DNA from: Leptogranulimonas caecicola
GTDB taxonomy: Bacteria > Actinomycetota > Coriobacteriia > Coriobacteriales > Atopobiaceae
DNA length: 64,000 bases
Direction of reading: 5' to 3'
Assembly (NCBI RefSeq): GCF_023168405.1
Contig: NZ_AP025285.1
Location: forward strand, 1,548,001-1,612,000
In this document: positions 1-64,000 of the stretch, piece by piece
Numbering within the stretch: the stretch's first letter is position 1
How the letters are laid out: each line of letters starts with the position of its first letter
Notes under the pieces: generated by a model
Told to the model about the DNA's origin: nothing
What the model saw: only the letters and a program-made list of their open reading frames with translations
Database searches by the model: none
Translations under genes and position numbers: made by a program

Positions 1-334
1 CGTTGACGAGCATGTCTAACCTCCATTGGTCAAGGTGTCGTCAAGGGTCCCCTTCCTGTGGCGACCCACACATCTATGGTCATTATGACGGGCCGCAGCC
101 GCGGGCTACCCCCTCGATCCTTGATTTGCTCCAAATTTCCGATGAAATGCCCAAAGTCCCTCTCTTCGCTCGCAAATATGTCCTTTTATCAGCGGTCATT
201 TATCTTTGTACTAATAACAATGCCCCCTCTTCTGCATCCAAAAGATGAGAAGGGAGGGCATCGCGAAAGGGCTTCAAGGCGTCATCGCCAGCGGCTCCCG
301 TTGCCGAGAAACCCGTGCCGCCTCAACCTAGAAC
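1..334. other. gene-free window start, 3' flank of giant surface-protein gene
   Basis: No convincing gene is seen here; the short open frames lack ribosome sites and family features. The stretch is the 3' flank of the minus-strand giant surface-protein gene. It holds a long inverted repeat (220-261) and one exact copy of the dispersed 12-mer GCCGAGAAACCC (303-314). Confidence 0.6.
220..261 (-). terminator. probable terminator hairpin after the 2188-aa surface protein
   Basis: Arms 220-233 and 248-261 pair over 14 positions with one mismatch and one G-U, and a small inner CATC/GATG helix closes the loop. It lies about 75 bp beyond the stop codon. There is no good T-tract after it, so termination strength is uncertain. 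Confidence 0.45.
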
Positions 335-3300
335 CTAGGCCTCGTGGCGACGTTTGCGCCACACCAGCGCCGTGGCGCCTACCGCCGCAGCAGCCAGAGC
401 CCCCAGCCAGCCGGCGGCAGAGGCACTGTCGCCGGTCTTGGGAAGGATGCGCCGCAGGAGCGCTGGTGCGGGCTTGAGCGTATTGGCTGCATCCACTGGA
501 GCCTCTGCAGGAAGCACCGGGCCGGTGGCGTCGTTGGGATAGGCAGCCGGCGTGGGATCGGTAGACAGCGAGTTGGCGAAATCGCTGGTCTTGGCAGGCT
601 CTCCAGGCTCAGGGCGAGGCTCGGTGCCAAAGATGGTGGCCGTGGTGGAGTCGGAGGGGTTCACATAGGAAGCCACCGCATGGTTGCCAATGTCTTTGCC
701 CTCGGCCTCCTCAGTGACCTGCGCGTCGAAACGCAGCTTGATGGTCTCGCCTCCCTTGAGATAGCCGCCGTAGACCGACAGCGAATGGGAGAACGGGTCG
801 TAGACAGTATCCTGCACTTCCTTCTCGGCGCCGCCCGGCAGGATCATCTTGAGAGAACCGGAGACCACCTCGAGGCCCTCAGGAAGCTCGTCGGAGATGA
901 CCAAGTCATAGCAGCAGGTGGAGGGGTCGTCCTCGTTGGTGACGGTGATCTCGTAAGCCAGCAAGTCGCCCACATGCACCTGGCCGTCCTCATGGGGCGT
1001 GGTGTTGGCAGACTCTTTGGAGACCTGCACCTTGGCAGGATCGGGGTCAGAGGGAGCCACCGGGCCAGAGGTGCCGGGGCCGCTCTCGCTCTGGGGACCG
1101 GACTTGAAGAGTCCGTAGGTGAGCGACAGGGGGCCTGCCATAGCGCGCACGCCGTCCGAGGCCTCGCGCTCATAGTTGGCCTCGAACTTGTAGGTGCCCA
1201 CCTGGGACAGGTCGATGGGCTCGTCGGCGCCCACCTCCACCCACTGGCCGTCGGCGCTCTGGCGCATGAGCTTGAAGTTTTGGCGCTTCATGCCCACAGG
1301 GATGTTGAGGCCGCCCTTGGACTGGGCCAGATTGAGCGCACGCTCGAAGAGCTGCTCTTGGGTGATGGTGCCCTTGCTGATGTTCTCAGAAACCTGGATG
1401 TCGGCGCTGAAGGCATCCGGCTTGTCCTCAGGCTCGCCGCCCTCCTCATCCCACACGATGTGATGGAGCACCGCGGTGACCTTGGCGCCGCTGGGCCGCA
1501 CAAAGGTGGTGGTGAGGGTAGACTCGCCGGTTGCAGTGAGCGCGGTGGATTCGTCGCCTGTGACCTCGCCTGCCAGGTCGCTCGCGTCGGCGGCAGCCTG
1601 CTTGAGCTCGGACTCCTTGGCATGGAAGTGCAGGGTATCGGGCTTAGCGGACAGGTCATGGCCGTCAGCCTTGGCCAAATCCCTCAAGGTAGCCAGAAGC
1701 TCGTCGCGGGAGACCGCGGTCTTCTCGGCATCGTCGGCTACTTTCTTCACCTTGACGGTGTACACCAGGGTGATGTCGGCAGGCTTCTCGGGATCGCGGT
1801 CTTTGTCTGCCGGGTCGTCGGCAGGCGGGTTCTCGTCGCCAAAGGGACCAGGGGTGCCGTCGGGAATCTTGATCTCTTTGGGAAGTTCGGGGGTATGGTC
1901 TGGGTCGTCCGGATCGGGCTCGGGGTCTTTGACAGTGTCGGTGGGCTTGGTGCCAAAGGCGCGCGCCACGTTGGGCAACGTCTGAGGCTCGTTGTAGTTG
2001 AGGCGCTCGGAAGTGACTTTCACCTTGAAAGTGGCGATGGCAGACTCGCCGCCATAGATGTGGCCTACGGCGATATAGAGCTTGCGGCTGGCGGCATTGT
2101 AGTCTGCGGTGAAGTCATCCTGGGTCAGCTTGGCGCCCAGGTTGGTGGTGACCTCGATGGAGCCGGGGATGTATTCCATGCCGGCGGGCAGCTCGTCTGC
2201 CACCTTGGCGCCGTAATAGGCCGAGCCCACCTTGCTGTTGGCGAGCGTGATGGTGTAGAGCAGCTGGTCGCCCACCTGCACGATCTCTTGGTTGGCGCGC
2301 TTCTCGGCGCCCGGAGTGGCATTGGACCAGGTCTTGGTGATGGAGATATCGCCTTGGTCGGGATCGGGATCGGTGGGAACTACCACGAGATCGTGGTCGT
2401 CGCGGTCGTCGGGATCTTTGGCGGGGTCGTCCGAAGGGTCGTCCTTGGGGATGGGCACAGTGACGATGACCTCGATGCGCTCAGGATCGCCATCGGGATT
2501 GTCAGGATCGTCGCGCTCGATGACCACGGGGATGTCCACATGGTCTGCCTCGGGATCCTCTTCGCGCTTCTTCTTGATCTGCTCCTCGACCTCTTTGGCG
2601 ATGTCCTCTGGGGTCTTGGGATCGTCTGTGTCGCCGATCTTCACGATGCGGTCGCCCGGCTTGATAGGGCTGGGGTTGTCAGGGTCAGGCTTGGGATCCG
2701 CATCAGGGTTGGAAGGGTCTGAGGGCAGCGGCTTCTTGGCATCGTCCAGCGGAGAGTCAGGCGTGACCTTGTCCACCGGCACGCCGGGCTTCACTGGGTC
2801 TGTGGGCGGGTTGTCCGGGTCGGGCGTGGGGTCAATCAGATCGCCGCCGAGAATATCCTCCACCTCCTTGACCGGGTCTTTAGGATCTGCAGGATTGGGA
2901 TCGGGAGTGGTGGGATCTGCGGCGGCGGTGACCTTATCTACCGGGTTGCCGTCTTTGTCGAGGCGGTTGTCCCAGTCGAACTGGTCCTTGTTCACGCCGT
3001 AGATGCCCTTGGCAGAAGACTCGCTGGTAAGCTGCGGCGTGCGGTCGGGGTTGGCAGAGTCGACGACGCTGGTCTTTACCTCCACATCCATCTTCAGGGT
3101 ATAGGTCTCCTCACCAAAGATGGTGGTGAGCGAGTCTACGGTGACCACGCCGTCTTTGATCTTGTCTTTCACTTGGTCGGTGAGGTCGATTTCGTTGCCC
3201 AGAGGATCGACGGCCACCAGCTTCTTGAAGATGGCGTCAGCAGGCACCGAGATGGTGACCACCGGGTCGATGCATGCAGAGTCTGGCGTGGTATTGGTGA

Positions 3301-6300
3301 CCTTGACCACCGTGCGCAGCACATCGCCGGGGCGGATGGTGCCGTCTTCTCGGGTGGTGTCATAGGTGGTTTGCGTAATGGAAAGCTCGGGCTTCTTTGC
3401 GAGGTCGGGGAATACATAAACGTCGAAGGACTTGGTGGCGCCCGAGAACGCGCCAGTGCCCTTGAGCGTGGCAGTGATGGTGGTTTTGCCTGCCGAGAGA
3501 ACCTTGGCCTTGGCCGCCACACCGTAGTCTGTCTTGTTCTCCACATAGGTGCGGTCGGTGGTGTAGCCGTTGGGCTCAATGGAAATCACCGTGGGATTGG
3601 AGCTGGTGAACTCGATGTCGCCGATGGAGTTTGTTTGCACATAGAGCGGGAACCAATCGTCGTGGTGGACGGTGACATTGCCGTCATCGTCTACCTCGTC
3701 GCGGAAGCTCTTGACCTCGATGTCGTCGCGAATGTTGCGCTTTGACTCGTCCTCCCCTTCCGCAAGCGCACGATCGCGTTCGTGGGTCTCGTCGAGCTTG
3801 AGCTTGGCATCGTTGGCTGTTTGCTGGCTGTCTTCCAAGCCCTCGCCATTGGGCACGTAGCCGGTGCCATCCTCGTTGAAGAGCTTGAAGTCAGGGACCG
3901 CAAGGTCGATTTGAACCACAGACTCGCCGGTGTCGGATTCGTAGTAGTTCACATAGGCTGAATCGTTGTGAGCAGGCGTAAAGGGCTCGCCTGGGCCGTC
4001 TTTCTTGAGGTCGCTTGGACCTGCAGGCTCGTCTTCCTGGGTGTCGCGTGGCGCGGCGCCCTCCTTGGCGCTGGTATACTCCACCAACACGGTATGCTCG
4101 TTGCCTTGGCCGCTTTTATCGGCAAGGCCAAAAGCCTCTAGCTGCGAGCGGGTGAGGTTGAAGTACGCCATGGAATGCTCGCGGCCCGCGTCGTCCTTCT
4201 CGATCCACTGGTTGGCGGTCTTGGCATCTTCCATGTCTTGGCGGGTGAGCTCTATGACGCCGCCGTGGGCTTCGCTTACCTTGCGCCCATCGATATAAAG
4301 CTGCAGGCGGCCGGTGGGAGCCTTGCACTTGGCAGAGCTCATGGCGCCGGAGCCATCTGGCAGCAGTCCGCTGGTAATATCCACCGGCACTACCAAGTGA
4401 TTGTTGGTAGCGGCGTTGAAATTGCCCGCATTGTCGTCCTGCGCCCAGGTGGGGGCGGTGTAAGTCTTGCTCTGCTGATTGCCGTCTTGGTCGGTGTACG
4501 TGAGTGTGACGCCTTGCTTTACCTCAGCAGTAGTAGCCGAGCATACGGGGTAGATGACGGCTTGTCCTGTGGCGCTATGCCCCCAATAGGTTTGGGCGAA
4601 TGTCGTGTTGTTGTGATATTGATCGGAGCGCACCTCGATCTCGTAGAGGCCGGCGTCAGACGGGGTATGGCTGCCGGTTACCGCAGCACTCAAAGCCTCG
4701 CCGTCCTCGTTCACCTGTTGGAAGTTGTACTTGATGGCCCCGTTGTCGTTGAGGCTTCCGCCGGCAGGATTCTCCACCCTGATAGGATTGGCTTGCACGT
4801 CCACAGGGGTCAGCGCTTCGCCGTCGTAGTACTTGCTCCAGTTTTGCTTGATGAACGTCTCGTCCAGCGTGAAGTGCTCCCATTCCTTGGCCACAGTGTC
4901 GCCGGAGCCTGAAGAACCGGAAGGCAACGTGGTGTTAGAGGAGAGGAGCTTGTCGCCCACATAATAGTGGAAATTAGCATCGATCTGATGATCTCGGTTC
5001 GTGCCGGCCGGCAGCCATAGATAGAGCTTGCCCTGAAGGAAAGATGCCGGGGCTCCATAAGGCGGGGTAGTGGGGAACTTGTCAAGCAAGAGCTCCCACG
5101 ACTCAAGATGGGCATTGAGATTGGGGGTCACTCCAGCCTCGCTGGCCATCGACTCGATCTTAGGCGCCACGTTCACCGTCATCATGGACACCTTGGTCTT
5201 GTGCTCCAGGTCGCCGTAGGCCAAGCCATCGTTGTCGTTGCCCTGGAAACGGCCGGGAGTGCATTTCACCGAACCGCCGGTGATGACTACATAGCCCTGA
5301 TTTCCGCCAATCTCCAAAAATGAAGGGTTGCCGCCAAAACCAGGCTCCAGAGTACCGCCTGTAATAAGGATGGTATGGCCCGTGTTGGTGCCACCGCAAC
5401 CTTGGCCAAAGGCGTTGGAGTGAAAGTAGCCTTGGGCCTTGATATAGCCGCCGTTGATGGTGATGTCGCCCGCAATGGTGTGATTTGCAGTGCGAGAGAT
5501 GAGGGCATCCCGCAAAGGATAGGTGGTAGTGTGGCGTGACATGCCGCCGGTATAGGTGCAGCCGCCGCCGATGGCAGCGCCGTGGTAGGAGGCGCTGGCA
5601 TCCACAGTGCCGCCATTGAAGGTGGTAGCGGTACCGCCGCCTGCATGGCCGCCGCCGATGCCGCACCCAGAGCCGTTGCCGCTGGGGTTGCCGCCAATGG
5701 CGCCGGGGTCTTGGGCATAGGCTCGGATGTTGCCGCCATTGAAGGTCATGTCGCCAGAATTCTCGATGGGACCGCCGCCAATGGCAGCAGAGCGGACGCC
5801 GCTGTAGACCGCCAGAGAACCAGGGTTGGCGCTCTCGAGGTTAGAGAGGCTGGAAGCCAGGTCGGAGCCCTTCCCCGTCGAGGTCTTCACTGTGCCTTCT
5901 TTGGAGACATAGCTGACTCCCGCAGGAATCATGCCCTGCTCGGGAGTGATGGGGTTTCCGGAGGTGTCCACATTGGTCACCGCGTCGTCGATCACCAGGA
6001 CCGAGCCCTCGCCGCAGCGAAGGCCGGGAAATTGTGCAGCCGAGGTATCGTTGCTGCCCGTGTCTTTCGTGGCGAAGTTGCTGTTGTAAAGAGTGTTGGC
6101 AGTACCATCCGCAAGAGTGATATGCACAGTGGTTTTGTTGGCCACATCTGCCTCTGACACCTCAGAGGTGCCGTTGCCAGAAACATGGGAGTTGGTTGCG
6201 ATGTCCATGGGGAACTTGCTTTTGATGTTCACGCCAGCGAAGACGATGTTGGCATGGACGCCAGGGGCCACTCGGATACCTGTGGACACGGCAGTGCCGG

Positions 6301-6901
6301 CGCCGGCGGTATTACGGATGGTATAGGTGCCGTTTTGCTTGATCACCAGCATGGATATGTTTTGGGTGTTGGTGCTCCCCGTAGGAAAGCGACGGCCGTC
6401 TTGGTATTGCAAATCCTCGTTGCTGCCGCGACCAATGCGAGTATAAGCAACGGTCTCCAACGCATAGTCGGTGCCAGCCGTGCCACCAGAGACGGTGAGC
6501 CCACCGTAGTCGGTCTCCACACCCGCAGCTGCAGCGGCCTTCTTGAGCACTACATCGGCAGTGTCGTTCACAGAAGGCGTCACTAGCTCCACGCTCACCG
6601 CAGCAACAGGAGCTGCCTCTTGCGAGGAGGGCGCGTCCTTCTCGGCAGGGAGGGCGTCTGGGGCCTCTGGTTGGCTCTCCTCTGGAGCGGCTTCCTCAGA
6701 AGGTGCGGGGTCTGCCGATGCCTCTGGGGCCAAGAGGGCTGCCTCAGACTCCGAGGTGGCCAAAGCAACAGAGTCCAAAGAGGGCGCCCCTAGCTCATCG
6801 GCCAGCACCTGCATTGCGGCACCCGGAGCGAACATCTGAGTAGCCAGCAGGAATGTGAGCGCGAAGGCAAAAATGCGTTTCTTGATCATTGATACGTTCA
6901 T
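335..6901 (-). CDS. giant LPXTG-anchored surface protein with DUF11 repeats
   Basis: A 2188-residue secreted, sortase-anchored protein, probably an adhesin-like stalk. The ATG at 6901 was chosen because GAGAGG lies 7 nt upstream; the open frame continues 38 codons further without a ribosome site. An N-terminal signal peptide (KKR then a hydrophobic run) is followed by an Ala/Pro/Glu-rich linker. Roughly residues 370-540 are a Gly-rich IGGG/NGG-repeat region resembling right-handed beta-helix repeats. DUF11-type repeats start near residues 1170, 1517 and 1957, each with the N-T-P...VGD-x-L-x-Y pattern. A Pro/Asp-rich linker lies near residues 1324-1500. The C-terminus has LPKTG (residues 2153-2157), a hydrophobic helix and the tail RKRRHEA. 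A paralogue of similar plan lies directly upstream. Ligand unknown; no sortase gene is in the window. Confidence 0.9.
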   Translation of the reverse strand: MNVSMIKKRIFAFALTFLLATQMFAPGAAMQVLADELGAPSLDSVALATSESEAALLAPEASADPAPSEEAAPEESQPEAPDALPAEKDAPSSQEAAPVAAVSVELVTPSVNDTADVVLKKAAAAAGVETDYGGLTVSGGTAGTDYALETVAYTRIGRGSNEDLQYQDGRRFPTGSTNTQNISMLVIKQNGTYTIRNTAGAGTAVSTGIRVAPGVHANIVFAGVNIKSKFPMDIATNSHVSGNGTSEVSEADVANKTTVHITLADGTANTLYNSNFATKDTGSNDTSAAQFPGLRCGEGSVLVIDDAVTNVDTSGNPITPEQGMIPAGVSYVSKEGTVKTSTGKGSDLASSLSNLESANPGSLAVYSGVRSAAIGGGPIENSGDMTFNGGNIRAYAQDPGAIGGNPSGNGSGCGIGGGHAGGGTATTFNGGTVDASASYHGAAIGGGCTYTGGMSRHTTTYPLRDALISRTANHTIAGDITINGGYIKAQGYFHSNAFGQGCGGTNTGHTILITGGTLEPGFGGNPSFLEIGGNQGYVVITGGSVKCTPGRFQGNDNDGLAYGDLEHKTKVSMMTVNVAPKIESMASEAGVTPNLNAHLESWELLLDKFPTTPPYGAPASFLQGKLYLWLPAGTNRDHQIDANFHYYVGDKLLSSNTTLPSGSSGSGDTVAKEWEHFTLDETFIKQNWSKYYDGEALTPVDVQANPIRVENPAGGSLNDNGAIKYNFQQVNEDGEALSAAVTGSHTPSDAGLYEIEVRSDQYHNNTTFAQTYWGHSATGQAVIYPVCSATTAEVKQGVTLTYTDQDGNQQSKTYTAPTWAQDDNAGNFNAATNNHLVVPVDITSGLLPDGSGAMSSAKCKAPTGRLQLYIDGRKVSEAHGGVIELTRQDMEDAKTANQWIEKDDAGREHSMAYFNLTRSQLEAFGLADKSGQGNEHTVLVEYTSAKEGAAPRDTQEDEPAGPSDLKKDGPGEPFTPAHNDSAYVNYYESDTGESVVQIDLAVPDFKLFNEDGTGYVPNGEGLEDSQQTANDAKLKLDETHERDRALAEGEDESKRNIRDDIEVKSFRDEVDDDGNVTVHHDDWFPLYVQTNSIGDIEFTSSNPTVISIEPNGYTTDRTYVENKTDYGVAAKAKVLSAGKTTITATLKGTGAFSGATKSFDVYVFPDLAKKPELSITQTTYDTTREDGTIRPGDVLRTVVKVTNTTPDSACIDPVVTISVPADAIFKKLVAVDPLGNEIDLTDQVKDKIKDGVVTVDSLTTIFGEETYTLKMDVEVKTSVVDSANPDRTPQLTSESSAKGIYGVNKDQFDWDNRLDKDGNPVDKVTAAADPTTPDPNPADPKDPVKEVEDILGGDLIDPTPDPDNPPTDPVKPGVPVDKVTPDSPLDDAKKPLPSDPSNPDADPKPDPDNPSPIKPGDRIVKIGDTDDPKTPEDIAKEVEEQIKKKREEDPEADHVDIPVVIERDDPDNPDGDPERIEVIVTVPIPKDDPSDDPAKDPDDRDDHDLVVVPTDPDPDQGDISITKTWSNATPGAEKRANQEIVQVGDQLLYTITLANSKVGSAYYGAKVADELPAGMEYIPGSIEVTTNLGAKLTQDDFTADYNAASRKLYIAVGHIYGGESAIATFKVKVTSERLNYNEPQTLPNVARAFGTKPTDTVKDPEPDPDDPDHTPELPKEIKIPDGTPGPFGDENPPADDPADKDRDPEKPADITLVYTVKVKKVADDAEKTAVSRDELLATLRDLAKADGHDLSAKPDTLHFHAKESELKQAAADASDLAGEVTGDESTALTATGESTLTTTFVRPSGAKVTAVLHHIVWDEEGGEPEDKPDAFSADIQVSENISKGTITQEQLFERALNLAQSKGGLNIPVGMKRQNFKLMRQSADGQWVEVGADEPIDLSQVGTYKFEANYEREASDGVRAMAGPLSLTYGLFKSGPQSESGPGTSGPVAPSDPDPAKVQVSKESANTTPHEDGQVHVGDLLAYEITVTNEDDPSTCCYDLVISDELPEGLEVVSGSLKMILPGGAEKEVQDTVYDPFSHSLSVYGGYLKGGETIKLRFDAQVTEEAEGKDIGNHAVASYVNPSDSTTATIFGTEPRPEPGEPAKTSDFANSLSTDPTPAAYPNDATGPVLPAEAPVDAANTLKPAPALLRRILPKTGDSASAAGWLGALAAAAVGATALVWRKRRHEA

Positions 6902-6995
6902 ACTTCTGCCTCTCATAAGAAACGTAGGGCTCAGAGGGCGACGACAGGTCTTGCACCCTGATCGCCTAGGGGGTCCAAAAGTAGAGTTATCTCTG

Positions 6996-7023
6996 AGTAT
7001 ACTCTGATAACCCATATTTTCAC
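6996..7023 (-). promoter_or_regulatory. candidate promoter of the 2188-aa surface protein
   Basis: On the minus strand GTGAAA (7018-7023) and TATACT (6996-7001) are separated by 16 nt, about 95 nt before the start codon. The paralogous gene has the same arrangement (TTGAAA-16-TATATT), which supports it. The sequence upstream to about 7140 is very AT-rich. Confidence 0.35.
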
Positions 7024-7158
7024 GTCACAGAATCCACTAATTTATGCCACTGGTTGCCGAGGTTAATTGCTATAGTTTTATATTTTTGTATATCTATATT
7101 TTATATTTATATATAGTGCATGCATAAAGGGTTATTGGGCAACCTCATTCACGATTCC

Positions 7159-7198
7159 AAAAAAGTCCAGCACCCCTGATGAGGGATGCTGGACTTTG
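7159..7198 (-). terminator. rho-independent terminator after the 1982-aa surface protein
   Basis: Perfect 11-bp stem (7162-7172 with 7187-7197), extended by an inner CCCT/AGGG helix, and followed on the minus strand by a run of T (7159-7164). It sits about 50 bp after the stop codon and separates the two giant genes into independent transcripts. Confidence 0.8.
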
Positions 7199-7246
7199 CG
7201 AGACTATCGGTCGCGCTTGCGGCCTTGGCGCTTTACTTCCTGAATG

Positions 7247-10200
7247 CTAGAAGCGCTTGCGGCGCACGGCTGCGGTAAGGGCGACAGAGGCGCCCCCCAA
7301 GAGCGACATCAGCGGCGCCAGTGTCGCGACATCGCCGGTCTTGGGCATGATGCGGCTCCCGCGCGCGGGCAGCACCGTCACCTTGGTACGGTTGGCCACT
7401 CCCGCCTCAGGCGACGGATAGACAGGCTCGCCGCTGGAGACGGAGAGGAGGCCGTCCTGTTGAGCCAGGAACGAGTCCCAGCCCTGGGGCGGGTCATAGC
7501 GCGTGCCAGGCGTCAGAGGGGTATGTCCCTCGTCAGGAAGCTGCGAGGGCTTGGTGCCGAAGGCACGGGCCACGTTGCCCACATCGCCGGAGAGCGCCTG
7601 CTCGTTGACCGTCGCCTCGAAGGTGAGCACGGCAGAGGCGCCGCCGGCGATGTCGCCGGCTGCCACAGAGAGGCGGCGGCTTGCCGCGTCATAGACATTG
7701 CTGCAACTCACTGTGCGTCCGGCGGCAGTCTTCAAGGAGACGGTGGACTCGTCGAGGGTAAGCCCTGCGGGCAGCGTGTCCTCGATGATGGAGTCGAAGA
7801 CCATGGAGCCGGCAGTGCCATTGACAAGCGTGAGCGTGTAGAGGATCCTGTCGCCCACATAGGTCTCCCCCGAGGAAGTAGTGAGGTTTTGCGCAGTCTT
7901 CACCAGCTGGACCTCGCCATCTTCAGGATCGACGATCTCGCTCACAGGGATCTCGTGGCGCGCCGGGAGGGTAGCCAGGCCTTCGCTGGCCAGGAAGGCC
8001 TCCAGGCCACCCGCAGGCGCGAAGCTCTTGCCGATGGTGGGCTGCTCGCCGTCCACGTCGTAGGCACTGGGCTTGTAGCCATGGCCCCAAGCATGGTCGA
8101 CGATGGTCTTGCCGGCCGCCTTGGGGCCAACCGTAGCGTCGTAGACCAGGCGCACCGAGGTCCCCGCGGGCATATGGCCTGAATGCACGCCGATGGTGCG
8201 GCTCGTGGCGTTATATGCCTCATCGGCCACAGGGAAGGTGAGGTAGTCGTCCTGCGAGGGCTGGGAATTCTCGGCATCTTGGACGTCCAGAGAGGCAGCC
8301 TCATCTTCTGCAGCCAGAGCCAAAGGAGCCTGGCGCAATGCCTGGACTTGGTCTTCCTCTGCTGCCGAGAAGGTCTCGACGCCGCTCATGGGAGCTGCCA
8401 GGCGCAGACGGAAGGTTGAGGGCGTCTGGATATTGGGAACCTCTACATGGATGGAGCCGGGAACCACCTCGAGCCCTTCGGGCACCAGGTTGCGCAGCAC
8501 CGTGTCATAGAGCTGTGTGTGATCCTGGGTATTGGTGAAGGTGGCGGTGTAGCGAATGGTGTCGCCCACCATGGTATGGGAGATATCGCGAGTGAGGTTC
8601 TCTCCGGTAAGGTCCATGGCGAGACCTTCATCGGCAGGGTCGGCAGGAATGATGCCCGACTCAGTGCCCGTAGGCGCGGGGTCCGAAGGCTTGGGCGCGG
8701 GAGTGCCGCCATCAGGGAAGTTGTCCCAATCGGTGTCCTTCCAAGGATCGTAATCAGGATCTGTGGGGTCGTCGCCGGGCTTGGGGTCTGGCACGAAGGG
8801 GTCGCCGGGCTTAGGCCTAGGCTTGGGATTGTCGGGATTGTCCGGGTTGTCGGGATTGTCCGGGTTGTCTGGGTTATCCGGATTGTCAGGATTATCAGGG
8901 TTGTCAGGGTTATCCGGGTTGTCGGGATTGTCAGGGTTGTCAGGGTTATCCGGGTTGTCGGGATCCGGATCTGGATGCTCCTCTTTCCAACGGTCGCTGG
9001 GGGTTTGGCCGGTGCTATAGGCCACATTGGTGCCCTGGGTGCCTTGGGCGTCAGGGGTTACCCGGCACTTGAAGGTCAAGGTCACCTGCTCGCCGCCGTA
9101 AAGGTCGTCCACGTAGAGGGCGATGACGCGCGACTTCTCGCTGTAGACGCTGTCGCTCACCTCTTGGGTGGCGCCGTCGACGCCCGTGAGCTTGAGGGTG
9201 CCGGGAATGAGCTCCAAGCCTTGAGGCAGAGGGTCGCAGATGGCCGGCGAATACCAGGCGGTGTCTTTGCCCCGGTTGCTCAGGGTGATGGCGTAGGCGA
9301 TCTCGTCCCCCACCATGGCATGCTTGGCCTCAGGATGGGTGAGGTTCTCAGCAGTCTTTTCCACCGTGACGTCAGGCTTGGCATCGGGATCGTCAGGATC
9401 GGGGTCCATCACAGGATCCTTGGGGATGATGGGCAGCGGCGGGACGACGCCGGGATCTGTGGGATTGGGATCATAGCTGGGGTTATCGGGATTGTTGGGG
9501 TCATCGGGATCGTCTGGGTTGTCAGGGTCTCCCTCTGCGCCGTCGCCTATGACCAAGATGTCTTTGGGATCCTTGGGGTCGAGAGGTGTGGGATCTTTGG
9601 GAGTCTCACCAGGGGCTGGATTCTCTTTGACGCCGTAGGTGCCCTCGCCACCAGGACCAGGTTCGATATCCTTGGGATCGTCGGGGTTTTGCGGACGGTT
9701 GGCGGTGCCGGACGCCAGCTTGGCTTTGAAGCGCATGGTTACCGACTGGCCACCGTACACGGTGCCCACGGAACTGGTGACCTTGGAGGCTGCCTTGTCG
9801 AAGATGTACTGGCCGTCTCCTGAGCCTTCCTCTGCCGCCAGCGCATCCCAATCGAAATCGCTCCATTTGAAGCCCGCATTGGCAGCAGCTGCATAGAACT
9901 CATCGGTGCCCAGACGAGTGGAGACGTCGGGAGTAGCGTAATTGTCGGTAATGCTCACGCTGTCTTCGATCAGCTCCAAGCGAGGATCCATGGTGTCCAA
10001 GAGCTTGGCGGTTTGCCAGGCAGAACCTTTGACCAGGTTGAGACCGGTGACCAGATACTCGATCTCGTCGCCGGGACGCGCAGGCTCGCCAGGATGGGTG
10101 AGGTTGTTGGTGACCAGGCGAATTTGCACCTGGGGCTTTAAGGACTCGTCAGGGATGACACGGACGTCCAAGATGACCTTGGTGCCGGTGTAGAGCGCAT

Positions 10201-13195
10201 TGGGCGCCTGCTCCATAACGATGCGGGTGGTGCCGCAGCTGTTGACCTTGATGTTCACTTTGCCTGATGCGTCGAGCACATTGCCTTCGCTGTCTGCCAC
10301 AAGCTCGGCCACTGCGCCATTGGCGGTGCTGCAGGTCATAGGCATGGATGAGGTGGACTCGAACGTGAGGCCCAGGGTCTTAGACGAGTACTCGCTGTAG
10401 CGCAAGGTCACCGATTTGTGGACCACCTTGGTGCCCTTGTCATCGGGATTGTCCGGGTTGTCGGGGTTGTCAGGATCGTCGGGATCAGGATCGACGTCTT
10501 CGATGTCGACGTTGGGGCCCTTGTCGGGATCAGGCTTGACGTCGGTGGTGGGAGGCACCGGCACGATGAAGGTGTCGTCTTCCTTGGCGTTGTCGGGGTT
10601 TTTGTCGACGCCCTGGATGTAGTTCTTGTCGGCCTTGTACTCGATGTTCACCTTGTGCTCGCCGCCCTTGGAGGCGTCTTCGAGAGCCTTGAGCAGAGCG
10701 TCGTTGTTGGTGGGATCGAAGTAGTAGGTCACCTGTGTGGCGTGACGGGTCTCGGTGCCGCCGGTGGTGGAGGTCACGGAGAGGTCGGGGTTGGCGATAG
10801 TCGAGCCTTTGGAGGCCTCCACCGCTTCTTTGGTGAGCGCAATAGGCTTACCCACCTCTTTTCCGTCAATAGAGACCTGGAAGGAGCCGGTGGGTGCAGC
10901 GCAAGTGAGAGCCGTGGTATTGGCGCTGCGAATGTTGAACTGGAGCTTCAGGCGGTTGCCGGCCATACCGGCGTCGGCGTTCTCCTGGGTGATGGGGGTC
11001 CAGGTGCCGTCGTCGGCCAGATTACCCCACTCAGGGGCGGCTTCCATGGTAAGGACGGCGGGCACGGCGTTGATGGTCGCCACACCCTTGGCCTGATGGC
11101 CCCAGTAGCTGGCAGCGTAGCTGGGGTCTTTGGCGTACTGGTAGGAAGTCATGGTCACTTGGAAGCGGCCAGTATCGGCAGGCAGCGTGGCACTGCCCTC
11201 TTCGGACTCACTGCCGGTAGGCACCCATTCACCCGCCTCATTTTGAGCGAGCATCTGATACTTGAACTTGACTTCTTCTGGCTGGTTGAGCGTCTCTTTG
11301 ACAACGCTGTTACCTACAGTGCGCTCGATATTGATGGGATGCGTGGCATCCACGGTGAGGGCTGGGAAGGGCAGTCCATCATAGTCCTTCTCCAACGTCT
11401 TGGCGTAGTCTGAAGGGAAGTCGAACTCGATGTAGCGCTTCACTGTCTGAGTAGCATCGGAAGCCGAGGGCTTGGCTATGAAGAGGGGGTCGATTTTCTT
11501 CACAGTGCCGTCGGCCTGCCGCACAGACATCTCGATACGTACTTCTTTTTCTGCATTGGGCTTGGCTACCCATTCGGGAAGCCAGAGATAGAGCTTACCG
11601 TTTTCAAACTCGGTGGGAGCTCCGTAATGGGCATCCTCGCCGCCGATGAACAGCTTGAAGTCTTCTAGCTTCTCGTTGCTGAGCTTCTCTGAGGAGGTGG
11701 AAAGATCCACCGTGAGCATAAAGACTTTGTCGGTGGCAGGCAAAAAGCCGCCAAGGGCCGTGACGTCATCCCACGTAGTCACACCCTGGGTGTTGTAAGC
11801 AGTATCTCCAATGCCCTGAAACTTGTCCTTTGAAGAGACGAAGGCCGAACCGCCGGTGACGATGGTGTACGCGCCTTCTCCGCCGATATCTTTCCTGGAA
11901 CTTTTAGACACTGGATGAAGCGTGCCTCCGGTCACTCGGACGATGCGGTTGGTGGGAGGGGAACCGCATCCGCCACCGAATCCATTGCCATGCTCGTAGC
12001 CCTCGGAATAGAGATAGCCGGCATTAATATAGATATTGCTGCACAGGTTGTTGCCTGTGGCAGTGAATCCGGTCTGGTTGCCGCTACCGTTGCTGCCGGA
12101 CCATCCGCCGCCTACACCAGCACCGTGATAGGAGCCATAGGAGTGGATCCGAGCACCATTGAACCACATACTGGTGCCTCCGCCTTTGGCACCTCCGCCG
12201 ATACCGGACCCAGAACTGTTGTTTCCGCTGCTGTAACCACCATTGCTGCTATGGCCGCCCCATGCGTAAGAGGTAATGTCGCCACCATCGAAATACATGT
12301 GCCCGGCGATCTCGTTGGGGCCAGATCCTATGCCGGAAGCATCAGGCCCGCCCTTCACCACAAGTTTTCCGGGATTCGAGGAGGCGAGACATGTGACCGG
12401 GTCGCCCTTCGAAACCGCTGTGCCGTTGTCCAAGGTAGCAGCAGTGTCCACTACACCGTTAAGCACCTCCACATGGATGGAGCCGCTCCAGTTGGCTACA
12501 GCGTCATCAATGTAAAGCGTAGAATCTTTGCCGCAGTGTATGCCCGCGGCTGCCACCGTGCACTGGAGATTGTTGGTAGTGCCGTCGGCCAAAAAGAGCT
12601 TGAGGGTGGTGCCGCTGCCCATGAGGTTGATGGGCGAGCTGTTGGTGTTGGACGTGATGGTGACACCGGCAAGGGTGATGTTGGCCGATGCGCCCTGCTT
12701 AATCTGCACCGTACTGTTGGTCAGGGTGCCCTTGAACGTCAACGGCGTTGAGGTGTTGACCACAACGGTGGCGCCGCTGACGGTATAGTCGGTACCGGCC
12801 ACGCCGCCGGAAATAACCATGCTCCCCACTGTGGTGTCGGCTGCTCGAGCCGCTGCCTTCGCAGGCTGTGAGGCAGCTTCAACACCCGGTTGAGGAGCCT
12901 CTTGCTTGAGATCTCCCTCAGCTTGAGAAGGTGCCTCCTTCGACACCTCGAGATCAGCAGCTGGGGATTCGGGCTTCTCGGCAGCCGAACCGTCAAGTTG
13001 CGCCGCTTGATCGTCTGAGACCTGTGGGTCGAGCGCAGACTCATCCTGAACCGCGATTAGCTCAGAATCTATGCCCTCCCCCACGACGGATTGCGCAATG
13101 GCTTCCAGGCAACCTGCTGGCAGCGTCATCTGCACTGTCAGTAAGAGCGAAAGCAGGAAGGCGAAGGTGCGTTTCTTAGATATGTGGCCTTTCAT
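7247..13195 (-). CDS. giant surface protein with DUF11 repeats and MPKTG sorting signal
   Basis: A 1982-residue paralogue of the neighbouring giant surface protein. The ATG at 13195 follows GAGAGGTGGGAGTC; an upstream in-frame start has no ribosome site. The signal peptide (ISKKRTFAFLL...) resembles that of the paralogue. Residues about 290-430 are an IGSG/GGG-rich region of beta-helix type. Four DUF11-type repeats begin near residues 1020, 1275, 1528 and 1765 (N-L-T...VGD pattern). Between the second and third lies a long Asp-Asn-Pro repeat (about residues 1410-1457). The C-terminus carries MPKTG (residues 1950-1954) rather than LPKTG, then a hydrophobic stretch and RRKRF, so it should still be a sortase substrate, perhaps a less favoured one. 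Function as adhesin or stalk is inferred from architecture only. Confidence 0.9.
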   Translation of the reverse strand: MKGHISKKRTFAFLLSLLLTVQMTLPAGCLEAIAQSVVGEGIDSELIAVQDESALDPQVSDDQAAQLDGSAAEKPESPAADLEVSKEAPSQAEGDLKQEAPQPGVEAASQPAKAAARAADTTVGSMVISGGVAGTDYTVSGATVVVNTSTPLTFKGTLTNSTVQIKQGASANITLAGVTITSNTNSSPINLMGSGTTLKLFLADGTTNNLQCTVAAAGIHCGKDSTLYIDDAVANWSGSIHVEVLNGVVDTAATLDNGTAVSKGDPVTCLASSNPGKLVVKGGPDASGIGSGPNEIAGHMYFDGGDITSYAWGGHSSNGGYSSGNNSSGSGIGGGAKGGGTSMWFNGARIHSYGSYHGAGVGGGWSGSNGSGNQTGFTATGNNLCSNIYINAGYLYSEGYEHGNGFGGGCGSPPTNRIVRVTGGTLHPVSKSSRKDIGGEGAYTIVTGGSAFVSSKDKFQGIGDTAYNTQGVTTWDDVTALGGFLPATDKVFMLTVDLSTSSEKLSNEKLEDFKLFIGGEDAHYGAPTEFENGKLYLWLPEWVAKPNAEKEVRIEMSVRQADGTVKKIDPLFIAKPSASDATQTVKRYIEFDFPSDYAKTLEKDYDGLPFPALTVDATHPINIERTVGNSVVKETLNQPEEVKFKYQMLAQNEAGEWVPTGSESEEGSATLPADTGRFQVTMTSYQYAKDPSYAASYWGHQAKGVATINAVPAVLTMEAAPEWGNLADDGTWTPITQENADAGMAGNRLKLQFNIRSANTTALTCAAPTGSFQVSIDGKEVGKPIALTKEAVEASKGSTIANPDLSVTSTTGGTETRHATQVTYYFDPTNNDALLKALEDASKGGEHKVNIEYKADKNYIQGVDKNPDNAKEDDTFIVPVPPTTDVKPDPDKGPNVDIEDVDPDPDDPDNPDNPDNPDDKGTKVVHKSVTLRYSEYSSKTLGLTFESTSSMPMTCSTANGAVAELVADSEGNVLDASGKVNIKVNSCGTTRIVMEQAPNALYTGTKVILDVRVIPDESLKPQVQIRLVTNNLTHPGEPARPGDEIEYLVTGLNLVKGSAWQTAKLLDTMDPRLELIEDSVSITDNYATPDVSTRLGTDEFYAAAANAGFKWSDFDWDALAAEEGSGDGQYIFDKAASKVTSSVGTVYGGQSVTMRFKAKLASGTANRPQNPDDPKDIEPGPGGEGTYGVKENPAPGETPKDPTPLDPKDPKDILVIGDGAEGDPDNPDDPDDPNNPDNPSYDPNPTDPGVVPPLPIIPKDPVMDPDPDDPDAKPDVTVEKTAENLTHPEAKHAMVGDEIAYAITLSNRGKDTAWYSPAICDPLPQGLELIPGTLKLTGVDGATQEVSDSVYSEKSRVIALYVDDLYGGEQVTLTFKCRVTPDAQGTQGTNVAYSTGQTPSDRWKEEHPDPDPDNPDNPDNPDNPDNPDNPDNPDNPDNPDNPDNPDNPDNPDNPDNPKPRPKPGDPFVPDPKPGDDPTDPDYDPWKDTDWDNFPDGGTPAPKPSDPAPTGTESGIIPADPADEGLAMDLTGENLTRDISHTMVGDTIRYTATFTNTQDHTQLYDTVLRNLVPEGLEVVPGSIHVEVPNIQTPSTFRLRLAAPMSGVETFSAAEEDQVQALRQAPLALAAEDEAASLDVQDAENSQPSQDDYLTFPVADEAYNATSRTIGVHSGHMPAGTSVRLVYDATVGPKAAGKTIVDHAWGHGYKPSAYDVDGEQPTIGKSFAPAGGLEAFLASEGLATLPARHEIPVSEIVDPEDGEVQLVKTAQNLTTSSGETYVGDRILYTLTLVNGTAGSMVFDSIIEDTLPAGLTLDESTVSLKTAAGRTVSCSNVYDAASRRLSVAAGDIAGGASAVLTFEATVNEQALSGDVGNVARAFGTKPSQLPDEGHTPLTPGTRYDPPQGWDSFLAQQDGLLSVSSGEPVYPSPEAGVANRTKVTVLPARGSRIMPKTGDVATLAPLMSLLGGASVALTAAVRRKRF
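8822..8965 (-). repeat. DNP-coding 9-bp tandem repeat inside surface protein
   Basis: About fifteen in-frame units coding for Asp-Asn-Pro, with third-position drift (GTC/ATC, GGG/GGA) between units. It lies in the linker between two DUF11 repeats. Such arrays change length by slippage in threes and so vary stalk length without breaking the frame. Confidence 0.85.
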
Positions 13196-13267
13196 GACTC
13201 CCACCTCTCGAACAGATGCCCCAAACCGAGTCGAGTGAGCGTTGGCGCACTTTATCACGTATTAGTG

Positions 13268-13295
13268 AATATACGCCCCTATATTCTATTTTCAA
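13268..13295 (-). promoter_or_regulatory. candidate promoter of the 1982-aa surface protein
   Basis: Minus-strand TTGAAA (13290-13295) and TATATT (13268-13273) with a 16-nt spacer, about 70 nt before the start codon. The surrounding 13,260-13,460 stretch is much more AT-rich than the genes, with an AGATATGAA/TTCATATCT inverted repeat further upstream. Confidence 0.45.
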
Positions 13296-13513
13296 TGTAC
13301 TTTTAGGTATGTAAAAGGGTGCCTATTTTTCAGAAATCAATAGGCTGTTATGCAACCTATTACCAGGTTGTTTGCGATAGCAGTAGATATGAAGTCTAGA
13401 AATGACTATTGATATTCATATCTGTTTATTTATTGCTTGCGTTGATGCTTAGTATGTATTTTTATTCCTGAAACTCGCAGGCGATCCTTGGGGGATGCCT
13501 GCTTCGGTAACGG

Positions 13514-13724
13514 CTGGCAATCTGTGCTAGTTGGCAGTGGAGGCTGCCAGTCTGTGCAGGATGGCAGCAACAATTTGATGTCCTTCTGCCACAAACACCA
13601 ATTTGGCGCTGGGGTTTTACAAACCCCAGCGCCAATCTACCTAGATTGGAAGGCTGTAAGACTCCATGGTCTTCCATTCTATGCTGGTTGGCAGAGATAC
13701 CTGCCAACCTGTACTACTTGGCAG
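13514..13724. repeat. three degenerate 24-bp palindromic units (CTGCCA-N12-TGGCAG)
   Basis: Units at 13514-13537, 13544-13567 and 13701-13724 share the plan CTGSCA, then TSTGTRC-like centre, then TGGCAG. The first two are 30 bp apart. They lie in the gene-free gap 13,196-14,081 between a surface-protein gene and gltD. They could be operators or remnants of a small dispersed repeat. Confidence 0.55.
13603..13635. repeat. perfect 15-bp hairpin in gene-free gap
   Basis: Arms 13603-13617 and 13621-13635 are exact complements with a 3-nt loop. No T-tract follows on either strand, and the nearest gene end (gltD, 14082) is about 450 bp away, so it is not an obvious terminator. Confidence 0.7.
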
Positions 13725-13773
13725 AGCCCCTGAGCTCCAAGAACGGTTACCGCTTTCCCGCAGCAAATAAGTT

Positions 13774-13809
13774 CGCAGACCTGGCTTCCCTTGGGAAGCC
13801 AGGTCTGCG
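13774..13809. repeat. perfect 17-bp hairpin with 2-nt loop
   Basis: Arms 13774-13790 and 13793-13809 are exact complements around TT. This is close to a perfect palindrome and would extrude as a cruciform. A weaker hairpin (TGTTGGGC 13858-13865 with GCCCAACA 13888-13895) follows, which may terminate gltD transcription. The rest of the 886-bp gap shows no coding sequence. Confidence 0.7.
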
Positions 13810-14081
13810 GGCGGAGCAACAGTGCTTGAGAGGGTATCCGGCAAGATCCTTCTGTGCTGTTGGGCTTTTGCGAGATTTGCGGGTTTTGCCCAACAACATC
13901 GGGGGGATGAAGTCGGATTTTCCGCAACACCCCCGTTGTTGCCAGGGTAGCTAGTACGCAATACGAACGGCCACCCCGACAATACGGGGCAGCCAGCAGG
14001 CCGTGGACTCGCAAGCAGCGGCCGCCCCAGATGGCGCGAGGCAGCCAGCCAGCAGCGAGGTACCCGGTAAGCTACCCCAGA

Positions 14082-15611
14082 TTAACGGTCCAGCCCAGCG
14101 GCTACCTCTCTGGCGCACAGGAGGCCGTCGGCGATGGCGCTCACCACCAGCGAGGCGCCGGAGCGGGTGTCGCCCGCCACATACACGGGAGTCGAGAAGC
14201 CCGGTGCGTCAGGGGTGCGCAGGGCGCGATGGTTTTGAGGCGCCGTGGCGGGCAGCGGGCGCTGCTCCTGCACGGCCACGCCAAAGGCTTCCAAGAGCTC
14301 CGGAGCAGGGCCGGTGAAGCCCATGGCGACAAGCACTAGCTGGGCAGGGATTTCTTCTTCAGAACCCTCGATGCGCACTGGAGCGCCGCCAGACCAGTCC
14401 AAGCGAGCAAAGCGCAAGGATTGCACCGCTCCGGTTTCGTCACCCAGAAGCTCCAGGGTGTCGGCGCCAAAGGTGCGCGGATCTTCGCCCTCCACCTGAA
14501 TGGCTTCCTGCTGGCCGTAGTCCACCTTGAGCTCGATGGGCCACTCGGGCCAAGGGTTGGAGGGCAGACGATGCTCAGGCGGCTGAGGCATGAACTCCAG
14601 CTGGCGCACCGAGCGCGCGCCTTGGCGCAACGCGGTAGCCACGCAGTCGGTGCCGGTGTCACCGCCGCCTATGACCACCACGTCCTTGCCCTCGGCGCTG
14701 ATGGCTGGGTCATAGGCCGCACGATCCCCTCCGGCTCCCTCCACTGCCTTGGTGGACGCAGTGAGGTAGTCCACGGCCAATACCACGCCATCCAACTGGG
14801 CGCCGGGCACCCTCAAGCGCCGAGGCTCCCCTGCCCCTGCCGCAAGCACCACGGCGTCGAAATCGCCGCACAGCCGAGAAACGCTTTCCTCTGCGGCTGC
14901 GTCATAGTCGAGCTCGAACGCTATCCCCTGGTCGCGCATCCACTGGATGCGGCGCTCCACCACATCCTTGGGCAGCTTCATGGCAGGGATGCCATAGCGC
15001 AGAAGGCCGCCGGCTGCGTCGGACTTCTCGAAGACGCGCACCGCAAAGCCCCGACGGCGAAGCTCCCAGGCAACGGCCAAGCCAGAAGGCCCAGAGCCCA
15101 CCACCGCCACAGAAGTCGGAGCCTCCCCAGAGGTGGCGGCCCCAGAGGCTGCGGGTTTATCGGCAGCCGAGAAGAGCGGAGCCGGGCCGCCTGAAGCCCA
15201 TTCGTGGTCGGAGATGGCGCGCTCGTCGTCTTTGATGGTGGTGGCTCCGCGATCGCGGCCCAGGTTGCAGGCCGCCTCGCAGAGGGCCGGGCATACCCGT
15301 CCGGTAAACTCCGGGAAGGGGTTGGTGATGCGCATGCGGGCAGCCGCCTGGTCCCAGAGGCCGCGCCAGACAAGATCGTTCCACTCGGGGATGAGGTTGT
15401 GCAGCGGACAGCCACTCGTCCTGGCGCCTCCAAAGGAGGCGCCGGTCTGGCAAAAGGCCACGCCGCAGTTCATGCAGCGGCAGGCTTGAAAGCGCTGTTC
15501 CTCGTCGGGAAGCGGAAGCGCGATGTCGCCAAAGTCTTTCAGGCGCTCCGCCACTGGCCGCTCGCCATGCGTGGTGCGGTCGAACTCTAAGAAGCCGCCA
15601 ACTTTTCCCAT
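14082..15611 (-). CDS. gltD: glutamate synthase (NADPH) small subunit
   Basis: The 509-residue beta subunit passes electrons from NADPH through FAD and Fe-S clusters to the large subunit, which makes two glutamates from glutamine and 2-oxoglutarate in the cytoplasm. Visible: N-terminal cysteine cluster (CRCMNCGVAFC, then GCPLHN and CPALCEAAC), an FAD-binding GSGPSGL around residue 170, a second nucleotide site GGGDTGTDC around residue 315, and a C-terminal APGFSTPVYVAGD-like FAD motif. Length is normal for GltD. The ATG at 15611 follows GGAGGTAGACC and comes 3 nt after the gltB stop, so the two are translated together. Confidence 0.96.
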   Translation of the reverse strand: MGKVGGFLEFDRTTHGERPVAERLKDFGDIALPLPDEEQRFQACRCMNCGVAFCQTGASFGGARTSGCPLHNLIPEWNDLVWRGLWDQAAARMRITNPFPEFTGRVCPALCEAACNLGRDRGATTIKDDERAISDHEWASGGPAPLFSAADKPAASGAATSGEAPTSVAVVGSGPSGLAVAWELRRRGFAVRVFEKSDAAGGLLRYGIPAMKLPKDVVERRIQWMRDQGIAFELDYDAAAEESVSRLCGDFDAVVLAAGAGEPRRLRVPGAQLDGVVLAVDYLTASTKAVEGAGGDRAAYDPAISAEGKDVVVIGGGDTGTDCVATALRQGARSVRQLEFMPQPPEHRLPSNPWPEWPIELKVDYGQQEAIQVEGEDPRTFGADTLELLGDETGAVQSLRFARLDWSGGAPVRIEGSEEEIPAQLVLVAMGFTGPAPELLEAFGVAVQEQRPLPATAPQNHRALRTPDAPGFSTPVYVAGDTRSGASLVVSAIADGLLCAREVAAGLDR

Positions 15612-15614
15612 GGT

Positions 15615-18600
15615 CTACCTCCCCATGCGCATGGCGTCGAAGGCCATGGTCTCGGCCTCGGAGCGGGTTGCGCCCTCGGCCATCGCCGAATCCATCAGTG
15701 CCGTCACTCGCGCATAGTCGCGAGGGAGCACCTTTTTGAACTTGGGCCCTAGCACCTCGAAGCGATAGAGCAGCTTGATGCCCAAGGGGCTCAGGGTATG
15801 CCCCACGTGCTCCTGAATAAGCTCGCGAATGATGGCCAGGTCCTTCTCGTCTGCCGGAAGCACGTCTACCAGCTCGTGGTTCACCCGGCCGTCCAAGGTG
15901 TTCAACTCGTCGAACACATAGGCCACGCCTCCGCTCATGCCCGCGGCGAAGTTCACGCCCACCTCGCCCAGGATAAGGGCGACGCCGCCGGTCATATATT
16001 CGCAGCCGTGGTTTCCCACTCCCTCGCACACCAGCGTGGCTCCAGAGTTTCTCACGCCAAAGCGCTGGCCAGCCAACCCGTTGATGAAGCCTTTGCCCGC
16101 CGTGGCGCCGTAGAAGGCCACGTTGCCGATGGACAGATTCTCGTTGAACTTGTAGGTGGCCTTGGAGCTGGGATGCACCGCCAAAATGCCTCCCGACAAA
16201 CCCTTGCCAAAGTAGTCGTTGGCGTCGCCGGTGATAGTGAGGCTTACGCCTGCAGGCAAGAACGCGCCAAAAGACTGGCCGCCGGAGCCGGTGCACTGGA
16301 TCTTGATGGTGTCGTCTGGCAGCCCCTCGGGATGCTGGGCGGTCACTGCCGCGCCCAGCATGGTGCCCACGCAGCGGTTGACGTTGGCCAGGTCTGCGTG
16401 GAAGGCGATGGGCTCCAAGTGCTGGCGGGCCGCCGCGGTATAGGGGATGAAGAGCGTGGCATCCAGCGTCTTTTCCAGCGCCAGGTCAAAGGCCATCTCA
16501 TCCAGGAAGCGGCGGCCGGCGGCCCCCGGGATATCCAGGCCGTAGGCGTTGGCGCCGTTGGCAAGCACTGCAGAGAGATCCAGCGTGGAGGCCTTCCAGC
16601 CGTCGGCTTCTTCCAGCTGCACCAGGCACTCGGGATGGCCCACCATGTCATCCACCTTTCTAAAGCCCAGGTCTGCCATGAGGCGGCGCAACTCCTCGGC
16701 CACAAACATCATGAAGTTCACCACGTGGTCGGGGCTGGCATGAAACTGGCAGCGCAGGCTCTTGTTTTGGGTGGCGATGCCCGCCGGACAGGTGTCCTTT
16801 TGGCAGTCGCGCTGCATGAGGCAGCCCATGGCGATGAGGGGCATGGTGGCAAAGCCAAACTCCTCGGCCCCCAGAAGGGCAGCGATAGCCACGTCGCGGC
16901 CGCACATGAGCTTGCCGTCGGCCTCCATGACCACGCGGGAGCGCAGGCCGTTTTGCAGCAGCGTTTGCTGGGCCTCTGCCAGTCCCAACTCCAGAGGTAA
17001 GCCGGCATGGTAGATGGAATCGCGAGGTGCGGCGCCGGTGCCGCCGTTGGATCCGGAGATGAGGATCTTGTCGGCACCGCCCTTGGCCACACCGGTGGCG
17101 ATGGTGCCTACGCCGGCTTCTGCCACCAGCTTCACCGAGACGCGCGCGCCCGGATTGGCGTTCTTGAGATCGAAGATGAGCTCGGCCAGGTCCTCGATGG
17201 AGTAGATGTCGTGGTGGGGCGGCGGGCTGATGAGGCCCACGCCCGGGGTGGAGCGGCGCACCTCGGCGATCCAGGGATAGACCTTCTTGCCTGGCAGGTG
17301 GCCGCCCTCGCCGGGCTTGGCGCCTTGGGCCATCTTGATTTGGATCTCCGTGGCGCTGCCCAGATAGCGGCTGGTGACGCCGAAGCGTCCCGAGGCCACC
17401 TGCTTGATGGCGCTCTTGGCGGTGTCGCCGGGCTTCCACCAGGGGGCGCTGCCGGGAGCCAACGGCGTCTCGCGGGCAGGATCCTCGCCGCCCTCGCCGG
17501 TGTTAGACCGGCCGCCCAGGCGATTCATGGCGATGGCCAGGCACTCGTGAGCCTCTTTGGAGATGGAGCCGTAGCTCATGGCGCCGGTGTTGAAGCGGCG
17601 GCAAATGCTCGCGGCGCTCTCCACCTCTTCCAGCGGCACAGGACCAGAGGGCAACGGCTTGAAGCCCAAAAGGTCGCGCAGCATCATAGGGCGGCCGGCC
17701 CTGTGCACATGGGCCACATACTCGTCCCAGAGCTCCTGGCTGTTCTCGCGGCAGGCCCGCTGCAACAGATAGATGGTCTGGGGGTCGATGAGGTGCTCTT
17801 CTCCCGCAAAGACGCCGTTGAAAGGGCGCCACTTGGTCATGCCTGAGCTAGGCAGCTGCTCAGGCGAAGGGCTTTGGGCGATGAGCTTGGCCTCGTGGTA
17901 GCGCTCGGAAAGCTCGCGCTGGATGTCGTCGAAGGTGAGGCCGCCCACGCGCGAGGGGGTATCGGTGAAGCAGTGGTCCACCACTTCGGGCGCCAGGCCC
18001 ACCGCCTCGAAGATCTGCGCGGCATGATAGCCCTGCATGGTGGAGATGCCCATCTTGGACATGATGGACACGATGCCCGCCGTGACCGCCTTGTCGAAGT
18101 TCTGGATGCCCAGCTCCGCCGAGACCGCCAGCTCCCCGGTAGCCGCCAGATGCCGGATGGCATCATGGGCGCCCCAGGGGTGGATCCCCGATGCCGAGAA
18201 GCCCACCAGCGCCGCAAAGTCATGGGCGCACAGGGCATCCCCGGTGTCCACCACGATATCGGCCTTCATGCGCAAACCGCGCCGCATGAGGTGGTGGTGC
18301 ACTGCGCCCAGCGCCAACAGCGAAGGCACCGGGATCTCGTCCGCGCCTGCCCGATCGCTCAAAATTATGATGTTGACGTCCTGGGCTATGGCCTCCTCTG
18401 CCTCTTGGCAGAGACGGTCCAAGGCCGCCTCTAAAGCCCCCGCAGGAGCGCCTGCGGCTATGGTGCACGCAAACGTACGTGCCGAGAAACCCGTGCGATC
18501 CAAGCTGGAGAGCTTTGCGAAGTCCTCTTCGCTCAAGATGGGCCCATCCAGTGCGATGAGGCGGCAGTTATCGCGGGCGTCCTCCAGGAAGTTGCCGTGG

Positions 18601-20261
18601 TTTCCCAGGTAGAGCGAAGTGGAAGTCACCAGACTCTCGCGCAGCGCATCGATGGGGGGATTGGTGACCTGGGCAAAGAGCTGGTAGAAGTAGTCGTAGA
18701 AAGGCCGGGGCTTGTCAGAGAGGCAGGCGAGAGGAATATCGAAGCCCATGGAAGCCAGCGGCACCTTGGCCTGTTCTGCCATAGGACGCAGCGCCTCATC
18801 CACATCATCGTAGCTATGGCCCAGCTGAGCCATAGCAAAGGCAAAGGGTGCGCCATCGAAGGGTGCGGGTTTCTCGGCAGCTTGAGAATCTTCTGGCACT
18901 GCCAGGTCTTCCAGGGTGAGGGTCTCGTCTCCAATCCAGCGGCGGAAGGGCTTTTGAGCCGCCAGATCGTTGCGGATCTCGTCGTTCCAGAGGACGCGGC
19001 CTTCGTCGGGCTGCACCAGCAGCATCTCGCCAGGACCCAAGCAGCCGGCCTCCAGGATGTCTGTGGGATCGATGTCTAAGGTGCCTACCTCGCTGGAAAG
19101 CAGCAGGCGCTGGTCGTGGGTGATGTAGTAGCGGGCTGGTCGAAGGCCGTTGCGGTCCAGCGAGGCGCCCAGGGTGCGGCCGTCTGAGTAGGCGATGGCG
19201 GCCGGGCCGTCCCAGGGTTCCATAAGCATGGACTGATACTGGTCGAAGGCGCGGCGCTCAGGGGTGAGGTGCTTGTTCTTGTCCCAGGGCTCGGGGATGA
19301 GTAGGGAGGCGGCGCGGCTCATAGAACGGCCGTTCATCACCAAGAACTCCAGCACGTTGTCCAAAATGGCCGAGTCCGAGCCCTCTCGGTTGATCACCGG
19401 CAACACGTCTTCGAGCCTGTCGCCCAGCACCGGCGAATAGAGCTCGGGCTCACGGGCGCGCAGGGCGTTGACGTTGCCCTTGAGGGTGTTGATCTCGCCG
19501 TTGTGGATGATGTAGCGGTTGGGGTGCGCCCGCTCCCAGCTGGGGGTGGTGTTGGTGGAATAGCGGGAGTGCACCAGGCAGAGGGCGCTTTCTACTGCGG
19601 CATCGTTGAGGTCGGTGAAGAAGCGGCGCATCTGGGTGGCCAGCAGCATGCCCTTGTACACGATGGTCCTGGCGCTCATGGAGCACACATAAAAGATGCG
19701 GCCTCTGAGGGCGTGGGTCTTCTCGGCGGTCTTCTCGATGGTGCGCCGGCACACATAGAGGGCGCGCTCGAAGTCGTCGCCTGCTGCCACAGACTCGGGA
19801 CGCCCAATGAAGGCCTGGTAGATGGTAGGCATGGTGTCGCGCGCCGAAGCCCCCAGGTCATGGGCGTCCACCGGCACCTTGCGCCAAAAGAGCAGCGGCA
19901 GACCGTGGGCCGCGCAACCCTCCTCGAAGATGCGGATGGCCGCTTGAACCCCAAAATCGTCCTGGGGGAAGAAGAGCATGGCCACGCCATAGTCGCCTTC
20001 GTCGGGCAGCAAGCAACCCTCTTTTTGAGCCTCTTTGCGGAAGAACCTATGCGGCACCTGCATGAGGATGCCCGCGCCGTCGCCGCAGGAGCGCTCCAAG
20101 CCCACGCCGCCACGATGCTCCAGATTTACCAGTACTGATAAGGCATCGTCTACCATCTGGTGGCTCTTCTTGCCCTTGAGATGCGCCAGGGCGCCGATGC
20201 CGCAGGCATCGTGCTCGAACTGCGGCGACCAGAGGGTGCGTGGCTGCTCAGCTTGTGTCAT
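15615..20261 (-). CDS. gltB: glutamate synthase large subunit
   Basis: A 1548-residue alpha subunit. The N-terminal glutaminase domain begins after a 19-residue propeptide ending before Cys20 (HDACGIG), the nucleophile freed by processing. The FMN/2-oxoglutarate synthase barrel contains the GSNGGTGAAPRDS segment, and the 3Fe-4S cluster cysteines are in CLMQRDCQKDTCPAG. The C-terminal GXGXG beta-helix domain (GSGGQSFGAF, GGVAYVFDE) is complete. Start ATG has GAGGGAG upstream. First gene of a gltB-gltD operon. With glnA further along it forms the GS-GOGAT ammonium route. Two exact copies of the 12-mer GCCGAGAAACCC fall inside it (18481-18492 and, inverted, 18867-18878). Confidence 0.97.
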   Translation of the reverse strand: MTQAEQPRTLWSPQFEHDACGIGALAHLKGKKSHQMVDDALSVLVNLEHRGGVGLERSCGDGAGILMQVPHRFFRKEAQKEGCLLPDEGDYGVAMLFFPQDDFGVQAAIRIFEEGCAAHGLPLLFWRKVPVDAHDLGASARDTMPTIYQAFIGRPESVAAGDDFERALYVCRRTIEKTAEKTHALRGRIFYVCSMSARTIVYKGMLLATQMRRFFTDLNDAAVESALCLVHSRYSTNTTPSWERAHPNRYIIHNGEINTLKGNVNALRAREPELYSPVLGDRLEDVLPVINREGSDSAILDNVLEFLVMNGRSMSRAASLLIPEPWDKNKHLTPERRAFDQYQSMLMEPWDGPAAIAYSDGRTLGASLDRNGLRPARYYITHDQRLLLSSEVGTLDIDPTDILEAGCLGPGEMLLVQPDEGRVLWNDEIRNDLAAQKPFRRWIGDETLTLEDLAVPEDSQAAEKPAPFDGAPFAFAMAQLGHSYDDVDEALRPMAEQAKVPLASMGFDIPLACLSDKPRPFYDYFYQLFAQVTNPPIDALRESLVTSTSLYLGNHGNFLEDARDNCRLIALDGPILSEEDFAKLSSLDRTGFSARTFACTIAAGAPAGALEAALDRLCQEAEEAIAQDVNIIILSDRAGADEIPVPSLLALGAVHHHLMRRGLRMKADIVVDTGDALCAHDFAALVGFSASGIHPWGAHDAIRHLAATGELAVSAELGIQNFDKAVTAGIVSIMSKMGISTMQGYHAAQIFEAVGLAPEVVDHCFTDTPSRVGGLTFDDIQRELSERYHEAKLIAQSPSPEQLPSSGMTKWRPFNGVFAGEEHLIDPQTIYLLQRACRENSQELWDEYVAHVHRAGRPMMLRDLLGFKPLPSGPVPLEEVESAASICRRFNTGAMSYGSISKEAHECLAIAMNRLGGRSNTGEGGEDPARETPLAPGSAPWWKPGDTAKSAIKQVASGRFGVTSRYLGSATEIQIKMAQGAKPGEGGHLPGKKVYPWIAEVRRSTPGVGLISPPPHHDIYSIEDLAELIFDLKNANPGARVSVKLVAEAGVGTIATGVAKGGADKILISGSNGGTGAAPRDSIYHAGLPLELGLAEAQQTLLQNGLRSRVVMEADGKLMCGRDVAIAALLGAEEFGFATMPLIAMGCLMQRDCQKDTCPAGIATQNKSLRCQFHASPDHVVNFMMFVAEELRRLMADLGFRKVDDMVGHPECLVQLEEADGWKASTLDLSAVLANGANAYGLDIPGAAGRRFLDEMAFDLALEKTLDATLFIPYTAAARQHLEPIAFHADLANVNRCVGTMLGAAVTAQHPEGLPDDTIKIQCTGSGGQSFGAFLPAGVSLTITGDANDYFGKGLSGGILAVHPSSKATYKFNENLSIGNVAFYGATAGKGFINGLAGQRFGVRNSGATLVCEGVGNHGCEYMTGGVALILGEVGVNFAAGMSGGVAYVFDELNTLDGRVNHELVDVLPADEKDLAIIRELIQEHVGHTLSPLGIKLLYRFEVLGPKFKKVLPRDYARVTALMDSAMAEGATRSEAETMAFDAMRMGR

Positions 20262-20530
20262 AAGAACTCCCTCGACTGCTCCATCTATGGAAGGGGCAGA
20301 GCGCCCAAGCGATACAGCTCAATAGCCGTCGGTTGCGCCTGGACACACGTGTCCCATGGGCTCTTAAGGGCAAGCCTAGAAGGCTAATTTAGCGGTCTTG
20401 TTTCGAGCTGCAGGCTGTTACCAAGTGGTGATGTAACTGTGAGAAGCCCAAAATGTGTGCGGAGGGTCTGGTGCGGCTGCCATTTGCCGTCTGGTGGAGC
20501 GCCCCTCGCAGTCCCACGCCGATTGTTGCA

Positions 20531-20624
20531 TTACAGTCGTGTGCCGCTTGCCATGCTTGCTGCGGTTGCTGCGCTTACAGTCTTGGTGCGCTTGCTGCAC
20601 CCACAGTCTCGAGGCGCTTGCTAC
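20531..20624. repeat. three degenerate ACAGTC...GCTTGC units
   Basis: Copies at 20531-20551, 20575-20598 and 20601-20624 share ACAGTC, a T/G-rich centre and CGCTTGC. The last copy runs straight into a CTACTAAGTA palindrome half. Their role is unknown. Confidence 0.4.
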
Positions 20625-20732
20625 TAAGTACTTTTTGGCCCCAAAATGACCCGATTGCCACCCGAAAGTACTTACTTAAAAGGAAAACCCCAGGTCATAG
20701 AAGATCGCTACTAAGTAGAAGTACTTAGTAGC
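20621..20732. repeat. CTACTAAGTA repeat cluster with 11-bp hairpin
   Basis: CTACTAAGTA occurs at 20621-20630 and 20708-20717, and inverted at 20722-20731. The last two form a perfect 11-bp stem with loop GAAG (20707-20732). The same 10-mer recurs only in the gap at 48.8-48.95 kb. Confidence 0.7.
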
Positions 20733-20834
20733 GCGCGGCCAGTAGCGCGAGTACGCCCATACGCAAGAGTGCTAAGTGGCGCACACACCCAGATGGCAGG
20801 TAATTCCGCTCACAAGACAGCCAGCCAGCAACGC

Positions 20835-21248
20835 CTAGTGCAGCGCCGTCAAAAAGGTGACCAGGCCAAAGAAGATGCCTGGGCTGTTGGCCGCCACCAG
20901 AGCCCAGTCGCGGTCCCGCTTGCAATAGCCGTAGACCGCCCAAATGGTGCAGGCCACAAAGGCCACAAAGGGCTGCACCGGCGAGCCATAATCGCCCGCC
21001 AGGTTGTTGGTGATCTGCGGGATGTAGGAGACATACATCATCACGGCCAGCACCGTGGCGATGGCAGCCAGCACACGGATCCAAGGCTTCTCGGGCAGCT
21101 GGGCGCAGATCTCAGGCTCTGTCGCCAAACCATTAGCTTCCGCAGGCCCTGTCGCAGCCGCGCGAGACTGGCTTGCCTCATCCTGCCGGCTCGCCACTCC
21201 CTGCAACGCCACATCCTGCATTTTTTTCTTCTGCGTATCCTGCGCCAT
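20835..21248 (-). CDS. SemiSWEET-family transporter with N-terminal extension
   Basis: A 137-residue protein whose last 85 residues form a three-helix SemiSWEET/PQ-loop unit. It has the family signature YVSYIPQITNNLAG, then the conserved GSPVQPFVAF turn and a final helix ending FLTALH. Such proteins dimerise to make a sugar transport path across the cytoplasmic membrane; the substrate here is unknown. The first ~50 residues are charged, Ala/Gln-rich and probably disordered, absent from the shorter paralogue. AGAAGGGG lies upstream of the ATG. The paralogue ends 54 bp upstream on the same strand. The near-identical cores suggest tandem duplication and possible heterodimers. Confidence 0.8.
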   Translation of the reverse strand: MAQDTQKKKMQDVALQGVASRQDEASQSRAAATGPAEANGLATEPEICAQLPEKPWIRVLAAIATVLAVMMYVSYIPQITNNLAGDYGSPVQPFVAFVACTIWAVYGYCKRDRDWALVAANSPGIFFGLVTFLTALH

Positions 21249-21302
21249 GGGGAGCGCCCCTTCTCATTGACTGGGCCCACCCCAAAGCGCACGTCGCCCG
21301 CG

Positions 21303-21593
21303 CTAGTGCAGCGCCGTCAAAAAGGCGATGCAGCCCAAGATGATGCCCGGAATATTAGCCACAATGATAGGGGTATCCCGCGGCGTTTCCAAAAACCCGT
21401 AGGCGGTCCAAAAGATGCAGTTCACCATGGCCACAAAGGGCTGAATGGGCGAGCCGTAGTTTCCCGCCAGATTATTGGAGATCTGAGCGATATAAGACAC
21501 ATACATAAGTACCGATAAACCCGAGGCAATGCGACCTAGGATTTTCACGGCGCGGGCACGGCGTTGGGTAGCGGACGAATTGGAACTCTCCAT
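21303..21593 (-). CDS. SemiSWEET-family transporter
   Basis: A 96-residue three-helix SemiSWEET-type membrane protein with YVSYIAQISNNLAG, GSPIQPFVAM and C-terminal FLTALH. The PQ motif is AQ here. The ATG at 21593 comes 2 nt after the ligA stop codon, with ribosome-site purines inside the ligA end, so it is translationally coupled to ligA. The same frame stays open far upstream inside ligA, but that part is a shadow of ligA. Likely cytoplasmic-membrane sugar or small-metabolite permeation as homo- or heterodimer with the paralogue downstream; the substrate is inferred only from the family. Confidence 0.8.
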   Translation of the reverse strand: MESSNSSATQRRARAVKILGRIASGLSVLMYVSYIAQISNNLAGNYGSPIQPFVAMVNCIFWTAYGFLETPRDTPIIVANIPGIILGCIAFLTALH

Positions 21594-21595
21594 TA

Positions 21596-23797
<2,202 letters not shown>

Positions 23798-26152
23798 CTA
23801 GGCGCGCCAGCGCTTGAGCAACAGCGAGTTGGTGACCACCGACACCGAGGAGAGCGCCATGCAGGCGCCGGAGACCTCAGGGGCCAGGATGCCAGCGCAG
23901 GCGAGCGGGATGAGCAGGCAGTTGTAGCCCAGCGCCCAGGCAAAGTTCTGATGGATCTTGCGCATGGTGGCACGGGAGAGGGAGACGGCGCGGGAGACGT
24001 CGCGCACGTCGTCGTGCATGAGCACTACCTGACCCACCTCAAGAGCAGCGTCAGAGCCGGCTCCCATGGCGATGCCCACATCTGCGGTGGCCAGCGCCGG
24101 AGTGTCGTTGATGCCGTCGCCTACCATGGCCACCTTGCGGCCCTCATCCTTGAGGCGCTGGATCTCGTCGGCCTTGTCCTGGGGCAAGACCTCGGCGATG
24201 ACATCCTCGGGCTTGATGCCCACCTCGACGGCTACCGCTTGAGCCGCACTGTGGTTGTCGCCAGAGAGCATGGACACACGCACACCCAAAGCCTGAAGTG
24301 CCGCCACGCCGTCGCGGGCGGTGGGCTTTGGCGTGTCGCGGGCATCCACCACCGCGAGAAGGCGGCCGTTTGCCACCAGATACATGCGCGTAGTGCCTGC
24401 ATGGCTTTCATCCTGAACGGCCCACTGGGGCATAGGCGCAACCAGCGACTCCAGCAGCCGCTGGTTGCCAAAGGCCACCTCCACCTGCCTGCCGGAGAGA
24501 GGATCGGGACCTTGAGCCGCAATGCCTTGCCCCGCAAGGGCCTCAAAAGAGGTCACTGCCACTGGGGCCACATCCCTCTCGGCAGCCCAAAGCAGCACGG
24601 CTTTGGCCAAGGGGTGCTCGCTGTCCTTCTCCAAGCCGGCAGCCAAGGCCATGGCCTTGTCCTGAGAGACCTCAGGGTCGCAGACTACCGAGACCAGCTC
24701 AGGCATTCCCTGGGTGAGAGTGCCGGTCTTGTCAAAGACCACGTCAGTGACGGAGCCTGCCCCTTCCAGCGCCTCGCCGTCCTTGATGAGCAGGCCTTCC
24801 TCGGCGCCGCGGCCGGTGCCTACCATGATGGCAGTGGGCACTGCCAGACCCAGGGCGCAGGGGCACGCCACCACGATCACCGAGACCCCCACCATGAGGG
24901 CGCGCTCGACCGCAGTGCCGTTGAGAGGGCCTTGGGAGGCCAGCACGCAGATCCACACCACAAAGGTGACCGCTGCGATGGATAGGACGGCTGGCACAAA
25001 GACGGCGCTGATCTTATCGGCCAGACGCTGCACGGGAGGCTTGGAACCTTGGGCAGCCTCCACCATGCGCACGATGCCTGCCAGCGTGGTGTCAGAGCCT
25101 GCCGCGGTGACGCGGAAGTCCAGCACGCCGGTGCCGTTGACCGTGCCGCCGGTGACTGTGTCGCCCTGGACTTTCTCCTGATAGAGGGGCTCGCCGGTAA
25201 GCATGGACTCATCTACCGAGGAGGAACCCGAGACCACCTGGCCGTCTGCCGGGATGCGCTCGCCGGGGCGCACCACCACGACGTCGCCCACCACCAGAGA
25301 CTCCACGGGGACGTCGATGACATCTGCACCGCGGCGGATATGGGCCTCGCGCGGCGTGAGGCCCATGAGCTCCTCCACCGCCTGGCCCGCACGGCCCTTG
25401 GCGCGATGCTCCAGCATCTTGCCCAGCAGCATGAAGGTGATGAGCATGGCGCTGGTCTCGAAGGGAGCCATCTGGCCCGAGAGCGCACGCGGCCCAAAGG
25501 TGAGGTAGGTCGCATAGGCAAAGGCTACCGTGGTACCCACCGCCACCAGCGTGTCCATGTTGCCGGCGCGGGCTTTGAGGGCTCCCCACATGCCACGGTA
25601 GTAGCGCGCGCCGCATATAAACTGCACCGGGATGCAAAGGATGAAGTCGATGACGTTCATGACCAACATGGCCTGGGCATGGTCATGGGCGCCAAAGAGG
25701 CCCATGGAGATCCCCATGGCCAGATCCATGCCCAGAGGCGTCATGGAAATGATCACGATAATGATGGTGAGAACCAGCGCCGCCACAAAGGTCATGAGGT
25801 CGCGCTGCTCGGAGGCACGCTCTTTGGCGCGGCGCTCCTCGTCGAACTTCGCACGATTCTCCTCGGGGATGACATTGGCCACAAAGCCCAGGTCATCGAT
25901 GGTGGTGCAGATCTTTTCCAGGTCTTCTTGGGCCGGGTCGAAGGCTACTGTGGCCGTGTTGGCCGCCAGATTCACCGCGATGTTGTCGACACCGGGCATG
26001 CGCCCCACCATCTTCTCGATGATGGAAGAGCAGCTGGCGCAGGTCATGCCCTCCACCGCCAGCCGAGCCACCGTGCGCTCGGCAGGCTTTTGCGCGCCAG
26101 ACTGAGCCTCTGGCGCCACAGGCACTTGAGCAGAAGTGTGCTTGCTATCCAT
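23798..26152 (-). CDS. copA: copper-exporting P1B-type ATPase
   Basis: A 784-residue ATP-driven Cu(I) exporter of the cytoplasmic membrane. One N-terminal heavy-metal domain carries GMTCASC (about residues 35-41). The transmembrane metal site is CPC in [13 protein letters not shown], the phosphorylation motif is DKTGTLTQ, the ATP-binding HP is in SEHPLAKA, and the hinge is [10 protein letters not shown]. All core P1B motifs are intact and the length is usual. AGGAGG sits 4 nt before the ATG. The upstream gap holds a good TATAAT box. No CsoR/CopY regulator or copper chaperone gene is adjacent. Confidence 0.94.
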
Positions 26153-26222
26153 AACGCCTCCTAAAGCGTGTCGCGTTCTTTAGGCCTCTCCCGTGCATTC
26201 ACTAGGCTTCCCAACGCGAACC

Positions 26223-26228
26223 ATTATA
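26223..26228 (-). promoter_or_regulatory. -10 box of candidate copA promoter
   Basis: A perfect TATAAT on the minus strand, about 70 nt before the copA start. No good -35 is seen at 16-18 nt; the sequence there includes CTACTAAAG. An activator or an extended context may compensate. Confidence 0.4.
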
Positions 26229-26334
26229 TTCCCACTCTTTAGTAGGTATTTTGAGAAGTAAGCTTTGGCTTCCTTTCATGGGGGCATTTCTGGACACGAA
26301 GCCAAGGCGCCACATCCCCCTGGCGGCAATGCCA

Positions 26335-26443
26335 GGGTTTCTCGGCAGGAAAAACCGCCCGACCCTCCCTGGGCCTGCAAGGGCCAAGGAAGCATCGGGC
26401 GGCAAAAGGGGGAGCAAAGGAGAAGAGTGCAGCCGAGAAACCC
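26335..26443. repeat. inverted pair of GCCGAGAAACCC flanking a terminator
   Basis: Exact copies at 26335-26346 (minus orientation) and 26432-26443 (plus orientation) face outward around the htrA terminator hairpin. In the htrA transcript they read GGGTTTCTCGGC ... GCCGAGAAACCC and could pair as an outer 12-bp helix. Confidence 0.8.
26349..26402 (-). terminator. terminator of the HtrA protease gene
   Basis: An 8-bp GC stem (26355-26362 with 26395-26402) encloses a second GGCC-based helix, and is followed on the minus strand by five T (26350-26354). It lies about 60 bp after the htrA stop codon, within the inverted 12-mer pair. Confidence 0.75.
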
Positions 26444-26459
26444 GCCCTCCTTCATGGAG

Positions 26460-28136
26460 TTAACGAGTGCGGTTGGGAAGCGCCTGGGTGTCTTCGTCGC
26501 TGTCGCCCTGCTCATAGGCAGACTGGCGGCGCTGGGCCTGGGAGGCCTGAGCCTCGGCATCGGAGCCCAAGGTGACGTCGACGGTGGACTCGGTGGAGCC
26601 GCGATAGTAGGTAAGGGTGACTTTGTCGCCCACCTCCTTGCTGCGGACGGCCAGGATAAGGTTGTCGCCCGAGGTCACGGCCTCGCCATCGATAGCAGTG
26701 ATGATGTCGCCCTCCTGGAGGCCTGCCTGAGCGGCGGGCATGCCCTGCACCACGGAGTCAACGTAAGCGCCCTGCTTTACTGCCAGGTGCGCCTGAGCGG
26801 CCACCTGCGGAGTGACGGTGCGCACGTTGGCGCCCAGGTAGGCGTGCTCGACGGGCTTGCCGGCAATAATGGCGTCTGCTGCCTTCTTGACGTAGTTGGA
26901 GGGGATGGCGAATCCTACGCCCGAGCTGGAGCCAGAAGCGCTCTGAATGATGGAGTTGATGCCGATGAGCTGGCCTTGAGCGTTCACCAGGGCGCCGCCG
27001 GAGTTGCCGGGGTTGATGGCGGCATCGGTCTGCACCAGGTTGGTGTAGATGGTGTTGCCGGCAGAGCCTTCCATGATGGTGGAGCGGTAGAGCGAGCTCA
27101 CAATGCCGGTGGACACCGACTGGTCAAGGCCAAAGGGGCTGCCCAGGCTCATGACCCACTGGCCCACCACCAGCTTGGAGGAGTCGGCGATCTCCATGGG
27201 GGTGACAGAGTCGCCATTGAGGTCCACATGCACCACGGCCAAGTCGCTGGAAGGGTCAGAACCCACCACGGTGCCCTCATAGCTCTTGCCATTGAGGTTT
27301 ACCACCAGCGACTGGGCGTCTTCTACCACGTGGTAGTTGGTGAGGATGTTGCCCTGGGTGTCATAGACCACGCCGCTGCCCACACCTTCGCCCTGGGAAG
27401 TAGTCACATTGATGGAAGCGACCGAGGGCAGGCACTTGGCTGCCACCACCTCGGCAGTAGAGGCGTTCTCTTGGTTGGCGGAGATGTTTACCGTAGGACC
27501 AGCCTGGGAAGGAGAGGTGGTCTGAGAGGTGGCGGGCACCAAGCGGGTCACGCCAAACCAAAGGCCGGCGACGAGCAAAGCGCCCAACAGGCCGCCCAAA
27601 AGACCAGGCAGAAAGCCCGAGCGCTTTTTGGGAGCCGGCTGAGGCGCAGGCTCGCCCGCAAAGTCTTGGGGGCTGCCAGGATTCTGTGGCGGCTCCACCG
27701 GAGGCACCGGCGGCACTGGAGCCTGAGGCTGGCGCTGCGTAAGGCTGGGGCTTATGGGCGGCAGCTGCGTAGTGGAAACCTGCGGCTGGCGCTGGGTGCC
27801 CGCCAGGCCCGCAGGGGGTTGCGGCCTCTCGTGGCGAGGGGTGGGCTCAAGCAGCGAATCGGTCTCTGCCCCGTGACCCAAATGGAGCGCAGGCTCAGGA
27901 GATGCCGGGTGCGAAGGCCGCGCCTCAGTAGGCTGTGCGGCTACGGGCTGCGGCGCGTAGGGGTCCTGCACAGGGGGCACAGGCGCCTCTGGCGCTTCTG
28001 GCTGAGATGCGGAAGGCTCTGGCACAGGCATAGCAAACTGGACGGCTACATACTCAGCATCCGAGACCTCAGACTCGGACGTGGGATTTTGAGAAGGATC
28101 TTCTGGGTGCAGGGAATTTTGATCTTCAGGGGCCAT
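26460..28136 (-). CDS. HtrA/DegP-type membrane-anchored serine protease
   Basis: A 558-residue protease for protein quality control at the cell surface. A long Pro/Glu/Gln-rich cytoplasmic N-terminus (about 185 residues) leads into one membrane helix (FLPGLLGGLLGALLVAGLWF). The trypsin-like domain has His in TNYHVVED, Asp in SSDLAVV and Ser in GNSGGAL, so the catalytic triad is intact. One C-terminal PDZ domain contains AGLQEGDIITAIDG. The ATG at 28136 has GGAAAGG 7 nt upstream; a TTG two codons earlier is less well placed. The single-PDZ, N-terminally anchored plan is the usual Gram-positive HtrA form. Confidence 0.93.
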   Translation of the reverse strand: MAPEDQNSLHPEDPSQNPTSESEVSDAEYVAVQFAMPVPEPSASQPEAPEAPVPPVQDPYAPQPVAAQPTEARPSHPASPEPALHLGHGAETDSLLEPTPRHERPQPPAGLAGTQRQPQVSTTQLPPISPSLTQRQPQAPVPPVPPVEPPQNPGSPQDFAGEPAPQPAPKKRSGFLPGLLGGLLGALLVAGLWFGVTRLVPATSQTTSPSQAGPTVNISANQENASTAEVVAAKCLPSVASINVTTSQGEGVGSGVVYDTQGNILTNYHVVEDAQSLVVNLNGKSYEGTVVGSDPSSDLAVVHVDLNGDSVTPMEIADSSKLVVGQWVMSLGSPFGLDQSVSTGIVSSLYRSTIMEGSAGNTIYTNLVQTDAAINPGNSGGALVNAQGQLIGINSIIQSASGSSSGVGFAIPSNYVKKAADAIIAGKPVEHAYLGANVRTVTPQVAAQAHLAVKQGAYVDSVVQGMPAAQAGLQEGDIITAIDGEAVTSGDNLILAVRSKEVGDKVTLTYYRGSTESTVDVTLGSDAEAQASQAQRRQSAYEQGDSDEDTQALPNRTR

Positions 28137-28275
28137 GGGCAAACCTTTCCTCTGCGTTGACGGGTGTAAGGAATGTACCCCATTTACCGTCGGCTTTCAG
28201 CTAAGCCATTTCTTCGTAAGAATTGGTAAGAATTGCAAATGACTGAGGGATTCCTGCAGGCACCAAGCCATAAAG

Positions 28276-28313
28276 AAGGGGTTTCTCGGCCAGGTAGAGG
28301 CCAAGAAACCCTT
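28276..28313 (-). terminator. terminator of the GlnR-like regulator gene
   Basis: Arms 28276-28291 and 28299-28313 pair over about 15 positions, with the arms made of one exact (28279-28290) and one imperfect copy of the GCCGAGAAACCC repeat. The minus strand then reads CTTCTTTAT. A further near-exact copy is at 28353-28364, between this hairpin and the gene end. Confidence 0.6.
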
Positions 28314-28383
28314 GATGATCCTGAGCTTATACGTCGAGACGGGGCGTTACTTACCGAGAAACCCGCCCTTCCTACCTGGGCTC

Positions 28384-29061
28384 TTAGAGCTTGAAGAGAT
28401 AGCCCACGCCGCGCACGGTGACGATATGGGAGGCTACCTGGGGGCCCACTTTGGAGCGCACGCGACGGATGTGCACGTCCACCGTACGGGTGCCGCCGCA
28501 GTACTCGAAGCCCCAGACGCGGTGGAGCAGCGCCTCGCGGGAGTAGGCGCGTGAAGGGTGCGTGGCCAAGAAGGACAGCAGCGAGTACTCCATGAGAGTG
28601 AGGTCGACGGGGTTGCCATCGATGGTCACCTGATAGGTGGCCAGGTTGATGGTCATGTTGTCGATGGTCACAAAGTCTGAGGGCACCGTCTCTTCGCCCG
28701 GCCAGAGGAGCTGGGACATACGCACCTCGAACTCCACCTCGGACGCGCCAGGCAGGATGAAGTCGCTGCGGCCCTGCACGGGCATGCGAAGGTTGAGTAG
28801 CATATCCTCGTCTACCACCAGCAGACGGGGAATGCCGGAGTTACCCACTACATAGGCGTTGACGCGGGTTTGCACTTCTGGAGTGACGCCCGAGAGATCG
28901 AAGACTACCAGGTCGAACTCATGACCCGAAGTCACTGCCTGATCAAAGGTGTCAGGAGTGGACAGCAGGATAGAGATGTCTAAAGAATGAGAAAGCTCGC
29001 GCATGCGCTCATGCAGACGGGTGGTTCTGGACACGAGCAAGACGTTTTTGTGGTGCTGCAA
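28384..29061 (-). CDS. orphan OmpR-family regulator, GlnR-like
   Basis: A ~225-residue winged-helix regulator. The C-terminal half is a clear OmpR/PhoB DNA-binding domain (LTLMEYSLLSFLATHPSR, VWGFEYCGGTRTVDVHIRR), close to the actinobacterial GlnR pattern. The N-terminal half has a receiver-like fold but lacks the usual Asp/Glu pair at the first strand (VLLVSRTTR instead of LVDDD), as in GlnR and other atypical response regulators, so phosphorylation is doubtful. No kinase gene is adjacent. A TTG start at 29061 is chosen because AAGGAGG lies 5 nt before it; the frame opens at another TTG overlapping that site. Neighbouring glnA, gltBD and an amino-acid transporter fit a nitrogen role, which is inference. 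Confidence 0.75.
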   Translation of the reverse strand: MQHHKNVLLVSRTTRLHERMRELSHSLDISILLSTPDTFDQAVTSGHEFDLVVFDLSGVTPEVQTRVNAYVVGNSGIPRLLVVDEDMLLNLRMPVQGRSDFILPGASEVEFEVRMSQLLWPGEETVPSDFVTIDNMTINLATYQVTIDGNPVDLTLMEYSLLSFLATHPSRAYSREALLHRVWGFEYCGGTRTVDVHIRRVRSKVGPQVASHIVTVRGVGYLFKL

Positions 29062-29301
29062 GCCGGCCTCCTTCAAGAGCCGGCAAAGCAGGCTCTGGGC
29101 ACTTGAGGTCTATGGGCCGCGTTGGGTAAGCCGGCATGACCGCTTACCGATTAGTGCAGCCCTTTGTTGGCATAATATGTCAGCTAGTTTACCACAGGAT
29201 TTCCTCAGGAATCCCACAGCTTGGGAGAAGCTGAAAAGATAATGACGCTATCCCAGGTCACACGCCTAAATTGACACCTTTGTGAGTATAGTCCCTGTTT
29301 T

Positions 29302-30162
29302 TTAGACCTCAGTGATATTTCCTAGGAACGCCGCAGTACGTTCATTTTTGGGATGGTCAAAGACCTCGTTTGGCAAGCCCTCCTCAACCACCACGCCGTC
29401 CTCCATGAAGACCACGCGGTCGGCCACATCGCGGGCAAAACCCATCTCGTGGGTCACCACGATCATGGTCATGCCCGAGTTCTCAGCCAGATCGCGCATG
29501 ACGTCCAGCACGCCGCGCACCAGCTCGGGATCGAGAGCGCTGGTGGGCTCGTCAAAGAGCAGCACCTCTGGATGCATGGCCACCGCACGGGCAATGGCCA
29601 CACGCTGCTGCTGGCCGCCGGAGAGCTGCGCCGGCATGTAGTCTGCGCGATCGGCCAGCCCTACCGCGGCCAGCTGCGCGAGAGCTTCCTTCTCGGCTTC
29701 TTCTTTAGTGCGCCCCAGCACCTTGGTCTGGCCGATCATGACGTTCTCCTTGGCCGACAGATGGGGGAACAGGTTGAAGTTCTGAAACACCATCCCCAGG
29801 TGCCTGCGCAGGTCGCACAAGTCCTTCTTGTGGGCAGCCGTGATGGCCTGGTCCTTGAAGAGGATGTGTCCGGCGGTAGGCGTTTCCAGGCGATTGATGC
29901 AGCGCAGCATGGTGGACTTTCCCGATCCGGAGGGGCCGAGAACCACCACCACCTCACCCGGCCAGACGTTGAGGTTCACGTCTCTTAGCACCACATTGTC
30001 GTCGAAGGCTTTGTTGAGGTGCTCGATGCGCACCATGGGATGCTCGCCCTCCACAAAGTGGTGAGTGGTGAGGTTCTTGTCGTGCTCATAGGCCAGCTTG
30101 GCGGCCACATCGCCATCGAGGGCTGGGGCGACCTCGGGTACGGCGGTCTTTTTAGACTTCAT
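29302..30162 (-). CDS. polar amino-acid ABC transporter ATP-binding protein
   Basis: A 286-residue ATPase of the GlnQ type that powers amino-acid uptake. Motifs: Walker [10 protein letters not shown], signature LSGGQQQR, Walker [14 protein letters not shown], and the switch His in VVTHEM. About 55 extra residues precede the usual start of the domain ([11 protein letters not shown]). The ATG at 30162 has AAGGGGGAG upstream and overlaps the end of the permease gene by 11 bp, showing translational coupling. The partner binding protein lies upstream of the permease. The substrate is likely glutamine, glutamate or another polar amino acid; the sequence does not decide. Confidence 0.92.
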
Positions 30163-31681
30163 GGCTCTCCCCCTTCGAAGAAGCAGCGCCAAAGGGAACG
30201 GTTCCAAAGACGGATGAGGCCAGAAGGCGCCAGGCAGGGACCTCCTCTGCCGCAGGGGCGGCGACGGCTACTTGGCAGGCGTCCTCCACCATTGGCATCC
30301 CCGCGAGCACCAACGCCTTGTCTTGGGGCGTAGCGGCGCATTGGGCAGTGCCAGGCACTACCTCGGCATCGCGGTCTTCTACGCCGGTTGCCTTAGGGGC
30401 GCCGGCCTTGGGGCGCGGGCCGCCGCCAGACTCGGAGCGGGCCAAGCGAGCCTCCACCTTGGACACGATGCGAATGAGGGGCAGTGTGACAATGAGGTAG
30501 TAAATGGCCGCGGCGATGTAAGGAGTGATGTTGCCCGTCACCGTGGTGAGGTTCTTGGAGAACATCATGAGCTCCATGACGCCTACCGAGGAAAGCAGCG
30601 AGGTGTCTTTGTAGCCAGTGATAAAGTCGCTGGTCACGGTAGGCAGCACGCGACGGACGGTTTGGGGCAGGATGACACAGGTCATGGTTTGCATGTAGTT
30701 CATGCCCAAAGACTCTGCTGCCTCATATTGGCCGCGGGGGATGGACTCTATGCCGGCGCGGAAAATCTCTGCCAGGTAGGCCGAGGAGTTCACCGCCATC
30801 ACAATGACGCCCAACACATTGTTGTCGATGTTGATGCCCAGCATGGGCAGGCCAAAGAACATGATGTAGATCTGCAAGAACAGCGGGGTGCCACGCAAGA
30901 TGTTGATGTAGGTCACCGCGATGGCGCGCACTCCGCGATGCTTGGCCATCTTCATGAAGGCGAAGACGAGGCCCAGCAAGATGGCAAAGGGATACGCGAT
31001 GACCACGATGGCCAAGCACACCAGCCAGCCCGGGAAGAGTGAGGCAAAAGAAGTGAGCAACAGCTGAGGTTTAAAGAACATGCCCAAGAACTGATTGGAG
31101 TTCCAGGCAGCCACCCAAGGCTGCTCGTCCAGCCACATCACCGCTGCCTGAAGCGGAGTGTTGGCGATGATGGCGATGGCCGGAGAAGGGGTGAGATCTT
31201 CCTCTTGGCCGTTGACGGTGGCCGTACCGGTCACCTGCACATCGCCGCCCTCAGGAGGAAACTTCATATTGGTGACCTCGATGCGCAGCAGGTCGCCGCC
31301 TACGGCATCCTCAGAGAAGGCCACTTGCAAGGCAGTGCCTTGGACCGCCACTTGGGCATCCACGGGTTTGCGCTTGAGCCCGTCAAGCACGGTCACGCGG
31401 GTGCTGGATCCGTCGAAGGAGCCGTCTTGGGGCAGCTTGAGGGTCACACCCGAGATGGTCTCGCCCTCGTCCACCGTGGCTTCCCAGGTGAGACGGGTAT
31501 CGATGCCGCCAATGACCCCTGATCCGCCGTCCTCATTAGGCGAGGCAGTGGCCTTGTTCACAGTGAGGGCCTGAGCGCTGGTAGGGACAAGAATGCCCAG
31601 CGTGCCCAGAGCGACCATCAGGGCTACTACCAGACACATCAGCCGGCTTTGGAACCCCAAGCCGCTCCTTGTGTGGTTCAT
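30152..31681 (-). CDS. amino-acid ABC permease with added extracellular domain
   Basis: A 509-residue permease far longer than the usual ~220. Residues about 10-40 are a signal peptide-like helix ending near SAQA. About 40-190 form a soluble beta-rich, Ig-like domain ([19 protein letters not shown]...) predicted outside the cell. About 210-430 are the HisM/GlnP-type permease, with the ATPase-docking EAA loop in [13 protein letters not shown] and [14 protein letters not shown]. The last ~80 residues are a cytoplasmic Ala/Pro-rich tail. The ATG at 31681 has GAAGGGA upstream. The ATPase gene overlaps its end. The extracellular domain may position or mimic a binding protein; I do not recognise its family. 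Confidence 0.85.
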
Positions 31682-31702
31682 GATGTTCCCTTCTATCAAC
31701 CA

Positions 31703-31734
31703 CAAAAGGGTGCCTTGCGTGCGGCACCCTTTTG
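31703..31734 (-). promoter_or_regulatory. terminator-like hairpin in permease leader
   Basis: A perfect 12-bp stem (31703-31714 with 31723-31734, 8-nt loop) that ends in TTTTG on the minus strand and lies only about 20 nt before the permease start codon. It could be a leader attenuator or simply a transcript-protecting hairpin. The leader also holds an upstream GGGTGC that could pair with one arm. No T-box consensus was found. Confidence 0.5.
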
Positions 31735-31996
31735 ACGTGCGCATAAAGTAGGGCGTCGTCAGAATATGGGGATGATACTAACACCCCTGCACCCATTTGC
31801 TTCAAAAAAGTGCCTTCCCCACGGGCCTGAAACCAAATATTTATGCATCTTCTGAGTGTTATTCAGGTTTGTTTTGCATATTTTTCCAGCTCCGACGCAC
31901 AAAGGGATACCGAGGAGCCTGGCATAAGGTGGCTGCTCTTATCGGCAAACGGTAGGTAAGAAAACCCTTGCAAGATCGCCAGAATGTATCAAACGC

Positions 31997-32030
31997 AAAA
32001 GCCGAGCTGCCTTAAAAGAGCAGCTCGGCT
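31997..32030 (-). terminator. terminator of the binding-protein gene
   Basis: Perfect 11-bp stem (32000-32010 with 32020-32030), followed on the minus strand by TTTTGCGTTT. It lies about 35 bp after the binding-protein stop codon, so the permease and ATPase genes probably have their own promoter in the 380-bp gap. Confidence 0.85.
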
Positions 32031-32063
32031 ATGGGATAGGGGGCGAGATAGAGGCGGCAGAGG

Positions 32064-32894
32064 CTAGTCGAGGACCGACCCGAACCACTTGGTTTCGAGA
32101 GAATCGATATAGCCCTCGCTCTCCAGGTCTTGCATCACCTGATCGATGTCGTCGCGCAAGGTGGCGGAGCCCTCGGGATAGACAAAGCAGTATTGGCCGG
32201 CGTTGTGCACATGGTTGGCAACCATGAGGTTGGTGTAGGTGCCGCTCAACAGGTACGAGGCGGTGACGTCGTCGTAGACAGCGGCGGAATAGGTGCCCTC
32301 GGTGACGCCCACCAGGCCCTCATCGGCGGTTTTTACCTGGGCGATCTGGGCCTTGGGCAGGCGGTTGCGCACCCAGTTTTCGCTGGCAGACTCAGCATCT
32401 ACCGCGATGGTGACCGAAGGGTCGTTGTAATCGTCCAGGTCTGTGCGCTCAGCATCGCGCGCAATGATAAGGTCGCGGCCCACCGCCATGTAGGGGCGGC
32501 CGATGATGACGCCGTCGGAGACCGTGCCCACATCTGATACCACAATGGCCGAGGCGCCCATGTCCGCCTTGTGCTCATTGAGCGCCGCTGGGATGTCTTT
32601 AACCGAGGTGTCTTCGATGTACTTCACCTTGAGTCCCAAGCGATCGGCCACCGTCTGCAAAAGCTCGTACTCAAAGCCGCGAGGGGCTCCCGAGTTGTCG
32701 TAGAAATTCATAGGCGGAGAGGCGAAGTCGCAGGCCACAGTCAGCGTTCCAGGATTCACTAGCCCGTAGACCGTTTGGGCCTCCCTCATGCTGCGAGGCT
32801 TGCAGCCCGCAATAGCCGCACCGCACATAAGGGCTACAGCCACACCAATCACAATCAGATTTCTGAACGTGCGTTGGGACGTTCTGGTGGACAA
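32064..32894 (-). CDS. amino-acid ABC transporter substrate-binding lipoprotein
   Basis: A 276-residue family-3 solute-binding protein. An N-terminal signal helix ends in the lipobox AIAGC, so the mature protein is lipid-anchored outside the membrane. The mature part shows the class motifs TLTVACDFASPPMNF, GFEYELLQTVADRLG and the hinge GRPYMAVGRDLI. The start is TTG at 32894 with AAGGGGGAG 7 nt upstream. It precedes the permease and ATPase genes but is separated from them by a terminator, allowing the binding protein to be made in excess. The ligand is probably a polar amino acid. Confidence 0.9.
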   Translation of the reverse strand: MSTRTSQRTFRNLIVIGVAVALMCGAAIAGCKPRSMREAQTVYGLVNPGTLTVACDFASPPMNFYDNSGAPRGFEYELLQTVADRLGLKVKYIEDTSVKDIPAALNEHKADMGASAIVVSDVGTVSDGVIIGRPYMAVGRDLIIARDAERTDLDDYNDPSVTIAVDAESASENWVRNRLPKAQIAQVKTADEGLVGVTEGTYSAAVYDDVTASYLLSGTYTNLMVANHVHNAGQYCFVYPEGSATLRDDIDQVMQDLESEGYIDSLETKWFGSVLD

Positions 32895-33353
32895 TCTAGC
32901 ACTCCCCCTTGGAGCAAAAGCTGACCTAACAAGCCTATGAAGTTGTGAGGTGATCGTCGCTGCCAGCGCATGGTGACTTCTATATTCCTAGATATATAGT
33001 GGGAGTTTGTTTCTAATTTCTTTATCTTGTTTGGTCTATTGTACTCCCCAAATTAGAAATATCCTGTTGCATATTCTTCAGGCTTTTTTGGGTATTTATT
33101 CAGGTTGTTTTTACATTGTGTTTCAGCCTTCTGAGTTTCCCAGTCAAAGCGCGCCATAGGCTACTGGGTACCTATCAACATCTAGACCAACTGGCCCATT
33201 ACTTTTTCTTGTTTCCTTTGCCGAGAAACCCTGCCGTCGCTTCAAGTGGCATATTTCACGCCTGAAGTCTCCTGCACCTACGCGCACGCAGGGCCGCAGA
33301 CCTTTCCTTGCCGGCCTAGAGCAGATTTGTACCTAAAGGTCTTCAAGAGCGTC
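32895..33353. other. AT-rich gene-free gap between glnA and binding-protein gene
   Basis: No gene is seen. The part from 32,980 to 33,130 is AT-rich and probably contains the promoter of the binding-protein gene. One exact GCCGAGAAACCC copy is at 33220-33231. Confidence 0.5.
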
Positions 33354-33390
33354 AAAAAGCCCTCGTGCAGCGACACTGCGCGAGGGCTTT
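33354..33390 (-). terminator. terminator of glnA
   Basis: 15-bp stem (33356-33370 with 33376-33390) with one G-U pair, then five T on the minus strand (33354-33358). It lies about 60 bp after the glnA stop codon. Confidence 0.85.
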
Positions 33391-33401
33391 ACCAGGCAAT
33401 C

Positions 33402-33441
33402 TATAAAGCGCTTGCGAGGCGTATAAAGCGCTTGCGAGGCG
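33402..33441. repeat. perfect 20-bp tandem duplication
   Basis: TATAAAGCGCTTGCGAGGCG is present twice without a gap (33402-33421, 33422-33441), immediately after the glnA stop codon and before its terminator. It includes the palindrome AGCGCT. Confidence 0.85.
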
Positions 33442-33448
33442 CTGCCGC

Positions 33449-34786
33449 TTAATAGCCGCCGTAATACTTCTTGATCTCCCAATCGGTGACAGAAGCGTTG
33501 TAGGAATCCCACTCGCGGCTCTTCTCGGCCACCAAGAAGTCGAAGGTGCGGTCGCCCAGCATCTCGCGCATGAGCGTGGAGTGGCGGAAGCTCTCGATGG
33601 CCTCTCCCAGGTTGCGGGGCAGGCGCTCGAAGCCGGCAGCTGCCAGCTCTGCCGGCGAGGAGCCCAGGTCTGCCGTGTACTCAGGCGGAAGCTCCAGCCC
33701 TTCCTCGATACCCTTGAGGCCTGCCAGCACGCTGGCGGCGATGGCATGGTAAGGGTTGGCCGAAGGATCGGGCACGCGCAGCTCCAGGCGGGTGGACTGA
33801 TGCTTGCCCGGCTTGTGCATGGGCACGCGCACCAAGGCGTTGCGATTGCGACGGCCCCAGGTGGCAAAGGTGGGCGCTTCTCCGCCAGGCACCAGGCGCT
33901 TGTAGGAGTTCACCGTGGGGTTGGTGAGCAGCATGTACTCAGGGGCGTACTTGATGAGGCCCGCGATGTAGCAGTGGGCGATGTCGCTCAGGTGATAGAG
34001 GGTGTCGGTGGCGCCCCAGAAGACGTTCTCGCCATCGGAGTCGAAGAGCGACTCCTGCAAGAACATGCCGGATCCGGGACGGCCCTGCAGAGGCTTGGGC
34101 ATGAAGGAGGCATAGAAGCCGTAGTTTTGAGCCACCTGCTTGATGGCGAAGCGGGCAGTCATGATGTTGTCTGCGGCGGTGACGGCCTCGGAATAGCGCA
34201 AGGACAGCCCGTTTTGGGAGGGCCCCATGGCGTGATAGGAGTACTCCACCGGGATAGAGAGGCGCTCCAGCGACAGCACCGTGTCGCGACGCAGCTCGCG
34301 GGAGGAGTTGGTGGGGGCATAGTCAAAGTAGCCGGCATTGTCCAACGGCACGGGCACCGCGCCGGTCTCCGAGTAGATAAACTCCAGCTCAGGCCCAATA
34401 TTGGGAACAAAGCCGCGGTCGTTTGCCAGGCGGAAGACCCGCATGAGGCAGGCGCGCGGATCGCCCTCGAACGACTGGCGGTCCGGGGTCAGAATGTCGC
34501 AGAAGATGCGTGCCACCGCATTGGTGGAGGGGCGCCAGGGCAAGAACTGGAACGTGGAGGCATCTGGGAAAGCCAGCATGTCGGACTCAAGGATGCTGGA
34601 AAAGCCATCTACCGAAGACCCGTCGAATCCAATGCCCTCCTCGAAGGCCTCCTCCAGATCCTCTGGCGAGATAGCGAAAGCCTTGATGTTACCCAGCACG
34701 TCGGTAAACCATAGGCGCACAAAACGCACGTCGCGCTCTTCTACCGTTCGAAGTACGTAGTCGATATCCTTGCTGCTATTACTCAT
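33449..34786 (-). CDS. glnA: glutamine synthetase, class I (short alpha type)
   Basis: A 445-residue enzyme that makes glutamine from glutamate, ammonium and ATP as a cytoplasmic dodecamer. Visible: beta-grasp segment GFDGSSVDGF, metal-binding NIGPELEF, YHAMGPSQNG, and the glutamate-binding ELRVPDPSANPYHAIAASVLAG. The length fits the alpha subtype, which lacks the ~25-residue insertion of the beta subtype, and I see no adenylylation NLYDL-type motif. Regulation is therefore more likely feedback or transcriptional. The ATG at 34786 has GAGG upstream; a GTG two codons earlier is less likely. It sits near the GlnR-like regulator and the amino-acid transporter. Confidence 0.95.
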   Translation of the reverse strand: MSNSSKDIDYVLRTVEERDVRFVRLWFTDVLGNIKAFAISPEDLEEAFEEGIGFDGSSVDGFSSILESDMLAFPDASTFQFLPWRPSTNAVARIFCDILTPDRQSFEGDPRACLMRVFRLANDRGFVPNIGPELEFIYSETGAVPVPLDNAGYFDYAPTNSSRELRRDTVLSLERLSIPVEYSYHAMGPSQNGLSLRYSEAVTAADNIMTARFAIKQVAQNYGFYASFMPKPLQGRPGSGMFLQESLFDSDGENVFWGATDTLYHLSDIAHCYIAGLIKYAPEYMLLTNPTVNSYKRLVPGGEAPTFATWGRRNRNALVRVPMHKPGKHQSTRLELRVPDPSANPYHAIAASVLAGLKGIEEGLELPPEYTADLGSSPAELAAAGFERLPRNLGEAIESFRHSTLMREMLGDRTFDFLVAEKSREWDSYNASVTDWEIKKYYGGY

Positions 34787-34997
34787 GTCCACCTCGTTTG
34801 TGCGAAGGGAATACGTCCATAGTTAGCTCAACCTTCGCACAGACGTGTTTCGCCGCTGTTTCGCCTCTGGCTTCCGATGGCCAGGCGGTAGCAGCACCCC
34901 TGCTGCCGAGAAACCCCACCGCTTGGAGTTGCGACCGTTTCCTGGGTGCGGCCCCAGAAGCTGCCACTGGCGAACAGTGCCCTATTGAGCGCCGTGG

Positions 34998-35234
34998 TCA
35001 GTGCTTCTGGGCGCTGAAAGCCACTGCGCGCTTCACCGACTCATCCATAGAATGGAGGGTCTTCTCGGCAGCAGGGCAGCAAGAGGCACCGGCGGTTGTG
35101 GAATGCGAAAGAGAGCTGCAGGCGCCTTCTGAGGGGCATCCGGAACACTTGCCTTGGGCCGTTGACTTGAGGTGGGTGCGGACGACAAGGACCACCGCCA
35201 CAACAACCAGAAAAATAATGATGACGTCAACCAT
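34998..35234 (-). CDS. FeoB-associated-type Cys-rich membrane protein
   Basis: A 78-residue protein: one N-terminal transmembrane helix (MVDVIIIFLVVVAVVLVV), then a basic linker and the cysteine cluster GKCSGCPSEGAC, followed by CC near residue 50. This plan matches small proteins found with FeoB in many anaerobes, thought to assist Fe(II) uptake; the role is unproven. AAGGAG lies 5 nt before the ATG at 35234, which decides the start over a longer frame. Here it stands alone, about 8 kb from feoB, rather than in the feo operon. A GCCGAGAAACCC copy (34905-34916) lies beyond its 3' end. Confidence 0.75.
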   Translation of the reverse strand: MVDVIIIFLVVVAVVLVVRTHLKSTAQGKCSGCPSEGACSSLSHSTTAGASCCPAAEKTLHSMDESVKRAVAFSAQKH

Positions 35235-35395
35235 GGAGGCTCCTTGGGTAGATAGGCAGTCAGTGAAGCTAGCAAAGCCGAAGCTTCGCGGGCATGGATC
35301 GGATAGTGTGGGCAACGGTTAAGTTATCCTTGGTTTACTTATTCCCATCCTAGTAAGTGAATCATCGATCTGCAAGTCCCAAGAAAGGAATCTCC

Positions 35396-36154
35396 ATGAC
35401 CCCAGAAACCATGCAGTTGGTGCTCATCAGGCACGGCGAGAGCCAGTGGAACAAGGCCAATCTGTTTACCGGCTGGTCTGACGTCGACCTTACCGAGAAG
35501 GGCCGCGACGAAGCCTACAACGGCGGCGTAGCCCTGAAAGACGCCGGCTACGACTTTGATATTTGCTACACCAGCTACCTCAAGCGCGCCATTCACACCC
35601 TCAACCTGGTGCTGGATGCCTTGGATCGCGACTGGCTGCCGGTGGAAAAGACCTGGAAGCTCAACGAGCGCCACTACGGCGCGCTTCAGGGCCTCAACAA
35701 GGCCGATACCTCCGCCAAGTATGGCGAGGAGCAGGTAAAGATCTGGCGCCGCTCCTTTGACGTGCGTCCCCCTGCGCTGGAGCCGGGCGATCCGCGCGAC
35801 GCCCACAGCCAGCCGGCCTACCGCAACATCCCGGCCAACGAGATCCCCTACGCCGAGTGCCTCGAAGACACCATCGCTCGCGTATGGCCCTGGTTCCAGC
35901 AGGTGGTAGAGCCGCAAATGCGCGATGGTCAGCGTGTGCTCATCGCCGCCCACGGCAACTCGCTGCGCTCTCTGGTCATGGAGTTTGACAAGCTCACTCC
36001 CGACGAAATTTTGGAAGTCAACATTCCCACCGGCGTGCCCCTGGTGTACACCTTTGATAAAGACTTCAACGTGCTTTCCAAGGAGTACATCGGCGATCCC
36101 GAGACCATCGCCGCCAAGATCAACGCCGTCGCCAACCAGGGCAAAGCCAAGTAG
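35396..36154 (+). CDS. gpmA: 2,3-bisphosphoglycerate-dependent phosphoglycerate mutase
   Basis: A 252-residue glycolytic enzyme interconverting 3- and 2-phosphoglycerate. The phosphohistidine motif is [10 protein letters not shown] near the N-terminus. The second catalytic His is in AAHGNSLR, and [12 protein letters not shown] is the family signature. Length and order are typical of the dimeric enzyme. The ATG at 35396 follows AAGAAAGGAATCTCC. It is transcribed alone, with its own terminator, on the strand opposite most neighbours. Confidence 0.96.
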
Positions 36155-36186
36155 CAGCGCCCATTTCGCAGCCTGATCCTGCCGAG

Positions 36187-36233
36187 AAGCCCATCCCCCG
36201 CTACCAGTACGATGTTGGGGAATGGGCTTTTCT
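36187..36233 (+). terminator. terminator of gpmA
   Basis: AAGCCCAT and CCCC (36187-36198) pair with GGGG and ATGGGCTT (36217-36229), and TTTTCTT follows. The left arm overlaps a near-exact copy (36181-36192) of the GCCGAGAAACCC repeat. Confidence 0.8.
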
Positions 36234-36274
36234 TATGCGGGGCGAAAAAGCATCGTCTCTCTACAGGGATGCCG

Positions 36275-37726
36275 TTAGTAAAGCTCCTGCTTCAGGGTCT
36301 CGTAGTCTTCGCAGGTGATGTAGATGCCCAGGCCGTTGGGGCTGCAGGTGAAGCTGGCAGTGCCGTTTTCTGACACAGGCACCAGATGCGAAGGGTCACA
36401 CACATCCACAAAGGTCTTGCCGGCCAACGTGGGCTCCACGATGTCCTTTTGCTTCCAGTCAGCGCCGGTCCAAATCACAAACACCGGATGATCGCCGCGC
36501 ACCAACCAGCACATCTTTTGGTGGTCGTAATCGTTCATGTCCACCAGCTCGTCGCCCAGCAGATGAGAGCGGATCCAGATCATCTCGCGCAGGTAAGGCA
36601 CCGGGTTCTTGCCATCGTGAGGGATGCCCCAAAGATCGCCATAGAACACGAAGGGAGCTTGGGCGTCTCTCAACAAAATGGTGGCATAAGCGCGAGACTT
36701 AAAGCCATCCTCCACCCAGCTTTGGAGTGATTGCCCGGGCTGCGTATCGTGGTTGTCCACAAAGGGACAGGAGAGATCGGGATCGTCTTTAGTGATAGTG
36801 TTGTCAAAAAGCTGATGCATGTCGTAGTTGGCTGGCTGCTGAGAAGCCTGCTGCAGCTTGAAGTGGAGCGGCACGTCAAAGAGCCTCATGCAGCGACCGC
36901 TGTCTGCCAGATACCCTTTAAGATCGTTGCTGTCGCCGCTCCAAAACTCCCCTACCGCAAAGATGGGATGATTGCCCACCTCCGACATCTCTTGAAGCCA
37001 CGGCCCAAAGAATTTGGAATCGATGCTTTTGACGGCGTCCACGCGAAAGCCGTCAAGCTCGGCCTTCTTGGTATACCAAAGGCCCCAGGTAGCAAGCTGA
37101 GCCACCACTTCATCCATGGAAAAGTCCACGTCATCACCCATGATGAAGTCAAAGTTGCCGTCTTCTTTGCTTACGTTGTCGTTCCAGCTTTTACCTTCAA
37201 AGGAGAGGATCTCGTTTTTGCCGGTGCGATCGTCGTGATCGGTGCCGGTAAAGTCTGAGGCGTCCCAGGTAAAGTCATCGTGGGCCCCATTGCGCCCGGG
37301 AAAGGTGTACTTGGTCCAGACGTCTGCCTCAAACTCGCCGCTGGTATCTTGAAGGCGATTTTGAGGGTTGCAGGCGTTTACCTGCACAGTCTCTTTTTCG
37401 TCTGCCCCCATGCGGTGGTTGAGCACGATGTCGCCGACGACCTTTAGCCCCTGATCGTGAAGCGTTTTGATAGCTGTTAAATACTGGTCCAAGGTGCCGT
37501 ACTTGGTAGCCGTCGTGCCCTTTTGGTCAAACTCTCCCAAATCAAAAAGATCGTAGACGCCATAGCCCACATCGCTGGCGCCGGCTTGCCCTTTGTACGC
37601 CGGTGGCAGCCACACAAAGGTGAAACCTAGGCGCTTGAGGTCTTCTGCTTGCTCCCCCACGATACTCCAAAAATTTGCGTCATTGGGCAGGTACCACTCA
37701 AAATCTTGAAGCAACGTCTCTTTCAT
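36275..37726 (-). CDS. cytoplasmic alpha-amylase, GH13 family
   Basis: A 483-residue alpha-glucan hydrolase of the GH13 (GH13_5-like) family. It has no signal peptide, so it acts inside the cell on glycogen or imported maltodextrins. Catalytic residues: Asp in DGFRVDAVK, Glu in AVGEFW, Asp in FVDNHDTQ. Further signature residues are DIVLNHRMG and the N-terminal LLQDFEWYLPND. Length and order match bacterial AmyS/MalS-type cytoplasmic amylases. The ATG at 37726 has AAGGATC upstream. No other glycogen genes are adjacent. Confidence 0.93.
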   Translation of the reverse strand: MKETLLQDFEWYLPNDANFWSIVGEQAEDLKRLGFTFVWLPPAYKGQAGASDVGYGVYDLFDLGEFDQKGTTATKYGTLDQYLTAIKTLHDQGLKVVGDIVLNHRMGADEKETVQVNACNPQNRLQDTSGEFEADVWTKYTFPGRNGAHDDFTWDASDFTGTDHDDRTGKNEILSFEGKSWNDNVSKEDGNFDFIMGDDVDFSMDEVVAQLATWGLWYTKKAELDGFRVDAVKSIDSKFFGPWLQEMSEVGNHPIFAVGEFWSGDSNDLKGYLADSGRCMRLFDVPLHFKLQQASQQPANYDMHQLFDNTITKDDPDLSCPFVDNHDTQPGQSLQSWVEDGFKSRAYATILLRDAQAPFVFYGDLWGIPHDGKNPVPYLREMIWIRSHLLGDELVDMNDYDHQKMCWLVRGDHPVFVIWTGADWKQKDIVEPTLAGKTFVDVCDPSHLVPVSENGTASFTCSPNGLGIYITCEDYETLKQELY

Positions 37727-37835
37727 GGTTGTAGATCCTTAACCAACACGATGTGGGCAGATTCAGCCCCCTCTTACCCGCGTAACCTTAGGTATTTCAT
37801 CTATGACCCATTAAGTTTATGTTTCGATGTTCATA

Positions 37836-38576
37836 TCATTTAATGCACTGCACAAACCCTTGGACCATGTGTCCAAAACGCAACCCCAATACCTTTTGCA
37901 GGTGGATGGAGGCCGTGTTGTCAGGAAAGATCTGCGCCCAAGGGATCAATCCCCTCTCTAGCTGTGCGCCGATTTTCGCCGCCTCGAGCTGGCGGCCAAA
38001 GCCCCTGCCGCGATACTGCGGGAATACCTCCAGCATGCCCATGGACCCCTCATCATGAAGGCCGATAAACCCTACAAGCTCATCCCCCAGAAAGCCGCCG
38101 TCGACGGTGCCTGCCGCCAGCCTGCGAACGATCTCTTCCAACGTGAAAAACTCCGGATGCGAATAGTGGGAAAGCACCGTCTGAGCATAGTCTGGCGTGA
38201 GAGGCCGCACGCAGAGCGGCGACTTCACATGAGGGGCATGGGGCTCAAGATAGGCGCAGATAAGGTGCTCTATAAACGTGCAGCGGCCAGGGTACACCTG
38301 CTGCGCGGCCTGTTGCGCCTCTCTTCCTGTGATCGCCAAGAGTGCCGGCGGTACATATTCAGCCAGCACTTGGGCTGCCAACCTGGGGTCGGCAGCCCAC
38401 AAAAAACCGCCGTCGGCACCAATGCCTCGCAGGTAGATGCAATCAGGAGCCAGGTAGACAGGCTCCCCCAGCCCACGAGCCAGCAGCTGCTGGAGAGGCA
38501 CAAAGTCTACCTGCCCATCTTGAACGCGCCCGGTGAGCTCTGCGAGGGTAGAAGCAAGGTCCTGCTCTGATCGCAT
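37836..38576 (-). CDS. GNAT-family acetyltransferase
   Basis: A 246-residue protein whose C-terminal half is a GNAT domain. The acetyl-CoA loop is in MLEVFPQYRGRGFGRQLEAA, with a typical DNTASIHLQKVLGLRFGH end. The N-terminal ~110 residues look like a degenerate second domain of the same broad type. The target is unknown. AGGAGA lies 5 nt before the ATG at 38576, which sets the start; ten extra codons upstream are open but lack a site. A near neighbour on the same strand is a small membrane protein. Confidence 0.8.
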   Translation of the reverse strand: MRSEQDLASTLAELTGRVQDGQVDFVPLQQLLARGLGEPVYLAPDCIYLRGIGADGGFLWAADPRLAAQVLAEYVPPALLAITGREAQQAAQQVYPGRCTFIEHLICAYLEPHAPHVKSPLCVRPLTPDYAQTVLSHYSHPEFFTLEEIVRRLAAGTVDGGFLGDELVGFIGLHDEGSMGMLEVFPQYRGRGFGRQLEAAKIGAQLERGLIPWAQIFPDNTASIHLQKVLGLRFGHMVQGFVQCIK

Positions 38577-38657
38577 GGATTCTCCTATATGACTTTCAAG
38601 CCCCAACTCCCATCTCTTAAGGAGGAGCGATCGGCCACAAGGCTTAGCGAAAAGCTC

Positions 38658-38918
38658 CTAAAGAGGCCAGGGCATAAGGATGAGGACCGAGATGACGGCA
38701 AAGGCAATGGCCATGCCCTTTTGGCCGGCCATGGCCAAAAGCACTACAAACACGGTATCGACGATAGCGTTGCCGATAAACCAGATGCCCCAATAATCTG
38801 CCAAAGGAATGATCCCTGCATAGCTCATGATGGTGAGCGCTATCTCAGCCACCAGCCATACCCAAAAGACGATGTTGATCCACTTAGAAGCCTCGTAACG
38901 CTCCTGCCAGCTTGCCAT
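38658..38918 (-). CDS. small three-helix membrane protein, unknown function
   Basis: An 86-residue protein with three predicted membrane helices (WINIVFWVWLVAEIALTIM, YWGIWFIGNAIVDTVFVVLL, MAIAFAVISVLILMPW). I do not recognise the family. AAGGAG lies 6 nt before the ATG at 38918, which supports real translation from this start. It is followed 81 bp later by the acetyltransferase gene on the same strand, so the two may be co-transcribed. Confidence 0.65.
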   Translation of the reverse strand: MASWQERYEASKWINIVFWVWLVAEIALTIMSYAGIIPLADYWGIWFIGNAIVDTVFVVLLAMAGQKGMAIAFAVISVLILMPWPL

Positions 38919-39112
38919 AGCCGCTCCTTCATAGCCGTGTATTGCCGGGAGGTTTGTTCCCTCTCTGCCAACCTGCATTCCACCTCTTAATTCCTACTAA
39001 GTTGTGGGTATTTTCTCGGCAGGAGTATAAGGGCCGTAATGAGAGGTAGGAACAAGGCTGTGAACACGCGAGTCTGCGAGAGCTCGCATGAGGACATATG
39101 GAAGGATTTCTG

Positions 39113-39442
39113 ATGGCTGGTTATAAGAATATCGAGAAGAGCACCCCGCTCAACCTGGCGCAATTGGTTGATTATCAGGACGGCCAGGTAGTCTCCAAGA
39201 CGTTGGTGCAAAACGATGCGGTGTCTATGACACTGTTTGCCTTTGACAAGGGCGAGGAGATCAGCACCCATTCCAGCGGCGGCGATGCCTTGGTAACAGT
39301 GCTGGACGGCCTAGGCCGCCTTACCATCGATGGGGTTGATTACGACATTCCCGCAGGTGAATCAATTATCATGCCCGCCAATGTGCCTCATGCGGTCTAT
39401 GCGCCGGAGCGCTTCAAGATGTTTTTGCAGGTGGCTTTTTAA
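39113..39442 (+). CDS. small cupin-domain protein
   Basis: A 109-residue single-domain cupin with the beta-barrel motifs GEEISTHSSGGDALVTVLDG (motif 1) and PANVPHAVYAP (motif 2), which keep metal-binding His residues. Close relatives are unassigned small cupins that may bind or isomerise small metabolites. GGAAGG sits 7 nt before the ATG at 39113. An in-frame ATG five codons earlier has a weaker GAGG. It is a single gene; its 3' end faces the aminotransferase gene. Confidence 0.85.
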   Translation: MAGYKNIEKSTPLNLAQLVDYQDGQVVSKTLVQNDAVSMTLFAFDKGEEISTHSSGGDALVTVLDGLGRLTIDGVDYDIPAGESIIMPANVPHAVYAPERFKMFLQVAF

Positions 39443-39529
39443 GCGCACAGCCAGGGCGGCGTGAGTGGGGAGACTGCGCGACTTGAAGGTCGCGTCGGCC
39501 GACGCTTGGCTGCCCAAGACACCGCAGTC

Positions 39530-39576
39530 AAAAAAGCGGCAGCATCTTGAGGATGAGCCCTCGAGATGCTGCCGCT
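39530..39576 (-). terminator. terminator of the aminotransferase gene
   Basis: An 18-bp stem with one G-U pair (arms 39535-39552 and 39559-39576), followed by six T on the minus strand. It is strong and close to the stop codon at 39592. Confidence 0.9.
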
Positions 39577-39591
39577 CCGCAGGTCTTAGAG

Positions 39592-40734
39592 CTACTCTTG
39601 CTCCCGCTCGACGATGCGGCAAAATTCGCTGATAGCACCAAGGCCTTCGCGAAGAGCCTCAGGGTTGTCGGAATAGGCGTAACCCAAACGCATGGATCGG
39701 GGCTCTTCGAAGCAGTCGCCAGGGGTGACCAGGGCGCCTGTCTCCTGCACCATGCGGGTGCAGAACTCGTAGGAGTCCACAGGATAGTCGTAGTAGACCA
39801 GCGCGGTGATGCCTCCCTCGGGTTCCACCACCGAGAGGTGAGGCTCGGAGGCCACCCAATCCATAAGCACTTGATGGTTGGCAGTCACAATGCGGCGGCT
39901 GCGCGCCAGAATGGCGTCCTTGTGCGCCAGGGCGAAGGCGCCCAGAGCGTCGTCGATCATGCCGCACGAGATCAAATCATAGTCGCGGTGGGACAGCAGC
40001 CGCCGGCGCAGCTCGGCGTCCTTGCAGGCCACCCAACCCAAACGCAGGCCGGCCAGACTCCAGGCCTTGGACATGGACGAGGTGGCGATGGCCTTGTCGT
40101 AGAGGTCGGACACCGACTCCTGCCAGGTTCCCTGGAAGTTGAGCGGGCGATAGACCTCGTCGCACAAAAGCCACGCATCCTGAGCTCGCGCCACTTCCAC
40201 AATATCCAGCAGCTCCTGGGTGGTGAGCAGCGCGCCTGTGGGATTGTTGGGGTTGTTGATGCAGATGAGCTTGGTGTTGGGGCGGCACAGCGACTGCAAC
40301 TCTTCCAGGTCGACGTGGTAGCGCTTTTCTCGGTCAAGATGCAAGGCAGAGACCTCGGCTCCGCACATGGCCGGGATGGAGTAAAGCTGCTGGTAGGTAG
40401 GCATGACGGCCACCACATGATCTCCGGGGCCGCAGAGGGTCGAGAGTGCCAGCATGTTGGCGCCGGCGGCTCCATGGGTGGGCACGATGTGCTCGGGTTC
40501 TACCGTGCGGTAAAGGCTTGCGACGCCGGCGAGGAACTCCGGCGAGCCCTCGATGGCGCCGTAGGTGAGGCGACGGCCGGAGCGGCTGGCCACAAACTCC
40601 TCCAGAGACTCGTCGGCCAGTTCGAAAAGTTCTTCCAAGCTCAAGCTGTAGCAGCAGGTCTCTGCCACGTTATAGCGACATTTGGTCTCCCAGGCATTCA
40701 TCCACTGCTCGACTGCGAAGTCCTTGATATGCAT
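39592..40734 (-). CDS. PLP-dependent class I/II aminotransferase
   Basis: A 380-residue fold-type I aminotransferase. The PLP Lys is in SSMSKAWSLAGLRLGW, the NPNNPTG motif and DEVYRPL are intact, and the C-terminal Arg is in SMRLGYAYS. The N-terminus is typical of the aspartate/tyrosine-type subgroup, but the substrate cannot be read from sequence. GAGAGG lies upstream of the ATG. It lies 93 bp downstream of an ornithine cyclodeaminase-family gene on the same strand, and a PucR-type regulator gene diverges from that pair. The three probably form one amino-acid use unit. Confidence 0.88.
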   Translation of the reverse strand: MHIKDFAVEQWMNAWETKCRYNVAETCCYSLSLEELFELADESLEEFVASRSGRRLTYGAIEGSPEFLAGVASLYRTVEPEHIVPTHGAAGANMLALSTLCGPGDHVVAVMPTYQQLYSIPAMCGAEVSALHLDREKRYHVDLEELQSLCRPNTKLICINNPNNPTGALLTTQELLDIVEVARAQDAWLLCDEVYRPLNFQGTWQESVSDLYDKAIATSSMSKAWSLAGLRLGWVACKDAELRRRLLSHRDYDLISCGMIDDALGAFALAHKDAILARSRRIVTANHQVLMDWVASEPHLSVVEPEGGITALVYYDYPVDSYEFCTRMVQETGALVTPGDCFEEPRSMRLGYAYSDNPEALREGLGAISEFCRIVEREQE

Positions 40735-40827
40735 GGCGTTCCTCTCCCTGATTCATATTTTTACGCGCCGGTGCTGCAACGCAACGCCTGCGAGCCTCAG
40801 CCAACATGAACTGCGGCACAACGCTGC

Positions 40828-41847
40828 CTAGAATTCCACCCAGGTGCCCATATTGGCTTCCACCGCGCGGTCGTAGGCCACTTTGGAGGCTGCCAAATCC
40901 TGGATGGCGATGCCAGAAGTATCAAAGACAGTGATGTCCTTGTCGCTCGAACGACCAGGGGCAGCGCCGGCGAGCACTTCGCCCAGCTCTGCCACGATGG
41001 CACCTGGCTTGATGGCGCCCTGTTTCACCGGCACCTCGAACTCGCCCGAAGCCACCGACTGCGCCCTGTCGTCGGCAAACAGCCGCGCTTGGGCTACCAG
41101 GTCACAGGGCAGCTCCTGCTTGCCTTCCATATCGGCGCCCACCGCAGAGATGTGCGTGCCTGGACGCACCCACTCGGCCTTGAGCACCGGAGTGGTGGCC
41201 GGGGTCACGCAGATCACCGCGTCGGCCTGTCGCACGGCGTCCTTTACGCTTGTTGCCTCCATCACAACGTCGCGCTCGATTCCCGCCTTGCCGAGAAGAG
41301 CTGCCACCTGGGCCTCGATCTCCTCAACCCTATGGGTGCGCGGGCCATCTGCGCGGGGATCCGACAAAAGCACCGTCTTGAGCTGGGGCATCGCGGCCAA
41401 TGCAGCAGCTACCTGATAGGGGCACTGATGGCCCATGCCCACCAGCGACAGCGTGGTGGAGTCCGGACGCGCCAGAGTACGGACGCCCAGAGCCCCCGCA
41501 GCTCCAGTGCGCAGGCCGGTAATGGCTGAAGCATTGAGCAGCGCCAAAGGCTCGCCAGTGCGATCGCTGGCCAAAAGCGTGGTGCCATAGATCTCAGGCA
41601 AGCTGCGCTCGGGATTGCGGGAGAACCAGGCGGTGAGCTTGAGGCCAAAGAGTCCTGCAGCCGCCAGGTCGCCGGAGCGAATGTCCATGTCGGCCTCACC
41701 GGGCTCGAAAGCCGCATAGACCATAGGCCAGGCCGCAGCAGAGCCCTGAGCTTTCTGGACGTAGGCCTCCTCGACTGCCGTGAGAGCGTCTGAGATGGTG
41801 AATACCTGGGAGATGTCTTGGGCAGAGAGCACGAGCATCTTGGCCAT
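40828..41847 (-). CDS. ornithine cyclodeaminase / mu-crystallin family protein
   Basis: A 339-residue NAD(P)-binding protein of the OCD/mu-crystallin family. Features: MDIRSGDLAAAGLFGLKL, GEPLALLNASAITGLRTGA, and the dinucleotide segment LSLVGMGHQ (GMGHQ replacing the usual GxGxQA). Members include ornithine cyclodeaminase, alanine dehydrogenase and ketimine reductases, so the exact reaction is open. AAGAAAGG lies upstream of the ATG. The aminotransferase downstream could make or consume the keto acid of the same substrate. Confidence 0.85.
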   Translation of the reverse strand: MAKMLVLSAQDISQVFTISDALTAVEEAYVQKAQGSAAAWPMVYAAFEPGEADMDIRSGDLAAAGLFGLKLTAWFSRNPERSLPEIYGTTLLASDRTGEPLALLNASAITGLRTGAAGALGVRTLARPDSTTLSLVGMGHQCPYQVAAALAAMPQLKTVLLSDPRADGPRTHRVEEIEAQVAALLGKAGIERDVVMEATSVKDAVRQADAVICVTPATTPVLKAEWVRPGTHISAVGADMEGKQELPCDLVAQARLFADDRAQSVASGEFEVPVKQGAIKPGAIVAELGEVLAGAAPGRSSDKDITVFDTSGIAIQDLAASKVAYDRAVEANMGTWVEF

Positions 41848-42038
41848 GAGAGATCCTTTCTTGTACAGGGTTGCAGTAGAGCGCGCCTTGGGGCGCCGCT
41901 TGCCAGGGCGCCTGAACCGTTGGCCTCATAGTGCCGACAACGCCGCTCTCCTGTCGAGAGCGTTTTTATGGCGTGAACTACAATTTGCAGTGGTTGTTTT
42001 TATCGGCAGGTCTAATAATTTGGCAAAGGGATGCAGCT

Positions 42039-43235
42039 ATGCGCTATACCGTCTCGGTTTTTTTGGCTTCCCATAAGGGTCAAGTGAAGCTGGTGGCAGG
42101 CTCGGGAGGACTGGCGCGCCCCATCCATGACGTGGGCATCTTGGACTATGAGTTCATGGCAGGCCTCAAAGAGCGCTACGAGCGGGACAACTTCCATAGT
42201 GAGCAGCTGGTATTGAGCACGTTTCTCTACGCCAAAGACGATCCCTACCTCATAGTCGAGGCCATCAAGCGTTTGGTAGCCAAAGATGCCAGCGGGCTGG
42301 TGTTTAAAAACGTCTTGCATCTGCCCCTGCCAGAACAGGCTGTGCGCTATGCCAATACTCGTGACTTTCCATTGTTTGTTACCACAAGTGATCAGGCGTA
42401 TTTTGACTGCATAGTCTATGAAGTGGCTTCCGCTGCGGCCGCCATGGAAGAAGCGGGATTCTCTCGCCGTGCCGTAGATGCATTGTTGATGGCTACAGAC
42501 CCTTCAGAGCGCCGTCGGTTGGCCCTGACTCTTTGCCCCTCCTTTGGAGAAAGCTGCAGCGTGGTGTGGATGGGCTGCGATGGGCCGCTGGATCCGCAAG
42601 CGCTTGCGTCCATCCAGCGCTGGTGGCACAAAGGACCAGGTGGAGGCCCTAGTTCTACCGTGATTGCCTACGATCAGGGAGCGCTGCTCGTGGCCACAGA
42701 TCAAGACAGCGCGCCGGATCCCCATCGTCTGTTGGATTACTGTGCATCGATGCCAGAGCTGCCGGAGGAGCTGGCGGTACTGGCATTGGGAGCCAGTACT
42801 ATGCATAAGCATTTGAATGAGTTAGGAGAGGCCGTCCGCGAGGCCTGGGACAGCGCAGGAGCTGCCATGCTTCAAGATGCCCGCGAGACCTGCTATGAGG
42901 ACCTGGGGATACTGCGAGCGCTTCTCCCGGTGGCCCAAGACGAGGCCATGGAGCGGTTCGAGCATCAAATCTTGGATCCGTTGCGCGACCACGACGCCGA
43001 GCACGGCACCTCTTTGGCCCCCACCCTTTTGAGCTGGTGGGAGCATGGCCAACACATCGCGGCCTGCGCCGTCGCCCTAGGCCAGCATCCCAACACCCTG
43101 CGCTACAGGCTCAATGCCGCCGCCCGGCTCACAGGGCTTTCCTGGCAAAACCCCTCCGATGCCCAACAGCTGGCCCTGGCCTGCGCCCTCTCTCGTTGCC
43201 GAGAACTACGCTCGCTGCGACCAGGCGCTTTTTAG
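42039..43235 (+). CDS. PucR-family transcriptional regulator
   Basis: A 398-residue regulator. Residues about 20-130 resemble the PucR sensor domain (VLSTFLYAKDDPYLIVEAIK, LVFKNVLHLPLP). The C-terminus carries the PucR helix-turn-helix (ACAVALGQHPNTLRYRLNAA). The ATG at 42039 has AAAGGGA upstream; the frame is open earlier but has no site. It is divergent from the ornithine cyclodeaminase/aminotransferase genes, with a 191-bp shared gap, so it is likely their activator responding to an amino acid or purine-type metabolite. The effector is unknown. Confidence 0.85.
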   Translation: MRYTVSVFLASHKGQVKLVAGSGGLARPIHDVGILDYEFMAGLKERYERDNFHSEQLVLSTFLYAKDDPYLIVEAIKRLVAKDASGLVFKNVLHLPLPEQAVRYANTRDFPLFVTTSDQAYFDCIVYEVASAAAAMEEAGFSRRAVDALLMATDPSERRRLALTLCPSFGESCSVVWMGCDGPLDPQALASIQRWWHKGPGGGPSSTVIAYDQGALLVATDQDSAPDPHRLLDYCASMPELPEELAVLALGASTMHKHLNELGEAVREAWDSAGAAMLQDARETCYEDLGILRALLPVAQDEAMERFEHQILDPLRDHDAEHGTSLAPTLLSWWEHGQHIAACAVALGQHPNTLRYRLNAAARLTGLSWQNPSDAQQLALACALSRCRELRSLRPGAF

Positions 43236-43248
43236 TGACCCCTTATGC

Positions 43249-43286
43249 AAAAGGCGCTCCCGGCGGAGAGGAAGCCAGGAGCGCCT
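43249..43286 (-). terminator. terminator of feoB
   Basis: A 9-bp GC stem (43252-43260 with 43278-43286) followed by TTTTGC on the minus strand, about 80 bp after the feoB stop. It may also serve the converging PucR gene. Confidence 0.7.
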
Positions 43287-43366
43287 GCGCAGAGAGAACG
43301 CCAGTTTGTATATATGGCAATAAGTGACGCGACTGGGATCGCAAGGCCCGCAACCCTCGCAGCCGT

Positions 43367-46000
43367 CTAGGCAGCTTCTTTGACCTCCCTCGAGGCTTCC
43401 TGCCCATACTTGGGCGTGGGGCGGAAGAGCTGGAAGAGGATAGCTGCCAAAGCTGCCAGCGCCACCACCGTCCAAACCCCAAAATGACCCAGGGCAAAGA
43501 GCTCCCAGAGCTGGTTGATGATGAGGCCTACCACCCAGCCGAAGCCGCACTGGTAGCCAATGGCAACCCAGAACCATTTGGGGTCAGCCATCTGGCGCCT
43601 AATGGTGCCTATGGCGGCGAAGCAGGGGGCGTCCAGCATGTTAAAGGCCACAAAGGCCAGCATGGCGCCCAGCGAGAAGGTGCCGGCCACAGTGAACATC
43701 TGCTGGAAGGTAGCCCACAGCAGCGTGGACCCCTCGCCCACCTCCCCCAGGCCAAAGAGCACGCCAAAGGTGGACACCAGGTTCTCTTTGGCGATCAAGG
43801 CAGACAGAGAGCAGGCCGCCGCCTGCCAGGTGCCAAAGCCAAGCGGGGCAAAGATCCAGGCAATGGCCGAGCCCACGCCCGCCAACACCGAGAAGTCCAT
43901 GTAGTTCTCGGGCGCATCGGCCATGGAGGGCAAGAATCCAAAGGCGCCCGAACCGCCTTCCCAACCGGCCAGCCCAAAGTTGGACAAGAACCAAATGCCC
44001 ACGCTGGCAGCGAAGATGATGGTGCCAGCCTTCTTGATGAATGCCGAGACGCGCTCCCACACATGGAGGAAGTAGGCTTTGGCGGCCGGCAGGTGATAGG
44101 CCGGAAGCTCCATCACAAAGGGGGCGGGCTCTCCGGCGAAGGGCTTGGTCTTCTTGAGCATGATGGCGCTCACAATCACCGCGGTCAGGCCCAAAAAGTA
44201 GAAGAAGGGGGCGATCCACCAACCCTCGGTGCCGCCGATAAGCACGCCCATCAATAGCGCGATGATTGGGGTCTTGGCGCCGCAGGGGATCATGGTGGTG
44301 AGCATGACGGTCATGCGGCGGTCGCGGTCGTTCTCGATGGTTTTGGTGGCCAGTACGCCAGGCACGCCGCAGCCAGAGGACACCAAAAGCGGGATGAAGC
44401 TCTTGCCAGAGAGCCCAAAGCGCCTGAAGGCACGGTCCATCACAAAGGCCACGCGGCTCATGTAGCCGCAGTCTTCCAAGAAGCACAGCAGCAAGAAGAG
44501 CACGATCATCTGAGGCAAGAAGCCCAAGATGGAGCCCACGCCGCCCACGACGCCGTCAAGCACCAAAGACTTCACCAGGTCGGAAGCTCCCAAGCTGTCG
44601 AGCCACTCCCCCACCACTGTCGGGATGCCCGGCACATACCAGCCGTACTCGCCGGGGATGGGCTCTTGGGCATTGGCTGCCTCCAAAAATGCCGCCGAAT
44701 CCACCGGCTCATGATAGGCCAGCGCCTGCCCGGCTTTGAGCTGGGGCTCATCGGCAGCATTGGCCAACACCACGTCGCCCTCGGTGGACAAGAAGTTGCC
44801 GTCCTCGTCATGCAGGGGCACGTCGTGAGCCACCACGCCAGCCGCCGCTGCCCGCGAGGCGAAGTCTTCCACCGCAGCGCTGCCGCCCTGCTCGATGGCT
44901 TCAGCCACACCGGAAGTGTCCACTCCGGCCTCCTCGGCGGCAGCCAGATACCCCTCGACGGCAGCGCCGTAGTCCTTCTCGGCATAGGCCTTTTGAGCCT
45001 CCTCATAGGCTGCAGCCTGGGCAGGGTTAACAAACCAACCGTCGCCAAAGAGGCCGTCGTTTGCCCAGTCGGTGCCCCAGGTGCCCACCGTGGAGACCGC
45101 CAAGAAGTACACCAGAACCATCACAGCCACAAAGATGGGCAGTCCCAGCCAGCAGTTGGTGACTACGCGGTCGATCTTTTCCGAGGTGGTGAGCGCCTGC
45201 GGCGCCTTGGTGACGCACTGGTCCATAAGGCGCTCGATCCAGGCGTAGCGGTCGTTGGTCACCAGAGACTCGGCGTCGTCGTCCAGCTGGGCCTCGACGC
45301 CTGCGCGCGCCGCATCCACCGCAGCCACAGAGGCCGCAGGCAATCCCAACGCCTCCAGCGCCTGCCGCTCTCCCTCGAAGGCCTTCACCGCATACCAAGC
45401 AAGCTGGGACTTGCGAGGCACAAAGCCAGCGATCACCTGGGAGATCTCCTGCACCGCACCAGCCACCGGCGCCGAGAAGAGATCTGCCACCGGAGGCTGG
45501 CCCTTCTCGGCAGCAGCATGCTTAGCGGCGGCCACAAGCTCGTCCAAATTGCGCCGACGCAGGGCGCTGATGGGCACCACCGGGCAGCCCAAGCGAGCCG
45601 AAAGCTCCTGGACGTCTATCTTGTCGCCGGCCTTTTCCACCAGATCCACCATGTTCAGGGCCACCACGCAGGGAAGGCCGCACTCCAGGATCTGGGTGGT
45701 GAGGTAGAGGTTGCGCTCCAGGTTGGTGGCATCTACCACGTCGATGACCACCGCAGGCTCCCCGCTCAACAGATAGTCGCGGCTCACCACCTCCTCCGGG
45801 GAGTAGGGGGAGAGCGAGTAGATGCCAGGCAGGTCGCAGAGCACCACGTGCCTGTCTTCGCGCAGCGGCGCCTCCAGCTTCTCCACCGTGACGCCGGGCC
45901 AGTTGCCCACGTAACCGTTGGAGCCGGTGAGCTCGTTAAACAGGGTAGTCTTGCCGCAGTTGGGGTTTCCCGCCAGGGCAATGTTCAAAGTTGTGTCCAA
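43367..46000 (-). CDS. feoB: ferrous iron transporter FeoB with large insertion
   Basis: An 877-residue Fe(II) uptake protein of the cytoplasmic membrane. The N-terminal GTPase has G1 GNPNCGKTT, G2 PGVTVE, G3 DLPGIYSLSPYSPEE and G4 NMVD, then a helical spacer. The membrane part has the Gate motifs (SSGCGVPGV and MIPCGAKTPI). Residues about 317-475 form a long Ala/Glu-rich, mostly soluble insertion after the first membrane helix (from STVGTWGTDWANDGLF), so the protein exceeds the usual ~650-770. The start is TTG at 46000 with AAAGGGAA upstream. Last gene of a feoA-feoA-feoB operon. Confidence 0.95.
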   Translation of the reverse strand: MDTTLNIALAGNPNCGKTTLFNELTGSNGYVGNWPGVTVEKLEAPLREDRHVVLCDLPGIYSLSPYSPEEVVSRDYLLSGEPAVVIDVVDATNLERNLYLTTQILECGLPCVVALNMVDLVEKAGDKIDVQELSARLGCPVVPISALRRRNLDELVAAAKHAAAEKGQPPVADLFSAPVAGAVQEISQVIAGFVPRKSQLAWYAVKAFEGERQALEALGLPAASVAAVDAARAGVEAQLDDDAESLVTNDRYAWIERLMDQCVTKAPQALTTSEKIDRVVTNCWLGLPIFVAVMVLVYFLAVSTVGTWGTDWANDGLFGDGWFVNPAQAAAYEEAQKAYAEKDYGAAVEGYLAAAEEAGVDTSGVAEAIEQGGSAAVEDFASRAAAAGVVAHDVPLHDEDGNFLSTEGDVVLANAADEPQLKAGQALAYHEPVDSAAFLEAANAQEPIPGEYGWYVPGIPTVVGEWLDSLGASDLVKSLVLDGVVGGVGSILGFLPQMIVLFLLLCFLEDCGYMSRVAFVMDRAFRRFGLSGKSFIPLLVSSGCGVPGVLATKTIENDRDRRMTVMLTTMIPCGAKTPIIALLMGVLIGGTEGWWIAPFFYFLGLTAVIVSAIMLKKTKPFAGEPAPFVMELPAYHLPAAKAYFLHVWERVSAFIKKAGTIIFAASVGIWFLSNFGLAGWEGGSGAFGFLPSMADAPENYMDFSVLAGVGSAIAWIFAPLGFGTWQAAACSLSALIAKENLVSTFGVLFGLGEVGEGSTLLWATFQQMFTVAGTFSLGAMLAFVAFNMLDAPCFAAIGTIRRQMADPKWFWVAIGYQCGFGWVVGLIINQLWELFALGHFGVWTVVALAALAAILFQLFRPTPKYGQEASREVKEAA

Positions 46001-46107
46001 GGTGTTCCCTTTCGTAGCGCTGAGGGCGGGCGACCCTCTGCCTTAAAGGCCTTTAGATGCAGGAGCCAGGGTCTGCTGCCGACAAACCCTTGCCAATACA
46101 AAGCTTG

Positions 46108-46350
46108 CTAGCAGACGGTGGGCTCCACCTCCACCAGTGCTGCCTCGTCTTTTCTAATGGACAGCTGGTAGCCACGCACCGTGAGCTCTAAAGGGTCGCC
46201 CAAAGGCGCCACCTTTTTGACGTCCACCCGGGCTCCTTTGGTGATACCCATGTCCATGATGCGGCGCTTGAGCTGGCCGCTGCCCGTGAGCTTGAGCACT
46301 TTGCAGGACTGCCCCACAGGGATCTGAGCCAACGTGAGAGGATGGGCCAT
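46108..46350 (-). CDS. feoA: FeoA-domain protein (second copy)
   Basis: An 80-residue SH3-like FeoA protein, cytoplasmic partner of FeoB (TLAQIPVGQSCKVLKLTGSG, RIMDMGITKGARVDV). AAAGGAG lies 6 nt before the ATG at 46350, which fixes the start within a longer open frame. It lies 107 bp before feoB and 104 bp after another feoA. A one-mismatch copy of the 12-mer repeat (46078-46089) sits between it and feoB. Confidence 0.92.
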   Translation of the reverse strand: MAHPLTLAQIPVGQSCKVLKLTGSGQLKRRIMDMGITKGARVDVKKVAPLGDPLELTVRGYQLSIRKDEAALVEVEPTVC

Positions 46351-46454
46351 GAAGGCTCCTTTCTTCTTTGCAGGTTGATTTGTTATGGCAGGCAGCTGCG
46401 ATATCTTTTGGGCGCATCCATCACCCAGGCAGCCGCGCTGACTGACGCGCCTTT

Positions 46455-46757
46455 CTAGCAGCACATCACCTGGCGGGCAGTGTCGCGATCCAGGCCTAGC
46501 TGCGACCCCTTGATGCTCACAATGGTGCCTGCGGAGGTTTGGTTGACCACCCGCACCTGCGCCCCCTCTACAAACCCTAGGTTCGCCAAGTGCTGGGCAG
46601 CCGCGCCTCTGCGCACCTTGCGCACCGTGAGCACAGATCCCGGATTGGCCAGCGAAAGAGGCAGAGCAGGACCGCCCCCAGAGCTCGCGACAGGCGCCTC
46701 AGCCATGCGGCGCCTGCCTGCCTCTCGCGACGCGAAGGATAGAGTTGCGGTATTCAT
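46455..46757 (-). CDS. feoA: FeoA-domain protein (first copy)
   Basis: A 100-residue FeoA protein with a ~30-residue extra N-terminus, then the SH3-like core (VLTVRKVRRGAAAQHLANLG, GTIVSIKGSQLGLD) and C-terminal CC. It is divergent from the other FeoA, so the two are not a recent duplication. The tandem FeoA-FeoA-FeoB order is common in anaerobes. GGAG lies 11 nt before the ATG, rather far. It heads the operon, and a repeated GCTAAC motif upstream may be an iron-dependent operator. Confidence 0.9.
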   Translation of the reverse strand: MNTATLSFASREAGRRRMAEAPVASSGGGPALPLSLANPGSVLTVRKVRRGAAAQHLANLGFVEGAQVRVVNQTSAGTIVSIKGSQLGLDRDTARQVMCC

Positions 46758-46774
46758 AGCTGGTCATCTCCAAA

Positions 46775-46813
46775 GTTATACATCGCTAACTCAATTTGTA
46801 TGATACAGCTAAC
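46775..46813 (-). promoter_or_regulatory. candidate iron-responsive operator upstream of feo operon
   Basis: Two similar 16-bp direct repeats, 46775-46790 and 46798-46813, both ending in GCTAAC on the plus strand (GTTAGC toward feoA) and 7 bp apart, just upstream of the first feoA. DtxR/IdeR-type sites have TTAGGnnAGGCTAA-like halves, so a link is possible but not shown. The rest of the 46,758-47,072 gap holds a small AAGGGA/TCCCTT hairpin and no gene. Confidence 0.35.
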
Positions 46814-47072
46814 TTTTGAGAAGTAAACCATTATTTACTTTTAGGCCGGCATGTTTTAAGGGAGACGTCCCTTCTTTCGACGCAGGGGGCCTGGCATTGA
46901 GGGTAGAGGCGCTTCTCGGCAGGTAACTCGCCATCCCCGCGCCCAGTCGCTCTCCCAAAATGAGGAGTCGCTCATCAGCAGCTCTCCACAGCTCGCCAAT
47001 GGCAGGGGCATCTCTTCAGGAAAACTGATATTCTAGGGTTTCATAGAGAGCCGTAGTCCTTAGGAGAGTGGC

Positions 47073-47843
47073 ATGCCAGAGCCTCGCACTAAACTTGTTG
47101 GCCGCGCAGGAGTAAGCGCGGCAGACTGCATGCGGATCTTTCCTCGCAAAGACAAAGAATCCGGCTCGGCCTATGCCTACCGGGTGCTTTCCTACAACAT
47201 CCTCATGCTCTATATGCCTCCGGGAGCTTGGATCCGCGAGTCTTCCGTGGCAGAGATCCTAGAGGTCTCCCGCACCCCCGTCCATGAGGCCATGGGCCTT
47301 CTGCGCGACCGCTCTCTGGTAGAGGTGGCCCCCCAAAGCGCCACCCATGTCTCGCGCATCTCGGTAAGCCAGCTGCGCCAATCCTTCTACATGCGCGTAG
47401 CCGTGGAGCCTCTGGTGGTCACCCAGCTGGCTCGCGTGATCACCCAGCCTACGCTGGATGAGCTGCACCGCTTGGTAGACGCCATGGACGAGTCGCTGGC
47501 CATCCCCTACAACGAGGCCAAATACATCGAGCTCAACGAGGAGTTCCACCGCACCGCCTACGAGGCCGCAGCCAAAGGCTACGTCTGGGAGTCCCTGCAA
47601 AAAACCGGCTGCTCCTTTAGGCGCTGCTGCAATATGGGTGTGCTTTTTGGCTACACCAAGCCCTCCACCGAGCCCTTCCGCAAAGTGCTGGGCTTTTTGG
47701 AGAACGGCGGCGAGAACCGCGTCGAGGTGGCCGCTGCCATCCACGAATACCTCTCCAACTACGCCACCTACATCGAGCAGCTCATCTCCGACTTCCCCGA
47801 CTGCTTCGTCAACGTCAACACCACCGCGAGCACCCGACGCTAA
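47073..47843 (+). CDS. GntR-family regulator (FadR/FCD type)
   Basis: A 256-residue regulator with an N-terminal winged helix (PGAWIRESSVAEILEVSRTP, VHEAMGLLRDRSLVEV) and a C-terminal all-helical FCD ligand domain (ELNEEFHRTAYEAA with the conserved metal-binding His). The effector is unknown. AGGAGAGTGGC precedes the ATG. It stands alone, with no metabolic operon adjacent, so the target is not evident. A degenerate copy of the 12-mer repeat (47882-47893) lies about 40 bp beyond its end. Confidence 0.87.
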   Translation: MPEPRTKLVGRAGVSAADCMRIFPRKDKESGSAYAYRVLSYNILMLYMPPGAWIRESSVAEILEVSRTPVHEAMGLLRDRSLVEVAPQSATHVSRISVSQLRQSFYMRVAVEPLVVTQLARVITQPTLDELHRLVDAMDESLAIPYNEAKYIELNEEFHRTAYEAAAKGYVWESLQKTGCSFRRCCNMGVLFGYTKPSTEPFRKVLGFLENGGENRVEVAAAIHEYLSNYATYIEQLISDFPDCFVNVNTTASTRR

Positions 47844-48115
47844 TCCCTGCGCGCATGTGGGCCCTGCCCCTTCGCCCTCTGACCGAGAAGCCCTGCCATC
47901 CTATCAAGTGCGCAACCAGTAGCCCATAGCACAAAACGCGCGCGAAAAAGCTCCAAAACCGCTTCCAGCCAATGGCGCATCGTTCACGGATTGGGTTTTG
48001 CAAGCTTTCAAGAATCTGCCACTGATACACCAGAGGTAGGCTAGCATCGAATCTACGCACGACCCCTGCACGTTTGGCAACGCGTTTTTTATCCCCTTCG
48101 AGGAAAGGACCAGCC

Positions 48116-48451
48116 ATGGGTGTAAGAGCAGAAGAAGCGCTCGATTTGAACTACGACGGGCTCGCCAACTACCTGAGCCACAACCACTCGGTCTACATGG
48201 GCCTAGATGACGCCATGTACTACCTCACCGATGTCAACGCTCACTACTGGCGCGCCCAGGACACCTCAGTCCTCAATCACAAGGGCCACTACACTGACTG
48301 CTCTGAGCTCGTCCCCACCATCGGCGAGTTTTTGAGCCTCCCCTGGCTTGACGGCAAGACTGTCGAAGATGTTGCAGACCAAGTCACCTTCTACGCCAGC
48401 ACCAAGCCTCGCTCCGAGGTAGAGGCAGAGATGGCTGCATCAGAGGAGTAA
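48116..48451 (+). CDS. conserved-looking small acidic protein, unknown function
   Basis: A 111-residue soluble acidic protein. It begins MGVRAEEALDLNYDGLANYL and contains YYLTDVNAHYWRAQDT and HYTDCSELVPTIGEFLSLPW, with many aromatic and acidic residues and one Cys. No signal peptide, membrane helix or known catalytic motif is seen, and I do not recognise the family. GAGGAAAGGACC precedes the ATG at 48116, and codon use resembles the neighbours, so it is probably a real gene. It is monocistronic, followed by an 804-bp gene-free gap. Confidence 0.7.
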   Translation: MGVRAEEALDLNYDGLANYLSHNHSVYMGLDDAMYYLTDVNAHYWRAQDTSVLNHKGHYTDCSELVPTIGEFLSLPWLDGKTVEDVADQVTFYASTKPRSEVEAEMAASEE

Positions 48452-48589
48452 GCCCAGCCTTCGACTCGCCGGCCACATAGCCAGAGTCCTGGTTTGACTG
48501 ATTGTTTTATCTGTATTCAAAGGCGGTGGGCCACCTGGGCCTGCCGCCTTTCGGGCTTACAGGACAAAAAGCATGCTGTGAATTGGGAC

Positions 48590-48615
48590 GTTGACGCAGG
48601 TCAACATCCTTTTTT
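48590..48615 (+). terminator. possible terminator (GTTGAC hairpin plus six T)
   Basis: GTTGAC-GCAG-GTCAAC (48590-48605), then ATCC and six T. The stem is short but the T-run is good. The 15-mer TGACGCAGGTCAACA within it recurs exactly at 49200-49214. A longer hairpin with wobble pairs (48519-48551) lies nearer the end of the small protein gene. Confidence 0.45.
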
Positions 48616-48802
48616 GGGTGTTTAAATCCGGAAGGCAAATTTGAACACGGGGACTCGGGCAGCGGGTGTGCTATCAAATGCAGCGGTGCCCCAGCTAAAG
48701 GCTGCAAAATCGAGCCGCTATATCCTGAAGGTAGGAGAGCTTGATGAAAGAAGGCGATCTGTGGGGTCTGCGGGACCAAGATGCAGAGGAGCGACAGCGC
48801 TG

Positions 48803-48947
48803 GCGCCTACTAAGTACATCTCCTCCAGCACGCGCCTACTAAGTACAATTTAATATGAAACCAACTCTGTGAGCTTGGGAAATTAATTACTTAAATAAAT
48901 AGTGGTGCAGATTTTGGGCAAAATCGACCTACTAAGTACTTAGTAGG
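48803..48947. repeat. CTACTAAGTA direct repeats and 20-bp palindrome
   Basis: GCGCCTACTAAGTACA occurs at 48803-48818 and 48832-48847. CCTACTAAGTACTTAGTAGG (48928-48947) is a perfect 20-bp palindrome. The shared 10-mer is otherwise found only in the gap at 20.6-20.7 kb. Confidence 0.75.
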
Positions 48948-49063
48948 CGCAAAGTGATGCTTAGCAGGCATGAAGTGACACTCAGTCCAAACTTCATCTG
49001 CCCCGGGTCCTCATCTCACAGGTAGGTCTACTTTTTGACCTTCCATGATTTAGCCGGGGTTTT

Positions 49064-49095
49064 GCAGTGTGAAAGCAGTACTACTTTCACACTGC
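49064..49095. repeat. perfect 12-bp hairpin
   Basis: GCAGTGTGAAAG (49064-49075) and its complement (49084-49095) with an 8-nt loop, followed on the plus strand by CCCCCTTTT. It may be a terminator or another member of the hairpin families in this gap. Confidence 0.65.
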
Positions 49096-49165
49096 CCCCT
49101 TTTGAGCGCAAAGAGTACTTATAAATAATGAAGGTAGATTTGGTCTACAGGTTTTTGGCCTACAG

Positions 49166-49224
49166 GATAAGGGGTGTTGGCGCAGATCTGACGTAGGTCT
49201 GACGCAGGTCAACACCCCCTTATC
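49166..49224 (-). terminator. long hairpin 3' of the HAD phosphatase gene
   Basis: Arms 49166-49179 and 49210-49224 pair over 14 positions with one bulge. The loop holds the partly repeated sequence TCTGACGTAGGTCTGACGCA. It lies about 30 bp beyond the phosphatase stop codon; no T-run follows, so it may be a 3'-end stabiliser rather than a terminator. Confidence 0.5.
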
Positions 49225-49255
49225 AAAGCACGCTTTTTGTTCTATAAGCCCTGTT

Positions 49256-49906
49256 CTATCCCTGACAGATGGCCTCCTCAAGCTGAGGCACCGTATCTAC
49301 CAGGAGGGCGGCGCCCTTCTCGGCAAGGAAGTCAGGATCCCTGAAGCCCCAGGTCACAGAGATACAGGGGATTTGGGAGTTTTTCGCGGTGAGGATGTCC
49401 ACCTCGGAGTCGCCCACGTAGCAAGCCGTGTCGCGAGAGACTCCCATGGAGTCGAGGGCCAGGTAGACCATGGCGGCGTCGGGCTTTCTGGGGATGTCGT
49501 CTCGCTGGCCCAGCACAAAGTCGAAGGCGCCGGGAAAATGGAGCTCCATGAGCTCGCGCACGGCGAAGTCGCCCTTGTTAGACACGGCGGCGCACTTCAC
49601 GCCGGCGGCGCGCAGATGCTCGATCATCTGAGGAATGCCCGGGTAGGGATGGGTGTGGTCATTGCAGTGGATGGCATAGTAGGCGCAAAAGTCGTCGAAG
49701 ACGCTGTCCACCTCTGGCTGCGGGGTGCCGGCCGGGCAGGCGTCCAGCATGAGCTTGCGCAGGCCGTTTCCTACCATGGCGCGCACCTGGGCCAACGTAT
49801 AGAGCGGGAACCCATGGGCGTCCAGGGTGTGGTTGAGCGCCAGCTGGAGGTCGTCTAGCGTATCCAGGATGGTTCCGTCCAAATCGAATACCGCAGCGTT
49901 GTACAT
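49256..49906 (-). CDS. HAD-superfamily phosphatase (phosphoglycolate phosphatase-like)
   Basis: A 216-residue cytoplasmic HAD hydrolase: nucleophile motif FDLDGTILDT, motif II in AVSNKGD, Lys in IPRKPDAAM, motif III in YVGDSEVDILTAKNSQ. The cap is the small helical type seen in Gph-like phosphatases, and EVDILTAKN matches that group. The substrate is not certain. The ATG at 49906 was chosen over an in-frame TTG seven codons upstream; the AAAGGA site lies in between, at long spacing. It is divergent from aspS. Confidence 0.88.
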   Translation of the reverse strand: MYNAAVFDLDGTILDTLDDLQLALNHTLDAHGFPLYTLAQVRAMVGNGLRKLMLDACPAGTPQPEVDSVFDDFCAYYAIHCNDHTHPYPGIPQMIEHLRAAGVKCAAVSNKGDFAVRELMELHFPGAFDFVLGQRDDIPRKPDAAMVYLALDSMGVSRDTACYVGDSEVDILTAKNSQIPCISVTWGFRDPDFLAEKGAALLVDTVPQLEEAICQG

Positions 49907-50079
49907 GGGTTTCCGCTTCCTTTCCAACTGTTGGCGAATCTGGGCAGCAGCCCCAAGAGCGCGGCCTCGTTGCTATGATAGATAACCGCGTGCGCTCAGG
50001 TGCCGTCTACGCCTGAAGCGCCCCGTCTATCATTCACCGCCCGACCCTGCAGGGGGCGGCAAGACGAAGGGATTTCACC

Positions 50080-51849
50080 GTGTCTTCTTACTCCATGGCA
50101 ACCCATACCTGCGGCCAGCTCCGCGCCCAAGACATTGGCCAGGACGTCACGCTTTGTGGCTGGGTATGGCGCCGCCGCGACCATGGTGGCCTCATCTTTG
50201 TGGACCTGCGCGACAACACCGGCCTCACCCAGCTCACCTTTGACCCCGACAACTCCGGCGGCCAGGCCTTCCATACGGCCGAGGACATTCGCCCCGAGTG
50301 GCCCATCATGGTGAGCGGCACCGTGCGTCATCGCCCGGAGGATACCGCCAACCCCAATCTGCCCACCGGCGAGATCGAGGTGCTAGTACACGAGATCGTG
50401 GTGCTCAACACCTCCAAGACGCCGCCTTTCCAGATTGAGGACAACATCGACACTGCCGAGGACACCCGTCTTCGCTACCGCTACCTGGATTTGCGCCGTC
50501 CCCAGATGCAGCACAACCTCAAGGTGCGCAACGATTTCACCTTCGCCGTCCGCGAGGCGTTGCACAACAATGACTTCCTCGAGGTAGAGACCCCTATGTT
50601 GGCCAAGTCTACCCCCGAGGGCGCCCGCGACTTCATCGTGCCTTCCCGTACCCAGCCGGGCAACTTCTACGCTCTGCCCCAGTCACCCCAGCTGCTGAAG
50701 CAGCTGCTTATGGTGAGCGGCGTGGACCGCTACTACCAGGTGGTCAAGTGCTTCCGCGACGAGGACCTGCGCGCCGACCGCCAGCCGGAGTTCACCCAGG
50801 TAGACCTCGAGATGGCCTTTGTGGACCAAGACAACGTCATGTCCATGGTGGAACACGTGCTCAAGCGCGCCTTTGCCGCCGTGGGCGTCGATATGCCCAG
50901 CCCCCTGCGCCGCATGCCCTACTGGGAGGCCATGGACACCTACGGTTCCGATAAGCCCGACACCCGCTACGGCATGACCTTGGTGGACGTGAGCGACATC
51001 TTCACCGCCTCCCAGTTCAAGGTCTTTGCCAGCGCCGCCACCACTCCCGGCCAGGTAGTCAAGTGCATCAACGCCAAGGGCGCTGGCGCATGGCCCCGCG
51101 CGCAGATCGACAAGCTGGAGAAAGTGGCAAAGGACTTGGGCGCCAAGGGCCTGGCTTGGATCGCCTTCCGCGAGGACGGCTCGGTGAACTCCCCCATCGT
51201 CAAGTTCTTCTCCGACGACGAGATGGCAGCCCTTCGCGAGCGCGCTCAGGTAGAGCCTGGCGACCTGGTGATGTTTGCCGCCACCGAGCGCCTGGAGGCA
51301 GACACCATCCTGGGCGGCATGCGCACCCACATGGCCAACGCGCTGGATATCCCCCGCGAGGGCCACGACTTCCTCTGGGTAGTGGACTTCCCCATGTTCG
51401 CCTACGACAAGAAGGCGAACCGCTACTCCGCGGAGCACCATCCCTTCACCCTGCCGGTTGAGGCCGACATCCCCCTCATCGACACCGACCCTCTGGCCGT
51501 AGGCTCCTACACCTATGACTTTGTCATGGACGGCTTCGAGGCTGGCGGCGGCGGCCTGCGTATCCACAACGCCGACCTGCAGATGAAGGTCCTCGAGCGC
51601 CTGGGCTTCACCCCCGAGCGCGCCCAGGAGCAATTTGGCTTCCTGCTTGAGGCCCTCTCCTTTGGCGCGCCTCCCATGGGCGGCTTTGCCCTGGGCCTCG
51701 ACCGCGTATGCATGCTTTTGGTAGGCGCCGACTCCATCCGCGACGTCATGGCCTTCCCCAAGACCTCCAGCGGCTCCGACCTCATGCAGGGCGCGCCCTC
51801 CGAGGTCTCTGCGGCCCAGCTCAAGGATGTAAGCCTGCGCATCGACTAG
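50080..51849 (+). CDS. aspS: aspartyl-tRNA synthetase
   Basis: A 589-residue class II synthetase charging tRNA-Asp (perhaps also tRNA-Asn). It has the N-terminal OB anticodon-binding domain (VTLCGWVWRRRDHGGLIFVD), class II motif 1 (EVETPMLAKSTPEGARDF), motif 2 (CFRDEDLRADRQPEFTQVD), the bacterial GAD insertion (about residues 290-420) and motif 3 (GGFALGLDRVCMLL). The length is normal. The start is GTG at 50080 with AAGGGA about 9 nt upstream; an ATG five codons later is the alternative. Monocistronic. Confidence 0.96.
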   Translation: MSSYSMATHTCGQLRAQDIGQDVTLCGWVWRRRDHGGLIFVDLRDNTGLTQLTFDPDNSGGQAFHTAEDIRPEWPIMVSGTVRHRPEDTANPNLPTGEIEVLVHEIVVLNTSKTPPFQIEDNIDTAEDTRLRYRYLDLRRPQMQHNLKVRNDFTFAVREALHNNDFLEVETPMLAKSTPEGARDFIVPSRTQPGNFYALPQSPQLLKQLLMVSGVDRYYQVVKCFRDEDLRADRQPEFTQVDLEMAFVDQDNVMSMVEHVLKRAFAAVGVDMPSPLRRMPYWEAMDTYGSDKPDTRYGMTLVDVSDIFTASQFKVFASAATTPGQVVKCINAKGAGAWPRAQIDKLEKVAKDLGAKGLAWIAFREDGSVNSPIVKFFSDDEMAALRERAQVEPGDLVMFAATERLEADTILGGMRTHMANALDIPREGHDFLWVVDFPMFAYDKKANRYSAEHHPFTLPVEADIPLIDTDPLAVGSYTYDFVMDGFEAGGGGLRIHNADLQMKVLERLGFTPERAQEQFGFLLEALSFGAPPMGGFALGLDRVCMLLVGADSIRDVMAFPKTSSGSDLMQGAPSEVSAAQLKDVSLRID

Positions 51850-51940
51850 ACGCACTGCGCCCGGCCCGCTGCGGTTGACCTGCCGAGAAACACTGCCACT
51901 GCAAGCAGGGGCTGAGCGCCTAGCACGATCCCTTGACACC

Positions 51941-51977
51941 AAGCGGTTCATGTCTTTAGGGGCATGGGCCGCTTTTC
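51941..51977 (+). terminator. terminator of aspS
   Basis: A 12-bp stem with two G-U pairs (51941-51952 with 51963-51974), followed by TTTTCTG, about 90 bp after the stop. A one-mismatch copy of the 12-mer repeat (51882-51893) lies between gene and terminator. Confidence 0.7.
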
Positions 51978-52240
51978 TGTGGACATATGGGATGGCATGG
52001 GATGCGCTTCTCGGTTGAGAACCGCTGCACGAACGCGAACAACTGCAAATGAGAACGGGTTACTGAATGAAAGTGGATTCCCGGATTAGAACATGCGTTT
52101 TGATGCCCTCAAAAAACTATCTACTTTTGCTACCTAATGTGTTGCAATTGTAGTAAGATGCACTTATTGATGCAAGAAGGCCTAGTATACCTGGGCCTTC
52201 CTATATTGATGCCGATGGCTCGCACCGAGGAAGGATCACT

Positions 52241-52927
52241 ATGAAGGCACTGGATGCTCTCAATAAGCTCAGCGACCTATGTGCTCGCCAAAAGGGGTTA
52301 TTTACTTCGGCACAAGCCCAGGAAGTCGGTGTTAACCGCACCACTCTTACTCGCCTTGCCGCCCACCAGCAAATCGTTCCCATTGCACGCGGCGTCTACC
52401 GAGCCGCTACGGCGCCAGCGCTGCGAGAGGAACCTGTCTATGCCGCATGGCTTTCTTTGGATCCCAAAACTCCCGCTTGGAAGCGCAAGCTAGATAACAC
52501 CGATTACGTGGTCTCTCGTGAAACTGCTGCCTGGCTCTACGGATTCGACGAGTTTGATCCCAAACCCTATGCCTTTGCCAGCATCGAACGCAAGCAGACT
52601 CGCAACAAAGGCATCCACTTGTTCAAGCATGCAATCAAGCCTGAAGATGTGAGGGTAGTCGACGGCCTCCCCGTACTTTCGCGCCAACGCACTGCCACCG
52701 AGATTCTCAAGTATTGCCCCAATACTCGAGCGATCATCGATTTTTTAAGCACACTTACACCCGAAGAACGACCTTTGAGCATGATGCGGCTCCTTGGAAA
52801 TCGGGAGACAAAGTTCTCCTCTCTGGATGCCCATCAAATTAGATCTGTTTGCAACCTCTGGAGAAAAGAGGACCGCTCCCTAAGGAATGACTGGGGCACA
52901 GATCACACAGGTAGAGCCCATAGTTAG
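52241..52927 (+). CDS. AbiEi-like (type IV) antitoxin-domain protein, no toxin partner
   Basis: A 228-residue protein with an N-terminal winged helix typical of AbiEi antitoxins (KGLFTSAQAQEVGVNRTTLT, RLAAHQQIVPIARGVYR), then a C-terminal domain of the AbiEi kind (YVVSRETAAWLYGFDEFDP, GLPVLSRQRTATEIL). In AbiE systems such a protein represses its own promoter and neutralises the AbiEii nucleotidyltransferase. Here no nucleotidyltransferase gene follows, so it is solitary; it may act as a regulator or guard. GGAAGGATCACT precedes the ATG. A likely promoter is TTGCAA-17-TATTGA about 70 nt upstream. The gene is AT-richer than its neighbours and sits between inverted repeats, which suggests transfer. 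Confidence 0.75.
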   Translation: MKALDALNKLSDLCARQKGLFTSAQAQEVGVNRTTLTRLAAHQQIVPIARGVYRAATAPALREEPVYAAWLSLDPKTPAWKRKLDNTDYVVSRETAAWLYGFDEFDPKPYAFASIERKQTRNKGIHLFKHAIKPEDVRVVDGLPVLSRQRTATEILKYCPNTRAIIDFLSTLTPEERPLSMMRLLGNRETKFSSLDAHQIRSVCNLWRKEDRSLRNDWGTDHTGRAHS

Positions 52928-53008
52928 TACTTCTTAGGAAGAGGGAGCACATGGACAGCTTTAGAGATCATCTGAAAAACCCTTAGCAGCCAGAGTTCAT
53001 ATCGCAGC

Positions 53009-53115
53009 CCCTCAAAATACTTACTTCACTTGTATCAATCTAAGACATGGCTAATGTGCGCTTTTTTCACATTAGCCATGTTCATTTGTAGCTAACGTAG
53101 ATAGTTTTCTGAGGG
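53009..53115. repeat. 107-bp palindromic element, copy A
   Basis: Ends CCCTCAAAA (53009-53017) and TTTTCTGAGGG (53105-53115) are near-inverted. The centre is a perfect 13-bp hairpin (53046-53058 with 53068-53080). Copy B at 59577-59681 has the same plan and size with a different but equally perfect stem. The rest of the 52,928-53,230 gap has no gene. Confidence 0.75.
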
Positions 53116-53230
53116 TCTGTCACCCCTCTTTTCTTGGCCCATTGATCGTTGGCCTTGGCCCTTCTTGGTTCTTCACAGCTATCTCGCCCCTCACCTTCCT
53201 AACTTCGCCGGGAGCTCTCCTGGCTCTTTC

Positions 53231-53899
53231 TCAGGCTCCTTCCACGTCGCGTGCGGCCTGGTACCACACCACCACGCCACACAGGCGCAAAGAGCGCTGC
53301 TCCACTATGAGATCGGGAGTGCCCCTTTCGTGAGACCAGGTAGAGAGCATGGCTACGCTGCCATTGGCCATATAGCGGCGTATCACTACGTTGGCATCGT
53401 CTACAAGCACCACCACAGAGCAGCCGTTATAGGGTGCCACTTGAGGATCCACCAGCAGCAGCGAGCCTGCGGGGTACACCTTGTTCATGGCGCCAGAATC
53501 CATCACTACAAAGAGGGCGTTGGGGTGGCGCTGGGCGATATCGGGAGGCGCATAGGCACTGCCTTTGCGTACCAACGTGGTGCCGTTGCCAGAGCGGATG
53601 TTGCGATAGCAGGGGTATTGGCAGGCAGCCAGCAACGTAGCTTTGGTCTTCTCGGCAGAAGCGCAAGTTGCCTCATCGGCATCTAGCGCTTGAGAGATTG
53701 CGCGAGGTCCTCCAAGGATCTCTTCGACGGTAACTCCGCACGCCGCAGCGATGCGAGCCAGGGAGTCTTTGCGCAAGAAGATGGCGTCGCGCTCCCACCG
53801 GGAGACGGTTTCTTGAGTTGTCCCCACCAATTGGGCAAAGGCCGTTTGCGAGAGGCCCTTTTGCCGGCGCAGGTGGCGTATGTTCTCGCCCACAGACAT
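53231..53899 (-). CDS. XRE-family regulator with S24-like domain lacking catalytic dyad
   Basis: A 222-residue regulator. Residues about 5-60 are a Cro/C1-type helix-turn-helix (IRHLRRQKGLSQTAFAQLVG, TTQETVSRWERD). The C-terminal ~100 residues match the LexA/S24 fold (YPAGSLLLVDPQ, GCSVVVLVDDANVVIRRY). The catalytic Ser normally found just before Met in GDSM is Ala here (SGAMN), and the catalytic Lys is Arg (VVIRRY). It should therefore not self-cleave; ligand or partner binding is more likely. The ATG at 53899 follows the stop of the arginine deiminase homologue by 5 nt, so the two are co-translated. It probably controls the divergent arginine genes. Confidence 0.85.
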   Translation of the reverse strand: MSVGENIRHLRRQKGLSQTAFAQLVGTTQETVSRWERDAIFLRKDSLARIAAACGVTVEEILGGPRAISQALDADEATCASAEKTKATLLAACQYPCYRNIRSGNGTTLVRKGSAYAPPDIAQRHPNALFVVMDSGAMNKVYPAGSLLLVDPQVAPYNGCSVVVLVDDANVVIRRYMANGSVAMLSTWSHERGTPDLIVEQRSLRLCGVVVWYQAARDVEGA

Positions 53900-53904
53900 G
53901 GAGG

Positions 53905-55197
53905 TCACTCCACAGTCTCGCGCCAGAGCGGCAATGCAAGGCTGCCGGGGCCGCCAAAGCCGTCGGTGAGCTCGATGGTGGGGACAGCGATGATGTCGAG
54001 GCCCGCTTTCTCCAGCAAGTCGTTGACGCGCAGGTTGCCCTGGCTTACACAGAGCACCCCGGGAGCAAGGCACAAAACGCCGATGGCCTCGCCTGCCAGC
54101 TCGGCGGCCAAGGAGCTGTCGGTACCGTCTACCTCGATGAACTTTAGGGGACCCTGGTGAAGGGCGCGCTTGAGCATAGCCTTGAGGCCGCCGCGCTCCT
54201 CCTCGATGCGCACCTCGCCTTTTTTGCGTCCGCGATGGAGGCGCAGGAGGGGGCCTTGCTCGGCCAGGCTGCGATCCATCAGGAAGGTGTCGCAGTCCAC
54301 GCGAGCTAGATAGGTGTCCAAATGCAGGCGGTTCCCGGTACCGGGGACGGGGATCACGTAGATGTCCTTGATATCTGAGGCGGGCATAGGAGCTGCGTCG
54401 CCGGATGGCGCACCATCCCTAGAGCCCCAAAGCAAATGGCGGGCAAGCACGTCGATGGCGGGGCCCTCGGTGCGGCTGGAAAGCCCTATGGCCAGGCTTT
54501 TGTCGGTAAGGTTGATAAGGTCGCCGCCCTCGATATGAAACGAGCAGCTGTGGTCGAGCCATTGGGGCGTGGAGCTAAACGCCGGCAGATGGCGCAGGAG
54601 GATCTGGTAGAGATCCACCTCGCGGGTACGGTCGCGCCAGTACATGGAGTTGCAAGTAAGCCCTCGGCCGATAGCCGTAACGGGATCACGCACAAAAAAG
54701 CTGGTGTTCATGGGGCGCGAGAGGAAAAGTTCGGGGTCGAAGGCGGTGTCGGTGCGCTGCGCCAAGGGAAAGGACGCAGGGCTCGCCAAGTTGGTCTGGC
54801 CGTAGCGCACCCCGTCATAGAGGGATTGCACCAGTTGTGCGGGGCTGCCTTGGGACAAGAAATAGTCGCGCAGGGCGCCGGTGAGCTCGGCGCCCTCTAC
54901 GGGGCTGTCGGCCACAAAGGCGTCCACGAGTTCCTGGCGGGCCTCAGGCGAAGCCTCCAGAGTCTGTTGCAGCGCGTCGCAGACCTCGATCACCTCTACA
55001 TCATGAGCCTTGAGCACGCCCACCAACGCATCGTGTTCCCGCTGGGCCTGCTCAAGGTCAAAGCTGCTGCGGCCTGGGCGCAAAGGAAACGCCTGGAAAA
55101 AGTCTCCGTGGGCCGTCTGCTGGGTTTCTCGCCCTGGGCGATGAACGATCGCCCGTCTGAGCGCGCCTATCTCGTTGGTTACCTGTACATAGCTCAT
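53905..55197 (-). CDS. arginine deiminase homologue lacking the catalytic cysteine
   Basis: A 430-residue member of the arginine deiminase family. It keeps the N-terminal EIGALRRAIVHRPGRE, the FVRDP Asp motif, HIEGGD (His/Glu region) and LHLDT (His). At the C-terminus, where active enzymes have GGPRCMSMP with the nucleophilic Cys, it has GGPGSLALP, so Ser419 (or nothing) replaces Cys. Deimination is therefore very unlikely. The frame is intact with a good site (AAGGGAGAGATC), so it is a maintained pseudoenzyme rather than a decayed gene. It is the first gene of an operon with the XRE/S24-like regulator and diverges from the transporter-arcA-arcB genes. Inference: it binds arginine or citrulline and signals to the regulator. 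Confidence 0.88.
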   Translation of the reverse strand: MSYVQVTNEIGALRRAIVHRPGRETQQTAHGDFFQAFPLRPGRSSFDLEQAQREHDALVGVLKAHDVEVIEVCDALQQTLEASPEARQELVDAFVADSPVEGAELTGALRDYFLSQGSPAQLVQSLYDGVRYGQTNLASPASFPLAQRTDTAFDPELFLSRPMNTSFFVRDPVTAIGRGLTCNSMYWRDRTREVDLYQILLRHLPAFSSTPQWLDHSCSFHIEGGDLINLTDKSLAIGLSSRTEGPAIDVLARHLLWGSRDGAPSGDAAPMPASDIKDIYVIPVPGTGNRLHLDTYLARVDCDTFLMDRSLAEQGPLLRLHRGRKKGEVRIEEERGGLKAMLKRALHQGPLKFIEVDGTDSSLAAELAGEAIGVLCLAPGVLCVSQGNLRVNDLLEKAGLDIIAVPTIELTDGFGGPGSLALPLWRETVE

Positions 55198-55277
55198 GAT
55201 CTCTCCCTTGCTTCAGCCTCACCCTAGCGCATTGGAAACAGCTCTCCCAGCTATAGGAGGCCTATATGATATTGCGC

Positions 55278-55314
55278 GTCATATTTTTTGAGATTTATGA
55301 CAGTCTACGTCATA
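55278..55314. promoter_or_regulatory. candidate operator between divergent arginine operons
   Basis: GTCATA (55278-55283) and TATGAC (55296-55301) form an inverted repeat with a 12-bp spacer, and another GTCATA is at 55309-55314. They sit in the 262-bp gap between the two divergent arginine operons. This is a natural site for the XRE regulator or an ArgR-type protein; I could not assign promoter boxes firmly. Confidence 0.4.
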
Positions 55315-55459
55315 GGCTACGCCATTTAAAGGACAGATCCCCTCTCTGATGCCCCTTCCTCCCTCGCCTCGCAACTCTGAACCCCATGATGGCCTCATTG
55401 GTAAAGGCCAAGGTGAAGCCCCACAAGAGCCTCGCCCAAGCTTGCAAGAGAGGAGTCCC

Positions 55460-56893
55460 ATGAGTCAGAAAACAAAGAAGGCCTTCGCGGTACCCCACAC
55501 CTACACCATCATCTTTGCCCTGATGGTTCTGGTGGCAGCGCTCACGTGGGTGGTGCCCTCAGGCGTGTTTGACACCGCCGAGGTCAACGGCCGCGAAGTG
55601 ACCGTCGCAGGCACCTATCATGAGGTGGACAAAGTGAGCGTGGATCCCGAGACCGGCGATGAGGTGGATCTTCGCCAGGGCGTCAACGCAGTGCTCGAAG
55701 CACCTACTCTGGGCATCCAGGAAGCCATCGAAGTGGTTGCCTTTGTGTTTGTGGTGGGCGGCTCGTTCCAAATCATCACCGCCACAGGAGCCATCGACGC
55801 CGGCATGCGCCGAGTGGTCAGGCGCTTCAAGTCTAAAGACATCGTGGTGATCCCCGTTGCCATGCTGCTCTTCGCCCTGGGCGGCTCGACCTTTGGCATG
55901 GCCGAGGAGACCTTGCCCTTCTTCGCCATCTTCCTGCCCATCATGATCACCATGGGCTTCGATTCCATCACAGCTTTCATGATCGTCTTCTTGGGCGCCA
56001 AGGCTGGCTATGTGGCTTCCACCATCAACCCCTTCAGCGTCCTCATCTCCCAGGGCATCTTAGGGATCACCGGCAACCCTCAGCTGTGGCTGCGAGCCAT
56101 CATGTTCGTGGTCATCGTGGGCCTCACCATTGCCTTCGTGATGCTCTATGCCACCCGCATCCGCAAGAACCCCGAGAAGTCCCTCACCTACCATGAGGAT
56201 CAAGTCCTGCGCCAAGACATCAAGACCGTGGATGAGGAGACCCCCTTCACCGGTCAGCAAAAAGCCGTGTTGGCAGTCTTCATAGGCGGCATCGCCCTCA
56301 TCGTCTGGGGCCTGGTGAGCCAGGGTTGGTACATGAACGAGCTCTCCGCCATCTTCTTGGCCATGGGCATCATCTCGGGCATCATCGCCGGCTTCGGCCA
56401 GAAGCGCATCGCCGAGGAGTTCGTGGCCGGCCTTAAGGACTTCGCCTTCTCCGCCATCGTCATCGGCCTTGCCCGCGGCGTCCTGGTCATCGCCAACAAC
56501 GGCATGATCATCGACACCATCTTGAACGACATGGCCAACGGCCTCGCAGGAGTCCCCAGCGCCATCTTCACCTCCATCCTCTACCTGCTGGAAAACCTGC
56601 TCACCATCCTGGTGCCCAGCTCATCCAGCCTGGCCGCCCTCACCATGCCCATCTTTGGGCCCCTCACCGAGCTCATGGGCCTGAACCCCGAAGGCGCCGT
56701 CACCGCCCTCTGCCTGGCCGAGCCTATGATGACTATCATGGCCCCCACCTCCGCCATCCTGGTGGCCGGCCTGGCCGTCTGCAAGATCAGCCTGGAGAAG
56801 TGGTGGAAGGTCTCCTGGAAGTACTTTTTGGCCATGTCCCTTGTCTGCATGGTCTTCACCGCCATCTCGGCCATGCTCCCCGTGGTGGCCTAG
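55460..56893 (+). CDS. YfcC/DcuC-superfamily transporter of the arginine island
   Basis: A 477-residue polytopic membrane protein (about 12-13 helices) of the YfcC group in the C4-dicarboxylate anaerobic carrier superfamily. It has an early helix (TIIFALMVLVAALTWVVPSG), conserved GGSTFGMAEETLPF and YVASTINPFS loops, and the late LVPSSSSLAALTMPI. In several bacteria relatives sit with arginine deiminase genes and act as arginine/ornithine exchangers; context supports that role here. The ATG at 55460 has GAGAGGAG 4 nt upstream and the frame is open 37 codons earlier without a site. First gene of the plus-strand arginine operon. Confidence 0.85.
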   Translation: MSQKTKKAFAVPHTYTIIFALMVLVAALTWVVPSGVFDTAEVNGREVTVAGTYHEVDKVSVDPETGDEVDLRQGVNAVLEAPTLGIQEAIEVVAFVFVVGGSFQIITATGAIDAGMRRVVRRFKSKDIVVIPVAMLLFALGGSTFGMAEETLPFFAIFLPIMITMGFDSITAFMIVFLGAKAGYVASTINPFSVLISQGILGITGNPQLWLRAIMFVVIVGLTIAFVMLYATRIRKNPEKSLTYHEDQVLRQDIKTVDEETPFTGQQKAVLAVFIGGIALIVWGLVSQGWYMNELSAIFLAMGIISGIIAGFGQKRIAEEFVAGLKDFAFSAIVIGLARGVLVIANNGMIIDTILNDMANGLAGVPSAIFTSILYLLENLLTILVPSSSSLAALTMPIFGPLTELMGLNPEGAVTALCLAEPMMTIMAPTSAILVAGLAVCKISLEKWWKVSWKYFLAMSLVCMVFTAISAMLPVVA

Positions 56894-56912
56894 CCCGCTA
56901 CCCATATTCCCT

Positions 56913-56966
56913 GGCAGGGAGGGCGTTTTTATCGGCACATGCCGAGAAACCCATGGCCTCCCTGCC
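56913..56966 (+). terminator. large intercistronic hairpin containing the 12-mer repeat
   Basis: GGCAGGGAGG (56913-56922) pairs with CCTCCCTGCC (56957-56966). Inside, TCGGCA and TGCCGA form a second small hairpin, the latter part of an exact GCCGAGAAACCC copy (56941-56952). It lies between the transporter and arcA and may partly terminate or process the transcript. Confidence 0.5.
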
Positions 56967-57020
56967 GGCGGCATCGCCCTTTTCGCATCAATCCCTTCGA
57001 CATCGAAGAAAGGTTTTGCC

Positions 57021-58268
57021 ATGTCCCCTAAGCCAATCCATGTGACCAGCGAGATTGGGTCTTTGCAGCGCGTGGTGCTCCACCGTCCCGGCAAAGAGCT
57101 GGCCAACATGAAAGCCGACGAGTTTGAGAAGTGCTGGATCCACGACGCCTTCTATCTGGACTACGCCCAGAAGGAGCACGACGAGTTTGCCCGCCTCCTG
57201 CGCGAACACGGCGCCGAGGTGCTCTATATGGAAGACCTGCTGGCCGAGGCCATGGACCAGCACCCCGAGGCCCGCACCGCCTTCCTCGACGAGTACATGA
57301 GCCAGGCCCCTGTGCCCGACCCTGAGCTGGCACCGCTGGTGCGCCAGAAGCTGGACGCCATCCGCGACAACCGCGCACTGGTGGATGCGGCGCTGGCGGG
57401 GATGCGCCTCAAGGACCTGGAGCTTGCCTCTGGCCCTACCACCCTCTCGCGTCTGGAGGGTGACGGCGTGGCCCTGGACGACTTTGTGGTCTTTTCCATG
57501 CCCTCCAGCTACTTCTCCCGCGACCCCATCGCCTCCATCTCCAACGGCGTCGCGCTCCATCGCATGTATTACAACCAGCGCAATCGCGAGGTGCCCTTCT
57601 ACAAGACCTTCCTCACCTACCACGACGACTTCGCCGGCACGCCCTTCTGGTACGACAACCACTCTGCAGCCCACATCGAGGGCGGCGACGTGCTCAACAT
57701 CAACGCCGCCACGCTGGCAGTGGGCATCTCCCAGCGCACCGAGGCTGCGGCCATTGACCAGCTGGCCCAGAACCTCTTCTGGGGTCCTGTGCCTTCCACC
57801 ATCGAGCAGATCTTCGCCATCAAGGTGCCCTACGGCTACGAGACCATGCACTTGGACACCGTGTGCACCCAGATCGACTACGACAAGTTCACCGTCTACC
57901 CCGGCATGTACGACGAGTTGCGCGCTTACCGTCTGCACAAGGGCGACACCCCAGGCGAGGTGGGCATCGACGAGCTTACCGGATCGCTCAAGGAGATCTT
58001 GGAGATTGCCACCGGCGAGCCCGAGATCACCCTCTTCGAGTGCGGCGGCGGCGACCCGGTAGAGGCCTCCCGCGAGCAATGGAACGACGGTTCCAACACC
58101 CTCGCCCTCGCCCCCGGCAAAGTCTGCGTCTACGAGCGCAACACCGTCACCAACGACCTGCTCTACAAGGCCGGCATCGAGCTTTGTGTTGTTCCCTCCG
58201 AGGAGCTCTCCCGCGGCCGCGGCGGCCCCCGCTGCATGTCCATGCCGTTCGCGCGTGCCGACATCTAG
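57021..58268 (+). CDS. arcA: arginine deiminase (catalytically intact)
   Basis: A 415-residue enzyme hydrolysing arginine to citrulline and ammonia, the first step of the deiminase pathway for ATP and acid tolerance. All family motifs are present: VVLHRPGKEL, YFSRDPIASISNG (catalytic Asp), HIEGGDVLNIN (His/Glu), MHLDTVC (His) and the nucleophilic Cys in GRGGPRCMSMP at the C-terminus. AGAAAGG is 7 nt before the ATG at 57021. It is placed between the transporter and arcB, each gap carrying a strong hairpin. The minus-strand homologue nearby lacks the Cys. Confidence 0.96.
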   Translation: MSPKPIHVTSEIGSLQRVVLHRPGKELANMKADEFEKCWIHDAFYLDYAQKEHDEFARLLREHGAEVLYMEDLLAEAMDQHPEARTAFLDEYMSQAPVPDPELAPLVRQKLDAIRDNRALVDAALAGMRLKDLELASGPTTLSRLEGDGVALDDFVVFSMPSSYFSRDPIASISNGVALHRMYYNQRNREVPFYKTFLTYHDDFAGTPFWYDNHSAAHIEGGDVLNINAATLAVGISQRTEAAAIDQLAQNLFWGPVPSTIEQIFAIKVPYGYETMHLDTVCTQIDYDKFTVYPGMYDELRAYRLHKGDTPGEVGIDELTGSLKEILEIATGEPEITLFECGGGDPVEASREQWNDGSNTLALAPGKVCVYERNTVTNDLLYKAGIELCVVPSEELSRGRGGPRCMSMPFARADI

Positions 58269-58321
58269 CACTCCCCCATCGCGCGATTGCGCCCATGGAG
58301 ACTGCCCGCGGCTCCACACTT

Positions 58322-58372
58322 GCTTCTCCCAGCAGGGGCCCTGTACCTCCTGGCGCCCCTGCTGGGAGAAGC
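58322..58372 (+). repeat. perfect 18-bp hairpin between arcA and arcB
   Basis: Arms 58322-58339 and 58355-58372 are exact complements with a 15-nt loop and no T-tract. In arc operons such hairpins are candidates for RNA processing or differential stability between arcA and arcB messages. Confidence 0.8.
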
Positions 58373-58449
58373 CCCACCGCCTAAGCATCTCGTTTCCCGC
58401 CTTGCCCCTCCTCACCTTCCCTATCACACCTCACATGAAAGGACCTGCC

Positions 58450-59457
58450 ATGCCCCTGAGTCTTTCTGGCAAAAGTTTCCTCACTCTGTTGGACTTCACT
58501 CCCGAAGAGATCAACTACCTGCTTGACCTTGCCCACCAGTTCAAAGCCATGAAGCGCAACGGGGTGCCTCATCGCTACCTGGAGGGCAAGAACATCGTCC
58601 TGCTTTTTGAGAAGACTTCCACCCGCACCCGCTGCGCCTTTGAAGTAGGCGCCATGGACCTGGGCATGGGCGTCACCTACCTGGCTCCCGACAGCTCCCA
58701 GATGGGCGCCAAGGAGTCCATCGAAGATACCGCCCGCGTACTGGGTCGCATGTATGACGGCATCGAGTACCGTGGCTTTGACCAGAGCATCGTGGAGGAG
58801 CTGGCTGCCAATGCTGGCGTGCCTGTATGGAACGGCCTCACCACCCAGCTTCACCCCACCCAAGCCCTAGCCGACATCATGACTATGCAAGAGGAGTTTG
58901 GCCATGACCTGCGCGGCAAGACCCTAGCTTTCTTTGGCCAGGTAGGAAATACTGCCGGCTCACTTTTGGTCATCTGTGCCCAACTGGGCATCAACTTCGT
59001 GCAAGTGGGCCCCCAGTCTCAGGTAGAAGGCAACCGCACCTACGATCCCCAGATGCTGGCCCGCTGCCAAGCCCTGGCTGCCGAGCACGGCTCCACCATC
59101 AAGATCACCGACAGCATTGAGAACGGCATCCAAGGAGTCGATGCCGTGTACACCGACGTGTGGGTAGGCATGGGACAGCCCTCCGAGCTTTGGAAGAGCC
59201 GCATCGCACTGCTGGAGCCCTACCGCGTCACCGCCGACGTGATGGCCGCCGCAAACCCCGGCGCCATCTTCATGCACTGCTTGCCTTCCTTCCACGACAC
59301 GAACACCACCGTGGGCGCCCAGATCGCCCAGGAGTTTGGCGTAACCGAGATGGAAGTTACCGACGAGGTCTTTGAGTCTGCACAGTCTCGCGTGTTCCAA
59401 GAAGCCGAGAACCGCATGCATACCATCAAGGCTGTGATGTACGCCACGTTGAAGTAA
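58450..59457 (+). CDS. arcB: ornithine carbamoyltransferase (catabolic)
   Basis: A 335-residue enzyme. In this context it splits citrulline with phosphate into ornithine and carbamoyl phosphate. Motifs: carbamoyl-phosphate site STRTR, HPTQALAD, ornithine-binding DVWVGMG, and HCLPSFHD (usual HCLPAFHD). The length matches catabolic OTCs. AAAGGA lies 7 nt before the ATG at 58450; the frame is open much further upstream through the hairpin but has no site there. No carbamate kinase (arcC) gene follows in the window, so that last step must be coded elsewhere or be absent. Confidence 0.95.
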   Translation: MPLSLSGKSFLTLLDFTPEEINYLLDLAHQFKAMKRNGVPHRYLEGKNIVLLFEKTSTRTRCAFEVGAMDLGMGVTYLAPDSSQMGAKESIEDTARVLGRMYDGIEYRGFDQSIVEELAANAGVPVWNGLTTQLHPTQALADIMTMQEEFGHDLRGKTLAFFGQVGNTAGSLLVICAQLGINFVQVGPQSQVEGNRTYDPQMLARCQALAAEHGSTIKITDSIENGIQGVDAVYTDVWVGMGQPSELWKSRIALLEPYRVTADVMAAANPGAIFMHCLPSFHDTNTTVGAQIAQEFGVTEMEVTDEVFESAQSRVFQEAENRMHTIKAVMYATLK

Positions 59458-59576
59458 CGAGCTGCAAGAGAGTCCGAAGGAACTCTAAGCCGCCCCTGAA
59501 GAGCTGTAGGGGTCCAGCAGCACCATTGGATCCCCTCTAGAAACCTGCTCCAGAGACACAAAAGTACCCTCAGTAT

Positions 59577-59681
59577 CCCTCTAAAAATGTACTTCATATG
59601 CAACATATAATCGTAGCTAATGCAGATATTTGCTGCATTAGCTACGCTTTAATGTAACTAATGCAGAAGGTTTTCAGAGGG
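59577..59681. repeat. 105-bp palindromic element, copy B
   Basis: Ends CCCTCTAAAA and TTTTCAGAGGG. The centre is a perfect 14-bp hairpin (59612-59625 with 59633-59646). A third arm (59654-59666) resembles the first and could pair with the second instead, giving two exclusive folds. The last 28 bp match copy A at 22 of 28 positions. It lies 3' of arcB; the 59,458-59,576 stretch before it has small hairpins that may end the arc transcript. Confidence 0.75.
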
Positions 59682-59852
59682 CCTAATACCCCTTATTGCC
59701 CCCAGCCTGCTCTTCTGCCTCGAGCAGCTCTAACACTCTTGACCAGCGAATCCCCTACTAGGGGCTCTCACGCCGGGACACCCGTAGCTACATCCCATCC
59801 CTGCCAATGCGGCGCCCGCAGCAAAGCCCCGCTCGCAGCACAATCCTCAACC

Positions 59853-60038
59853 CTATTTCTTGGACTCTTCCATGGCCTTGCGTATACAGTCTTTTAAAAA
59901 CCCATTCACGTTATCAATACTTTCCATAAAGCACACGAGGTCCTCGTCGGTATTCTTATTAAGCTGAACCACGTAACGCTTTACATTGTGCTTTATATAT
60001 TTTGCAGTGGCACGCTTTTGAGCCTCGCTAACCGCCAT
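59853..60038 (-). CDS. small RHH-like protein, AT-rich, possible transferred gene
   Basis: A 61-residue basic protein beginning MAVSEAQKRATAKYIKHNVK and continuing with YVVQLNKNTD and a C-terminal helix (GFLKDCIRKAMEESKK). The AVSEAQKRATAKY start followed by a strand and helices is typical of small ribbon-helix-helix-like DNA-binding proteins on plasmids and mobile elements. AAGGAG is 6 nt before the ATG at 60038. Codon use is clearly AT-richer than that of neighbouring genes, and it sits alone in a 1.2-kb AT-rich gap. No toxin partner is seen. Confidence 0.65.
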   Translation of the reverse strand: MAVSEAQKRATAKYIKHNVKRYVVQLNKNTDEDLVCFMESIDNVNGFLKDCIRKAMEESKK

Positions 60039-60559
60039 TGGAAACTCCTTCATCTCTGCGATGATCTATATCATATTAAACATAGTTAAATAATGGCAAT
60101 CTAAACTAAGCCTTATTCGATTCAAATTTCCGATTCACATCAATCGGGCACATGTCTAACAATTGCAAATTAATCATTTGACATTGACACCATCTTGAAT
60201 GTCAATATTTCTACCTGGACTTTATCATCGTCAACGTGGCCAATAGCCCTTTTGGCACTCATTAACAAAGCGCAACCGGTTTCTTAGAATACTGCACGTT
60301 ATTAGGTTACAGTCCAGCGCCATATGTTCGCTACGGTTGCCAAATTCTCGCCTTAGATATCAGTAATACTGTATAGTTTTATCTATTACTTCTACATAAT
60401 TCAATGTCGATGCACAGTATGGGCGATAGGATGCCTAACTGCGCAGGACCGCGATAGGCATCGGCTCCTAAGTGTTTTCCTGAAAGCAAGGCACTCAGGA
60501 AACTGAGTGACCGCTATTGAAACATCGCCACTAGCGTGCGTCCTCAAGCTTGCGTCCTC
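60039..60559. other. AT-rich gene-free stretch
   Basis: No gene is supported. It is markedly AT-richer than the rest of the window and includes a TTGACATT/AATGTCAA inverted repeat near 60,180-60,210. Two GCGTCCTCAA direct repeats lie just before the hydrogenase terminator. It looks like the remnant of an inserted segment carrying the small RHH-like gene. Confidence 0.5.
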
Positions 60560-60592
60560 AAAAAAGAAGGTGCCAGCAATCCGGCACCTTCT
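60560..60592 (-). terminator. terminator of the hydrogenase gene
   Basis: Perfect 10-bp stem (60565-60574 with 60583-60592) followed by six T on the minus strand, about 50 bp after the stop codon. Confidence 0.9.
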
Positions 60593-60643
60593 AGTGAGCT
60601 TTATGGTTGTACACCGTCTTCACTCTTGTTGCAAAAACCGCCT

Positions 60644-62296
60644 TCACTGATCGTGAGGCTCGTCCACTGTCTCGATGGAACGGGTCTCTACCAGCTCCTC
60701 CGGAGCGGGAACGCGCTCGGTGTTTTGAGGGATGCGAGGGGCATCGTCGGGCTCGTCTCGGCCCATGGCCAGAAGCTCGGGGATCTGCATGCGATAGGCG
60801 TTCTCGGTGGCATTCTTGCGGGGAGAGCGCTTCATATAGGCTTTTACCTGGGCTTGGGACTTCTTGATTGACTGCAACGTGCCAGGGCCTGCCACGCAGC
60901 CGCCGGGGCATGCCATGCCCTCGATAAGATAGCCGGGGTATTTGCCCTTGATGGCGTCACGCATCATCTTGCGGCAGTCATCCAGGCCCTCGGCGGCAGT
61001 GATGTTGACCTCCCTGTCCGGGTGCATGCGGTGCACGGCGTTGACCACTGCATTGGCAACGCCGCCGGATACTGCAAATCCACGGCCGTCGGCGCTCGCA
61101 GCCTCAAAATCGTTATCCTTGGGCTTGTCGAGCTTGGTGTAGTCGACACCCAGAGCCTCCATCATGCCGGCCACCTCTTCGAAGGTGAGCACAAAGTCCA
61201 CCTCGGAGCGTACGGAGGTGCGCATGGCCTCCAGCTTCTTCGCCGAGCAGGGCCCCACAAAGACGATCTTCGCGTCGGGATGCTGCTCGCGCAGCCAGCG
61301 AGCGGTAAGGGTCATGGGCGTGAGGGCCATGGAGATGCACTCGGCGTTGTCCGGGAATTCCTTCTTGGCCATAGAGGCCCAAGCAGGGCAACACGAGGTG
61401 CCCATGAAGGGGAGCTTCTCGGGGACCTCTTCGAGGAAGTCTTGAGCCTCTTGGATGGTGCAGAGGTCTGCGCCGATGGCCACCTCCTCAACACCGGAGA
61501 ATCCCAGGATCTTGAAGGTCTCGCGCAGCTTGCCCACATCGCCGCGGCCGCCATACTGGCCAACAAAGGCGGGGGCCACAGCTGCGATGACCTCTGCCCC
61601 GCTCTTGATGGCGCTGATGACCTGGAAGATTTGGCTCTTATCGGCAATGGCGCCAAAGGGGCAGTTCACCAGGCATTGGCCGCAGGAAACGCAGCGATCA
61701 TAATCGATGTCTGCACGACCTTGCTCGTCGGAGCCGATGCAGTGCATGCCACAGGCGGCGGCGCAGGGGCGGTCGCGGTGAATGATGGCAGAGTAAGGGC
61801 ACACCTCGGCGCAACGGCCGCACTTGATGCACTTCTCCTGATCGATGAAGGCGCGGTGGTTCACGAAGCTAATGGCGCCCTTGGGGCAGATCTCACGGCA
61901 GGGGTGAGCCAAACAACCCTGGCATTGATTGGAGACCACGTAGGAGTTCTCGGGGCAGGCATGGCAGGCGAACTTGATGATGTTGATCAGAGGGGGCTCA
62001 TAGTATTTCTCAGGGCGCTCGGCCTCTTTGATGCCGTCAGAGATGGAGCTGGGCTGATCTACCGGCAGAAGGTTGAGGCCCATGGCCAGCCTGATGCGGG
62101 CGCCCACGATAGCGCGCTCCAAGAAGATGGACTCGCGGTAGGTGGCCTGCTCGCCAGGGATGATGGTATAGGGCAGCTGGTCTGCCCAGTCGGCAGTGGC
62201 ATCGCCTTGCATGTAGGCCACACGGGCTACCTCACAAAACACCTTGCGGCGAATCTCAGTGAGGTTGGTGTAGACCCCTCGCATGGTATCAGGCAT
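60644..62296 (-). CDS. [FeFe] hydrogenase, monomeric group-B type
   Basis: A 550-residue cytoplasmic [FeFe] hydrogenase that probably uses ferredoxin electrons to make H2 during fermentation (or the reverse). N-terminal ferredoxin-like domains bind several 4Fe-4S clusters (CHACPENS, CLAHPCREICPKG, CIKCGRCAEVCPYS, CVSCGQCLVNCPFG). H-cluster motifs are GTSCCPAW, VGPCSAKKLEAMR (Gly for the usual Met, as in group B) and EGMACPGGCVAGPG. The start is ATG at 62296 with GAGAGGAG upstream; 32 more open codons lack a site. No hydrogenase maturation genes (hydEFG) are in the window. Confidence 0.92.
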   Translation of the reverse strand: MPDTMRGVYTNLTEIRRKVFCEVARVAYMQGDATADWADQLPYTIIPGEQATYRESIFLERAIVGARIRLAMGLNLLPVDQPSSISDGIKEAERPEKYYEPPLINIIKFACHACPENSYVVSNQCQGCLAHPCREICPKGAISFVNHRAFIDQEKCIKCGRCAEVCPYSAIIHRDRPCAAACGMHCIGSDEQGRADIDYDRCVSCGQCLVNCPFGAIADKSQIFQVISAIKSGAEVIAAVAPAFVGQYGGRGDVGKLRETFKILGFSGVEEVAIGADLCTIQEAQDFLEEVPEKLPFMGTSCCPAWASMAKKEFPDNAECISMALTPMTLTARWLREQHPDAKIVFVGPCSAKKLEAMRTSVRSEVDFVLTFEEVAGMMEALGVDYTKLDKPKDNDFEAASADGRGFAVSGGVANAVVNAVHRMHPDREVNITAAEGLDDCRKMMRDAIKGKYPGYLIEGMACPGGCVAGPGTLQSIKKSQAQVKAYMKRSPRKNATENAYRMQIPELLAMGRDEPDDAPRIPQNTERVPAPEELVETRSIETVDEPHDQ

Positions 62297-62578
62297 GGGT
62301 GCTCCTCTCGACCCGTCCTGGCGGGCGTCACAGTCTCTTGGCACAGTATCCTTTATGATACGCGTAACCTTGGACACCCACGACTCTTGCAACTATGTAC
62401 TCGCCGTACGGGAAAAGGTATGCAATCTTGAGGCCATAATCAAAGGCCAAGGGGTCGCTCGAAGAGATTATAAAAATACAATTACGCACAGTCGTGAGCG
62501 TCGATGATCCAGCAGGACTTGAGGCAGTCAAAATGATTGCGGTCTGAATGACTCGCGGCTTTAGTGAGTAGACTCACA

Positions 62579-62663
62579 GCCTTCAGTGAGTGGATGAGCA
62601 CTCACTGAAGGCTCAGTGAGTGAAATTACGCTCACTGAAGCACTTTTGACCACTCACTGAAGG
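62579..62663. repeat. CTCACTGAAG repeat cluster with 14-bp hairpin
   Basis: A perfect 14-bp stem (62579-62592 with 62599-62612, loop GATGAG) is followed by TCAGTGAG/CTCACTGA (62613-62620, 62631-62638) and a further CACTCACTGAAGG (62651-62663). That makes five copies of CTCACTGA in about 85 bp. It fills the 452-bp gap between the hydrogenase start and the ABC-exporter end. Confidence 0.75.
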
Positions 62664-62748
62664 TCTCAGCTTTTCAAGCGTTCAAGCGTCTCAAGCCTGC
62701 CGTCCCGGGCCTGGCCAAGCAAGCATCCTGGGCCTGCGCTAAGGCTCC

Positions 62749-64000
62749 CTAGGCAAACTGAGAGTTATAGAGCGCGGCATAGGCTCCTCCGGCTTCGAGC
62801 AGTGAGTCATGGGTGCCTTGCTCGATGATGTTGCCGTGGTCCATATAGAGGATGAGGTCGGCATCGCGAATGGTGGAGAGGCGGTGGGCGATCACAAAGC
62901 TGGTGCGGCCATGCATGAGGCGGTCCATGGCGCGGCCGATCTCCACCTCGGTGCGGGTATCCACGCTGGAGGTCGCCTCATCCAGAATGATCACCGGTGG
63001 GTTGCGCAAAAAGATGCGAGCGATGGTGATGAGCTGGCGCTGGCCTTGGGAGAGGTTGGAGCCCTCGTTGTCCACCAGAGTGTCGTAGCCCTGAGGCATG
63101 GTGCGAATGAAGTAGTCGACCCGGGCCGCCTTGGCCGCCTCGACTATCTCTTCACGGGTGGCTCCCGGCTTGGCATAGGCGATATTCTCGGCAATGGAGC
63201 CGCCAAAGAGCCAGGTATCCTGGAGCACCATGCCAAAGTTGTCGCGCAGGCCGTCTCGGGTGAGGTTCTTGGTAGAGACGCCATCCAGGGTGATGAGGCC
63301 GCCGTCGATCTCGTAGAAGCGCATCAATAGGTTGATGAGCGTGGTCTTGCCGGCGCCAGTGGGCCCTACCACGGCCACCTTTTGGCCCGGAAGCACGCCA
63401 AAGGAGACGTCGTGCATGAGAGGCGCCTGGGGATCATAGCCAAAGCGCACGTGCTCGAAGGTGACGGCGCCGGTGGCTCCGTGGACCTCCATGGGGTGGG
63501 CCACATCGGATTCCTCTTCGGGAGCGTCCAGAAGCTCGAAGGTACGACGCGCAGAGGCCAGGGCGCTCTGGAGGGAGTTCACCATATAGGCCGCCTGGGT
63601 AAAGGGCTCGGCTGCCATGTTGATGTACTGGAAGAAGGCTTGGGCTACACCCACCGACATGACGCCGGCGAGCATGAGGCCACCGCAGGCCACGGCGATG
63701 ACCGCCAGCGAGACGCGCTGGATGGTACGCATGACCGGGTTCATGGCGTACATGGCAAAGTCGGCCTTCTCGGTGGCTTTGCGGTTGGCGTCTGCCAGCT
63801 TGCGCACCGCCTCGCAGCTAGTCTGCTCCTGGTTGCAGGCGCGGATGACGTTGCGGCCGGTGTAGTACTCCTCCACCTGGCCGGTAAGGGCGCCCAGCGT
63901 CTCCTGACGCTCGCTGGCAGCAGAGAGGGTGCGTTTGGAGATGAGCCCGCAGATGATGCTGGAGAGTGCCATAAAGGCCAGGTAGACCAGGGTAAGGCCT
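62749..64000 (-). CDS. ABC exporter (fused permease-ATPase), 5' part outside window
   Basis: The C-terminal ~417 residues of a half-size ABC exporter; the frame stays open to the window edge, so the true start is beyond 64,000. The visible membrane part has the last helices (VSLAVIAVACGGLMLAGVM). The ATPase has Walker A GPTGAGKTT, Q-loop in MVLQDTWLFGG, signature LSQGQRQ (variant of LSGGQ), Walker B VIILDEATSSVD and the switch His in IAHRLST. Such proteins usually work as heterodimers with a second half-transporter; the partner is probably upstream, off the window. The substrate is unknown (multidrug or peptide type). Confidence 0.88.
   Translation of the reverse strand, partial: GLTLVYLAFMALSSIICGLISKRTLSAASERQETLGALTGQVEEYYTGRNVIRACNQEQTSCEAVRKLADANRKATEKADFAMYAMNPVMRTIQRVSLAVIAVACGGLMLAGVMSVGVAQAFFQYINMAAEPFTQAAYMVNSLQSALASARRTFELLDAPEEESDVAHPMEVHGATGAVTFEHVRFGYDPQAPLMHDVSFGVLPGQKVAVVGPTGAGKTTLINLLMRFYEIDGGLITLDGVSTKNLTRDGLRDNFGMVLQDTWLFGGSIAENIAYAKPGATREEIVEAAKAARVDYFIRTMPQGYDTLVDNEGSNLSQGQRQLITIARIFLRNPPVIILDEATSSVDTRTEVEIGRAMDRLMHGRTSFVIAHRLSTIRDADLILYMDHGNIIEQGTHDSLLEAGGAYAALYNSQFA

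Follow-up and report, generated by a model that had tools for sequence, protein, structure and literature searches.

In the Gal3/Gal80 system of yeast, Gal3 is a paralogue of the first enzyme of the pathway, devoid of activity, which senses the substrate and acts on the regulator. That an enzyme-derived sensor controls an XRE regulator is a known principle: in BzdR of Azoarcus, an XRE DNA-binding domain is fused to a shikimate-kinase-like effector/sensor domain that has lost its activity (PMC3602430), while the Stl repressor of SaPI is relieved by binding phage dUTPase (PMC5593958). The fold of guanidine-modifying enzymes also exists without key catalytic residues, as in RESC5 of Trypanosoma brucei (PMC9980740). 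How enzymes evolve into regulators is an old question, for which there are few natural intermediates.

Here, we analyse a locus of Leptogranulimonas caecicola, found in a stretch of 64,000 nucleotides of contig NZ_AP025285.1 (hereafter the window), where a homologue of arginine deiminase (ADI), which we name pADI, is paired with an XRE regulator whose start lies 5 nt past the pADI stop codon on the same (−) strand (Table 1). The pair is divergent from a transporter–arcA–arcB operon (+ strand). A previous examination of these letters and their open reading frames (the sequence-only reading) had described this layout, an intact ADI homologue with GGPGS in place of GGPRC, an S24 domain in which Ser and Lys have become Ala and Arg, and a divergent operon carrying the GGPRC enzyme, all of which is confirmed (the operon encoding a DcuC-family transporter, an ADI and an ornithine carbamoyltransferase). 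A scan for sigma-70 promoters over 53000–55500 found none. Beside the pair, an AbiEi-type antitoxin-like gene (52241–52927, + strand; PADLOC AbiEi 7e-52, Pfam AbiEi_4) looks orphan, no AbiEii-type toxin gene being seen directly downstream.

Table 1. Genes and operator-like sites of the locus (window coordinates).
Feature	Position	Strand	Description
XRE regulator	53231..53899	-	222 aa; LexA/CI-like S24 domain; Pfam HTH_31/HTH_3 and Peptidase_S24
pADI	53905..55197	-	430 aa; ADI paralogue; intact frame; Pfam ADI 5e-59
O1	55265..55283	.	operator-like palindrome TATGATATTGCGCGTCATA, one mismatch
O2	55296..55314	.	operator-like palindrome TATGACAGTCTACGTCATA, perfect TATGAC-N7-GTCATA, 31 bp from O1
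Transporter	55460..56893	+	DcuC family; opens the divergent operon; presumably carries arginine/ornithine
arcA	57021..58268	+	ADI of the module, with intact GGPRC motif
arcB	58450..59457	+	ornithine carbamoyltransferase

By analogy with BzdR, pADI may be an inactive enzyme fold serving as the ligand sensor for the HTH protein that regulates a catabolic operon. However, BzdR is a single polypeptide of another fold, and no paralogy has been reported between its enzyme ancestor and a neighbouring pathway enzyme, whereas pADI and XRE are two genes in every genome, the regulator is of the S24 type and the candidate sensor has members both with and without the catalytic Cys. With Stl and dUTPase, the locus would share a phage-type repressor relieved through an enzyme-fold protein, the contact here being a putative one hinted at by coevolution; in contrast, dUTPase is usually active, comes from a helper phage and controls an island instead of a catabolic operon. 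The Gal3/Gal80 pair differs in that it is eukaryotic, has a kinase fold and works through the inhibitor of an activator. Regarding the components themselves, pADI resembles ArcA (TIGR01078, PF02274) in its fold, length and most of its pocket, but Arg401 is replaced by Phe/Tyr, the REQW.DGSN stretch is missing and the Cys is mostly absent, while XRE has the HTH and S24-like C-terminal domains of phage 186 CI, lambda CI and LexA, but belongs to a metabolic module, without the Ser/Lys dyad and without prophage genes nearby. Finally, the structural model of pADI matches RESC5 (Z 20.6), which differs in being a DDAH-like RNA-editing scaffold with no link to a transcription factor. What is new here is the two-gene form, the paralogy with the pathway’s own enzyme and the graded catalytic loss. 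The sequence-only reading knew of no described system with such a pairing, and our searches of the open-access literature agree: neither inactive ADI homologues nor ADI–XRE pairs returned anything relevant, and no paper describing such a regulator of arginine catabolism was found. The pADI–XRE module is both real and conserved and, as far as the open literature searched goes, apparently undescribed.

Active Site and Fold of pADI

The motifs FVRDP (D171), HIEGGD (E223) and LHLDT (H292, D294) are present in pADI. To compare residues, pADI was aligned with 94 ArcA sequences and numbered after P. aeruginosa ADI by sequence match, the functional role of each pocket residue of the latter being taken here as established. 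The catalytic Asp166, Glu224, His278 and Asp280 (D171, E223, H292 and D294 in the window) and the substrate-binding Arg185 and Arg243 (R190 and R242) are kept in all 13 distinct pADI sequences, while only 27 of the 88 ArcA-invariant positions are kept in every pADI; if positions are treated as independent, all six would be retained by chance with a probability of about 5e-4. In contrast, position 401, an arginine-binding Arg in P. aeruginosa ADI and in 94/94 ArcA, is Phe or Tyr in every pADI (Phe414 in the window), so that the Arg185/Arg243/Arg401 set of an active ADI is incomplete, and the ArcA-invariant REQW.DGSN stretch is lost. With six residues kept and these two elements gone, the pADI pocket is therefore partly maintained, though not as a normal site of arginine turnover, and, with Arg401 gone in all members, the ligand may be something other than L-arginine itself.

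The catalytic Cys406 (S419 in the window) is Ser in 10 of the 16 genomes with pADI and Cys in the other six. The latter, which are Collinsella and one Enorma genome, have GGPNC, GGPSC, GGTNC or GGPHC motifs, while in the genus of the window the whole C-terminal motif (GGPGSLALP) is devoid of any Cys. The “dead enzyme” of the sequence-only reading thus fits the Ser lineage only, and pADI may still be an enzyme in the six Cys-keeping genomes; in Collinsella and in genome G393, the Asp/Glu/His/Asp/Cys set is complete, and Arg401 and the REQW.DGSN stretch are changed. The idea that Cys loss defines the pADI family has to be abandoned, the replacement of Arg401 by Phe/Tyr being the feature common to all. 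As regards the TIGR01078 equivalog cut-off (489.1 bits), pADI falls below it (219.7 bits), as does the ArcA of the module, in which all motifs are present (416 bits).

The AlphaFold model of pADI (pLDDT 82, pTM 0.84) is best matched by solved ADIs (1lxy, Z 46.6 over 397 residues), and pADI is accordingly predicted to adopt the five-bladed ADI fold with its helical insert. Another of its structure matches, 2A9G, is P. aeruginosa ADI with the C406A mutation, in complex with L-arginine, which means that an ADI without Cys can hold arginine.

Taxonomic Distribution of the Module

The pair was found in 16 of 345 Coriobacteriales genomes and in all three families searched, i.e., 2 of 140 Atopobiaceae (the family of the window), 6 of 138 Eggerthellaceae and 8 of 67 Coriobacteriaceae, these family names being deduced from named records. 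The arrangement is therefore neither a product of chance nor peculiar to this locus. Among the 140 genomes of its own family, pADI is restricted to the genus of the window; class and family searches, along with a scan of named genomes, add Rubneribacter, Adlercreutzia, Parvibacter, Collinsella (including C. aerofaciens) and Enorma. The sequence-only reading had proposed such a search, holding that conserved pairs with retained ligand residues would support a sensor, and the outcome is favourable, since the XRE gene adjoins pADI in 16/16 genomes, always as a separate gene, neither module-type gene was found without its partner among the genomes searched, and the six ligand and catalytic residues are retained. 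All pADI frames are open. The pair is divergent from a transporter–arcA operon in 15 of the 16 genomes, one contig stopping within arcA. C. massiliensis has a rearranged module and an XRE gene (L067 8939-9640) interrupted by a frameshift, which may be a sequencing error or decay.

Scored with a profile of the regulators, module-type XREs reach 320–360 bits (211 in G393; in C. massiliensis, the frameshift divides the match) and are confined to the genomes with pADI, whereas the best non-module XRE, evidently a prophage repressor beside an integrase gene, reaches 176 bits; it should be noted that module members served to build the profiles, a choice favourable to such a separation. However, the first single-sequence search had already recovered 15 of the 16 pADI genomes. 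Beyond Coriobacteriales, the loci of Nocardioides and of an Olavius symbiont encode ordinary GGPRC/GGG[HR]C ADIs, as do those of Atopobiaceae MAGs and of a further Collinsella MAG, the motif being unreadable in one Nocardioides ORF and one truncated Bacilli ORF, while a sample of 396 Actinomycetota yielded known pADI members only.

Origin, Selection and Coevolution

In a maximum-likelihood tree of ADIs computed without the C-terminal motif, pADI sequences form one clade (support 100/96) beside the module’s own ArcA. This position points to a duplication of arcA inside the module as the origin of pADI. A single Cys to Ser change on the tree suffices and all ArcA have the Cys; consequently, the Cys of the six genomes looks ancestral and lost in the other lineage. 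This bears on the sequence-only reading, which had named a restored Cys as evidence against a sensor: the Cys does exist in some relatives, which weighs in part against “dead enzyme” as a description of the whole family, although it does not look restored. Placement of the long branches is uncertain, above all that of G393, and the branch splitting off the Ser lineage has modest support (85/79). The pADI of the window groups among those of Eggerthellaceae, next to Rubneribacter, while its host genome, whose nearest named relative is Olsenella sp. KGMB02461, belongs to Atopobiaceae, so the module probably moved between families.

Between the genome of the window and a congener, dN/dS amounts to 0.10 for pADI, 0.15 for XRE, 0.03 for ArcA and 0.02 for ArcB; pADI is under purifying selection. 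Decay with stop codons, the other outcome that the earlier reading had set against itself, is not seen, and the pseudogene interpretation is ruled out by the open frames and this dN/dS. Mean distances are matched for pADI (1.52) and XRE (1.54), versus 0.67 for ArcA and 0.50 for the transporter. After removal of ArcA and the transporter, the partial correlation of rates between pADI and XRE is 0.59 (permutation p 0.006). pADI coevolves with XRE, although coevolution within a single operon can also arise in other ways.

The XRE Regulator and Its Putative Operators

According to Pfam, fold matches and its best phage family (PHROG 4, phage transcriptional repressor), XRE has the N-terminal HTH_3 and C-terminal S24-like fold of CI-like repressors. 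Its structural model is similar to LexA and to the CI proteins of phages 186 and lambda, with a pTM of only 0.56, i.e., the domains are reliable, but not their arrangement. The Ser–Lys dyad of the S24 domain is gone (Ala137 before Met in SGAMN, Arg174 in VVIRRY), the Lys being Arg in every module XRE and the Ser being replaced in all but G393. The protease-dead regulator of the sequence-only reading thus stands as an observation but is not distinctive: Coriobacteriales XRE-S24 homologues with Ser replaced by Cys and Lys by Arg are common, prophage repressors included, so that the dead domain is the legacy of a non-cleaving repressor family, unremarkable alone. That it would be peculiar to this gene is ruled out. 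Two identical prophage-like blocks lie about 42 kb apart (L191 5848-6522 and L192 5757-6431); each has a tyrosine integrase gene and encodes a CI-like repressor of XRE type, likewise with Cys and Arg at these positions. Among the neighbours read, no similar pair associating a paralogous XRE gene with another enzyme paralogue was seen.

Two or more adjacent operators are established for CI. In nearly all modules, TGAC-N7-GTCA palindromes lie between the divergent start codons, most loci having two sites 30–31 bp apart, about three helical turns, and O2 is the sole perfect TATGAC-N7-GTCATA in its own 2.0-Mb genome. When TTGAC-Nx-GTCAA was searched with at most two mismatches in 13 intergenic regions, 15 occurrences (11 loci) were found at x = 7, versus at most 6 at each of the other spacings between 0 and 20, and 1.2 on average in shuffles. 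Operator pairs have a total score of 168, whereas 100 shuffles gave 121 on average and never more than 128. Moreover, full sites are absent from the 79 upstream regions of non-module arcA (23.7 kb), compared to eight in 3.9 kb of module DNA. Since the motif was chosen after seeing the sequences, the spacing and non-module controls outweigh the raw count. The palindromic sites are absent from the divergent pair of G393, whose XRE recognition helix reads TRRTIERWE instead of the T[KQ]ETV[SCG]RWE of the other module XREs. Judging from position and co-occurrence only, XRE would bind O1 and O2. By their conservation and their place between the two operons, these sites suggest a pair that senses arginine, or a relative of it, and switches a portable arginine-degrading module on and off.

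Proposed Mechanism and Alternative Explanations

We favour a two-protein switch in which a ligand-sensing enzyme paralogue, pADI, controls a CI-like XRE repressor, a reading that we regard as fairly probable. XRE would sit on O1/O2 and control the transporter–arcA–arcB and pADI–XRE operons alike. Its partner, a probable duplicate of the module arcA, has kept the residues holding the guanidinium and part of the carboxylate site, an aromatic residue having replaced Arg401 and, in the lineage of the window, the catalytic Cys having been lost as well. In its retained pocket, pADI would bind arginine or a related guanidino/ureido compound, and the ligand-bound form would contact XRE and alter its hold on DNA, where a normal S24 repressor would instead cleave itself. 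Such a contact would more likely relieve repression, or else be required for DNA binding. The broader claim is that of a hitherto undescribed two-protein metabolite switch, in which a duplicate of a pathway enzyme in graded catalytic loss (Arg401 in all, Cys in one lineage) would act as the sensor of a CI-like non-cleaving repressor, the whole sensor–repressor–operator–catabolism module moving between families; we give it an even chance.

ADIs being oligomers, pADI could alternatively be a regulatory, prozyme-like subunit that tunes the activity of ArcA, with XRE merely regulating the module from the same operon. Its paralogy with the module ArcA, their common fold and the constant company of arcA are compatible with this, but pADI is coupled to the XRE gene, not to arcA, in every genome and its rates track those of XRE beyond ArcA and the transporter, which makes such a subunit unlikely in our view. 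We are equally sceptical of an enzyme with a changed substrate (a guanidino compound lacking the usual carboxylate), at least in the Cys-keeping members, XRE then sensing alone: although the complete catalytic set of Collinsella and G393, where only Arg401 and REQW.DGSN are changed, is what one would expect from it, pairing and selection persist in the 10 of 16 genomes with Ser, Cys-free GGPGSLALP included.

It is also conceivable that XRE regulates the module in response to a different signal, perceived by its S24-like domain or via some other partner, while pADI does something unrelated, such as arginine buffering. Non-cleaving XRE-S24 proteins without pADI are indeed common in the order, yet every module-type XRE in the genomes searched is accompanied by pADI, and we hold this explanation to be very unlikely. 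As for a decaying pseudogene, which the lost Cys and the long branches of pADI might evoke, open frames, constrained evolution and pairing across three families leave it practically no credit.

Arginine Catabolism in Gut Actinomycetota

Within the pADI family, extant paralogues either have or lack the catalytic Cys, and all are associated with the same kind of repressor and, except for one divergent pair, with the same operators, which makes the order of events directly testable. The pADI–XRE pair is also a candidate for a dedicated regulator of arginine catabolism in Collinsella, Adlercreutzia and other gut Actinomycetota; their relative Eggerthella lenta has the ADI pathway as one of its main sources of energy (PMC10234575).

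Additional arginine genes were observed in several of these genomes. A further intact arcA, with arcB, exists elsewhere in the genome of the window (L003, C1:1212057-1213289), and the module operator sites are absent upstream. One Enorma genome (L066 11773-16928) has two back-to-back arginine operons around its pADI–XRE pair, the second of which has two arcA in tandem and no operator sites upstream. Finally, two near-identical tandem arcA about 3 kb apart are found in several Collinsella genomes (G255:C29, G281:C1, G284:C7, G371:C1 and others).
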